This document shows positions 1-36,994 of a DNA stretch of 36,994 nt, one piece after another. The DNA lies in IMG/VR virus record IMGVR_UViG_3300030117_002013, positions 1 to 36,994 of that record; one strand, written 5' to 3'. Within the stretch, counting starts at the first letter, position 1, and every line of letters starts with the position of its first letter. Both the position numbers and the translations under genes were made by a program. The notes beneath the pieces are model-generated. The model saw only the letters and a program-made list of their open reading frames with translations. It was not told where the DNA came from and did no database searches. The stretch is from a virus.

Positions 1-145
1 AGATGCTAAACCTTCTGACTTAAATGTAGCTAGACAGATGTTAAAAGATAATGGCATTGAATGTTTACCCGTACCAGAATCTCCCTTTGGTGATCTTATG
101 GCATCTCTTCCTGATTTAGAAGCTGTTCATCCTTTAGAACGTTAG
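1..145 (+). CDS. Small terminase subunit (DNA maturase A), 3' fragment, copy A
   Basis: The reading frame is open from base 2 to the TAG at 143-145; the 5' part lies outside the window. It would recognise concatemeric phage DNA and load the large terminase, as T7 gp18 does. The visible 47 residues match the C-terminal part of the complete gene at 35850-36077 with one change (Val for Ile in the sequence LEAxHPLER). The large terminase start follows after one base, the usual maturase A-B arrangement. The DNA differs from the second copy at about eleven positions, nearly all synonymous and all in the downstream half of the fragment. The family assignment rests on the position beside terL and on a general resemblance to short T7-like maturase A proteins. 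Confidence 0.78.
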   Translation, partial: DAKPSDLNVARQMLKDNGIECLPVPESPFGDLMASLPDLEAVHPLER

Positions 146-146
146 T

Positions 147-1868
147 GTGCAACCCTTACCAGAGAAACTACAAGACTTTAGATACTTTCTAATTCTTACT
201 TGGAGGCATTTAAACCTTCCTGATCCAACACCAGTACAACTAGAAATAGCTGAATACCTTCAACACGGTCCACGTAGAAAAATTATTCAAGCCTTTAGAG
301 GTGTAGGTAAAAGTTGGATTACTTCTGCCTATGTGGTGTGGAAGTTACGAATGGATCCACAACTAAAGTTCCTTGTGGTTTCAGCTTCAAAAGATAGAGC
401 AGATAATTTCTCTACTTTCACAATGAGACTAATAACCGAAATGGATATATTAGCTCCACTACGTCCAGATGCCTCTCAGAGGAACAGTAAGATAAGTTTT
501 GATGTAAGACCAGCAAGAGCTGATCATGCCCCTTCTGTGAAGTCTGTAGGGGTCTTAGGGCAAATGGCTGGTAGTAGGGCAGATGAAGTAGTAGCAGATG
601 ACGTAGAAGTTCCTAATAACTCCTTCACCCAACCGATGAGAGACAAACTCTCTGAAGCAGTTAAAGAATTTGACGCAATACTTAAACCTAATGGAAAGAT
701 TTGTTTCCTTGGTACTCCTCAAACAGAACAATCTCTTTATGGAACATTAGAAGAACGAGGATATAACACCTGCATCTGGCCTGCTAGATACCCACCCCTT
801 AGAAATAATTATGGAGATAGACTTGCTCCTAAACTTCACCAGAGGCTCCTAGATGAGCTTGTAAGCCCTAAAGATCCTGTTGACCCAGATAGATTCAACA
901 ACATAGATCTAATGGAACGTGAGGCCTCCTATGGACGTTCTGGGTTCTCTTTACAGTTTATGTTGGATACTTCCCTATCCGACCAAGATAGATACCCTCT
1001 AAAACTCTCAGATTTAATAATTTCATCAGTTAATCCAGAACATGCTCCAGAAAAAGTTATCTGGTCTAACTCTCCTGAATACACTCTTCCAGATCTCCCT
1101 TGCGTAGGTTTTAACGGAGACAGGTACTACAGACCTGCTCAAGAATTTGGTGATTGGATTGAATATACAGGTTCAGTTATGTCCATAGACCCCTCTGGAA
1201 AGGGTAAAGATGCTACTGGCTATGCAATCGTAAAGATGCTTAATGGAAACCTCTTTGTAAGCGATGCCGGAGGCCTTATAGGTGGTTACGACGAAGCAGT
1301 ACTGACTAAATTATCTAAACTTGCTAGAGATCACAAAGTAAACACCATCCTCGTTGAAGAAAACTTCGGAGGAGGAATGTTTGCTGAACTTCTTAAACCA
1401 TACTTAATGCGTTATCACCCTTGTGAAGTAGAAAACGTCAGAAATAACAAAACTAAAGAGTTCAGAATCATTGACACCTTAGAACCTGTAATGAACTCTC
1501 ATCGACTAATCATTGACAGAAAGATCGTTGAAAAAGACTATCGCTCTAATCCTAATGAAGCTCCAGAAAGAAAGCTAAAACTTCAACTCTTCTATCAAAT
1601 GTCCCGTATAACACGTCATAAAGGCTCTTTAGTACATGATGACATCCTTGATGCTTTATCTGGTGCAGTCTCCTATTGGACTGACTACATGTCTGCTGAT
1701 GAAGATAGAAACATCCAATCCAGAAAAGATGAACTCCTAAGACTTCACCTAGATAACTGGGGGTCCTCCCTTAATAAAACTATTACCCAAACAGCACTAG
1801 GTATGACACTTGAACAAATAAGACAAACTGATACCTCAGACACCTCATTTATAAGCTCCGATTATTAA
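147..1868 (+). CDS. Large terminase subunit (DNA maturase B, T7 gp19-like), copy A
   Basis: This is the ATP-driven packaging motor and nuclease that fills the prohead and cuts concatemers. The 573 residues are close to the 586 of T7 gp19 and align by eye over nearly the whole length. A Walker A motif RGVGKS lies at 51-56, a Walker B-like VVADDVE around 148-154 with acidic pair D151-D152, and the nuclease-domain SIDPSGKGKD around 346-355 with D348. The segments LGTPQTE and HDDILDAL also match the family. The start is GTG at 147, one base after the small terminase stop; the second copy at 36844 uses ATG at the same place, which supports this choice. It is the last gene before the repeat-rich junction. 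Confidence 0.97.
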   Translation: MQPLPEKLQDFRYFLILTWRHLNLPDPTPVQLEIAEYLQHGPRRKIIQAFRGVGKSWITSAYVVWKLRMDPQLKFLVVSASKDRADNFSTFTMRLITEMDILAPLRPDASQRNSKISFDVRPARADHAPSVKSVGVLGQMAGSRADEVVADDVEVPNNSFTQPMRDKLSEAVKEFDAILKPNGKICFLGTPQTEQSLYGTLEERGYNTCIWPARYPPLRNNYGDRLAPKLHQRLLDELVSPKDPVDPDRFNNIDLMEREASYGRSGFSLQFMLDTSLSDQDRYPLKLSDLIISSVNPEHAPEKVIWSNSPEYTLPDLPCVGFNGDRYYRPAQEFGDWIEYTGSVMSIDPSGKGKDATGYAIVKMLNGNLFVSDAGGLIGGYDEAVLTKLSKLARDHKVNTILVEENFGGGMFAELLKPYLMRYHPCEVENVRNNKTKEFRIIDTLEPVMNSHRLIIDRKIVEKDYRSNPNEAPERKLKLQLFYQMSRITRHKGSLVHDDILDALSGAVSYWTDYMSADEDRNIQSRKDELLRLHLDNWGSSLNKTITQTALGMTLEQIRQTDTSDTSFISSDY

Positions 1869-1928
1869 TACGCATTATTGGAGAGAGGGGGGATAAAAGG
1901 GGGGTGAGAGGTCAAAGCTATACAAACC

Positions 1929-1987
1929 AGACCACATAAGACTATATAGACTACACAAGATCCCACATAGAGGTATCAGATACAGAT
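1929..1987 (+). repeat. AGAC/AGAT array with about 10-base spacing
   Basis: AGA-centred units (AGAC, AGAC, AGAC, AGAT, AGAG, AGAT, AGAT) begin near 1929, 1939, 1948, 1958, 1969, 1978 and 1984. The spacing is near one helical turn. Several units are preceded by ACATA or TATAT. It lies just upstream of the CCTATAG array. Confidence 0.5.
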
Positions 1988-2016
1988 TCTTCCTCTCTCT
2001 TTAAACCAATAACAAT

Positions 2017-2101
2017 CCTATAGCCCTCCTATAGCTATCCTATATATATACCTATAACCTCTTATAGCTTTATCCTATAACAGTCCTATAGTTACCTCTA
2101 A
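2017..2101 (+). repeat. CCTATAG-type heptamer array, period about 11 bases
   Basis: Exact CCTATAG occurs at 2017, 2028 and 2085. Variants are CCTATAT at 2039, CCTATAA at 2051 and 2074, CTTATAG at 2061 and CCTCTAA at 2095. Eight units in 85 bases are spaced 10-13 bases apart. T7 carries arrays of a similar heptamer (CCTAAAG) next to its terminal repeats, so I read this as a genome-end array; that role is inference. Confidence 0.65.
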
Positions 2102-2110
2102 GGTCAGGCT

Positions 2111-2157
2111 TTAGACAACCTCTAAGACACTTCTGGGCCGTCTTAGACACCTTCTAA
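2111..2157 (+). repeat. Imperfect direct repeat TTAGACAnC(C/T)TCTAA
   Basis: TTAGACAACCTCTAA at 2111-2125 and TTAGACACCTTCTAA at 2143-2157 are near-identical units 32 bases apart, with TCTAAGACAC between them. They continue the repeat field of the genome-end region. Confidence 0.5.
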
Positions 2158-2158
2158 A

Positions 2159-2174
2159 GGGGTTGGTTGGTGGG
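2159..2174 (+). other. G-rich tract, possible two-quartet G-quadruplex
   Basis: The strand reads GGGGTTGGTTGGTGGG, four G-runs separated by one or two T, a pattern able to form a two-tier quadruplex in single-stranded DNA. A further six-G run follows near 2189-2194. No function is shown; its place in the probable genome-end region is the reason to record it. Confidence 0.35.
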
Positions 2175-2491
2175 TTTTGACCTTTTTTGGGGGGCTACCA
2201 GCCTCCCTTTGTTTTGGCGAAAAAATCTGAAGGGGTATACGTATATATGAAATTTAAAATTCACCCCTTATATGTCCAATTTTCCAGCAAATAAAAGAGT
2301 TTTTATCCTTTTTATCTTGCATAACTGCTTAAAGAACAGTTACGCAAGGCTTAGAAACCTAGTGGTACCAATAGATTCTTATTTACTTATTAGCAGTTGG
2401 ACAAATTCTGGACACGATAGGGGGAGAGCTGGACTCTTAATTGATATATGTGTACTACCAGGAATAGGTATAGTCGAATTAAGGATAAAAT

Positions 2492-2505
2492 AGTACATTT
2501 GTACT
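2492..2505 (+). repeat. Perfect 14-base palindrome AGTACATTTGTACT
   Basis: AGTACA (2492-2497), TT, TGTACT (2500-2505) form a perfect inverted repeat in otherwise featureless non-coding DNA. It could be an operator or a small cruciform; nothing else supports either. Confidence 0.35.
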
Positions 2506-2576
2506 TGTTTTTATATTTCATCGATTACCGCTCAAAAGAAGCAAGTAAGCTTAACAGAATGAAACAATAGGGCTAT

Positions 2577-2639
2577 CAAAGGGAAGTCAAAGAAGATAAG
2601 AAGCAGAGGTTACAAAGGAGCGTAAGCAAAGATACAAAG
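2577..2639 (+). repeat. CAAAG repeat cluster
   Basis: CAAAG occurs at 2577, 2588, 2613, 2627 and 2635, several as CAAAGG. It lies on the early-gene side of the junction, opposite the CCTATAG array, as expected if terminal-repeat DNA is flanked on both sides by short arrays. Confidence 0.35.
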
Positions 2640-2713
2640 GGTATTGGATAGGGCTAGACAGCTATCAAATAGAGATATAATTAAATCAGCTATTAAGTTT
2701 AGTAGTTCTTTAG

Positions 2714-2735
2714 AGCTACATCTGACCTGGTAGCT
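2714..2735 (+). promoter_or_regulatory. Leader hairpin before the first early gene
   Basis: AGCTAC (2714-2719) pairs perfectly with GTAGCT (2730-2735) across a ten-base loop. It is followed after a short spacer by CCCAGAGAACC and the AT-rich tract that leads into the ATG at 2761. The position matches that of the hairpins before later early genes, although its sequence is not of the same family. Confidence 0.4.
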
Positions 2736-2760
2736 AGTCCCAGAGAACCTTTTAAAACTT

Positions 2761-2982
2761 ATGAACAACTTCTACATTGTCAAGCATTGGCAAGATGAAT
2801 CAAGACTTATCCAAACTGTTGAAAGACGTATGGCAGAGCTTGACAACGAACTTGCCGCAAGATGTCACAAAATAATAGATAGCATTAGACCAGTTGGTAG
2901 TGATGCTAGATATTGTTTTTATGATCGTGACAGCTTAGAAGCAACCAACCTGGAACACATTAAAAAAGAAGTGTTTAACTAA
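2761..2982 (+). CDS. Early protein of unknown function (73 aa)
   Basis: This is the first gene of the early cassette. It encodes a small soluble protein with a probable helical middle (residues about 18-42, from VERRMAELDNEL onward) and two cysteines. I do not recognise a family. The ATG follows the AT-rich leader TTTTAAAACTT and has no Shine-Dalgarno sequence, as for the other early-cassette genes. The repeated hairpin element begins five bases after its stop. In T7-like phages genes in this position are made first from host promoters and often act on host proteins; that role here is only inferred from position. Confidence 0.75.
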   Translation: MNNFYIVKHWQDESRLIQTVERRMAELDNELAARCHKIIDSIRPVGSDARYCFYDRDSLEATNLEHIKKEVFN

Positions 2983-2986
2983 TTAT

Positions 2987-3032
2987 CCTATGGAGTCCTT
3001 TCAGGAGGATTCCACAGGGTATTTATTACCCT
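2987..3032 (+). repeat. Early intergenic double-hairpin element, copy 1
   Basis: Stem 1 pairs CCTATGGAGTCC (2987-2998) with GGATTCCACAGG (3007-3018), with one A-C mismatch, one G-U pair and an eight-base loop. Stem 2 pairs AGGGTA (3016-3021) with TACCCT (3027-3032). AGG at 3016-3018 is claimed by both stems. The outer stem sequence recurs in copies 2 and 3; the inner stem differs but stays paired. Confidence 0.8.
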
Positions 3033-3056
3033 TTAACAACTGAACCTTTAAAATTT

Positions 3057-3437
3057 ATGACTACTTCTTCAAAAGAGAAGATGTATCAACAGATAGAAAA
3101 GCATGGAGAAGACTTAAAAGTTATTTTCAAGCTTCCTACTGATGTTGATTCAATCAAGTTGTGTAAGCAGCTTTTTAGACTAGAGAATAAAGCCCACCAA
3201 TTAGCAGAAGATGACTACAACGGCATTGATGTAAATGCTGAAGTAGAACAAGTTTTTAAAAGTGTTTGCAAGGTTTTAAACCTTAAAAACATTAAAGACT
3301 TTAAAATCTTTTGGAATAATGATCCCAGGGGTTATGCCTTAAAGATTGATGATGAATTTGTATTTAAAAACAAATTACAAATACATCGTGACTGGGGGGG
3401 TAATGGAATTTTAGCTCCTAATTTTTCTGAATCATGA
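3057..3437 (+). CDS. Early cyanophage-type protein of unknown function (126 aa)
   Basis: A soluble protein whose N-terminal half (EKMYQQIEKHGEDL, then KLCKQLFRLENKAHQLA at about 36-52) looks helical and whose C-terminal half carries DPRGYALKI and DWGGNGILAPNF. From memory, proteins with the DPRGYALKI and DWGG-GI-APDF pattern are widespread among marine cyanophages with no assigned role; I could not check this. The ATG has no Shine-Dalgarno and follows the AT-rich leader CCTTTAAAATTT after hairpin copy 1. It overlaps the next gene by ATGA, implying translational coupling. Confidence 0.88.
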   Translation: MTTSSKEKMYQQIEKHGEDLKVIFKLPTDVDSIKLCKQLFRLENKAHQLAEDDYNGIDVNAEVEQVFKSVCKVLNLKNIKDFKIFWNNDPRGYALKIDDEFVFKNKLQIHRDWGGNGILAPNFSES

Positions 3438-3631
3438 CTAAATCAACTCTAGTCTTATCAACTGATAATGCTGCCTTTGAAGGTGAGAATCTAGGTCCAG
3501 AGATAGCAAGGATTTTAAAATCTTATGCTCATGCTATTAGGGAAGTAAAAGACCCTGAGAGTCAATGGGAACTAGAAAGCAGGCTAAGAGACATTAATGG
3601 TAATACCGTTGGTTCTGTTAGTCACAGTTAA
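3434..3631 (+). CDS. Early protein of unknown function (65 aa)
   Basis: A small acidic soluble protein starting at the ATG within the ATGA overlap with the preceding gene (3434-3437), so it is probably translated by coupling. The region around residues 21-50 (ILKSYAHAIREVKDPESQWE) looks helical. I recognise no family. The double-hairpin element starts directly after its stop. Confidence 0.72.
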   Translation: MTKSTLVLSTDNAAFEGENLGPEIARILKSYAHAIREVKDPESQWELESRLRDINGNTVGSVSHS

Positions 3632-3632
3632 T

Positions 3633-3680
3633 CCTATGGAGCCTCTTAAGGGAGGTTCCACAGGCTTATCTAATAAGCCT
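3633..3680 (+). repeat. Early intergenic double-hairpin element, copy 2
   Basis: Stem 1 pairs CCTATGGAGCCTC (3633-3645) with GAGGTTCCACAGG (3652-3664) with the same A-C mismatch and G-U pair as copy 1. Stem 2 pairs AGGCTTAT (3662-3669) with ATAAGCCT (3673-3680) across a three-base loop. The inner pairs CCTC/GAGG replace TCC/GGA of copy 1. Confidence 0.85.
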
Positions 3681-3706
3681 ATTAAGCCCCAGAAACTTAT
3701 TTACTT

Positions 3707-4063
3707 ATGACTGTTGCACAAGTTCCAACTAAACCAAAAGCTTTTGAAGTGGGTCAAATTTGTTATTGCGATGGAGGTTGCACCATGCAATTACCTACTT
3801 TTTATAAAGTGGTAAGGCTTTCTAAATCTTCTGTATGGCTACAAGAGATTCATAATCAACTTGTAGAACATGATGGGTATGGTCAAAGAGGAAGGAAACT
3901 TCCAGTAGATCAACCAAAGGGCGAGGTATTTAGAAAGGTCATTAAAAACTGGAAAGACTCAAAGAGTTATAAAGGTGATGACCAACAATATGCCTACGAG
4001 AAATACTGGGGAATTATTGAGCCTTGGGATGGTTTAGCAAAAACTTATGACTCAATGGATTGA
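3707..4063 (+). CDS. Early protein of unknown function (118 aa)
   Basis: The protein has a cysteine group near the N terminus (CYCDGGC at about 19-25), aromatic-rich stretches and a basic central segment (GRKLPVDQPKGEVFRKVIKNW). It has no membrane segment or signal peptide. I do not recognise the family. The start is the ATG after the AT-rich leader AAACTTATTTACTT with no Shine-Dalgarno, in register with the other early genes. It sits between hairpin copies 2 and 3. Confidence 0.82.
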   Translation: MTVAQVPTKPKAFEVGQICYCDGGCTMQLPTFYKVVRLSKSSVWLQEIHNQLVEHDGYGQRGRKLPVDQPKGEVFRKVIKNWKDSKSYKGDDQQYAYEKYWGIIEPWDGLAKTYDSMD

Positions 4064-4067
4064 TGAT

Positions 4068-4112
4068 CCTATGGAGGGCGTAAGCCTTCCACAGGCTCTT
4101 CTAATAGAGTCT
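4068..4112 (+). repeat. Early intergenic double-hairpin element, copy 3
   Basis: Stem 1 pairs CCTATGGAGGGC (4068-4079) with GCCTTCCACAGG (4084-4095) around a GTAA loop, a GNRA-type tetraloop in RNA. Stem 2 pairs AGGCTCT (4093-4099) with AGAGTCT (4106-4112), including a G-U pair. The outer stem is identical to copies 1 and 2; the inner stem is GGC/GCC. Confidence 0.87.
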
Positions 4113-4139
4113 TAAGTTAACCTGAGTATCTTTTAACTA

Positions 4140-4304
4140 ATGGAAGAAAAGCAACTTTTTAAAGCTTATGGAATTTCTTTAACAGGTAATACTGCTGAAG
4201 AATATCAGAAGCAGATTGAAAAGGATTATCGGAACTTATCCGATAAGGAATATGAAGCTGCACAAGCTTATGAAGCTGACGCTTGGATCTTTAACGAGAT
4301 CTAA
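4140..4304 (+). CDS. Small early protein of unknown function (54 aa)
   Basis: Read directly from the sequence: ATG at 4140, TAA at 4302-4304. The product starts MEEKQLFKAYGIS and ends DAWIFNEI; it is acidic and probably helical (EEYQKQIEKDYRNL, then DKEYEAAQAYEADAW). It is flanked by hairpin copies 3 and 4 and preceded by the AT-rich leader ATCTTTTAACTA. This is exactly the spacing of its neighbours, which is the main reason for calling such a short frame a gene. Confidence 0.7.
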   Translation: MEEKQLFKAYGISLTGNTAEEYQKQIEKDYRNLSDKEYEAAQAYEADAWIFNEI

Positions 4305-4313
4305 ATAGATGAT

Positions 4314-4360
4314 CCTCTAAAGGGCCTACGGGCCTTTTATAGGCTTTTCTTAAAGCCTAT
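4314..4360 (+). repeat. Early intergenic double-hairpin element, copy 4 (variant)
   Basis: Stem 1 pairs CCTCTAAAGGGCC (4314-4326) with GGCCTTTTATAGG (4331-4343) around TACG, a UNCG-type tetraloop. The fourth pair is again a mismatch (C-T) and the G-U pair is again at the ninth position. Stem 2 pairs ATAGGCTTT (4339-4347) with AAAGCCTAT (4352-4360). GG to AA on the 5' side is matched by CC to TT on the 3' side relative to copies 1-3. Confidence 0.87.
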
Positions 4361-4379
4361 TACAACTGATTTATTACTT

Positions 4380-4595
4380 ATGTATTTTGATCGCTTCGAT
4401 ATAGTGGAAGCCTATCATCTTTGGTTTTCTCACTATTATTCAGGGTTTGATTCTAATTATTGTCGTAGATGTCGAATTGAAACTAATTTAAAATTTAGTC
4501 CTAGCCTTTCTCACAGTTATGAACACTTAAGTGAAAATGGAAAGATGATCTATGACAATTTAGAAGAAAAGAAATTTGTATCTAGAGATTATTAA
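4380..4595 (+). CDS. Early phage protein of unknown function (71 aa), RFDIVEAYHLW type
   Basis: A small soluble protein beginning MYFDRFDIVEAYHLWFSHYY and containing LSENGKMIYDNL near its end. From memory this combination is found in a family of short early or host-takeover-region proteins across many phages, with no known role; not checked. It has a CRRC motif near residues 28-31. It is the last gene before the intrinsic terminator at 4607-4643, so it closes the first early transcription unit. Confidence 0.82.
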   Translation: MYFDRFDIVEAYHLWFSHYYSGFDSNYCRRCRIETNLKFSPSLSHSYEHLSENGKMIYDNLEEKKFVSRDY

Positions 4596-4606
4596 ATCTA
4601 GATTAT

Positions 4607-4643
4607 AGAGACCATAAAAACCTATGGTCTCTCTCTTTTTTTT
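4607..4643 (+). terminator. Rho-independent terminator closing the first early unit
   Basis: AGAGACCATA (4607-4616) pairs perfectly with TATGGTCTCT (4623-4632) across a six-base loop, and eight T follow at 4636-4643 after CTC. It separates the hairpin-punctuated cassette from the block leading to the RNA polymerase. Confidence 0.92.
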
Positions 4644-4685
4644 GTTTCTATTGCTTCAAAGGTATATATATCCCTGGCTCAAATC

Positions 4686-4712
4686 TTGACGGTTCCCTTA
4701 AGCGTTTTTAAT
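4686..4712 (+). promoter_or_regulatory. Candidate host-type promoter for the RNA polymerase block
   Basis: TTGACG at 4686-4691 and TTTAAT at 4707-4712 resemble bacterial -35 and -10 boxes, but the spacer is only 15 bases. The position just after a strong terminator and before a run of tightly packed genes ending in the phage RNA polymerase makes a host promoter likely somewhere here. Confidence 0.35.
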
Positions 4713-4718
4713 GTTTAA

Positions 4719-4738
4719 TGGAGCTCTCATGAGTTCCA
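4719..4738 (+). repeat. Short member of the early hairpin family (copy 5)
   Basis: TGGAGCTC (4719-4726) pairs with GAGTTCCA (4731-4738) around TCAT. It keeps the TGGAG/TTCCA core of copies 1-3, including the G-U pair, with inner pairs CTC/GAG. It lacks the CCT/AGG base and the second stem. The same leader type (CCCAGAAATCTTTTTACAA) follows before the next ATG. Confidence 0.7.
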
Positions 4739-4763
4739 AAAAGACCCAGAAATCTTTTTACAA

Positions 4764-4925
4764 ATGAAACACAAAATCACTATGGCCTCTAATAAGGCCG
4801 AGATAATCGACAGTGCTCTTGAGATTATTGATAGTCAAGAGGGGGAGTTAAGTACCTTGCGTCAAAGGCAAGTTATCTTAATATCCCTGGCTGGATTTTT
4901 CTTTCTTCTCTATATGGTTTTTTAG
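4764..4925 (+). CDS. Small single-pass membrane protein (53 aa)
   Basis: Read directly: ATG at 4764, TAG at 4923-4925. The N-terminal two-thirds is polar and probably helical (NKAEIIDSALEIIDSQEGEL, then RQRQ) and the last 16 residues (VILISLAGFFFLLYMVF) form one membrane segment, so it is tail-anchored in topology. It is the first gene after the terminator and hairpin copy 5. The next gene starts two bases after its stop. Function unknown. Confidence 0.72.
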   Translation: MKHKITMASNKAEIIDSALEIIDSQEGELSTLRQRQVILISLAGFFFLLYMVF

Positions 4926-4927
4926 TT

Positions 4928-5161
4928 ATGGAAATTAGACAATGCTCTTCCATTCCTATTACTTCCTTAATTGGATCTTTAGCTATATGGGAAGAATGTG
5001 AAATGGGTTATGTCATGGGCATATCTATTTCACTAGATAAACCACATCACATAATGGTGGACATTATGGATGAAGAAACAAAAGAACATCACTCAAGCTG
5101 CCCAGTAAAAGACTGGGATAAGTGGAGTTTTCAACTTAGAGGACATCCACATCATGCTTAA
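4928..5161 (+). CDS. Protein of unknown function (77 aa)
   Basis: A small protein with several cysteines (C6, C24, C59) and a histidine-rich C terminus (GHPHHA). I do not recognise a family and see no membrane segment. It overlaps the next gene by eight bases, within a compact block (4764-8211) in which adjacent genes touch or overlap, suggesting a single transcript leading to the RNA polymerase. Confidence 0.72.
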   Translation: MEIRQCSSIPITSLIGSLAIWEECEMGYVMGISISLDKPHHIMVDIMDEETKEHHSSCPVKDWDKWSFQLRGHPHHA

Positions 5162-5426
5162 GTGTCCTAACTGCAAGTCCAATAGCATCTCTTCTTCTGG
5201 AGGAGGTGCTGTTGTGCTTAATACACGTAATAAGGGTGAAACTCCTTATCTAAAACGTAAGAGGCTTTGTAAAGCATGTAAGACTGCTTTCACAACTCAA
5301 GAATGGGAAGCAGGGGAACTTCAAAAAGTTCTTTATAAATCTTTTAATGAGGTGGATTTAATTTCATTAGCAGAAGAAATGAAAGCAATTCTTAAAGACC
5401 TACAAACACTAAAGGAGGAAAACTAA
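5154..5426 (+). CDS. Zinc-ribbon protein (90 aa)
   Basis: The N terminus carries CPNC (4-7) and a second knuckle CKAC (about 40-43), with basic residues between (YLKRKRL), the spacing of a zinc ribbon similar to that of NrdR-type or transcription-related ribbons. The C-terminal third is helical and charged. A nucleic-acid or RNA-polymerase contact is plausible for a zinc ribbon made early, but no partner is shown. It overlaps the next start at base 5426 (the final A of TAA is the A of ATG) and AAAGGAGG lies just upstream, one of the clearer Shine-Dalgarno sites here. Confidence 0.8.
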   Translation: MLKCPNCKSNSISSSGGGAVVLNTRNKGETPYLKRKRLCKACKTAFTTQEWEAGELQKVLYKSFNEVDLISLAEEMKAILKDLQTLKEEN

Positions 5427-5617
5427 TGTCAATTAACAAAGAACAATTCCAAGGCATTTCTAACAAAGTTAAGGAGTGTCTAAACATCCTTTCTGAACTC
5501 CCAGATAGTGAAAAAAAACAGTTAGCTATTCTTATGGTGGCTAATACTTTAAGTCCTAAGTTTGCTGCTGAAACAGCGAATTTTATGCTTGACTTAGATA
5601 AGTGGGAGAATGTTTAA
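5426..5617 (+). CDS. Small helical protein of unknown function (63 aa)
   Basis: A soluble, mostly helical protein (KVKECLNILSELP, then SEKKQLAILMVANTL and FAAETANFMLDLDKW). The ATG shares a base with the preceding stop and has an upstream AGGAGG. The next gene begins immediately after its TAA. I recognise no family. Confidence 0.75.
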   Translation: MSINKEQFQGISNKVKECLNILSELPDSEKKQLAILMVANTLSPKFAAETANFMLDLDKWENV

Positions 5618-5812
5618 GTGTCTTATTACTCATTTAGTAGCTCTCTTCCTAAAAAGCTTTATGTTATTAAGATTTCTGATTCTAATTCTGAACCAGGAGT
5701 CAGGACTGAATTAATTACTGCTACTTCTGCAAAGAAAGCAGTAGAAAAAGCTAGACATCAATGGCCTGAAGCAGAAGGAATGATGGTGGTTGATAGTAGA
5801 GATTTGATATGA
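5618..5812 (+). CDS. Small protein of unknown function (64 aa), GTG start
   Basis: It starts with GTG directly after the preceding TAA and ends in an ATGA overlap with the RNA polymerase gene (5809-5812). The sequence has a strand-helix-strand look (LYVIKISDSN, then AKKAVEKARHQWPEA and MMVVDSRDLI), which fits a small mixed fold of the kind seen in short phage proteins. No family is recognised. The tight coupling suggests co-translation with the polymerase. Confidence 0.75.
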   Translation: MSYYSFSSSLPKKLYVIKISDSNSEPGVRTELITATSAKKAVEKARHQWPEAEGMMVVDSRDLI

Positions 5813-8211
5813 ATCCAGCCCAGATTCAGATTCAAATAGAAAACGAAATGGAGTCAAGAGGCATTGATTCCTACCGTAAAAAAATACAAACAAACATTGA
5901 GAAGGGAAGAGCTTCAGACAATAGCTATGCAGTTCATCTGATTAAGGCAGGCTTACAACCTTTGTCTGACGAAATACAAAAATTTGTTGATAGAGCTTGG
6001 AGAGGTAAGCCAGGTCCAAAAGCTATTTCTGCTAAAATCCTTCAACAATTTCCTAATCCAGATGTAGTTGCATACATCACTTGGAAAGCTGTACTTGATT
6101 TAGTTAGTAGTGAAAAAGCTACTGCTACTGCTGTATCTATTAAGATTGGAAGTCTTCTTGAAGATGAACTTAGGTTTTCTGTCTTTGAACAGAAAGATCC
6201 TAACTTTTTTAATACCTTAAAAAATCACATATCAGATACCAAGCATCCAGGGTATAGACGAACCATGATGCTTGGTCATATGCGTAATTATGGGTATGAG
6301 TTTGAAAAGTGGAGTAAAGAAGACAAGTTAAGAGTTGGATTAAAACTCATTGAATTATTAATGCACTCAGTTGGCCTAGTAAAGATGGCAACTAGAGGAA
6401 ACTTCCATAACAAAACAAGAAAGACCTACCTTGAATTTACAGAGGAGGCTATGAACTGGATAAAGAGACAAAAGAGCAGCAGATTAGCTGCTTATCCTTT
6501 GCTAATGCCTTGTCTGATTAAACCTAGAGACTGGCCTGATGGTGGTTTCTATTCAGAAAGGTTGAGAAGAATCAAGGAAGTAAAAACTGCTGACACTATT
6601 TATCTAAATGATTTAAGGAATAAGAAACCAACAGCTTTTTATGAAGCTCTTAATGCGTTGCAAAGTACGGAATGGGGAGTTAATGAAAAGGTTTTAGAGA
6701 TTGCTAATTACTGTTGGAATACAAATACTTCTGTTGGTTGCTTGATAGATGCTGAACCTGAACCTTTACCACCTAAACCATTTGACATAGCAAAGAATGA
6801 AGTTGCTAGGAAGAAATGGAGAAGAGAAGCTTCTATTATCCATGACCTAAATGCACATAACAGGGCTAAACGTTTTCAGTGTCTGATGATGCTTGATACA
6901 GGTGAAAAGTTTAGCGATGGTTCTTTTTGGCATGTAGCACAAGCTGATTTCACAGGACGACTTTATTCAGTCTCTGGTACCTTTAATCCTCAGACAACAG
7001 ATTTATCTAGGGGTCTTCATCACTTTAAAGAAGGAGGTCCAATTAAGAATAAAAAAGATGCTGACTGGTTAGGTATTGCTGGAGCAAATCACTGGGGATT
7101 GAGCAAAAAAAGCTTTGAAGAAAGAATTGAATGGGCATATAACGAAGGAAAACATATAGCTATAGATGTAGCTGGTAATCCTGAAGGATATGTAGGTCTT
7201 TGGTCTAAAGCTGATGAACCTTTTCAATTCTTTGCTTGGTGTCTTGAGTGGAATCAGTATCACGAAGAAGGATTTGGTTTCATTAGCCGTCATCCTGTGT
7301 TGCTTGATGGTAGTAATAATGGATTTCAACATTTTGCTGCTTTAACGCTTGATAAAGATCTTGCCACCTCTGTTAATCTTCTTGCTTCTGAAGAACCACA
7401 AGATCTATATGACGATATAAGAACAAACTTAATACTTAATCTTGAAAATAGTGATAGTAATTATGCAAAAGATTGGTTTAATCACAAGGAATTAATCACA
7501 AGGAAACTAGTTAAAAAGCCTGTAATGATGATTCCTTATAGTGGAACTGTTTATGGTATAGCTAATACTGTAAAAGATTATGTTGTAAAAGAAAAGATAG
7601 AATTTCCTTGGGGTTCAGATAGTTTTAAACATTATCATTCTCTTGCTATAAATATAAAAGAATCAGTAGATAATATATGTCCTACTGCATCTAAGATTAT
7701 GAATTATTTAAATAAAATTGCTAGATGTTTTGCCAAAGAAGGTAAAGCAATAGAATGGACAACACCTTCTGGTTTTTTTGTTAAACAAAGTTATTTTACT
7801 ACTAAACGTAAAAGAATAGAGACTAAGCTCGGTTACAGCAGAATAGATATATCACTTCAAGAAAATACAAGCCAGATAAATAAAAAGAAAACAACACAAA
7901 GCTTTCCTGCTAATTTTATTCATAGTTTAGATGCTGCTAATGTTCATTTAGCATTACAAAAAGCAAAAGCAAAAGGATTAAATCAATTTACAACTATCCA
8001 TGATTGTTTTGGTGCTCCTGCTTCAGATATAGAAGATTTTATTAACTGTGCTAAAGAAAGTTTTGTAGAGATTTATCAAGACTATGTGTTAGATGAATTA
8101 TATAACCAAGCAGCCAAACAATTAAAAGATCCTAGTAAATTACCATCACCACTAGATATGGGAGAATTACATATTAATGAAGTTATGTTTTCTCCTTATG
8201 TATTTTCTTGA
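5809..8211 (+). CDS. Single-subunit DNA-directed RNA polymerase (T7 gp1-like)
   Basis: This enzyme would transcribe the middle and late phage genes from phage promoters. The 800 residues compare with 883 in T7. Motif A is LLDGSNNGFQHF with catalytic D500. Motif B starts R565 with K569 and Y577 at the exact spacing of T7 R627, K631 and Y639. Motif C is TIHDCFG with H731 and D732. The N-terminal region is shorter than in T7, and the stretch around GYRRTMMLGHM and the segment RFQCLMML are typical. It overlaps the preceding gene by ATGA. I could not define a repeated phage promoter by eye, so its recognition sequence is unknown. Confidence 0.97.
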   Translation: MNPAQIQIQIENEMESRGIDSYRKKIQTNIEKGRASDNSYAVHLIKAGLQPLSDEIQKFVDRAWRGKPGPKAISAKILQQFPNPDVVAYITWKAVLDLVSSEKATATAVSIKIGSLLEDELRFSVFEQKDPNFFNTLKNHISDTKHPGYRRTMMLGHMRNYGYEFEKWSKEDKLRVGLKLIELLMHSVGLVKMATRGNFHNKTRKTYLEFTEEAMNWIKRQKSSRLAAYPLLMPCLIKPRDWPDGGFYSERLRRIKEVKTADTIYLNDLRNKKPTAFYEALNALQSTEWGVNEKVLEIANYCWNTNTSVGCLIDAEPEPLPPKPFDIAKNEVARKKWRREASIIHDLNAHNRAKRFQCLMMLDTGEKFSDGSFWHVAQADFTGRLYSVSGTFNPQTTDLSRGLHHFKEGGPIKNKKDADWLGIAGANHWGLSKKSFEERIEWAYNEGKHIAIDVAGNPEGYVGLWSKADEPFQFFAWCLEWNQYHEEGFGFISRHPVLLDGSNNGFQHFAALTLDKDLATSVNLLASEEPQDLYDDIRTNLILNLENSDSNYAKDWFNHKELITRKLVKKPVMMIPYSGTVYGIANTVKDYVVKEKIEFPWGSDSFKHYHSLAINIKESVDNICPTASKIMNYLNKIARCFAKEGKAIEWTTPSGFFVKQSYFTTKRKRIETKLGYSRIDISLQENTSQINKKKTTQSFPANFIHSLDAANVHLALQKAKAKGLNQFTTIHDCFGAPASDIEDFINCAKESFVEIYQDYVLDELYNQAAKQLKDPSKLPSPLDMGELHINEVMFSPYVFS

Positions 8212-8318
8212 AGAGGAGTGACAAGGGACAAAAGAACAGTAATATAAATCTTACGCATGATAGACCTTCAAGGCTTTCAAGCGATTACAACCGAAAAACT
8301 ACTACCAGATTCTCACAA
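8212..8318 (+). other. Gap between RNA polymerase and SSB with a possible leader peptide
   Basis: These 107 bases hold a Shine-Dalgarno-like AAGAGGAG directly after the polymerase stop. A 21-codon frame opens with an ATG near 8257 (MIDLQGFQAI...) and ends in an ATGA overlap with the ssDNA-binding protein start at 8319. It may be only a spacer. The frame of the next gene also extends back to a TTG at 8208, which I consider less likely as a start. Confidence 0.3.
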
Positions 8319-8951
8319 ATGACTCTTAAATCTGAAGTCCTAAGTGTTACTACACCACTTTGTAAATTTCAATTCGCATGGCTTGTAGAACCAGACACAA
8401 AATTTGATCCTATGGGGGAGTGGAGAATCACTTGCCTTATTGACCCAGAAGATTCAGAAGACATTGCTAATCAATTAGGAGGTCTTCTTGATAGATGGAA
8501 AGCACAACTAAAAGCTGCTAATCCAAGTAAAAAATATAAACTTGCTCAACTTCCTTGGGGTTTTGAAGAAGTTACTGATGGAGGTGAGACTAAGCCTTAC
8601 TTCAAGATAAAAGCTAAGACAAAGGTAGGTGGAAGCAGACCTGATGGAACTGTTTGGAAGAACAGAGCACCAGCTTTATTTAATGCTGATGGTTCTGTTA
8701 TGTCTGACAGTCAAAAGACCATAGTTAATAAGTGTGGTCCAGGTACTACAGGACAGGTAAATCTTCGTTGTAGTGGATGGGAAACAGCTGCTTTTGGAGT
8801 TGGAATTAAGATTCAGATAGAAGCTGTGATGATTAAAAATCACGTTGAATATGCAAGAAGTGCAACTGGATATGGCTTTCAAACAGAAGAAACACAGGAG
8901 CAAAGTCAGCAATTCCAAACTACAACAGCCGTTGCAGCAGACGAGTTCTAA
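8319..8951 (+). CDS. Single-stranded DNA-binding protein (T7 gp2.5-like)
   Basis: This protein would coat ssDNA and coordinate replication and recombination. From the ATG at 8319 it is 210 residues (T7 gp2.5 has 232). The N-terminal part (CKFQFAWLVEPDTKFDPMGEWRI) and the middle (YFKIKAKTK, then GQVNLRCSGWE and GVGIKIQIEAVMI) read as an OB-fold with many strands. The C terminus is Gln/Glu/Thr-rich and ends ADEF; a C-terminal Phe is essential in T7 gp2.5, although this tail is less acidic. An upstream in-frame TTG at 8208 would add 37 unconserved-looking residues. It lies between RNA polymerase and endonuclease I as in T7. Confidence 0.85.
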   Translation: MTLKSEVLSVTTPLCKFQFAWLVEPDTKFDPMGEWRITCLIDPEDSEDIANQLGGLLDRWKAQLKAANPSKKYKLAQLPWGFEEVTDGGETKPYFKIKAKTKVGGSRPDGTVWKNRAPALFNADGSVMSDSQKTIVNKCGPGTTGQVNLRCSGWETAAFGVGIKIQIEAVMIKNHVEYARSATGYGFQTEETQEQSQQFQTTTAVAADEF

Positions 8952-9315
8952 ACAAAAGTACAGAAGCAAATTTGAAGCTGGAATTGCCGCTACCCTACTT
9001 AAAAAGAAAGTTGCCTTTAGTTATGAATCCCTGGATCTTAAGTACATCATCAGTAGCACTTACAAGCCTGATTTTATTCTCAACCAAAATGGGATCATCA
9101 TTGAAACCAAAGGTTATTTGTCAAAAGAAGACAGAAGAAAAATGGTTGCGGTTAAGGCGGCAAATCCCAGTTTAGATATACGTTTCTGTTTCCAAAACGC
9201 TAAGACAAAACTTAGCAGAGGTAAAAAGAAGAGTCTTTCTTATGGTCAATGGGCTACTAAGAATGGCTTCCTCTGGTGTGAAAAATCTATCCCTTCTGAC
9301 TGGTACACAACATGA
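8845..9315 (+). CDS. Endonuclease I, Holliday-junction resolvase (T7 gp3-like)
   Basis: It would resolve branched DNA and help degrade host DNA. With the first ATG the product is 156 residues (T7 gp3: 149). The PD-(D/E)XK active-site residues are visible: E44 in YRSKFE, D76 in YKPDF, E87 and K89 in IIETKG, matching T7 E20, D55, E65 and K67. The segment LDIRFCFQNAKTKL and the end IPSDWYT also match. The frame overlaps the SSB gene by 107 bases from 8845; ATG at 8872 (MAFKQKKH) is an alternative start that shortens the overlap. Its stop overlaps the next start by ATGA. Confidence 0.93.
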   Translation: MNMQEVQLDMAFKQKKHRSKVSNSKLQQPLQQTSSKQKYRSKFEAGIAATLLKKKVAFSYESLDLKYIISSTYKPDFILNQNGIIIETKGYLSKEDRRKMVAVKAANPSLDIRFCFQNAKTKLSRGKKKSLSYGQWATKNGFLWCEKSIPSDWYTT

Positions 9316-9560
9316 TCACAGGTATGAAACACATCAGTGTTAAAGGTGGTAAGCAATTCCTTCTTGAAGACTTTGAACTTATTCAAAATAAAGATCGTGC
9401 TGGTAGTAATGGCAAAAACATTAAATGTCCTCACTGTGAAAAAGTTGAAAGGATTTACAACCTCAAATGGAAGATAAAAACCTGCAAGTTCTGCTTGGTT
9501 AAAGTCACTAAAAAAGAGTGGCTAATTGATCAACTAGATACTTGGAGAACACCAAGGTGA
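9312..9560 (+). CDS. Small zinc-ribbon protein (82 aa)
   Basis: CPHC and CKFC knuckles (near residues 39-42 and 59-62) form a zinc ribbon in a basic protein, a likely nucleic-acid-binding module. The first ATG is in an ATGA overlap with the endonuclease stop; a second Met four codons on is possible. It sits among replication genes between endonuclease I and primase-helicase. No specific family is recognised. Confidence 0.75.
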   Translation: MITGMKHISVKGGKQFLLEDFELIQNKDRAGSNGKNIKCPHCEKVERIYNLKWKIKTCKFCLVKVTKKEWLIDQLDTWRTPR

Positions 9561-9676
9561 ATACAAAAGAACGGGTTGAGTTTGCAGAACAAAGAATCAA
9601 AGAACTTCAACTCTTAGTTCAACAATGGAAAGAAAATGACAGAAAACAAGTACGTCAAAAAAGAACCTTGTCCTGA
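9557..9676 (+). CDS. Possible very small helical protein (39 aa), GTG start
   Basis: GTG at 9557 overlaps the preceding stop by GTGA and the frame runs to TGA at 9674-9676, overlapping the first 41 bases of the primase gene. The product (MNTKERVEFAEQRIKELQLL and on) is a single charged helix, possibly a coiled coil. From memory similar short helices with a RIKELQLL motif occur in cyanophages. Its short length and long overlap keep the call tentative. Confidence 0.45.
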   Translation: MNTKERVEFAEQRIKELQLLVQQWKENDRKQVRQKRTLS

Positions 9677-11252
9677 ATGTGGCAGTAAAGATAATCTTGC
9701 TGTCTATTCAGATGGTCATGCTTTCTGTTTTGGTTGCAGTTACAGAAGACCTGCTCCAACAGAAAAGAAACACAAACGAAAAACCTATTACTCACCTAGC
9801 CCAGTGACTTCACCATTAATTAAATTCGTCACCCCAAAAGAATTTCCCAAGCGTGGTATCTCAGAAGAAACTGCTAAGTTTTTTGGCTATGGAACTGCTG
9901 AACATAATGGTCAACCAGTACAAGTTGCTACTTATGAAGATCAATTAGGTAGACCAACTGCACAACATGTCAGATTTCAAAACAAAAGATTTATCTGGGT
10001 AGGTGATTGTAAAAACGTACAACTATGGGGGCAAAACAAATGGAGGAATCACGGTAATTACGGAAATATATTTTGCGTTATTACTGAAGGTGAAATAGAT
10101 GCAATGAGTATTAGTCAAATACAAGGCAATAAATATCCTGTTGTTTCCCTTCCTTCTGGTGCTCCTTCTGCTAATAAGTATCTAGCTGCAAATTTAAAAT
10201 GGCTGAATCAATTTTCCAGAATTGTTCTTTGCTTCGATTCAGATGAACCTGGAGAAAAAGCAGCAGAGAAAGCAATTGAAATATTACCTGCTGGAAAAGC
10301 AGCTATATGCAGACTTCCAAGAAAAGATGCTAATGAAATGCTCCTCGCAGATGAGGCAGAAGAACTTAAAAGTCTGCTGTGGAAGGCAACACCTGTTAGA
10401 CCGGATAGCATCCTCAACGCAAAAGACTTATGGGAAGAATTAACTAAAGAAGGTACAAGTTCTGTTTGTCCTTTTCCTTATCCACAATTAGATCAATTTA
10501 CTAGAGGCTTTAGAAAAAGCCAGATGGTGACAATAGCAGCAGGATCAGGAACAGGAAAAAGCACAATTTGTAGAGAATTTGCCCACCATTTTTTAAAGAA
10601 TAAACTAACTGTTGGTTATATCGCATTAGAAGAATCAGTCCAAAGAACTATGCAGGGAATCTTAGGCATAGAATTAAACAAGCCGCTGCATTTAGAAGAT
10701 AACATTGAAGATATAGATGAACTAAAAGTAGCTTTTGATAGATTATTTGGTACAGAAAAGCTCTTTCTTTATGACCATTTTGGCAGCTTAGATCCAGATA
10801 GATTAATAGAACAGATTCAATACATGGCTACAGCTGAAGGAGTTGATGTAGTTATCTTGGATCATCTAACAATTGTGGTCAGTGGTTTAGCTGATGTAGA
10901 TGAGAGAAGAGCAATAGATATTACCTGCACAAAACTTAGACAGGTGGTTGAAAGTACTGGTGTTGCTTTAATTCTTGTAAGTCATCTAAGAAGACCACAA
11001 GGTATTTCTCATGAGCAAGGACAACAGGTAAGTACTTCTGATTTAAGAGGTAGTTCTGCCATTCTTCAGTTAAGTGACTTATGTATATCTGCTGAAAGAA
11101 ACCAACAAGGAGACCCTGGTGAAAGGTCAGAACTACAACTAAGAGTTTTAAAAAACAGGCATACAGGGATGACTGGCCCCGTAGATAAGCTTCTCTACGA
11201 TTCAAATACTGGCCGTCTTTCTATTCCTATGTCTACTTATTTTGGTACTTAA
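9636..11252 (+). CDS. Bifunctional DNA primase-helicase (T7 gp4-like)
   Basis: It would unwind the replication fork and make RNA primers. The 538 residues (T7: 566) contain a four-cysteine zinc motif (C12, C15, C31, C34), TOPRIM motifs TEGEIDA (150-156) and DSDEP (201-205), a RecA-like helicase Walker A GSGTGKS (303-309), Walker B VVILDH (405-410) and SHLRRP. The C terminus ends in LSIPMSTYFGT and lacks the acidic tail through which T7 gp4 contacts the T7 DNA polymerase. In T7 the DNA polymerase gene lies downstream of gp4; here the exonuclease starts two bases after the stop. Confidence 0.96.
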   Translation: MTENKYVKKEPCPECGSKDNLAVYSDGHAFCFGCSYRRPAPTEKKHKRKTYYSPSPVTSPLIKFVTPKEFPKRGISEETAKFFGYGTAEHNGQPVQVATYEDQLGRPTAQHVRFQNKRFIWVGDCKNVQLWGQNKWRNHGNYGNIFCVITEGEIDAMSISQIQGNKYPVVSLPSGAPSANKYLAANLKWLNQFSRIVLCFDSDEPGEKAAEKAIEILPAGKAAICRLPRKDANEMLLADEAEELKSLLWKATPVRPDSILNAKDLWEELTKEGTSSVCPFPYPQLDQFTRGFRKSQMVTIAAGSGTGKSTICREFAHHFLKNKLTVGYIALEESVQRTMQGILGIELNKPLHLEDNIEDIDELKVAFDRLFGTEKLFLYDHFGSLDPDRLIEQIQYMATAEGVDVVILDHLTIVVSGLADVDERRAIDITCTKLRQVVESTGVALILVSHLRRPQGISHEQGQQVSTSDLRGSSAILQLSDLCISAERNQQGDPGERSELQLRVLKNRHTGMTGPVDKLLYDSNTGRLSIPMSTYFGT

Positions 11253-11254
11253 TT

Positions 11255-11986
11255 ATGACCTTATTAATTGATGCTGACTGGTTAATTTATTCTTCCTGCT
11301 GCAGCTGTGAACAAGACATTAAATGGGATGACAACCTACATACTCTTCACTGTGATGAAAGAGACATCCATGAAATGATTGATGGAAGAGTTGAGTACTA
11401 CCAAAAGATTGCAGAAGATGATGATGATCCAGTGATGTGTTTTACTCAGTATCCAACCTTTAGACACACTATCTTTCCTGACTACAAAGCCAATAGAAAA
11501 AACAAACGTAAACCATTAGCTCTTTATGCAATGGTTGAACAGATTAGACAGAGATATAAGTCAGAAAGTTATACAGGATTAGAAGGTGATGATGTAATGG
11601 CTTTACTTGCTACATCTAAAAAATATCCTAATCCAGTTATTGTTTCTCCTGATAAAGATATGAGGTCTGTTCCTTGTACTCTTCTAGCTAATGATGACAT
11701 GGAATTAATAACCAAGAAAAAAGCAGATAGACACTGGATGATTCAAGCCTTAACAGGAGATTCAACTGATAATTACAAAGGCATTATTGGTTGTGGTCCT
11801 GTTACTGCTGAAAAAATTCTTGGTGAAGCTAAAACTCTTCCTGATATGTGGGACAAAGTAGTCGCTGCATACGAAAAGAAAAAACAAACTTTTGCTGATG
11901 CAGTTCTTACTGCTCAACTAGCTCGCATACTCCGTAAAGGAGACTATGACTTTAAAACTCAAGAGGTAACACTATGGACTCCATAA
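11255..11986 (+). CDS. 5'-3' exonuclease, FEN-like (T7 gp6-like)
   Basis: It would remove primers and degrade host DNA. Visible motifs are LLIDADWLIYSS at the N terminus, GLEGDDVMA (about 109-117), SPDKDM and the helix-hairpin-helix-like GDSTDNYKGIIGCGPVTA, which carry the metal-binding aspartates of the 5' nuclease family. At 243 residues it is shorter than T7 gp6 (about 300). It begins two bases after the primase-helicase, with no DNA polymerase gene between or nearby, and overlaps the next gene by 13 bases. Confidence 0.92.
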   Translation: MTLLIDADWLIYSSCCSCEQDIKWDDNLHTLHCDERDIHEMIDGRVEYYQKIAEDDDDPVMCFTQYPTFRHTIFPDYKANRKNKRKPLALYAMVEQIRQRYKSESYTGLEGDDVMALLATSKKYPNPVIVSPDKDMRSVPCTLLANDDMELITKKKADRHWMIQALTGDSTDNYKGIIGCGPVTAEKILGEAKTLPDMWDKVVAAYEKKKQTFADAVLTAQLARILRKGDYDFKTQEVTLWTP

Positions 11987-12168
11987 ATCCTGATTACTAC
12001 AAAGGTTATGCAATACAACCTATTGATTACATCATGAAAAATAACTTAGGTTTTTGTGAAGGGAATGTAGTTAAATATATTTCTCGTTGGAACAAGAAAG
12101 GTGGTACAGAAGACTTAAGAAAAGCTATTAGGTATATAGAAATTCTTTTAGATAATGAAACCAATTAA
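11974..12168 (+). CDS. DUF3310 protein (64 aa)
   Basis: The whole protein is a DUF3310-type domain: NPDYYKG near the N terminus, PIDYI, then NVVKYISRW and EDLRKAIRYIEIL. The domain occurs in T7 gp1.7, a nucleotide-kinase protein, and stand-alone in many phages; the isolated domain has no settled activity. Its position after the nucleases fits a role in nucleotide or DNA metabolism. The ATG overlaps the end of the exonuclease gene. Confidence 0.9.
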   Translation: MDSINPDYYKGYAIQPIDYIMKNNLGFCEGNVVKYISRWNKKGGTEDLRKAIRYIEILLDNETN

Positions 12169-12195
12169 CATATCTGTTATACTCTCTTCCTTAAA

Positions 12196-12414
12196 GTGAA
12201 CTACAATAATCCTGAACCCCTTTCTTTTCCTGTTTTATCTGATGAGTTAATTAACGCTCTGGATAGTCATTTTCCACAACGTCACCCAGATTTATCTTTT
12301 TCAGATAGGGAAGTTTGGTTTAAGGCTGGTCAAAGAGCTGTAGTTGATTACCTTATTGAACAACAAAACAGACAGAAAGAATCAATGCTCACTAACAACA
12401 TTCTGGAGAGTTAA
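12196..12414 (+). CDS. Small protein of unknown function (72 aa), GTG start
   Basis: A soluble protein with a proline-containing N terminus and a helical C-terminal half (DREVWFKAGQRAVVDYLIEQ). The GTG at 12196 follows CTTAAA and has no obvious Shine-Dalgarno. It lies between the DNA metabolism genes and the portal, where T7 has genes 6.5-7.3, several of them small virion or assembly proteins. I recognise no family. Confidence 0.75.
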   Translation: MNYNNPEPLSFPVLSDELINALDSHFPQRHPDLSFSDREVWFKAGQRAVVDYLIEQQNRQKESMLTNNILES

Positions 12415-12419
12415 TTCTG

Positions 12420-12623
12420 ATGTGTTTGCTAAAACCAAAAAAGCCACCATTGCCTGAAAAAATAGAAGCAGATTCAACACCAGAAAAAACAGCTAAAGCA
12501 GTTGTTATTGCAAAGAAAAGAAAAAGTGTTACCAAAACACCTAAAGGAAGAAGGGCTAGTGGTGGTAGTTCTTTGAGAATTCCTTCTTTAGGTTCTAGCT
12601 CTGGAAAGAATCTTAATTACTGA
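12420..12623 (+). CDS. Small basic protein, T7 gp7.3-like (tail assembly / host-range)
   Basis: The 67-residue product begins MCLLKPKKPPLPEK, is Lys/Pro-rich and ends GGSSLRIPSLGSSSGKNLNY. The Ser/Gly-rich C terminus with a final GxxLNY resembles the end of T7 gp7.3 (a small basic virion protein required for tail assembly), and it sits directly before the portal as gp7.3 does. GGAGAG upstream serves as ribosome-binding site. The assignment is by position and composition, not full alignment. Confidence 0.65.
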   Translation: MCLLKPKKPPLPEKIEADSTPEKTAKAVVIAKKRKSVTKTPKGRRASGGSSLRIPSLGSSSGKNLNY

Positions 12624-12631
12624 TTTTAATT

Positions 12632-14215
12632 ATGGATTATGCAACAGGTCAGACAGCAGTTGCTAGGTATGAACAAGGTCAAAGTGATAGATCTGCTTAT
12701 GACCGTGAAGCTAAGGATTGTTCTAAATTAACAATTCCTTACTTATATCCAGAAACTAATACTGGTAAACATACCAAGATAAAAACTCCCTTTCAAGCAG
12801 TTGGTGCTAGGGGAGTTAACTCTTTAGCAAGTAAACTTCTTATTGCTCTTCTGCCTCCAGGTACTCCATTTTTTAAACTCAGTATTGATAGTCTTGAGTT
12901 GATGAAAGAAGGACAGGAAGGATTAGAAACTGAAATAGATAAAGGTTTAAGAGTTATAGAAAATGCTTTGATGAATGAGATAGAAATATCTAATGACAGA
13001 GTTGCTTTATTTGAAGCTATTAAACATTTAATTGTTACTGGTAATGTCCTTCTTTATTTAACTGACAAAGGATTAAAGGTTTACCACCTCAATAAATATG
13101 TTTGTAAAAGAGATGACGTAGGAAATGTTTTAGAGATCATTACAAAAGAAACAGTACATGCAAAAGCTTTACCAGAAAAATTTGTAGAGCAGCTCAAGAA
13201 AAAAGAAAACTATGACGCTAAAGATTTCGAAGAAGAACTTGATGTATACACTTGTATAAAAAGAGAAGGAGATAAATTTATATGGCACCAAGAATGTAAA
13301 GGAGCAAAGATTCCTGGTACAGATGGAAACTCTAAGATTGATGTATCACCTTGGATCGTTCTTAGGTGGACAAGAAGAGATGGAGTTGATTATGGAGATT
13401 CATATGTCAGTGAGTACAAAGGAGATTTAATAAGTCTTGAGTCTTTGATGCAAGCAATCATTGAAGGAGCTGCTGCCTCTGCTAAGACCATATTTTTGGT
13501 CAATCCTAATGGTGTAACTAGAGCAGCAACTTTAGCAAAGGCTCCTAATGGTGCTATCCGTGAAGGTAATGCTGCTGATGTTTCTGTAATGCAGGTCAAT
13601 AAAGGTGCAGATTTTAATGTATCTTTTTCTGCTATTCAACGTATAGAAGGAAGACTTGAATATGCTTTCTTAATGGCTAGGTCAGTTCAAAGAGATGCTG
13701 AAAGAGTGACTGCTGCTGAAGTGTCAATGATGGCTAATGAATTAGAAAATAGTTTGGGTGGTATCTATTCAATTCTGACTCAAGAGTTTCAGCTTCCTTA
13801 TTTAAAGAGAAGGATGCATATGCTTACTCGTAGTGGTAAAGCTCCTAAGCTTCCAGAAAAAATAGTTAAACCTAAGATTGTTACTGGTCTTCAAGGATTA
13901 GGTAGAGGTAATGATAGAAATAAACTGATTGAATTTATTGGTACGGTTTCTCAAGCTTTAGGCCCAGATATAATGAGACAGTATATGAATGTTGACGAAG
14001 CAATTAAGAGGCTTGCTAATTCTATTGGTATTGATACTGCCAACCTAGTTAAATCTCAAGAAGAGATACAGGCAGAAATGCAAGCAATGCAACAGCAGCA
14101 ACTTATACAACATCTTGGGCCAGCTGCCTTGGGTTCTCCTTTAATGGACCCCCAGAAAAACGCTCAAGCACAACAACTAACGGAGCAATCTGATGCCAAC
14201 GAAGAAACAGCCTGA
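12632..14215 (+). CDS. Portal / head-tail connector protein (T7 gp8-like)
   Basis: It forms the dodecameric portal through which DNA enters and leaves the head. The 527 residues compare with 536 in T7. Recognisable segments are NSLASKLLIALLPPGTPFFKL near residue 62, VLRWTRRDGVDYGDSYV (about 242-258), the helical AERVTAAEVSMMANELE and the Gln-rich C terminus. It is the first large structural gene and overlaps the following small gene by 23 bases. Confidence 0.95.
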   Translation: MDYATGQTAVARYEQGQSDRSAYDREAKDCSKLTIPYLYPETNTGKHTKIKTPFQAVGARGVNSLASKLLIALLPPGTPFFKLSIDSLELMKEGQEGLETEIDKGLRVIENALMNEIEISNDRVALFEAIKHLIVTGNVLLYLTDKGLKVYHLNKYVCKRDDVGNVLEIITKETVHAKALPEKFVEQLKKKENYDAKDFEEELDVYTCIKREGDKFIWHQECKGAKIPGTDGNSKIDVSPWIVLRWTRRDGVDYGDSYVSEYKGDLISLESLMQAIIEGAAASAKTIFLVNPNGVTRAATLAKAPNGAIREGNAADVSVMQVNKGADFNVSFSAIQRIEGRLEYAFLMARSVQRDAERVTAAEVSMMANELENSLGGIYSILTQEFQLPYLKRRMHMLTRSGKAPKLPEKIVKPKIVTGLQGLGRGNDRNKLIEFIGTVSQALGPDIMRQYMNVDEAIKRLANSIGIDTANLVKSQEEIQAEMQAMQQQQLIQHLGPAALGSPLMDPQKNAQAQQLTEQSDANEETA

Positions 14216-14411
14216 ATCAGTACCAGCACCTAAAGCTGAAACACCAAAAATCAAAACACCAAAGATTGAAACACCTAAAGTTGTAGTTAAACAAGAAGAA
14301 GTTTCTACTCAACTGACTGTTTCTAAACCTAACGAACCTGAACAAAATCCTATTCCTAGTAAGAAGGGGGATTTCAAAACTCGTAAAGGTAATACAATAA
14401 CTTTTAACTAA
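14193..14411 (+). CDS. Small Lys/Pro/Thr-rich protein (72 aa)
   Basis: A low-complexity protein with a short repeat of the type TPKI(E/K) (KIKTPKIETPKV) and a C terminus GDFKTRKGNTITFN. It overlaps the end of the portal gene and precedes the scaffold. The composition suggests an intrinsically disordered protein. Function unknown; a minor structural or assembly role is suggested only by position. Confidence 0.7.
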   Translation: MPTKKQPESVPAPKAETPKIKTPKIETPKVVVKQEEVSTQLTVSKPNEPEQNPIPSKKGDFKTRKGNTITFN

Positions 14412-14426
14412 CCACCCAGAGGTTTT

Positions 14427-15245
14427 ATGGCAACTTCACAAGTCGCAACATCAGAAACTCCTCCAATGACTACGGAGGATTTATCTAATCTTGAAAAAGA
14501 TGAGAATGGTTTAATTCTTGGTAAGTTTAAATCTGTTGAAGATCTAGCTAATTCTTATAAAGAACTACAAGGTAAATTAGGTCAGACTTCTACAGAAGAA
14601 TCTACACCTGAAGCTTCTACTGAAGAAGAGACTCAAGCAGAAGAATCTCAAACAGAAGAATCTGACTTTGATCCTTCTGAATTTTATGGAGAAGGTTTAG
14701 CAAATGTTCTTGAAGAAGCTGGTATAGATGCTCAAGATATTTCTACTAGATTTGAAGAATCTGGTGAAATTTCTGAAGATGATTACACCAAATTAAATAA
14801 AGCTGGCTTCTCTAAGAATGTTATTGATTCTTATCTTGCTGGTATAAAAGCACAAACATTTGGTGCTGTCGAAGTAGCTGAAACTCAAATTAAAGCTATT
14901 CAAGATTCAGTAGGAGGAGAACAAGGTTATGAAAGATTAACCAATTGGGCAGTAGAGAACTTATCATCTGATCAAGTAGAAGCTTTTAATGCTTTAACTC
15001 AAACTGGTAATGCAGCTCAAATACAATTAGCTGTTAATGGCCTTCAAGCTCAATACAACAATTCTATGGGTAATGAACCTTCTCTCTTAAGTGGTAAGTC
15101 TGGTCAAGGTGGACCAACACCATATAGATCAACAGCTGAAGTTGTAACAGCTATGAAAGATCCTAGATATGGAAAGGATGTTGGTTACACAGAAGATGTT
15201 CAAAGACGTTTAGTTGATTCAAGTGTATTTAACGTAAAAGGATAA
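14427..15245 (+). CDS. Capsid assembly scaffold (T7 gp9-like)
   Basis: The 272-residue protein (T7 gp9: 307) is very acidic, with a Glu/Ser/Thr-rich disordered stretch at about 50-85, a helical middle, and a C-terminal VVTAMKDPRYGKDVGYTEDVQRRL, a segment typical of T7-like scaffolds. It lies directly before the capsid gene. AGAGG precedes the ATG. It would guide prohead assembly and leave on maturation. Confidence 0.93.
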   Translation: MATSQVATSETPPMTTEDLSNLEKDENGLILGKFKSVEDLANSYKELQGKLGQTSTEESTPEASTEEETQAEESQTEESDFDPSEFYGEGLANVLEEAGIDAQDISTRFEESGEISEDDYTKLNKAGFSKNVIDSYLAGIKAQTFGAVEVAETQIKAIQDSVGGEQGYERLTNWAVENLSSDQVEAFNALTQTGNAAQIQLAVNGLQAQYNNSMGNEPSLLSGKSGQGGPTPYRSTAEVVTAMKDPRYGKDVGYTEDVQRRLVDSSVFNVKG

Positions 15246-15399
15246 GTAGTGTTGGCAAAACTCAATAACTGTTATTATTTAATTACTTCTAGGTTTTCTA
15301 AATATTAAGTTGCCCCTTGCGAGGGATAACACCTTGAGAAAGGATTTGCCGAGGAAGTATCAAAACCCTTTTTTAATCTTCACTCTCAAGGAGTAATCC
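15246..15399 (+). promoter_or_regulatory. Structured leader before the capsid gene
   Basis: GGTTTT (15292-15297) can pair with AAAACC (15362-15367), enclosing two hairpins: CCCT-TGCG-AGGG (15314-15325) and CCTT-GAGA-AAGG (15332-15343), the second with a GNRA-type loop. Six T follow the closing stem (15369-15374). GGCAAA (15254-15259) could also pair with TTTGCC (15345-15350). A Shine-Dalgarno AAGGAG lies at 15388-15393. It could be a late promoter leader, a processing site or an attenuator; it matches no riboswitch class I can name. Confidence 0.5.
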
Positions 15400-16401
15400 A
15401 TGTCTAACGCAACAGCGTCAAGGCTGGGTCTGGTTAACAATAGTGGAACTGGCTACGAAGCACTTTTTCTGAAGGTGTTCAGTGGCGAGGTGCTTACTGC
15501 GTTCTCTGAAAACAATGTTTTCTCAGATGCATTACATACCGTAAGAACTATTTCTTCTGGTAAGTCAGCACAATTCCCTGTTACAGGCACAGCAACAGCC
15601 GCCTATCACACACCTGGCAACTTACTGACTGGTGGTGCAATCCTGCACAATGAGAAAGTTATCAACATAGATGACCTACTTATTGCTCAATCATTCGTTG
15701 CTAACATTGACGAATTGATGAACCACTATGACGTAAGAGCAATCTACGCTAGTGAACTAGGAAAGGCTCTGGCCAAACGGTATGACCAGAACGTTGCGAA
15801 AACAATCGCAAACGCTTCTAGAGCTTCTACTACTTTGACAGGTGGTAGTGGTGGTACTGTTTTAACTCTTGCTAATGGTAATACTGCATCTTCAGATGTT
15901 ACTGGTGATGAGTTAGCAGCAGCTATCTATGACATTGCTCAAGCATTTGATGAGCGTGACATACCTAAGACAGATCGTTTTGTAGTACTTCCACCAGCTG
16001 AATACTACAAGCTACCTGAATCAGCTACTAGAACTATTAGTACTGACTTCAACCCAGGTGGTAATGGTTCATTTGCTTCAGGAACAGTTCTTCAAGTTGC
16101 AGGTATGCCTGTAATTATGAGCAACAACATTTCACAGGAGAACAAGCCTCCAGGTGGATCTGATGCTAATGAATTAGGTGGTTCTAATAACACCTATGCT
16201 GGTGATGACAGCAAGACTATCGGTCTTGTCTTCCATAAATCAGCTGTTGGTACAGTTAAGCTACTTGATCTTCAAACTGAAATGTCTGGTAGTGATTATG
16301 GTGTTATGTACCAAGGAACGCTCATGGTTGCTAAGTACGCTCTAGGCCACGGAATCCTCCGTCCTGAAGCTGCTGCTACTATCAAGCTTTCTGCTTCATA
16401 A
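15400..16401 (+). CDS. Major capsid protein (T7 gp10-like)
   Basis: The 333-residue protein (T7 gp10A: 345) builds the icosahedral head. Family segments include GEVLTAFSENNVF near residue 30, KSAQFPVTGTATAAYHTPG, INIDDLLIAQSFVANIDELMNHYDVR and LGKALAKRYDQNVAKTI. Codon use is somewhat richer in C and G in its first third than in neighbouring genes, typical of a highly expressed phage gene. It has the clearest ribosome-binding site in the window and is followed by a terminator. Confidence 0.97.
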   Translation: MSNATASRLGLVNNSGTGYEALFLKVFSGEVLTAFSENNVFSDALHTVRTISSGKSAQFPVTGTATAAYHTPGNLLTGGAILHNEKVINIDDLLIAQSFVANIDELMNHYDVRAIYASELGKALAKRYDQNVAKTIANASRASTTLTGGSGGTVLTLANGNTASSDVTGDELAAAIYDIAQAFDERDIPKTDRFVVLPPAEYYKLPESATRTISTDFNPGGNGSFASGTVLQVAGMPVIMSNNISQENKPPGGSDANELGGSNNTYAGDDSKTIGLVFHKSAVGTVKLLDLQTEMSGSDYGVMYQGTLMVAKYALGHGILRPEAAATIKLSAS

Positions 16402-16409
16402 CCAATTAC

Positions 16410-16447
16410 AGAAGGGTACTCATATACTGTGGGTATCCTTCTTTTTT
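16410..16447 (+). terminator. Rho-independent terminator after the capsid gene
   Basis: AGAAGGGTAC (16410-16419) pairs with GTATCCTTCT (16433-16442) with one G-U pair, loop of 13 bases, followed by six T (16442-16447). It corresponds in position to the T7 late terminator after gene 10. Confidence 0.85.
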
Positions 16448-16464
16448 ATTATTTAAGAGGTCTT

Positions 16465-16620
16465 ATGCCAAATAAAAACAACCAATACAAATCAAAAAAG
16501 AAAAAGAAAAAAAAAGATAGAAAGAATCTTCTTATCAAACTAGGTGAAAGAATCTTTAACCCAGTAACTAAAAAATCAGAAAAAGATAAGATTATAAAAC
16601 AAATGCTAAAAGGTATTTAA
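16465..16620 (+). CDS. Very basic small protein (51 aa)
   Basis: The frame opens earlier, at 16429, but that start lies inside the terminator hairpin. The ATG at 16465 is preceded by AAGAGG and starts MPNKNNQYKSKKKKK, so I prefer it. The product is extremely lysine-rich in its first half (KSKKKKKKKDRKN) and would bind nucleic acid non-specifically. It may be a minor virion or DNA-condensing protein; no family is recognised. Confidence 0.7.
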   Translation: MPNKNNQYKSKKKKKKKDRKNLLIKLGERIFNPVTKKSEKDKIIKQMLKGI

Positions 16621-16623
16621 ACA

Positions 16624-17235
16624 ATGACTGCTGTAGCTACAACTGAACTAGAAGCAATCAACATTATGTTGGCTGCTATTGGTGAAGCACCTATTAACTC
16701 TCTTTCAGGAACCTTACCTGTTGATGTAAGAGTTGCTCAAAACACTCTGACAGAAACAAATAAAGAAGTTCAATCTGAAGGATGGTCTTTTAATACAGAA
16801 ATAGATGTTGTATTAACTAAAGATAATTCTACAAATCAAATAGCTTTAGCTAATACCACAATTAGAGTTGATCCTAATGTTCATGATCATCCAGATGTTG
16901 ATGCAATACAAATAGGATTAAAACTATATGACAGAAAAAAACATACTTATGAATTTAGTGAATCATTAACAGGAACTGTTGTTTATTACAGACCTTTTAC
17001 TGATATTCCTGAACCAGCAAGAAGATACATTTTAGTAAAAGCTGCAAGAGTTTTTGTTGATCGACTTGTTGGTGATCAAGGCTTAAGAACTTTTACACAA
17101 CAAGATGAAATACAAGCAAGATCAGTACTAATGGAAACTGATTTAGCTAATGCAGATCATAATTTACTTAGAGGTGATCCTTCTTTAACTTCTGTCTTTA
17201 GTACTTATTCACCAGCCAATGCACTAATTAGGTAA
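16624..17235 (+). CDS. Tail tubular protein A (T7 gp11-like)
   Basis: This protein forms the adaptor ring between portal and tail nozzle. The 203 residues (T7: 196) begin with the typical TELEAINIMLAAIGEAPINSL, followed by VQSEGWSFNTE and, later, RYILVKAARVFVDRLVGD and QDEIQARSVLMETD. It starts three bases after the preceding stop and is directly followed by tail tubular protein B. Confidence 0.96.
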   Translation: MTAVATTELEAINIMLAAIGEAPINSLSGTLPVDVRVAQNTLTETNKEVQSEGWSFNTEIDVVLTKDNSTNQIALANTTIRVDPNVHDHPDVDAIQIGLKLYDRKKHTYEFSESLTGTVVYYRPFTDIPEPARRYILVKAARVFVDRLVGDQGLRTFTQQDEIQARSVLMETDLANADHNLLRGDPSLTSVFSTYSPANALIR

Positions 17236-17237
17236 TC

Positions 17238-19730
17238 ATGGGCATTATTTCAAGAGCTATCCCTACTCTTTTAAGAGGAGTATCACAAGCTGCTGACTCA
17301 ACAAAACAACCTGATCATGCAGATCTACAAGAAAATGCTGATAGCTCTCCAGTACAAGGATTACAAAAAAGAAGTGGAGTTAAGTATGAAACAGTCTTAG
17401 CAAACTTTCCTACAGCTTCTAATGTTCATGTTCATACGATTAATAGAGAAGTAGGGTCACGCTATGTAGCAGTCTTTAGTGATGAAGCTGTTAAAGTTTA
17501 TGATATTAATGGAACAGAAAAGACCGTACACACACCTGATGGTGTTGCTTATTTAGATACATCTAATCCTAGAGGAGAAATAAAAACAGTTACAATTGCA
17601 GACTATACCTTTGTTGTTAATACAAGTAAAACAGTAGCTATTGATAATGCTGTTAGTTCAGGTGGAGGTACAGGAGCAATAGTATTTGTTAATCAGGCTT
17701 CTTCTGAAACAGATTATACAGTCACAGTTAACAGTACAACTGCTACCTATAACACAGGTACAACTAACCTAAAAACATCAGTAGTAACAGAAAAATTAAA
17801 AGATAAATTATTAGGTGAAAACGGTGAAAGTCCTACAAGTGGATCTGCTTTAAGTGGTTTCACTATTAGTCAAAATGGACCAGTTCTATGGATAAGAAAA
17901 AACGATAGTTCTGATTTTAGTATTGATACAAGTGATACTCAAGGTAATAGAAGAATTACTTTAGTTAAAAATGCAGTACAAGAGTTTAATGAACTACCTA
18001 CTGTTGCACCTAATAATTTTGTTGTTGAAATAAAAGGAGATGACTCTAGTAATTTTGATAATTACTATGTGAAATTTGTTACTAATAATGGAGGAACTTT
18101 TGAAGATGGTCAATGGGAAGAATCATTAAAAGCAGGTATCACTTATAAATATGACCATACAACAATGCCTCATGTATTAGTCAGACAAGCTGATGGTCAT
18201 TTTAGATTTGCTAAAGTTGATGGTGATACATATACAGTATCTGGTGTTAATTATACTTTGCCTAAATGGGGAGAAAGAACTGTAGGTGATTTAGATAGTG
18301 CTCCTACCTCATCTTTTGTTGGAAATAAAATCAACAATGTTTTATTTTTTAGAAACAGATTAGGCTTTTTGTCTAATGATAATATTGTTTTATCTAGAGT
18401 TTCTGAGTACTTTAATTTCTTTCCAGAAACAGTAACTACTGTAATAGATAGTGATCCTATTGATGTAGCTGCTTCACATACAAAAGTAGCTATTTTAAAA
18501 CATGCAATCACAATGGGAGAACAGTTAATATTATTTTCTGATCAAACACAATTTGTATTAGAAAGTTCAGCTGATAATTTAACTCCTAAAACAGCAAACG
18601 TTATTGTAGCAACAGAGTTTGAAAATAGTCCTGATGCAACTCCTGTAGGATCTGGTAATAGTATTTATTATTTAACACAGAAAGGATCATATGCAGGTAT
18701 TAGAGAATACATCACTCAGGAAAATGTTGCTATCAAAGATGCTGCAAATATAACTATACATATACCAAAATATATACCTGCTAATATTTATAAATTAGCT
18801 GTTTCTACAAGTGAAGACATCCTAGTATTACTAGGGACTGATAACCCTAATAAATTATATATTAACCGCTGGTTATTTGGTAAGACTAATGAGAAGATAC
18901 TAAACTCATGGTCTACTTTTTCTATTAATTCTTCTCGTTCAATTTTAAATATCGATTTTATTAATAGTGATTTATATTTAGTTATTAGAGATACTAATAA
19001 TTTGACAACTTTAGAAAGAATACCTTTTGAACCTGATTACAAGGAAGCAAATTCTACTTTTCAATATTACTTAGATCATAAACTTACAGAAGCTACTTCA
19101 GGTGTTTCCGTCGCTTATAACAATCAAACAGATACAACAACATGGACTTTACCTTATAGAACTTATGCAAACATGGCTGTTGTTGGAAGATATTTAGCAC
19201 AAGGAGAAACGAGTACTTATGTTGATACACAAGGAGCAAATCAAACTTTAAAACCTGGACAATTAGTTACTACTACAACAACAAATACAAGTGGTGCAGC
19301 TTATACAGTTAATGCAGAAGGTAACTACACAGGTTCAAAAGTAATTATTGGTGAACCATATGAAATGCACTATCGCTTTACTAGACAACGTTTAACTGAA
19401 AAAACTACTACTGGTACTGGTACTGAATATATAGGTGGTCGATTACAACTACATCATTTTTATATTAAGTATGAAGATACAGGACATTTTAAAGTTGAAG
19501 TAACACCAGATCATAAGGTGACATCTACCCATAAATTTACTGGTCAATTATTAGGAACAGCTTCTGCAACTCTTGGTGAAATTAATTTAGAAACAGGTAC
19601 GTTTAGAGTTCCTATTATGAGTAGAGCTGACAGTGTAAATATAGATATAAAAAACGATACATTTCTACCAACACAATTATCTTCTGCTGAATATGAAGCT
19701 AGATTCCATATGAGATCCAGACGTATTTAA
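17238..19730 (+). CDS. Tail tubular protein B / nozzle (T7 gp12-like)
   Basis: The 830-residue protein (T7: 794) forms the tail nozzle. The N terminus IPTLLRGVSQAADSTKQPDH, DLQENADSSPVQGLQKR and the middle segment VGNKINNVLFFRNRLGFLS with WSTFSI are characteristic. The C terminus (FHMRSRRI) is close to the usual end. It overlaps the next gene by one base. Confidence 0.97.
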   Translation: MGIISRAIPTLLRGVSQAADSTKQPDHADLQENADSSPVQGLQKRSGVKYETVLANFPTASNVHVHTINREVGSRYVAVFSDEAVKVYDINGTEKTVHTPDGVAYLDTSNPRGEIKTVTIADYTFVVNTSKTVAIDNAVSSGGGTGAIVFVNQASSETDYTVTVNSTTATYNTGTTNLKTSVVTEKLKDKLLGENGESPTSGSALSGFTISQNGPVLWIRKNDSSDFSIDTSDTQGNRRITLVKNAVQEFNELPTVAPNNFVVEIKGDDSSNFDNYYVKFVTNNGGTFEDGQWEESLKAGITYKYDHTTMPHVLVRQADGHFRFAKVDGDTYTVSGVNYTLPKWGERTVGDLDSAPTSSFVGNKINNVLFFRNRLGFLSNDNIVLSRVSEYFNFFPETVTTVIDSDPIDVAASHTKVAILKHAITMGEQLILFSDQTQFVLESSADNLTPKTANVIVATEFENSPDATPVGSGNSIYYLTQKGSYAGIREYITQENVAIKDAANITIHIPKYIPANIYKLAVSTSEDILVLLGTDNPNKLYINRWLFGKTNEKILNSWSTFSINSSRSILNIDFINSDLYLVIRDTNNLTTLERIPFEPDYKEANSTFQYYLDHKLTEATSGVSVAYNNQTDTTTWTLPYRTYANMAVVGRYLAQGETSTYVDTQGANQTLKPGQLVTTTTTNTSGAAYTVNAEGNYTGSKVIIGEPYEMHYRFTRQRLTEKTTTGTGTEYIGGRLQLHHFYIKYEDTGHFKVEVTPDHKVTSTHKFTGQLLGTASATLGEINLETGTFRVPIMSRADSVNIDIKNDTFLPTQLSSAEYEARFHMRSRRI

Positions 19731-20182
19731 TGGGACATTTAAGAAAATCAACAGTTAGTGACCTTGATCATGTTGTTAAGAATTTAAGAATATTAGACAA
19801 AATAGAAGCTTGGTATCAAACAGGAGAAGCACCAGAAGAAGCACTTAGACGAACTTATTTATCATCAAAACAAGTAAGAACTATTGCAGGAGATGATGAT
19901 CAACCAATGGGTCTTTGTGGTGTTGTAGTTAATGGAGTGATATGGATGGTTGCTACAGATGAACTCTTTAGTAAGAGAAAATATAAAATACAATTAATAA
20001 GACAGGGGAAAGAATGGATAGAAAATCTTTTGCAAACACAGAATGTCTTATATAATTGTGTATATGCAGAAAATCAATCTGCTGTAAAATGGTTAAAAGC
20101 TCTTGGCTTCACCTTTGTTAAGTATCATTCTGAATATGGTCATATGAAAAAACCATTCTACGAGTTTGTGAGGATTGCTTAA
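19730..20182 (+). CDS. Acetyltransferase-like virion-assembly protein (T7 gp13-like position)
   Basis: The 150-residue protein has a GNAT-like layout: an N-terminal helix region (SDLDHVVKNLRILDKIE), a strand with MGLCGVVVNGVIWMVATDEL, and the end QSAVKWLKALGFTFVKYH, which resembles the GNAT C-terminal NxxAxxxYxxxGF pattern. Its place between nozzle and gp14-like proteins matches T7 gp13. In T7-like phages such proteins are needed for correct internal core assembly; an enzymatic activity is not established. Confidence 0.8.
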   Translation: MGHLRKSTVSDLDHVVKNLRILDKIEAWYQTGEAPEEALRRTYLSSKQVRTIAGDDDQPMGLCGVVVNGVIWMVATDELFSKRKYKIQLIRQGKEWIENLLQTQNVLYNCVYAENQSAVKWLKALGFTFVKYHSEYGHMKKPFYEFVRIA

Positions 20183-20737
20183 ATGTGTGTTTTAGCAGGA
20201 GCATTAGGTGCAAAAGTAGCTCTTCCCCTTTGGGCAAAGTTAGGATTAGGTGCTGTAACTGCTGTAGTTCAACATAACCAAGGAGTAAAAGCAGCAAACT
20301 ATGCAGCTGAAGCAGCAGTAACAACAGCTGAAAGTGCTAATAAGGCTTTAACTGATGAATTAAACGCTTCATCAGCAAGATTGAAAGAAGAAAGACTAAA
20401 AAAATCCAAAGAAATATTTGAGAATAGGAGAAAGATTGCAGAAGCTGGTGGAGCAATTAGGGCTTCTGAAGGAACAGGTTTATTGTTTAATATTTTACAA
20501 ATGGATGCAGAACGAGAAGGACTTAGAAATCAAGTCAGCTTAAATCAAACACTCAGTTCAATAGAAGACCAATACGGAAGAGAGACAAAAGGTGCTTTAG
20601 CAAGAAGAGATAGCAGATATAACCAAGCGATAGACATGAGAAACAGAGCAATAGCAAGTGCACCATCACCATTTGGAACACTTTTAGGTATTGGTACAAG
20701 TGGCCTTGGAACTTACCTAGACTATACAACAGGTTAA
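20183..20737 (+). CDS. Internal virion protein B (T7 gp14-like)
   Basis: The 184-residue protein (T7: 196) has a hydrophobic N-terminal segment (ALGAKVALPLWAKLGLGAV), then a long alanine/glutamate-rich helical region and the end TLLGIGTSGLGTYLDYT. In T7 gp14 is ejected on infection and forms the outer-membrane part of the DNA channel. Gene order and length support the call. It starts directly after the preceding stop and the next gene directly after it. Confidence 0.88.
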   Translation: MCVLAGALGAKVALPLWAKLGLGAVTAVVQHNQGVKAANYAAEAAVTTAESANKALTDELNASSARLKEERLKKSKEIFENRRKIAEAGGAIRASEGTGLLFNILQMDAEREGLRNQVSLNQTLSSIEDQYGRETKGALARRDSRYNQAIDMRNRAIASAPSPFGTLLGIGTSGLGTYLDYTTG

Positions 20738-23074
20738 ATGACTAACAGTTTCCAACCGCAAGCAAGACCAGTAAACACTTTTGTTCAGCCTAGTGTTGTT
20801 GCACCTTCTTCTGGAGTTGACGACTTACTTAAAATTCTTCAGTCTGTTAATCCTGGCTTAAATAAATTTTTAGACAACAGAATTGATACTGCTATTGAAG
20901 CTGAACAAGCAGAAGGAGTTGAATTAGCACTAGAAGCATCAAAAAATGATTTTAAAAATTACACTAAATCAATCAAGAAAAAAGATGGAGAAGAAGCAGC
21001 TAGACAATTAATAGGTGGAAGTATCTTTGCTCAAAGAGCTTTTGAAAAAACAAAAACAAAATTATTGGCTGGGAATTATTCCAATAAAGTAACTACTTTA
21101 TACCAAGGAAAAACTTATACTATTCCAGATGAAGATGGAAATGAAATAAACCAACCAATTACTCATTTTTCTCCTAACTCACCTCAATTTCAAGATTTTT
21201 TACAAGAAGTAAGTCAGATAGATGTAAATCATTTAGAAAACATGAATCCTGTTGATAGGATTACATTTTACGAATCCCAATCAAAAGCAGTTCAAAAAAT
21301 AACTGCTCATCACTTAAAAGAGCACAATATCTTTAAATTTAATAGATTAAAAAACCAATCCGTACCTGTTCTTTGGCAGTCTTTTCAATCATACAGAAAC
21401 GGAAATACTGAACAAGCTTTAAAAGATATAAATGAATATGTAAATGAAAATGTAATGTTAGGTCTTACTGCTGATAAACAGACTCAGTTTTTTAATAGCC
21501 TGATTGATACTGGAAAAAGTGTAGCCACAAGAGCTTATGCACGAACAGAGGGTAGTTTTGCTGCTAAAGAAAATGCTTTAGATGATGCCATTAATATGAT
21601 TAGTGAAATCAGTCATGGTCCAGGAGGAAAAGATAAATTAAGAAATCATCCAGATTTTGAAACTAAAATGTATGATCTGAGAACAAAACTAAGTAAAGAA
21701 AGTGACAGACTTATAAAAAGAAAAAAAGAAAAAGAAGAAGCTGCTGAAAATTTTACTATTGAAGAATTTGTTAGAAAATACGCTGTAGAACCTGATGCTT
21801 TAGAAAGATTAGTAGAAATGTTCCCTGAGAGAAAAGACTATATATTGGAAAGAATTGAACTAGATGAATCAGACAGAACACAAAGATTTAAAAAGCTGGA
21901 AATAGATATTGCTTCTGGTGAAATCAATAGAGAAGATGGTTTAAAAGAATTAGCACAATTAAGAACAGATATTGGATCTACTTTTACAAATGAAGATGAT
22001 GAAAACTACAAACGAGTTTTGACTGCTATTTCAACATACAAGTCTATAGATGATAAATTCAATTCCCGCCTAACAAAAACAATACAAGATGGACATCGAA
22101 GAATGGGTTCAATAGATCCATTAATAGGTGCTTACGATGATGTCAATGTAGGAAAAGATATTAGTGAACTTAACGTTCAATTAAGAAGAGACATGATCGA
22201 TACGATTGAATTAGATCCTAAAAAGAAATTAAGTCCAAGAGAAAAAGAAAAAGCTTATAGAGATTTAGAAGATCAGTACTTTAAAGATATAGAAGCCTTA
22301 AGGGAAAAATATAAACTAGAAAACCTTGGTACTGGAGATGAAGAAGCAGGTAGCAAAGGAAAGGATAAAGGAAAAGATGACGAAGGAGGATTTTCAAACT
22401 TTATGGAATTATTGAAAAAAGGATTATCAACAACTACTCCAGGAGGAGGTTCGCCAGCAACAGCAGGAGATTTACAAGATAAATTAACTTCCTACACAGT
22501 AAAAGCAGGAGATACTTTATCTGAATTAGCAGGTCAATTCAAAACAACGACTGACGAAATAAAAGAAGCCAACAATATTACTGATGAAGATTTTATAAAT
22601 ATTGGTCAAAGCCTTTTAATGCCAATCAATACAATAGGTGATGCTTTAGTACCAGAGTCTGACCTTCAAAATCCAAGTGTCTTAGATGAAATAGATGTAA
22701 CTCAACCCTTTACTTTTAATTCCTTAGAAAGACTTGCACAAGAAGTAGGCTTTCCACCAGAAGATGCCAGAATTGCTGCCGCAATAGCATTAGCTGAATC
22801 AAATGGAGATGCTCAAATAGATACTGTTGCGTCTGGTTTAGACCCTAATAAAGAAAACGAATATTCCTTTGGTTTATGGCAAATAAATGTTATTGATAAA
22901 TATCAAGCTGAAAGATTCCCATTATTTAATATCACAAAAGAATCTGAACTATATGATCCTCTTACAAATGCTAAGGCTGCCAAAATACTTTACGATAGAG
23001 CAGGTGGAAGTTTTGAAGATTGGTCAACTTACACCAGCGGCAAATACAAAGACTATCTACCCAAAACTAATTAA
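20738..23074 (+). CDS. Internal virion protein C (T7 gp15-like) with LysM and transglycosylase-like C terminus
   Basis: The 778-residue protein sits at the gp15 position (T7: 747). Residues 1 to about 560 are helical and charged, including a Lys/Glu-rich coiled coil near 325-345, then a Gly/Asp linker. A LysM domain follows at about 585-631 (YTVKAGDTLSELAGQF, then IKEANNI and IGQSLLMP). The last 115 residues look like a lysozyme/transglycosylase fold: ARIAAAIALAESNGDAQ with candidate catalytic E687, then SFGLWQINV. In T7 the transglycosylase is at the N terminus of gp16, so the wall-cutting module has moved to this protein. It would open peptidoglycan during entry. Confidence 0.88.
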   Translation: MTNSFQPQARPVNTFVQPSVVAPSSGVDDLLKILQSVNPGLNKFLDNRIDTAIEAEQAEGVELALEASKNDFKNYTKSIKKKDGEEAARQLIGGSIFAQRAFEKTKTKLLAGNYSNKVTTLYQGKTYTIPDEDGNEINQPITHFSPNSPQFQDFLQEVSQIDVNHLENMNPVDRITFYESQSKAVQKITAHHLKEHNIFKFNRLKNQSVPVLWQSFQSYRNGNTEQALKDINEYVNENVMLGLTADKQTQFFNSLIDTGKSVATRAYARTEGSFAAKENALDDAINMISEISHGPGGKDKLRNHPDFETKMYDLRTKLSKESDRLIKRKKEKEEAAENFTIEEFVRKYAVEPDALERLVEMFPERKDYILERIELDESDRTQRFKKLEIDIASGEINREDGLKELAQLRTDIGSTFTNEDDENYKRVLTAISTYKSIDDKFNSRLTKTIQDGHRRMGSIDPLIGAYDDVNVGKDISELNVQLRRDMIDTIELDPKKKLSPREKEKAYRDLEDQYFKDIEALREKYKLENLGTGDEEAGSKGKDKGKDDEGGFSNFMELLKKGLSTTTPGGGSPATAGDLQDKLTSYTVKAGDTLSELAGQFKTTTDEIKEANNITDEDFINIGQSLLMPINTIGDALVPESDLQNPSVLDEIDVTQPFTFNSLERLAQEVGFPPEDARIAAAIALAESNGDAQIDTVASGLDPNKENEYSFGLWQINVIDKYQAERFPLFNITKESELYDPLTNAKAAKILYDRAGGSFEDWSTYTSGKYKDYLPKTN

Positions 23075-23076
23075 TT

Positions 23077-26000
23077 ATGCCTTTACCCAAAGAATTTTTA
23101 GATGATTCACAAACTTACAGTGAATTAGGGTTTCCCACTGGCGACAAAGATAATTCTCAAGACGCTGTTATGAGAGATGCTGTTTTAGGAGTAGCAACTG
23201 CTGTACCTGATTTAATTAATAGTCTTGCTGATACTGGTAAAGGAATCTATGACTTTACACAAGGTAATCCGTATGAAGAAATAGAAATCTTTGATTTAAG
23301 TGCAGTAGAAGAAATTACTAAAGGCAGTCTTGCCTATGAAATACCTAAAGCACTTACACAGTTTGCTATTCCGTTTGTTGGATGGGGTAAAGCAGCAACA
23401 ACTGTAGGTGTAACCAGTAAAGCAATAAAAGGTGTAAAAGCTAAAGCTGCTTTTGAGACTGGAAAAGCTGCAATTGTTGGTGGTCTAGCTGATATAACAG
23501 CTTTTAAAGCTTATGAGGATAACTTCTTTAATCTATTTGATCCGTTAATTGATAAATACCCTAGTTTAAACAACCCTATTTATGATTATCTAAGAGCTAC
23601 TACACCAGAAGAAGCAGGGTTTGCAGAAGCAAAGATTAGACAATTTGTAAGTGGGATTGTGCCTGGAGAGATTATTGGTTTAACAGGTAAAGCTGCTTTT
23701 AAAGGAGGACAGGTATTAAAAGGTCTTATTGGCAGATTAGATGATGTTAAGGCTAATAAAGAAATTAGTAAATTAATTTTAGGTAGATGGGCTAAGGACA
23801 ATGGTTTAAATGTTGACGGTATTTTGCCTACAAGTGTTGAAGATATTGATGTATCTAAGATAAAGAAAGTTTATGCCGCAAGCGATGATATTGATAACCT
23901 TGGTGATGAAATAATTCCTGATAAACCAAAGAAAATATCTGAACGGTTAAGAGAGAATTTAAAGAACGTAGCAGCATCTGATGCTAAAGCTTTAAGAGAA
24001 ACACAAGAAGTACTTCAAGATGCTACTAAAACAACAGGAAGACAAAAGATATTACCTGGTACACCTCATCCAACTGATGCAAAGAAAGTTAGAGGATATG
24101 AAGGTAGATGGGTTACTAAAAAACACTTTGAGAAAGTTACTGAATCAATAAAAGGTGCTAATAAAATAAGAGCACAATTTGATCAGCCAGTAACAGAAAC
24201 TTTTGATTCACCACCCAAGTTAGATTTAACAACAGATACCAGAGGTAAAGGTGACTTCTATCATGGGGCTGCTGATGAATTTAAATTAGATTCTTCTAGT
24301 CATTACAAAGCTCCTGGTCTTTATGGTCAGGGACTATATACAACTGATGATGTAACAACAGCAGGTAAGTATCAAAAGAAAAATAGAAAACTTGTCAAAA
24401 CAGATGCAAAACAAACTGTTTATAAAATTACAGAAAAACAACCAGTTAAATTCTTTGATTTAGATCAACCTGTACCTCAAGACATAGTTGAAACATTAGA
24501 AGGGCTTCAAGCACAAAGCGAACTTTATGATGAAGTAATAGGCCGTACTTTTGATGAATTTAAGATAGGTTCGTATAACAAATCAACTGGCAAAAATCCC
24601 TCTCTAGGTCAAATATTTGATGAATTAAAAGCACAAAATAGTGCAAATGAATTTATGCCAGCATATGAAATAGATAATATTATTTCAGATGTTGAAAGCA
24701 AATTAAGAGATCAAGGTTTTGGTGGTTTCACTCATCAAGGAGGAAAGAAAGCAGGTAGAGGTAAACGTCTTCATCAAGTAAAAATTTATTGGGATCCTCA
24801 AGATCAATTAGATATAAACAAAGTAGATGTAGGTGGTGGTGGAGCAGTGCCTCCTAGAAAACCTCCTGCTGGTTCAGGGGCTGATGTTCCTCCTGATAGA
24901 CCTACTGGTGTCTCACAAGGTAAAGGTCCACTAAAAGGTACAGATACAACTCCTCATCAAGTTAATAAAAAGCAAGTCAGCAACACAGACAGACAATTTA
25001 ATTTTGTAGTCAAAAGAATTAAACAACTTAAAAATCAAGGTGCTTTTTCTAAAATCAAAACAACAGAAGACACTATTGATGGAGGAATAAAGCTACTGGC
25101 TGACTCTGACAAACTTAGAGAATATGCTCAAATGTACTCCAAAATATATGGCATGGTTCCAACAGATGAATTGAATTATGCGTTAGCAGAAAAGATGACT
25201 TTAATTACTCAAAACACAGCAGAAATAAATCAAAATTTAATTAACTCTATCAACCTAAAAAAAACAGACCTAATTCAGCAAAACATCAATGAGTTATTTA
25301 CTTCTATTGATGATTTAGATGAATGGCTTCGTTTAGGAATACCTCTAAGAACTGAACAAGGTAGAGGTTTAAGAGCAATGAAAATACAAACTAAAGGTAT
25401 TGACCCTGCTGAATGGGAGAAAATGACACCTGCTGAAAAGTATAAATTCAATCAAGTAGGTTCAGATACTTCTGCTGATATAACACTAGATTCATCAACA
25501 CAAAGTTTAAAATCACAAGCATTAAAGAAGAAAATTCAAGAGGCTTTTGAGAAAAGCAAACAAACAGGCGATTTTACTGCTTTAAATAAAATTACTAATT
25601 CAATTAAACGTGCTGAAGGCAATCCTGAAAAGATAAAGAAACTATTCCATTCAGGTTTATTTGGAGAGTATTTAGAACAATTCGCTAATCCTGGTCTAAG
25701 AATATTTAATGAAGCAAGAATTAACTTCTTACTTTCTGCTCCTACTACTCAAGAAATCAACTTTCTTTCAGGTGTGCTTGAGACCTATCAGGGGGCTTTT
25801 GAATTAGGGTTAGGTGCAGATAATTTAACAGAATTAAAAGCAGCATATAACCATTTAATTGGATTACATACTGACTATGAGTTTTCACTGAAAGCATTTA
25901 AACAGTCATGGAAAATGGAAGATAACTTTGTTAATCCAGGATCAGTCAAAGCTGATTATGGTGAAAAGTTTGCCATCTCAATGACAGGTGAATCAGTAAT

Positions 26001-27744
26001 GGCAAAGCATGTAAACAGGTTAGGAAAAGGAGTAAGGCTTCCTAGCCGATTGATGACATCAATGGATGCAATGATTCAGTCTAAAAATATTATTGGAGCA
26101 ACTATGTATGAAGCATATATGGAAGCATTAGACCAAGGATTAAAAGGGGCTGAAATTGACAAATACATCAAAAAGCAAGTTGACGCAGTAGAGCAAATAA
26201 TTACTCAAAGAAGTGGTAAAGGGATTAAAGATGACGCAACTAAACGTATTTTTGATAGGGCTAAAGAATTTGGAAGAAGATCAACATACACAGAAGAGAT
26301 AAGAACAGATGGAATAATTATTGGTAAAACAGCTGCTGAACTACAAAGAGCAGCAAATAAAGTACCTTTTATTAGAGCCGTAGCTGCTTTTGTTAGAACC
26401 CCAACGAATTTAATTAAGAGACAGTTCAGAAGAACACCAGTAATAAATCGATTCATGATAGAGCTGGCAAATGATTTAAACAGTCTTGATCCTATTGTTC
26501 GTCAACAAGCTAGAGGACAACTTAGGTTTAGTACTGGTGCAGGACTTACTTTCTTAGCTTTAGGAATAGCAACTAAAGATCCTTTTGCCAAAGTTGCATT
26601 AACAGGTGGAGGTCCAGACTGGACAACAACAGAAGGAAGAAAAGCTTATCGCAATCTTGTAAAGAACAAATGGCAACCATACAGCATTAGATACTTACAG
26701 TTTAACGAGGATGGTTCTCCTAAAATTGGAGAGGATGGTAAACCAGTTTATAAATATTATTCCTATAAACGATTAGATCCTTTATCTGGATGGATAGGAG
26801 TAATGGTGGACTCAAAGCATATTTTAGGAACCGTTGGTCAGAATGATTTTGATGAATTTACCGCCACTTGGACTGCTGCTTTTTCTCGTAATTTTACTGA
26901 TAGAACATACTTACAAGGATTAAGTGATTTCTCATCAATAACAAAAGATTTAGGTAAAGGAACTCAATACTTTGAAAAAATGATTGCTAGTGCATCGCTG
27001 TATAGTAATTTAGTTCGTTACTTAAAAAGAGCACCTGGAGATATTTTAGATATGGTGGGTATTGATAAAGAAGATTCTGCTCCTTGGACAGCAAGAAGAG
27101 ATACAAAAAAGCGACCAGGAGATAAATCATTACCTGCATTACTTGGCATAAGAACATTACTTAACGAATTATCAGAAACAGCTCCTGGCTTTGGTGGTGA
27201 TCTTCCACTAAAAAGAGAACATATAACTAATGAATATATTCTTTATCCAGAAAAAGCAGGATTTGATTTGTTTAACTGGGTTATTAAATCAGAAAGTAAA
27301 AACCATCCAATATTTACTACTCTTGCAAAACTAGGACAAGAGCTTGCAGAACCAGATGATGTTATTGGCGATCTTGGAATTAAACTAACTACTCAAGAGT
27401 ATGCAGAACTAAAAAATACAGTTAATACAATTAAAATTGGAGGTCTTACGTTAGACCAGAAATTAAGGCAATACATGAAAACCAAGTTCTTTAAAGACAA
27501 TATGGCAATCGTTGAACGGATAGGAAATCCAGCTGACGCAAAAATAGCTGTAGAAAGAATAATGAATGGAATAGGCCAAACACCTGGACTTAGAACTATT
27601 AATAATAGATTTATAGAAAAAGGAGAACTTGAATGGCAGAAAAACAATCTAGACAGACGGAAAGAATATATGGAGAAACAACGTAAAACAGGAGTATCAT
27701 ATAGTGAAGAATTTAAGAAAATTCGCCAAGAATCTGAACTCTAA
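23077..27744 (+). CDS. Internal virion protein D (T7 gp16-like) with ADP-ribosyltransferase-like segment
   Basis: The 1555-residue protein (T7 gp16: 1318) is the largest core protein and would be ejected into the cell to form the inner part of the DNA channel. The N terminus has hydrophobic segments (YEIPKALTQFAIPFVGWG) but no transglycosylase motif. At about 385-580 I see DFYHG with H396, GLYGQGLYTTDD with Y421, and QVKIYWDPQ with Q567. This is the layout of an H-Y-[EDQ] type ADP-ribosyltransferase fold. A Pro/Gly-rich linker (PPRKPPAG region, near 590-610) follows. The remaining 950 residues are helical, with INFLLSAPTTQEINFLSG and PTNLIKRQFRRTPVINRFM. Enzyme activity is inference from these motifs only. 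Confidence 0.88.
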   Translation: MPLPKEFLDDSQTYSELGFPTGDKDNSQDAVMRDAVLGVATAVPDLINSLADTGKGIYDFTQGNPYEEIEIFDLSAVEEITKGSLAYEIPKALTQFAIPFVGWGKAATTVGVTSKAIKGVKAKAAFETGKAAIVGGLADITAFKAYEDNFFNLFDPLIDKYPSLNNPIYDYLRATTPEEAGFAEAKIRQFVSGIVPGEIIGLTGKAAFKGGQVLKGLIGRLDDVKANKEISKLILGRWAKDNGLNVDGILPTSVEDIDVSKIKKVYAASDDIDNLGDEIIPDKPKKISERLRENLKNVAASDAKALRETQEVLQDATKTTGRQKILPGTPHPTDAKKVRGYEGRWVTKKHFEKVTESIKGANKIRAQFDQPVTETFDSPPKLDLTTDTRGKGDFYHGAADEFKLDSSSHYKAPGLYGQGLYTTDDVTTAGKYQKKNRKLVKTDAKQTVYKITEKQPVKFFDLDQPVPQDIVETLEGLQAQSELYDEVIGRTFDEFKIGSYNKSTGKNPSLGQIFDELKAQNSANEFMPAYEIDNIISDVESKLRDQGFGGFTHQGGKKAGRGKRLHQVKIYWDPQDQLDINKVDVGGGGAVPPRKPPAGSGADVPPDRPTGVSQGKGPLKGTDTTPHQVNKKQVSNTDRQFNFVVKRIKQLKNQGAFSKIKTTEDTIDGGIKLLADSDKLREYAQMYSKIYGMVPTDELNYALAEKMTLITQNTAEINQNLINSINLKKTDLIQQNINELFTSIDDLDEWLRLGIPLRTEQGRGLRAMKIQTKGIDPAEWEKMTPAEKYKFNQVGSDTSADITLDSSTQSLKSQALKKKIQEAFEKSKQTGDFTALNKITNSIKRAEGNPEKIKKLFHSGLFGEYLEQFANPGLRIFNEARINFLLSAPTTQEINFLSGVLETYQGAFELGLGADNLTELKAAYNHLIGLHTDYEFSLKAFKQSWKMEDNFVNPGSVKADYGEKFAISMTGESVMAKHVNRLGKGVRLPSRLMTSMDAMIQSKNIIGATMYEAYMEALDQGLKGAEIDKYIKKQVDAVEQIITQRSGKGIKDDATKRIFDRAKEFGRRSTYTEEIRTDGIIIGKTAAELQRAANKVPFIRAVAAFVRTPTNLIKRQFRRTPVINRFMIELANDLNSLDPIVRQQARGQLRFSTGAGLTFLALGIATKDPFAKVALTGGGPDWTTTEGRKAYRNLVKNKWQPYSIRYLQFNEDGSPKIGEDGKPVYKYYSYKRLDPLSGWIGVMVDSKHILGTVGQNDFDEFTATWTAAFSRNFTDRTYLQGLSDFSSITKDLGKGTQYFEKMIASASLYSNLVRYLKRAPGDILDMVGIDKEDSAPWTARRDTKKRPGDKSLPALLGIRTLLNELSETAPGFGGDLPLKREHITNEYILYPEKAGFDLFNWVIKSESKNHPIFTTLAKLGQELAEPDDVIGDLGIKLTTQEYAELKNTVNTIKIGGLTLDQKLRQYMKTKFFKDNMAIVERIGNPADAKIAVERIMNGIGQTPGLRTINNRFIEKGELEWQKNNLDRRKEYMEKQRKTGVSYSEEFKKIRQESEL

Positions 27745-27749
27745 CAATC

Positions 27750-30700
27750 ATGGCAACAAACACAGCTACTTCCTTTACTGACCACACTGGAAATAATACA
27801 GCTGGTCCTTTCAATATCTCTTTTAACTACTTAGATCAAAATGAAGTAGATGTAATTGTTGACGGTGAATTAAAAACAATTAATTCTCATTATACCTTTA
27901 CTACTGCTAGTACTATTTCATTTACTAATGGTAACTTTCCTGCTCAGAATGCAAAGATTAGATTTCAACGTGATACAAATATAAGTGCTAAAAAAGTTGA
28001 TTTCTCTGATGGTTCTGTTCTTACTGAATCTGATTTAGATTTACAAAATAATCAATTACTTTATGGTTTACAAGAAAGTATAGATACCATTACTCATGAT
28101 TATTTTCAACTTGATGGATCAAAATGCTTAACTGGTAATATCTGTTTTGAAGGTGCAACAACTGATGATAATGAAACTCATTTTGGTGTAACAGATCCAA
28201 CAGCAGATCAAACATATTTACTACCTAATCTTGGTGCTGGTACTTATACAATACATACCAGTGGATCACCAGACATAATAACAAATACTCATATAGCTTC
28301 AGGCACAATTATTGATGACAATGTATCTGAAGATGCAGATATAAAAGGTACAAAGATTGAACCTGAATTTGGTTATCAGGTTATTCGACAAAGAGTTAGT
28401 GGATATGGAATGGAGCTATGGCCTGATTGTCAAATTAAGTTTGGAGTAGTTGGAGGAAATGCATCGACCATGCAAATTGGTCCTGATACGGCAGGAAATT
28501 ATGATGGAAACATGGACGAATTTATAGACAATAATATAAATTTAGGGCATCCAAACTTAGGAAGACCTTGGTCAAATGAAATAAATTCTTTAAATGGTCA
28601 TAGGGCTACCATATTAATTGGTAGATTGACAATGGCTGCAAGGAAACAAAACCATACTCCTCATACTACTGGTTATTTATTAAGAGCTGACGGTAGAGAT
28701 GGTTGCATGTTCTACTCTCCCGATAATTCCTTGTTTGGCGATTACTATGGCATACCTGGCGGTTATACGTCATATAGTACAAGTGCTGGAGATGACATAA
28801 ATAAGACAGTTACAGAAAACATGGATATTGCACGAGATGCAGCAGATTTTCGTATTATTAACGGTGGTGCAAAAGCTAATAATAAATTAGAAATTGGTAG
28901 TTCAACTACAACAGGTACTCTTTCTTTATCTGGTAAAGATATAACTTCAATTATTATTAATAGTGCAGCTGTAGCTCATACAGCTAATGATGCTTCAGTC
29001 TTTACAACTTCAGGTTCTGATGCTCGTTACTTTAGACAAGATACAAGTGAAACAATTACTAGTGGTATTACTTGGTCTGGTGATGATGCTCATGTAGCAA
29101 CTACTGGTGCTATTGATGCAAGGATTATTGATCTTATTGATGATGTAGGTGGTTTTGTACCAATAGCAAATGAAACAAGTTTTCCTAATGCTAATCCTGA
29201 TGTAAATAACGGTGCTGGTACTCTTTTAAGTGTTCCCTTAGCTAACAATATCACTTCAAATGGTAGTGGTGTTATTTCTATTGCGAACGGTACGATTGAT
29301 AACTCTACAGTTACGATTAATGGAGCTGCTAATAATACAACTTATTCAACAGGATTTGGCATAATTGTTGAAACAACTTCTACTTTAAATACTTATACCT
29401 TCCATAGATATGTACCAAAAGCAACTGAAGTAACAACTGTTGCTGGAATAGCTAGTAACGTAACTACTGTTGGAGGTATTAGTGCAAATGTAACTACAGT
29501 TGCTGGAATAAGTTCTAACGTTACAACTGTTGCAGATGCAATAACTAACGTTAATAACGTAGGTGGATCAATTACAAGCGTTAATAATTGTGCAACAAAT
29601 TTAACTTCAATCAATAACTTTGGTGATAAATATCAAGTTGCAGGTAGTAATCCTTCTACTGATGGAGGAGGAAATGCATTAGCAGTTGGAGATTTATATT
29701 TTGATACTACTAATAATTTATTAAAAGTTTATAACGGAACTGCTTGGCAAGGAGGAATTACAGCCACTGAAGATTTATTGCTGAAATCAGGTGATCAGAT
29801 GACAGGGAATTTAACGTTCTCTGGAAATCAAACAGTTGATGGTAGAGATGTATCTGTTGACGGAACAAAACTAGATGGAATAGCAGCTAATGCTAATAAC
29901 TATTCAATATCTTCTGACTTATTAGATGAAGATAATATGGCTACTAATTCAGCAACTAAAGTAGCTAGTCAGCAAAGCATCAAAGCTTATGTAGATACTG
30001 CTAATGCTTTAAAAGCTAGTCTTTCAGGAGCAAATTTTACAGGAGATGTCACATTTACAGCCGACGGATCTAACCCTTCCATTACAATTCAAGGTAATGG
30101 ACCTAATTTTATAGCATTTAATGATACGACTAATAACTCTACTAATTTACGTTTAATACATAGATGTACTCCAGACACATTAGGTATTGAAATAGATGAT
30201 GGTACTAAACTTTTCCAAGCTGATTCTGATGGGAGGATACAGATACCAACAGATACTGGTAAATTAACGATTGGTGAGGGAAATGATCTGCAACTTTACC
30301 ATAGTTCAAATAATTCATTCATAAAAAATAATACAGGTATTCTTTATATTGATAGTGAGGCAAGAATAAGAAATTCTGGTGGCACCGAAACTATAGCTAA
30401 GTTTATTCCAAATGGAGCTGTAGAACTCTACTACGACAACAATAAGAAGTTTGAGACAGATGCTGATGGAGCAACCATATCTGGTGATTTACATGTTTTA
30501 GATACTGTAGGCAACACTCTAAAGTTAGAAACACATGTAAATAATGGTAATGATTCAACTTTAGTTTTTCAAAAGTCTAGAGGTGGTGCTAGTGGACAAA
30601 CTATTGTACAGGATGATGATGATTTAGGAACTATTGCTTTTAAAGGATGGGATGGTAGTCAATATAGAAATGCCGCCGATATTATTGCTGAAGTAGATAA

Positions 30701-31700
30701 TACGCCAGGTGCAGGAGATATGCCTGGAAGGATTACTTTCCGTACAAGTTCTGATGATGGAAGTACCTTATCTAAAAGGTTGCAATTACTAAGTGATGGA
30801 AAAGTAAGAATACCTAATGACTCTGGTGTATTAACGTTTGGTCTAGGTGATGATCTACAGATCTACCATGATGGATCTCAATCATTCATAAAAAATAATA
30901 CAGGTATTCTTTATATTGATAGCCAGGTAAGAATAAGAAATTCTGGTGGCACCGAGGCTATAGCTAAGTTTATTCCAGACGGAGCTGTAGAACTCTATTA
31001 CGACAACTCTAAGAAGTTTGAGACGACTTCGACAGGCGTTTTAATAGACGGAAGTGATACATCTGGTTCAGCAGTTCGAGGAGATTTTAGATTTAAGTCG
31101 GCTGGTAGTAATACTACAAAAGTTATATGGGATGCTAGTGCAGATGAAATTCGATGGAACGATTCATATAAAGCTACATTTGGAACAGATGGAGATCTAG
31201 AAATCTACCATAACGGAAATCACTCATTAATAAGAGATACGGGTACCGGTAATTTAAAACTTACTGGTACTCAAGTTGATATTACAAATTCGGGTAATAG
31301 TGCTTTTGTAGCTCAATTTATAGAAAGCGGAGCAGTAAAACTCTATTACGACGGTACTAAGAAGATGGAGTCAACTAGTTCGGGCATCACCGTTACTGGG
31401 ACTGTTAATGAAACATCTGATATTAGTTTAAAAAATAATATTAATACGATTCAAAATCCACTTGATTTGATTAAACAAATTAGAGGAATTAACTTTACTT
31501 GGAGCACTAATGGGATGAAATCTATGGGTGTTATTGCACAAGATGTAGAAAAAGTTTTTCCTGAACTTGTACATGGCAAAGAAGGGTCTAAAACGCTTCA
31601 ATACAGTGGATTAATAGGAGCTTTAATAGAATCAGTGAAAGAATTAACTACAAAGATAGAAGTATTAAAAACCGAAGTTGCGGCACTTAAAGGTGCTTAA
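27750..31700 (+). CDS. Tail fibre with T7 gp17-type N terminus and S74 chaperone C terminus
   Basis: The 1316-residue protein binds the host surface. Residues 1 to about 150 (AGPFNISFNYLDQNEVDVIVD, RDTNISAKKVDFSDGSVL, LDLQNNQLLYGLQE) are the T7-type tail-attachment domain. Residues 561-628 are tandem ten-residue repeats of the type VTTVAGIxxN. Residues about 845-1208 hold three longer repeats (DLQIYHDGSQSFI..., ending near KKFET). The C terminus from S1223 (SDISLKNNI with S1223 and K1228) is an intramolecular chaperone of the peptidase S74 family that trimerises and then cuts itself off. It is more than twice as long as T7 gp17 (553). Confidence 0.95.
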   Translation: MATNTATSFTDHTGNNTAGPFNISFNYLDQNEVDVIVDGELKTINSHYTFTTASTISFTNGNFPAQNAKIRFQRDTNISAKKVDFSDGSVLTESDLDLQNNQLLYGLQESIDTITHDYFQLDGSKCLTGNICFEGATTDDNETHFGVTDPTADQTYLLPNLGAGTYTIHTSGSPDIITNTHIASGTIIDDNVSEDADIKGTKIEPEFGYQVIRQRVSGYGMELWPDCQIKFGVVGGNASTMQIGPDTAGNYDGNMDEFIDNNINLGHPNLGRPWSNEINSLNGHRATILIGRLTMAARKQNHTPHTTGYLLRADGRDGCMFYSPDNSLFGDYYGIPGGYTSYSTSAGDDINKTVTENMDIARDAADFRIINGGAKANNKLEIGSSTTTGTLSLSGKDITSIIINSAAVAHTANDASVFTTSGSDARYFRQDTSETITSGITWSGDDAHVATTGAIDARIIDLIDDVGGFVPIANETSFPNANPDVNNGAGTLLSVPLANNITSNGSGVISIANGTIDNSTVTINGAANNTTYSTGFGIIVETTSTLNTYTFHRYVPKATEVTTVAGIASNVTTVGGISANVTTVAGISSNVTTVADAITNVNNVGGSITSVNNCATNLTSINNFGDKYQVAGSNPSTDGGGNALAVGDLYFDTTNNLLKVYNGTAWQGGITATEDLLLKSGDQMTGNLTFSGNQTVDGRDVSVDGTKLDGIAANANNYSISSDLLDEDNMATNSATKVASQQSIKAYVDTANALKASLSGANFTGDVTFTADGSNPSITIQGNGPNFIAFNDTTNNSTNLRLIHRCTPDTLGIEIDDGTKLFQADSDGRIQIPTDTGKLTIGEGNDLQLYHSSNNSFIKNNTGILYIDSEARIRNSGGTETIAKFIPNGAVELYYDNNKKFETDADGATISGDLHVLDTVGNTLKLETHVNNGNDSTLVFQKSRGGASGQTIVQDDDDLGTIAFKGWDGSQYRNAADIIAEVDNTPGAGDMPGRITFRTSSDDGSTLSKRLQLLSDGKVRIPNDSGVLTFGLGDDLQIYHDGSQSFIKNNTGILYIDSQVRIRNSGGTEAIAKFIPDGAVELYYDNSKKFETTSTGVLIDGSDTSGSAVRGDFRFKSAGSNTTKVIWDASADEIRWNDSYKATFGTDGDLEIYHNGNHSLIRDTGTGNLKLTGTQVDITNSGNSAFVAQFIESGAVKLYYDGTKKMESTSSGITVTGTVNETSDISLKNNINTIQNPLDLIKQIRGINFTWSTNGMKSMGVIAQDVEKVFPELVHGKEGSKTLQYSGLIGALIESVKELTTKIEVLKTEVAALKGA
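30285..30457 (+). repeat. Tail-fibre internal repeat, unit 1
   Basis: 173 bases, nearly identical to unit 2 (30852-31024) over the stretch starting at TCATTCATAAAAAATAATAC. It encodes the fibre repeat running from DLQLYHSS to KKFET. The high DNA identity implies a recent duplication or gene conversion within the fibre gene. Confidence 0.85.
30852..31024 (+). repeat. Tail-fibre internal repeat, unit 2
   Basis: The same length as unit 1 and nearly identical in its centre. A third, clearly diverged unit lies at about 31194-31373 (DLEIYHNGNHSLI to TKKMES), so the fibre shaft or head grew by duplication of a module of about 58 residues. Confidence 0.85.
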
Positions 31701-31728
31701 CTAAACTAAAGAGGAGTTTTTTATTCTC

Positions 31729-31893
31729 ATGCCCACAACACAAGAACGATTAGACGCAGAAAGAGCTGAACTTAAGCCTTTAGTAGAAGAATTTAATACC
31801 ATTGCTTCTTCTCAACAAGAAAAACTTCAAATCATTCAAAAGAAACAAGCAAGGTTAGAATTGCTTGAGCAAATAGTCGCAGAAGGCGACTAA
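31729..31893 (+). CDS. Small coiled-coil protein (54 aa)
   Basis: Read directly: ATG at 31729, TAA at 31891-31893, with GAGGAG at 31711-31716 upstream. The product (MPTTQERLDAERAELKPLVE and on) is almost entirely one charged helix with leucine spacing of a coiled coil, ending VAEGD. Similar short coiled coils follow tail-fibre genes in some phages, but I recognise no specific family or role. Confidence 0.72.
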   Translation: MPTTQERLDAERAELKPLVEEFNTIASSQQEKLQIIQKKQARLELLEQIVAEGD

Positions 31894-31916
31894 ACTTTTA
31901 ACTAAAGGAAAACCTT

Positions 31917-32240
31917 ATGGCTATTAACAAAGTCTGGCAAGTGAACACAATGGAGCGTGACCTATCTGATGGTCATGTAAACAAGGTGATCTATCGTGTT
32001 AAAGCGATTGATGATTCTGACAACAAAGAGAAAGATGGTACAAGACAAACAGGTGAAGTGAATTTCACAAAACCTTCTAGTCTGCCTTCTGACTTTGTTG
32101 CTTATGACAGCCTTAGTGATTCCGTTTGCATTGGGTGGGTTAAAACTGCTTTAGGTTCTGATGGTGTTGCTGCTGTAGAAGCTGCAATTGATAAAGCTCT
32201 TACTCCTCCAACAACTGCTGTTGGTAAACCTTGGTCTTAA
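31917..32240 (+). CDS. Conserved phage protein of unknown function (107 aa)
   Basis: It starts MAINKVWQVNTMERDLSDGH and continues VNKVIYRVKAIDD, with a later WVKTALG and an alanine-rich helix. From memory this N-terminal pattern recurs in small proteins of marine cyanophages and other phages near tail genes; no role is known to me. The ATG has AAAGGA upstream. It is the second gene after the fibre. Confidence 0.82.
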   Translation: MAINKVWQVNTMERDLSDGHVNKVIYRVKAIDDSDNKEKDGTRQTGEVNFTKPSSLPSDFVAYDSLSDSVCIGWVKTALGSDGVAAVEAAIDKALTPPTTAVGKPWS

Positions 32241-32244
32241 CTTT

Positions 32245-32376
32245 ATGCCTGAAGGTCGCTACCTGACTAAATTTGAAAAAGGTCTTATCTTAAGTACCTT
32301 TAAAAATGGCACTGATAGAAGAAAAAAGGAACTGATTAAAATGTATGGAGATCTAATGACCTTTCCACAAGTTTAA
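32245..32376 (+). CDS. Small basic protein (43 aa)
   Basis: The ATG at 32245 starts MPEGRYLTKFEKGLILSTF; the frame extends further 5' but only inside the preceding gene. The protein is basic and probably helical, ending MYGDLMTFPQV. It begins four bases after the preceding stop and the next gene starts one base after its stop, so it fits the compact arrangement. Function unknown. Confidence 0.62.
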   Translation: MPEGRYLTKFEKGLILSTFKNGTDRRKKELIKMYGDLMTFPQV

Positions 32377-32377
32377 A

Positions 32378-32635
32378 ATGGTTCGTAAAATTCTAGATGC
32401 TGCCGCATTGTTAGCCCTTCTTGTAAGTACTTCACTTGCAGGAGGGTCTTTCTTTCTTTATAAGTATGTAACTTCTCCTGATTTCAAGAAACAAGTCACA
32501 GACAAAATAATGAAAGAGGTTACTTCTTCTATTTCTCTTCCGTCTTTATCAGGACCAGCTCTACCTACTGGAGCATTAAGTCCTGCACAGCAAAAGAACG
32601 AAGAAAAGAAAGCATTTGGTTTGCCTAAGTTTTGA
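32378..32635 (+). CDS. Small membrane-anchored protein (85 aa)
   Basis: A basic start (MVRK) is followed by a hydrophobic segment at about 6-31 (ILDAAALLALLVSTSLAGGSFFLYKYV), a signal anchor or uncleaved membrane helix. The rest is polar, with a Pro/Ser-rich stretch (SLPSLSGPALPTGALSPAQQ). It overlaps the next gene by four bases (TTGA). A part in lysis or envelope interaction is possible from topology and position, but nothing specific identifies it. Confidence 0.72.
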   Translation: MVRKILDAAALLALLVSTSLAGGSFFLYKYVTSPDFKKQVTDKIMKEVTSSISLPSLSGPALPTGALSPAQQKNEEKKAFGLPKF

Positions 32636-33345
32636 TCCCTAAAGTTGAAATCCCTGCAATAGGAGTTGATTCTGTAAAAACATATTTAATACAAGCACCT
32701 ATTCTTAATGCTCCAAACGTACCAATCAATATCCCAATAGGGTTCCCAGTAATTGAAATGCCTTGTGTTAAGGCAAGAAGAAGTATTGAGAATGATGCTT
32801 TATTAGATAACGATCCAGATGGCAATTTGATTTTGTGTCCTGCACAGACACCAAGTTATGAGCCTATGAATTATGAGCCTCGTAAGCTCGTACCTATAAA
32901 AGATGAAGAACCTCAACGATACGAAGAGCCAGAAATCCCTCCAGCACCAGAAGTACCAGAAGCAGTCCCAGAAGCTTGCCCTCCTGATGGTGCACCTGAA
33001 GTTGGGACAAAAGTAGAAGAAGGAACTAAACAGATTATTAAGTATGAATTGGTTGGAAATCGTTGTGTAACTAGATATAAAAAATTAAATGTTCAACAAC
33101 AGATAATTGATGCGATACCCACGGTTCCCCAAGTGGTAAAAACGGGAGGAATTACTCTTGTGGCTACCACTGCGGCATTGAGTACACCACTGCTTTTGAA
33201 GGCAGTTAAACCAATTATTAAACAGATAGTAAATAAAGTTAAAAAGATATTAGGTAAGAAAGTAAAACGACCAAACTTATCTGAAAAAAGAACTAATTCT
33301 TATCGGGAGAAGAGGGGTTTGCCACCTTTAAAGGAGAAGAAATAA
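32632..33345 (+). CDS. Proline-rich protein with C-terminal membrane segment (237 aa), TTG start
   Basis: The TTG at 32632 overlaps the preceding stop; no ATG lies near the N terminus, and the sequence IPKVEIPAIGV is coherent from the start. Short proline-spaced motifs (APNVPINIPIGFPVIEMPC) and a long Pro/Glu-rich stretch (about 95-130) precede a hydrophobic segment (TGGITLVATTAALSTPLLL, about 177-195) and a very basic tail (NKVKKILGKKVKRP). From memory, proteins with this layout occur in T4-like cyanomyoviruses as uncharacterised virion or lysis-region proteins. Its last 53 bases overlap tail-to-tail with the reverse-strand gene. Confidence 0.78.
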   Translation: MIPKVEIPAIGVDSVKTYLIQAPILNAPNVPINIPIGFPVIEMPCVKARRSIENDALLDNDPDGNLILCPAQTPSYEPMNYEPRKLVPIKDEEPQRYEEPEIPPAPEVPEAVPEACPPDGAPEVGTKVEEGTKQIIKYELVGNRCVTRYKKLNVQQQIIDAIPTVPQVVKTGGITLVATTAALSTPLLLKAVKPIIKQIVNKVKKILGKKVKRPNLSEKRTNSYREKRGLPPLKEKK

Positions 33346-34081
33346 CGTGTCTATGTGGTAAAACTTGACCCATTTTAGGTTTAACAACAACATCTTCACA
33401 GAGATGATAATAAGGAGAATCAGTAGCAAATTCAATTCCTTGTAGTTTTAATTTTCCACATTCTCTCAATCTTGCAATATGCCAATCTAGTTTTTTGTTT
33501 TCTATTAATTGTTGTTGATGATCTCCTTGTAACTTTGCATTCTTCAAACAACGCTCTTGAAATCTTTTATCAAGTGGCATAGAAAAAGTTAAACTAGCAC
33601 CAAAGTTAAGTGAGAAATTATCTTTCTGTCCTGTTCTTATTTGTTGATAGTATAAAATGTCCCCTTCGTCGCTGTAGACTGGAGAGTCGTACCAGTATTC
33701 TTTAGGTTCTTGAAATGAATGTGAGTCAGTTACAAAGGGAGAGAATGTCAACATTGGCCCCTGACACACAACTCCACCTCCATATTGATTCTGTATAAGA
33801 TTTCCTTGTAATGTCTGGATCGCCATGTTAGTTAGCGATGCACTTGTGTTTGCTACTGGTGCTGCTGTTTGTGAAGTATTAGCTAATGCACTTGAACCAC
33901 TAAATAATATTATTGCGAGAAGACTGAGGTTGTTTCGGTAACACTTTCTAAGACTGTTGTCCGATTGATTGTTGTCATATTGGAAAGACCAGGGCCAATG
34001 TAACTTTCTGCGTACTGGAACGCCTGACCTGGATTGGCAACCGTAACATTTGGTTTTTGGTCTAAATCTGCTCCAGTCCAT
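33293..34081 (-). CDS. Exported protein of unknown function; start uncertain
   Basis: Reverse-strand gene, up to 262 residues from the only ATG at 34081. A signal-peptide-like segment (RKCYRNN followed by LSLLAIILFSGSSALA, ending near residue 64) lies about 45 residues inside, and the DNA before it is the coding region of the upstream gene in another frame. No ATG, GTG or TTG lies just before the signal segment, so either the long start, a rare start codon, a frameshift from the upstream gene or a sequencing error must be considered. The mature part has GGGVVCQGPMLTFSPF, SLTFSMPLDKRFQERC and paired cysteines. From memory the same pattern occurs in cyanomyovirus exported proteins. Confidence 0.7.
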   Translation of the reverse strand: MDWSRFRPKTKCYGCQSRSGVPVRRKLHWPWSFQYDNNQSDNSLRKCYRNNLSLLAIILFSGSSALANTSQTAAPVANTSASLTNMAIQTLQGNLIQNQYGGGVVCQGPMLTFSPFVTDSHSFQEPKEYWYDSPVYSDEGDILYYQQIRTGQKDNFSLNFGASLTFSMPLDKRFQERCLKNAKLQGDHQQQLIENKKLDWHIARLRECGKLKLQGIEFATDSPYYHLCEDVVVKPKMGQVLPHRHVISSPLKVANPSSPDKN

Positions 34082-34344
34082 GTATAACTTACTCCATTAA
34101 TTGTTTGGACCGTTTCAGACGGAGGTGGTGAAAGAGTCTCACCATCAATAGCAAGATTCGTTCCATTGATCGTATAAGTGTGCCCAGTGTTGAAATCGTT
34201 AGAGACAATAGTTTCTGTGACATTTTGCGTAGTTCGAGTAATTGCGCTCATGCTTCCACTAGAAAAATTAGGGACCACTGGCACTGCTATGACTGGTTTT
34301 TGCCAGCTATTTAATAATAACAATAGCAGCAAATAGCGTTTCAT
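33910..34344 (-). CDS. Exported Thr/Ser-rich protein (144 aa)
   Basis: The N terminus is a clear signal peptide (MKRYLLLLLLLNSWQKPVIA, cleavage about residue 20). The mature protein starts VPVVPNFSSGSM and is rich in Thr, Ser and Asn with beta-type spacing, including TGADLDQKP, PGQAFQYAESY and GPGLSNMT. From memory, proteins with these phrases occur in T4-like cyanophages without known role. It begins four bases after the upstream stop on the reverse strand and overlaps the downstream gene by 172 bases if that gene uses its ATG. It probably ends up in the periplasm or outer membrane. Confidence 0.83.
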   Translation of the reverse strand: MKRYLLLLLLLNSWQKPVIAVPVVPNFSSGSMSAITRTTQNVTETIVSNDFNTGHTYTINGTNLAIDGETLSPPPSETVQTINGVSYTWTGADLDQKPNVTVANPGQAFQYAESYIGPGLSNMTTINRTTVLESVTETTSVFSQ

Positions 34345-34348
34345 CTAC

Positions 34349-34828
34349 TTATTTAGTAGAGACAGAAGTGACAACTGAGCCAGTAGCGATTGTTCCAGCT
34401 CCACCAGCCGTCAAGGTAACGGCACCTGCTGTTGTAATCGTTCCAGCTAAATCACCAGCAGTTCCAGCAGCGTGTGAAGTTATGTCAGAGAAATTAGCTG
34501 ATTCTCCTGTCGTAACAGCAGATGTAGGAACAGCATCAGCTTGTGTATAGCTTTGAGAAAACGAGAAGCTATTGCCTGGGGTATCTTGTGTGGCTGAGAT
34601 TGTCCCTGGAGAGTACACGCCACTAGTAATGGTCCCAGCAGAAACCGTATTAGCGGTAGTCCCATCAGTTGTGTCTACTCCCGTTCCTGAAATTGAGAAC
34701 GAGCTACCTATCCTTTCAGCTTGGGTTATTCCAGCAGAAACTGTTAATTGAGCACTGGAAGTGATGGTGTGTGTTAAATCTGCCTGGGCTGGTGAAGCCA
34801 ACAGGAAGAGAAGTAAAAACTTCTTCAT
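34349..34828 (-). CDS. Exported Thr/Gly/Ala-rich protein (159 aa)
   Basis: A signal peptide (MKKFLLLFLLASPAQA, cleavage after residue 16) precedes a mature protein of low-complexity beta-type sequence: LTHTITSSAQLTVSAG, SFSISGTGVDTTDGTTA, SFSFSQSYTQAD, TAGDLAGTITTAGAVTLTAG. From memory similar proteins are encoded by cyanomyoviruses next to the VPVVPNF-type protein. The start overlaps the upstream stop by ATGA (34825-34828), so the two are translationally coupled. It may be a secreted or virion-surface protein; its role is unknown. Confidence 0.83.
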   Translation of the reverse strand: MKKFLLLFLLASPAQADLTHTITSSAQLTVSAGITQAERIGSSFSISGTGVDTTDGTTANTVSAGTITSGVYSPGTISATQDTPGNSFSFSQSYTQADAVPTSAVTTGESANFSDITSHAAGTAGDLAGTITTAGAVTLTAGGAGTIATGSVVTSVSTK

Positions 34829-35082
34829 TTGATTCCTACGTTGGTGTCTTTCTTGTCTACTATAAGTTTATCTTTCTTATTGTTGCCATTTTTGCCTTTT
34901 ATGTTTAGGCCGAAATTACTAAGAACCCCCGACAATAAACCAGCAGCAAAGGTTGTATCAATCTGCCTTACTGGGGTTCCAAAGTAACTCATTGAAATTA
35001 CTCCGAGACTCCAAGCAAGAACTATTAATTGAACTAAAGTTGCAATCCAACCTTGACCACTTTTTTCTTCTTGATCTTCCAT
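34825..35082 (-). CDS. Small two-helix membrane protein, holin-like (85 aa)
   Basis: This is the first gene of the reverse operon. A charged N terminus (MEDQEEKSGQG) leads into a membrane helix at about 13-34 (IATLVQLIVLAWSLGVISMSYF). A second, weaker one lies at about 43-60 (TTFAAGLLSGVLSNFGLNI), and the tail is strongly basic (KGKNGNNKKDKL). Two helices with a charged tail are the layout of small holins, which open the inner membrane at lysis. No endolysin gene is adjacent, so the role is inferred from topology alone. Confidence 0.72.
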   Translation of the reverse strand: MEDQEEKSGQGWIATLVQLIVLAWSLGVISMSYFGTPVRQIDTTFAAGLLSGVLSNFGLNIKGKNGNNKKDKLIVDKKDTNVGIK

Positions 35083-35114
35083 GTAAAATAAGCACTGGGA
35101 CTAGTACAATAAAA

Positions 35115-35145
35115 CCTCCCTTACTTCTTTCCTAAACAAGGGAGG
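35115..35145. terminator. Inverted repeat, possible bidirectional terminator
   Basis: CCTCCCTT (35115-35122) pairs perfectly with AAGGGAGG (35138-35145) across 15 bases. Beyond the stem there is AAAA on one side and CTTTA on the other, giving short U-tracts on both strands. It lies just upstream of the reverse operon start. Confidence 0.5.
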
Positions 35146-35206
35146 CTTTATCGGAACCTTAATAATGGGGACTTAGGCTCAAGCCAAAACTAGCAACTAT
35201 GTTTAG

Positions 35207-35233
35207 AATTGGGAAGACCCAGTTCTTTTTTTT
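35207..35233 (+). terminator. Rho-independent terminator directly before a start codon
   Basis: AATTGGG (35207-35213) pairs with CCCAGTT (35218-35224), including one G-U pair, around AAGA. After one C come eight T (35226-35233), and the next base begins the ATG at 35234. Its form is that of an intrinsic terminator. It would stop forward transcripts that have run antisense through the reverse operon. Confidence 0.75.
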
Positions 35234-35395
35234 ATGCTTGCTATTCTTAAACCTATTATTTTTACCGTCTTAAAAAGTAAAGCAATTAAACAATTAGCAC
35301 TTGATATTGTAAAAGCTGCTGTAAAAAAAACTGATAATGATGTAGATGATCGTCTTGCAGATATGCTAGAAAAAGCTTTATTCCCAGGTAAATAA
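35234..35395 (+). CDS. Small helical protein (53 aa)
   Basis: Read directly: ATG at 35234, TAA at 35393-35395. The product starts MLAILKPIIFTVLKSKAIKQ and ends LADMLEKALFPGK; the N-terminal third is amphipathic and hydrophobic, the centre has TDNDVDDR. From memory this pattern (short KPI-LxSK start, TDND(L/V)DD centre) is common in cyanophages next to the REEDERR-type protein that follows. It has no Shine-Dalgarno: the T-run of the terminator abuts the ATG. Confidence 0.75.
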   Translation: MLAILKPIIFTVLKSKAIKQLALDIVKAAVKKTDNDVDDRLADMLEKALFPGK

Positions 35396-35396
35396 A

Positions 35397-35561
35397 ATGA
35401 GCCAATACGATCCTTTTTGGAGAGAAGAAGACGAGCGTAGAGTATTAGAAATGGAAAAATGGTATGAATTAGATAACAGGTCAGATCCATCTCATCCACT
35501 ACATGCTCTTTACACAGGTTTAAATGAAAAATATGGGAAAAGAAGTAATTCTAAATCTTGA
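35397..35561 (+). CDS. Small acidic phage protein (54 aa), REEDERR type
   Basis: Read directly: ATG at 35397, TGA at 35559-35561. The product begins MSQYDPFWREEDERRVLEME and contains KWYELDNRSDPSHPLHALYTGL. From memory this is a common short cyanophage protein of unknown role. It starts one base after the preceding stop and overlaps the next gene by 38 bases (29 if that gene starts at its Met 4). Confidence 0.78.
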   Translation: MSQYDPFWREEDERRVLEMEKWYELDNRSDPSHPLHALYTGLNEKYGKRSNSKS

Positions 35562-35853
35562 TTTCTTAGATGAACTTTGTGGTAGACCTTCTCCAGAAGA
35601 AGAGTTTGCTATGGAAAAAACTATTATTGAGATCAAAGAATGTAACAAAATTGACAAAGTAAAAGATTATGCAATTGCCTTTGCTAGACAATCTCATCAT
35701 CAATCACATTTCATTGCTACTTGTATGGAAAGAATTGCTTTTACAGAAGCAAAATTAATATCTAGAAAATATCGAGTAAAACAACCAAAAACAATATTTC
35801 AAAAATTATCTATGATTAACGCTATATTATTTGATAAAGAAAAGGACTCATGA
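35524..35853 (+). CDS. Protein of unknown function (109 aa), HHQSHFIA type
   Basis: A soluble helical protein with an acidic N-terminal part (PSPEEEFAMEKTIIEIKE) and a central ARQSHHQSHFIATCMERIAF, then a basic C-terminal half (ISRKYRVKQPKTIFQKL). The histidine pairs could bind metal. Met 4 at 35533 is an alternative start with a smaller overlap. The stop overlaps the small terminase start by ATGA. I recall related proteins beside cyanophage terminase genes but no function. Confidence 0.8.
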   Translation: MKNMGKEVILNLDFLDELCGRPSPEEEFAMEKTIIEIKECNKIDKVKDYAIAFARQSHHQSHFIATCMERIAFTEAKLISRKYRVKQPKTIFQKLSMINAILFDKEKDS

Positions 35854-36077
35854 ACAGTAAAGACAATAAAGATTTATTAGAAGTTCTTCATACAGAACTA
35901 ATTAAAGAACTATTAGACCGTATTAGACAAGGAGATGCTAAACCTTCTGACTTAAATGTAGCTAGACAGATGTTAAAAGATAATGGCATTGAATGTTTAC
36001 CAGTACCTGAATCACCCTTTGGTGATCTCATGGCATCTCTTCCTGACTTAGAAGCTATCCACCCTCTAGAAAGATAA
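35850..36077 (+). CDS. Small terminase subunit (DNA maturase A), copy B, complete
   Basis: The 75-residue protein (T7 gp18: 89) has a helical N terminus (KDLLEVLHTELIKELLDRI), then RQGDAKPSDLNVARQMLKDNGI, a helix-turn-helix-like segment common in small terminases of T7-like phages, and a short acidic tail ending IHPLER. The last 47 residues equal copy A at the window start apart from one Val/Ile change. Unlike copy A it is not followed directly by the large terminase: two genes intervene. The ATG is in an ATGA overlap with the preceding stop. Confidence 0.85.
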   Translation: MNSKDNKDLLEVLHTELIKELLDRIRQGDAKPSDLNVARQMLKDNGIECLPVPESPFGDLMASLPDLEAIHPLER

Positions 36078-36081
36078 TGTT

Positions 36082-36699
36082 TTGAAAGTTTTAGTTGCTT
36101 GTGAATACTCAGGAAGAGTCCGTGATGCTTTCATTGCACAAGGCCATGACGCAATCTCTTGTGATCTGCTTCCTACTGAGTCTGACGGTCCCCATTATCA
36201 AGGAGATGTAACAGACATTCTTAATGATGGTTTTGACCTGATGGTGGCTCATCCACCTTGTACTCATCTAGCAGTAAGTGGTAGTAGACATTTTTGGCGT
36301 AAAGAAAAAGAACAAAAAGAAGCTCTTGATTTTGTAAGACTGTTAATGAACGCACCAATTAAAAGATGGTGTATAGAAAATCCTGTCAGTGTAATTAGTT
36401 CTTGTATTAGACCACCAGATCAAATAATTCAACCTTGGGAATTTGGTCATGAAGCACAAAAGACAACATGCCTTTGGTTGAAAAATTTAAACAGACTAAA
36501 ACCAACCAAACGAGTAGCAAAAGGTGAGTTTTGTATAACTAAAGGAGGAAATAAATTACCTGCTTGGTATAGCAACGCTAATGCAAAAGTTAGAAGTGCA
36601 ACTTTTCAAGGAATTGCAGATGCAATGGGTAATCAATGGGGAAATGAATCAAAATTACCAACTCCAATTGAACAACTTTGTTTACTATTAACAGCATGA
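36082..36699 (+). CDS. Cytosine-C5 DNA methyltransferase-like protein (205 aa), TTG start
   Basis: The start is TTG at 36082 after the small terminase. Motifs of C5-methyltransferases are visible in order: an SAM-binding VACEYSG (5-11), CDLLPTESDGPH, the catalytic-loop equivalent HPPCT with C60, and IENP (98-101). The protein is much shorter than typical C5 enzymes (300 or more residues) and has no clear target-recognition domain. This matches a compact phage family that I recall as annotated methyltransferases with little biochemistry. It could protect phage DNA from restriction. It is absent from the other terminase copy in this window, so it is an accessory gene. Confidence 0.85.
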   Translation: MKVLVACEYSGRVRDAFIAQGHDAISCDLLPTESDGPHYQGDVTDILNDGFDLMVAHPPCTHLAVSGSRHFWRKEKEQKEALDFVRLLMNAPIKRWCIENPVSVISSCIRPPDQIIQPWEFGHEAQKTTCLWLKNLNRLKPTKRVAKGEFCITKGGNKLPAWYSNANAKVRSATFQGIADAMGNQWGNESKLPTPIEQLCLLLTA

Positions 36700-36842
36700 A
36701 TTGTTGGCACTGTAAAACCGAATTAATTTGGGGGAGTGATTCTGATGCACCATTACATGATGAGTATTCAATGATTACTTTTTTATCTTGTCCTCAATGC
36801 AAATGTGACGTAGAAGTTTGGTTGCCAAAACAAAAAGAATAA
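36696..36842 (+). CDS. Small zinc-ribbon protein (48 aa)
   Basis: Read directly: ATG at 36696 in an ATGA overlap with the methyltransferase stop, TAA at 36840-36842. It has CWHC (3-6) and CPQCKC (34-39) knuckles of a zinc ribbon and ends VEVWLPKQKE. It is coupled to the methyltransferase and is absent from the other terminase copy, so the two probably moved as one unit. Confidence 0.75.
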   Translation: MNCWHCKTELIWGSDSDAPLHDEYSMITFLSCPQCKCDVEVWLPKQKE

Positions 36843-36843
36843 A

Positions 36844-36994
36844 ATGCAACCTTTACCAGAGAAACTACAAGACTTTAGATACTTTCTAATTCTTACTTGG
36901 AGGCATTTAAATCTTCCAGACCCAACTCCAGTCCAACTTGAGATTGCTGAGTATCTACAACACGGCCCTAGAAGAAAAATAATTCAAGCTTTTA
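36844..36994 (+). CDS. Large terminase subunit, copy B, 5' fragment
   Basis: The ATG at 36844 opens a frame that encodes the same first 50 residues as the gene at 147 (MQPLPEKLQDFRYFLILTWR and on) and runs off the window end. The DNA differs at 19 of 151 positions: one in the start codon (ATG for GTG) and the rest synonymous. It is therefore a related allele, not a sequencing duplicate. Confidence 0.95.
   Translation, partial: MQPLPEKLQDFRYFLILTWRHLNLPDPTPVQLEIAEYLQHGPRRKIIQAF

Follow-up and report, generated by a model that had tools for sequence, protein, structure and literature searches.

A two-hairpin RNA element repeated between the early genes of T7-like marine phages

Several of the short gaps between the early genes of one T7-like virus record look alike and fold alike, and the question is what these gaps contain and what they do for the genes on either side. 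The window, by which we mean the whole stretch of DNA that was analyzed, is a virus record of 36,994 bases from IMG/VR with a T7-like gene order. Beyond the RNA polymerase gene it carries genes for a ssDNA-binding protein, an endonuclease, a primase-helicase, an exonuclease, a connector, and capsid and tail proteins; no DNA polymerase was found among the window proteins scanned. The nearest isolate is P-SCSP2, a phage of Prochlorococcus whose terminase is 75.5% and whose RNA polymerase is 43% identical to that of the window; the two have in common the order RNA polymerase, ssDNA-binding protein, primase-helicase, exonuclease, connector. The MPP-C cyanopodoviruses, including P-SCSP2, are described as having no DNA polymerase (PMC9860041). 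With a T7-like order, no DNA polymerase and a nearest isolate that belongs to MPP-C, the window fits an MPP-C-like cyanopodovirus, and from this kinship its host is likely a picocyanobacterium.

Anatomy of the elements in the window

Five full copies of the element lie between early genes, all upstream of the phage RNA polymerase gene (Table 1). Each copy consists of two hairpins, H1 and H2, and the 3' strand of H1 (B) is used again as the 5' strand of H2. An element runs from strand A through the upper half of H1 and its loop to strand B, a short loop, strand C, an A/U-rich leader and the start codon. The A:B pairing closes H1 and the B:C pairing makes H2, the two being mutually exclusive; TATCCT (A), AGGGTA (B) and TACCCT (C) are examples of the strands. 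Strand A is usually found at the stop codon of the preceding gene. Either CCCAG or CAACTGA is present in the leaders of the family, which have no evident Shine-Dalgarno sequence.

Table 1. Coordinates of the elements and neighboring features in the window.
Feature	Position	Strand	Remarks
Large terminase	147-1868		gene call
Early region, small genes	2761-5812
Early gene, no known function	2761-2982	+	ends 1 nt before element 1 H1
Element 1 H1	2984-3021	+	A TATCCT at 5' end, B AGGGTA at 3' end, 1x1 A.C mismatch; folds to -20.7 kcal/mol
Element 1 H2	3016-3032	+	B:C AGGGTA/TACCCT
Leader between element 1 H2 and next start codon	3033-3056	+	unstructured, A/U-rich
Two-gene cassette (126 aa + 65 aa) between elements 1 and 2	3057-3631	+	pair travels jointly in other phages
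Element 2 H1	3633-3664	+	model match
Element 2 H2	3662-3680	+	AGGCTTAT/ATAAGCCT
118-aa early gene between elements 2 and 3	3707-4063	+	absent from other loci examined
Element 3 H1	4065-4098	+	GUAA loop; model match
Element 3 H2	4093-4112	+	AGGCTCT/AGAGTCT
54-aa early gene between elements 3 and 4	4140-4304	+	in most near relatives, neighbors vary
Element 4 H1	4314-4343	+	UACG loop, GG/CC to AA/TT change, C.U mismatch
Element 4 H2	4339-4360	+	ATAGGCTTT/AAAGCCTAT
71-aa early gene after element 4	4380-4595	+	strong terminator follows
Intrinsic terminator	4607-4640	+	10-bp stem, T-rich tail; closes shuffled early block
Element 5 H1	4692-4724	+	diverged sequence (GTTCCCTTAAGCG...); model match 20.7 bits
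Element 5 H2	4719-4738	+	previously read as a shorter copy
T7-type single-subunit RNA polymerase	5809-8211	+	marks early-region end

A covariance model of the family (R1) was run over the whole window with cmsearch. Elements 1-4 were returned at E 1e-13 to 1e-21, scores that are partly by construction as these four were included in the model alignment, and the next sense-strand match was the fifth copy (4687-4768, E 9e-4), which had been left out of that alignment. The remaining matches were at chance level or on the reverse strand of the same stems; the latter were rejected as extra copies, since they merely reflect the near-palindromic stems. A sequence-only reading of the window had reported four full copies and a shorter one at 4719-4738. 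Both inspection and cmsearch place the four where it had put them, and its outer stem (CCTnTnnAG against TTnnAnAGG) with compensating inner stems was found in all four, as were the mismatch at pair 4 (A.C, A.C, A.C and C.U) and the G.U at pair 9. The ranges it gave were right in position, but their ends are those of H2, a hairpin absent from its description, and the supposed shorter copy is in fact H2 of a full fifth element whose H1 lies just upstream. The competition of two hairpins for one strand, the position at cassette boundaries and the completeness of the fifth copy had been overlooked. The stretch of element 5 is kept in ten relatives with compensating changes; it overlaps TTGACG-17-TAATGT, a candidate promoter that relatives also keep.

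In the near clade of relatives (delimited below) H1 has a median length of 14 bp (range 11-17) with one mismatch, and its lower stem often reaches 2-4 pairs further outward than CCT/AGG. A conserved irregularity lies 3-7 bp from the stem base: the single mismatch, which separates the A:B helix from the upper stem and is A.C, C.U or U.U in nearly all copies. Pair 4 is unpaired in 62/65 near-clade copies, and in 61/65 the 5' base of pair 9 is G, mostly as part of a G.U. We count some 30 loops out of 66 that belong to the stable YNMG tetraloop class. The mismatch, kept in one of these three forms in most copies, and the YNMG loops could be the features by which a phage or host protein recognizes the elements as its binding sites and so coordinates the early mRNAs. 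However, the loops vary widely, a bulge replaces the mismatch in the CCC class of the far clade, and there is no candidate protein, so that we find this explanation improbable.

Two kinds of transcription signal were also considered. A promoter role is not supported for elements 1-4: they have no sigma-70-type match, and the region has 4 such matches against 12.2 expected. The motif ATATCCCTRGC, present upstream of some elements, was discarded as a phage promoter; it has two exact copies in the window, one of them inside a gene. H2 followed by a few Ts could form a weak intrinsic terminator that grades expression down the early operon, and TTTT does follow many near-clade H2 hairpins. Yet a terminator scan that finds the true terminator at 4607 passes over elements 1-4, window copies 2-4 and all of the far clade have lost the T run (CCTTAACTGC, TCTATTGTCC), and H1 and strand A would be left unexplained; weak termination is therefore very unlikely to be their role.

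Selection on the sense RNA

Dinucleotide shuffling gave z = -3.5 to -4.5 for the five window copies. The independent evidence for H1 comes from pairing in a sequence-only alignment of 32 distinct family members, where 383/383 H1 cells form standard pairs as against at most 66% pairing in slid registers, with two-sided changes at 6 of 12 H1 pairs (68 cells). For H2, 91% of the cells are paired in the sequence-only alignment, compared to at most 77% in slid registers. When a tree-based null was used, for which one tree is merely approximate because of gene swapping, and with the register picked to maximize H1 pairing, H1 pairs 3, 6, 7, 10 and 11 reached E<0.05 and no non-structural pair was significant. 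In the same register, in whose choice A:B played no part, the A:B extension was significant as a set (65 two-sided cells against 16.6 expected, p=0.002); taken one at a time, the A:B pairs did not reach significance under the tree null (best E 0.4-0.7), with one far-clade pair at 0.04.

The three strands change in step in near relatives. Sets of A, B and C such as GAT-CCT / AGG-CTC / GAG-CCT and TAT-CCT / AGG-GTA / TAC-CCT were found, and further ones are AAT-CCT / AGG-CTT / AAG-CCT, GAA-CCT / AGG-TTC / GAG-CCT and GAG-CCT / AGG-CTC / GAG-CCT. In the near clade the energy difference between the A:B state and the B:C state is 0.0 +/- 2.3 kcal/mol, A:B is favored by 2.3 +/- 2.1 kcal/mol in the far clade, and which of the two is the better state varies from copy to copy. 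The sense RNA is more stable than the antisense RNA in 63/66 copies, with a mean difference of 3.8 kcal/mol. This gap argues for selection on the sense strand, as neither DNA cruciforms nor antisense RNA would give it. The sequence-only reading had proposed selection on RNA structure from the compensating changes; the covariation, with five H1 pairs significant against the tree-based null, the pairing and the strand asymmetry strongly support it.

Gene exchange at the elements and their distribution

The genes between elements differ from phage to phage, and the elements persist. Across relatives, the 54-aa gene has up to seven different downstream neighbors and the 65-aa gene (3434-3631) has four. 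In pairs of borders that have only the upstream gene in common (n=47), identity falls from 0.89 upstream to 0.81-0.85 in H1 and 0.75 in H2, and then to 0.64 over the leader and 0.44 beyond it; in pairs that have only the downstream gene in common (n=18), it is 0.50 upstream and 0.77-0.92 from the element onward. The element is the zone common to both kinds of junction and thus acts as a connector between exchangeable genes. Searches of the genes between elements against PHROGs, Pfam and PADLOC returned no function, only families of unknown function. What lies between two copies is almost always a small gene with no known function, so that the elements are a marker for unknown early genes.

Because gene neighbors change at the elements, they could be DNA-level recombination sites or homology anchors for gene swapping, with hairpins that are incidental or formed by the DNA. 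The stems, however, change by compensation rather than keep their sequence, so that homology drops, and the pair-9 G.U and the difference between sense and antisense energies show selection on the transcribed strand. We consider a purely DNA-level role to be improbable. The family is very probably a selected sense-RNA element located at cassette borders.

Pattern scans and RNA-polymerase searches of IMG/VR led to about 128 copies in 49 loci, nearly all from IMG/VR; identity of their RNA polymerases to that of the window goes as low as 47%. The near clade comprises 21 loci and 66 copies, window included, of which one (L068 2329) is a chance-level match; the far clade comprises 28 loci and 62 copies, with most loci at 54-58% RNA polymerase identity. 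Convincing copies are confined to the early region and to the gene strand. The far clade has the same layout in quite different sequences (CCTATTAAGAATT...AATTTTTAACAGG; CCCTTAAAGCCTC...GAGGTTTTAAAGGG). Loss of the stems in homologous phages would have spoken against a structural role, and the element is kept at about 85%, 65%, 55% and once 47% RNA polymerase identity.

Among isolates, P-SCSP2 has in the gap after its first early gene (36259-36307) the series CTTTC...GAAAG...CTTTC with a strong inner hairpin, an A-B-C layout that was equalled by 0/300 shuffles of its early region. The covariance model does not detect this element, which has the same layout in unrelated sequence, and P-SCSP2 has one such element only. 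In the stretches searched of P-SCSP1u, P-RSP2, P-SSP7, HTVC019P, S46-C10 and T7, the model finds no copies. The single element in P-SCSP2 and the lack of any found in P-SCSP1u suggest that the system is dispensable for some relatives.

In bacterial genomes the strict pattern gave 0 matches and a looser one gave 2 in unrelated taxa, about the chance expectation. The better of these (Spirochaetia) lies inside an ORF and was taken as chance, and an origin from the host is not supported. Many pattern matches outside the family were also set aside as chance; they are without H2 and in unrelated contigs. A direct nucleotide search of the region against the phage collection gave no match, and Rfam 15 gave none at gathering score and only chance-level matches at a relaxed threshold. 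No prior description was found in the literature searched, which covered few subscription papers.

Known systems and a proposed role

The T7 RNase III sites (R sites) are like the elements in being repeated irregular hairpins of similar size between early genes, on a transcript made by the host RNA polymerase, and the elements are likewise intercistronic hairpins in the early transcript upstream of the RNA polymerase gene. When the intercistronic early stretches of T7 were refolded, irregular hairpins of similar size were obtained at the corresponding genomic place, with stems about the same as or slightly longer than H1. The likeness to T7 early mRNA sites put forward by the sequence-only reading is apt in position and hairpin size. 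No sequence kinship with R sites was found (the best T7 model match, at 7.8 bits and E 6.6, is not intercistronic). The window elements differ from R sites in having one strand common to both hairpins and a 1x1 mismatch; their copies are early-only and mark swapped genes. Overlapping hairpins are also present at T7 836-886, and T7 shuffles give up to three such matches.

The T4-like phages reportedly have promoter-early stem-loops (PeSLs), said to have been described by Arbiol in 2010 and Comeau in 2014. PeSLs are small stem-loop cassettes with a regulatory role that recur from gene to gene in an early region subject to fast shuffling (PMC4503421), and the elements similarly lie at gene-swap boundaries of a hyperplastic early region. 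PeSLs are described as pairing a promoter with a terminator, whereas elements 1-4 have neither a promoter nor a stem-loop terminator and the far clade has no T run. PeSLs also belong to a different phage family, and the window elements have two competing hairpins kept by compensation. The elements are a real, undescribed structured-RNA family, kin in kind to T7 R sites in their presumed working and to PeSLs in location, and a tested member of neither. In Trp-type attenuators and other mutually exclusive RNA switches, as here, one strand can pair with either of two others, and one of these lies close to a translated stop codon. The elements, as putative regulators, have no terminator or leader peptide and occur in many copies per operon.

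Our preferred reading, to which we give a probability of about 0.45, is that the elements are mRNA punctuation: the message would be cleaved, or its ends protected, as B exchanges its partner A for C. They would separate two early genes on one transcript, on the sense strand. H1, closed by A:B, may be the recognition hairpin of a host double-strand nuclease or a barrier at the 3' end, and would be cut or would block 3' decay. Strand B would then leave A and pair with C, so that H2 caps the 5' end of the downstream message ahead of the A/U-rich start region. Each early gene could in this way become a self-contained unit with a 5' cap hairpin and leader, a coding region and a 3' hairpin. Such self-contained units would make the genes interchangeable, and we propose that the elements would then also be swap points for recombination. 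This cut-and-cap model is preferred because it explains why a strand is shared, why the elements are early, why a leader follows and why the genes are interchangeable. In T7, RNase III cuts the early RNAs (Dunn and Studier 1973, as cited in PMC5371410). Between one and three RNase III enzymes (1-3) are present in cyanobacteria, in addition to Mini-III, and in Synechococcus PCC 7002 both RNase III enzymes cut many E. coli RNase III substrates; infection by P-SSP7 induces RNase E (PMC10989914). On the side against cut-and-cap, H1 is rather short for an RNase III substrate, and it has a 1x1 mismatch as against the larger internal loops of the T7 sites. Also against it are the relatives that can do without the system and the variation between copies in which state is the better one.

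The position of H1, often 1-12 nt past the stop codon, is such that terminating ribosomes would melt strand A, and a pure processing role needs no such thing. The main rival is a ribosome-gated switch, given that the upstream stop is often within or just before strand A. A ribosome finishing the upstream gene would cover A and free B for H2, and A:B would form when that gene is untranslated; the state would set translation or transcription of the next gene, so that each gene reports the translation of its neighbor. In 47/65 near-clade copies H1 begins 1-12 nt after the upstream stop codon, which is often within strand A itself (TGATCC, TAATCC). B covaries with A as well as with C, and there is little energy difference between the two states, as a switch would require. 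Nevertheless, element 5 (75-98 nt from the stop) and first-position elements (26-27 nt) keep the fold without a nearby stop, as do many far-clade copies at about 70 nt by automatic gene calls. Neither state masks the start region, and H2 has no terminator tail. We regard the gated switch as possible but rather unlikely. The same goes for its broader form, in which we have little confidence: bistable switches placed phage-wide after most early genes, where one strand would pair either at the upstream stop codon or ahead of the next gene. Such switches would standardize expression and make plug-in genes, and at least one cultured phage of Prochlorococcus would have rebuilt the architecture from sequence that is unrelated.

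Whichever way the strand is used, we describe a previously undescribed structured-RNA family that is repeated in marine T7-like phages and has a testable role in the expression of early host-takeover genes and in their exchange. A cultured phage of Prochlorococcus MED4 with the same layout makes bench tests feasible. Relatives keep the fold and swap the surrounding genes, and the elements thus appear to be reusable punctuation for trading working genes. How mosaic phages keep acquired genes properly expressed is a question to which such an RNA connector, standard from one gene border to the next, offers a candidate answer.

Leaders and repeats around the first early gene

Upstream of several early genes, the first included, the sequence CCCAG is followed by an A/U-rich stretch and the start codon ATG (table). 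No Shine-Dalgarno sequence was found in these leaders (window 2739-2761 and the leaders of elements 2 and 5, two of the intergenic RNA copies). The first early gene has the CCCAG leader and lacks H1, the upstream hairpin of an element. A hairpin like TAGTAGTTCTTTAGAGCTAC stands upstream of this gene and was found again in three relatives (L034, L087 and L098), as an insert within H2, the downstream hairpin that shares a strand with H1, or after it.

Between the terminase and the first early gene, about 900 bases (1869-2760) hold no convincing long gene and are rich in CCTATAG-type repeats; this stretch may be the genome-end region. The string ATATCCCTRGC also occurs immediately upstream of the first-position elements of relatives (L072, 4316; L073, 4506), and its occurrences are perhaps a relic of recombination.

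Features in the window and in two compared phages
Feature	Location	Setting
Hairpin like TAGTAGTTCTTTAGAGCTAC	window 2698-2721	upstream of first early gene
CCCAG, A/U-rich stretch, ATG	window 2739-2761; leaders of elements 2 and 5	
Strong intrinsic terminator	window 4607-4640	end of shuffled early block, directly upstream of RNA polymerase module
TTGACG-17-TAATGT, promoter-like	window 4686-4714	overlapping element 5
ATATCCCTRGC	window 4880-4895	within gene 4764-4925
Three-strand hairpin pair	P-SCSP2 (L160) 36259-36307	after first early gene
Two potential hairpins with common strand	T7 V01146 (L166) 836-886	immediately upstream of gene 0.3

Hairpin pairs in P-SCSP2 and T7

The hairpin pair of P-SCSP2, a cultured Prochlorococcus phage, is unrelated in sequence to the window elements. 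The potential pair in T7, which lies near a known RNase III site, may be due to chance, since shuffled T7 sequence yields up to three hits of this strand-sharing type.

Signals ahead of the RNA polymerase gene

The RNA polymerase gene of the relative L072 (8001-10401) has no single continuous reading frame, perhaps through an assembly error.

The terminator is conserved in several relatives, and the promoter-like pair at element 5 in most. Transcription starting at about 4721 would give an RNA polymerase message with H2 of element 5 at its extreme 5' end.
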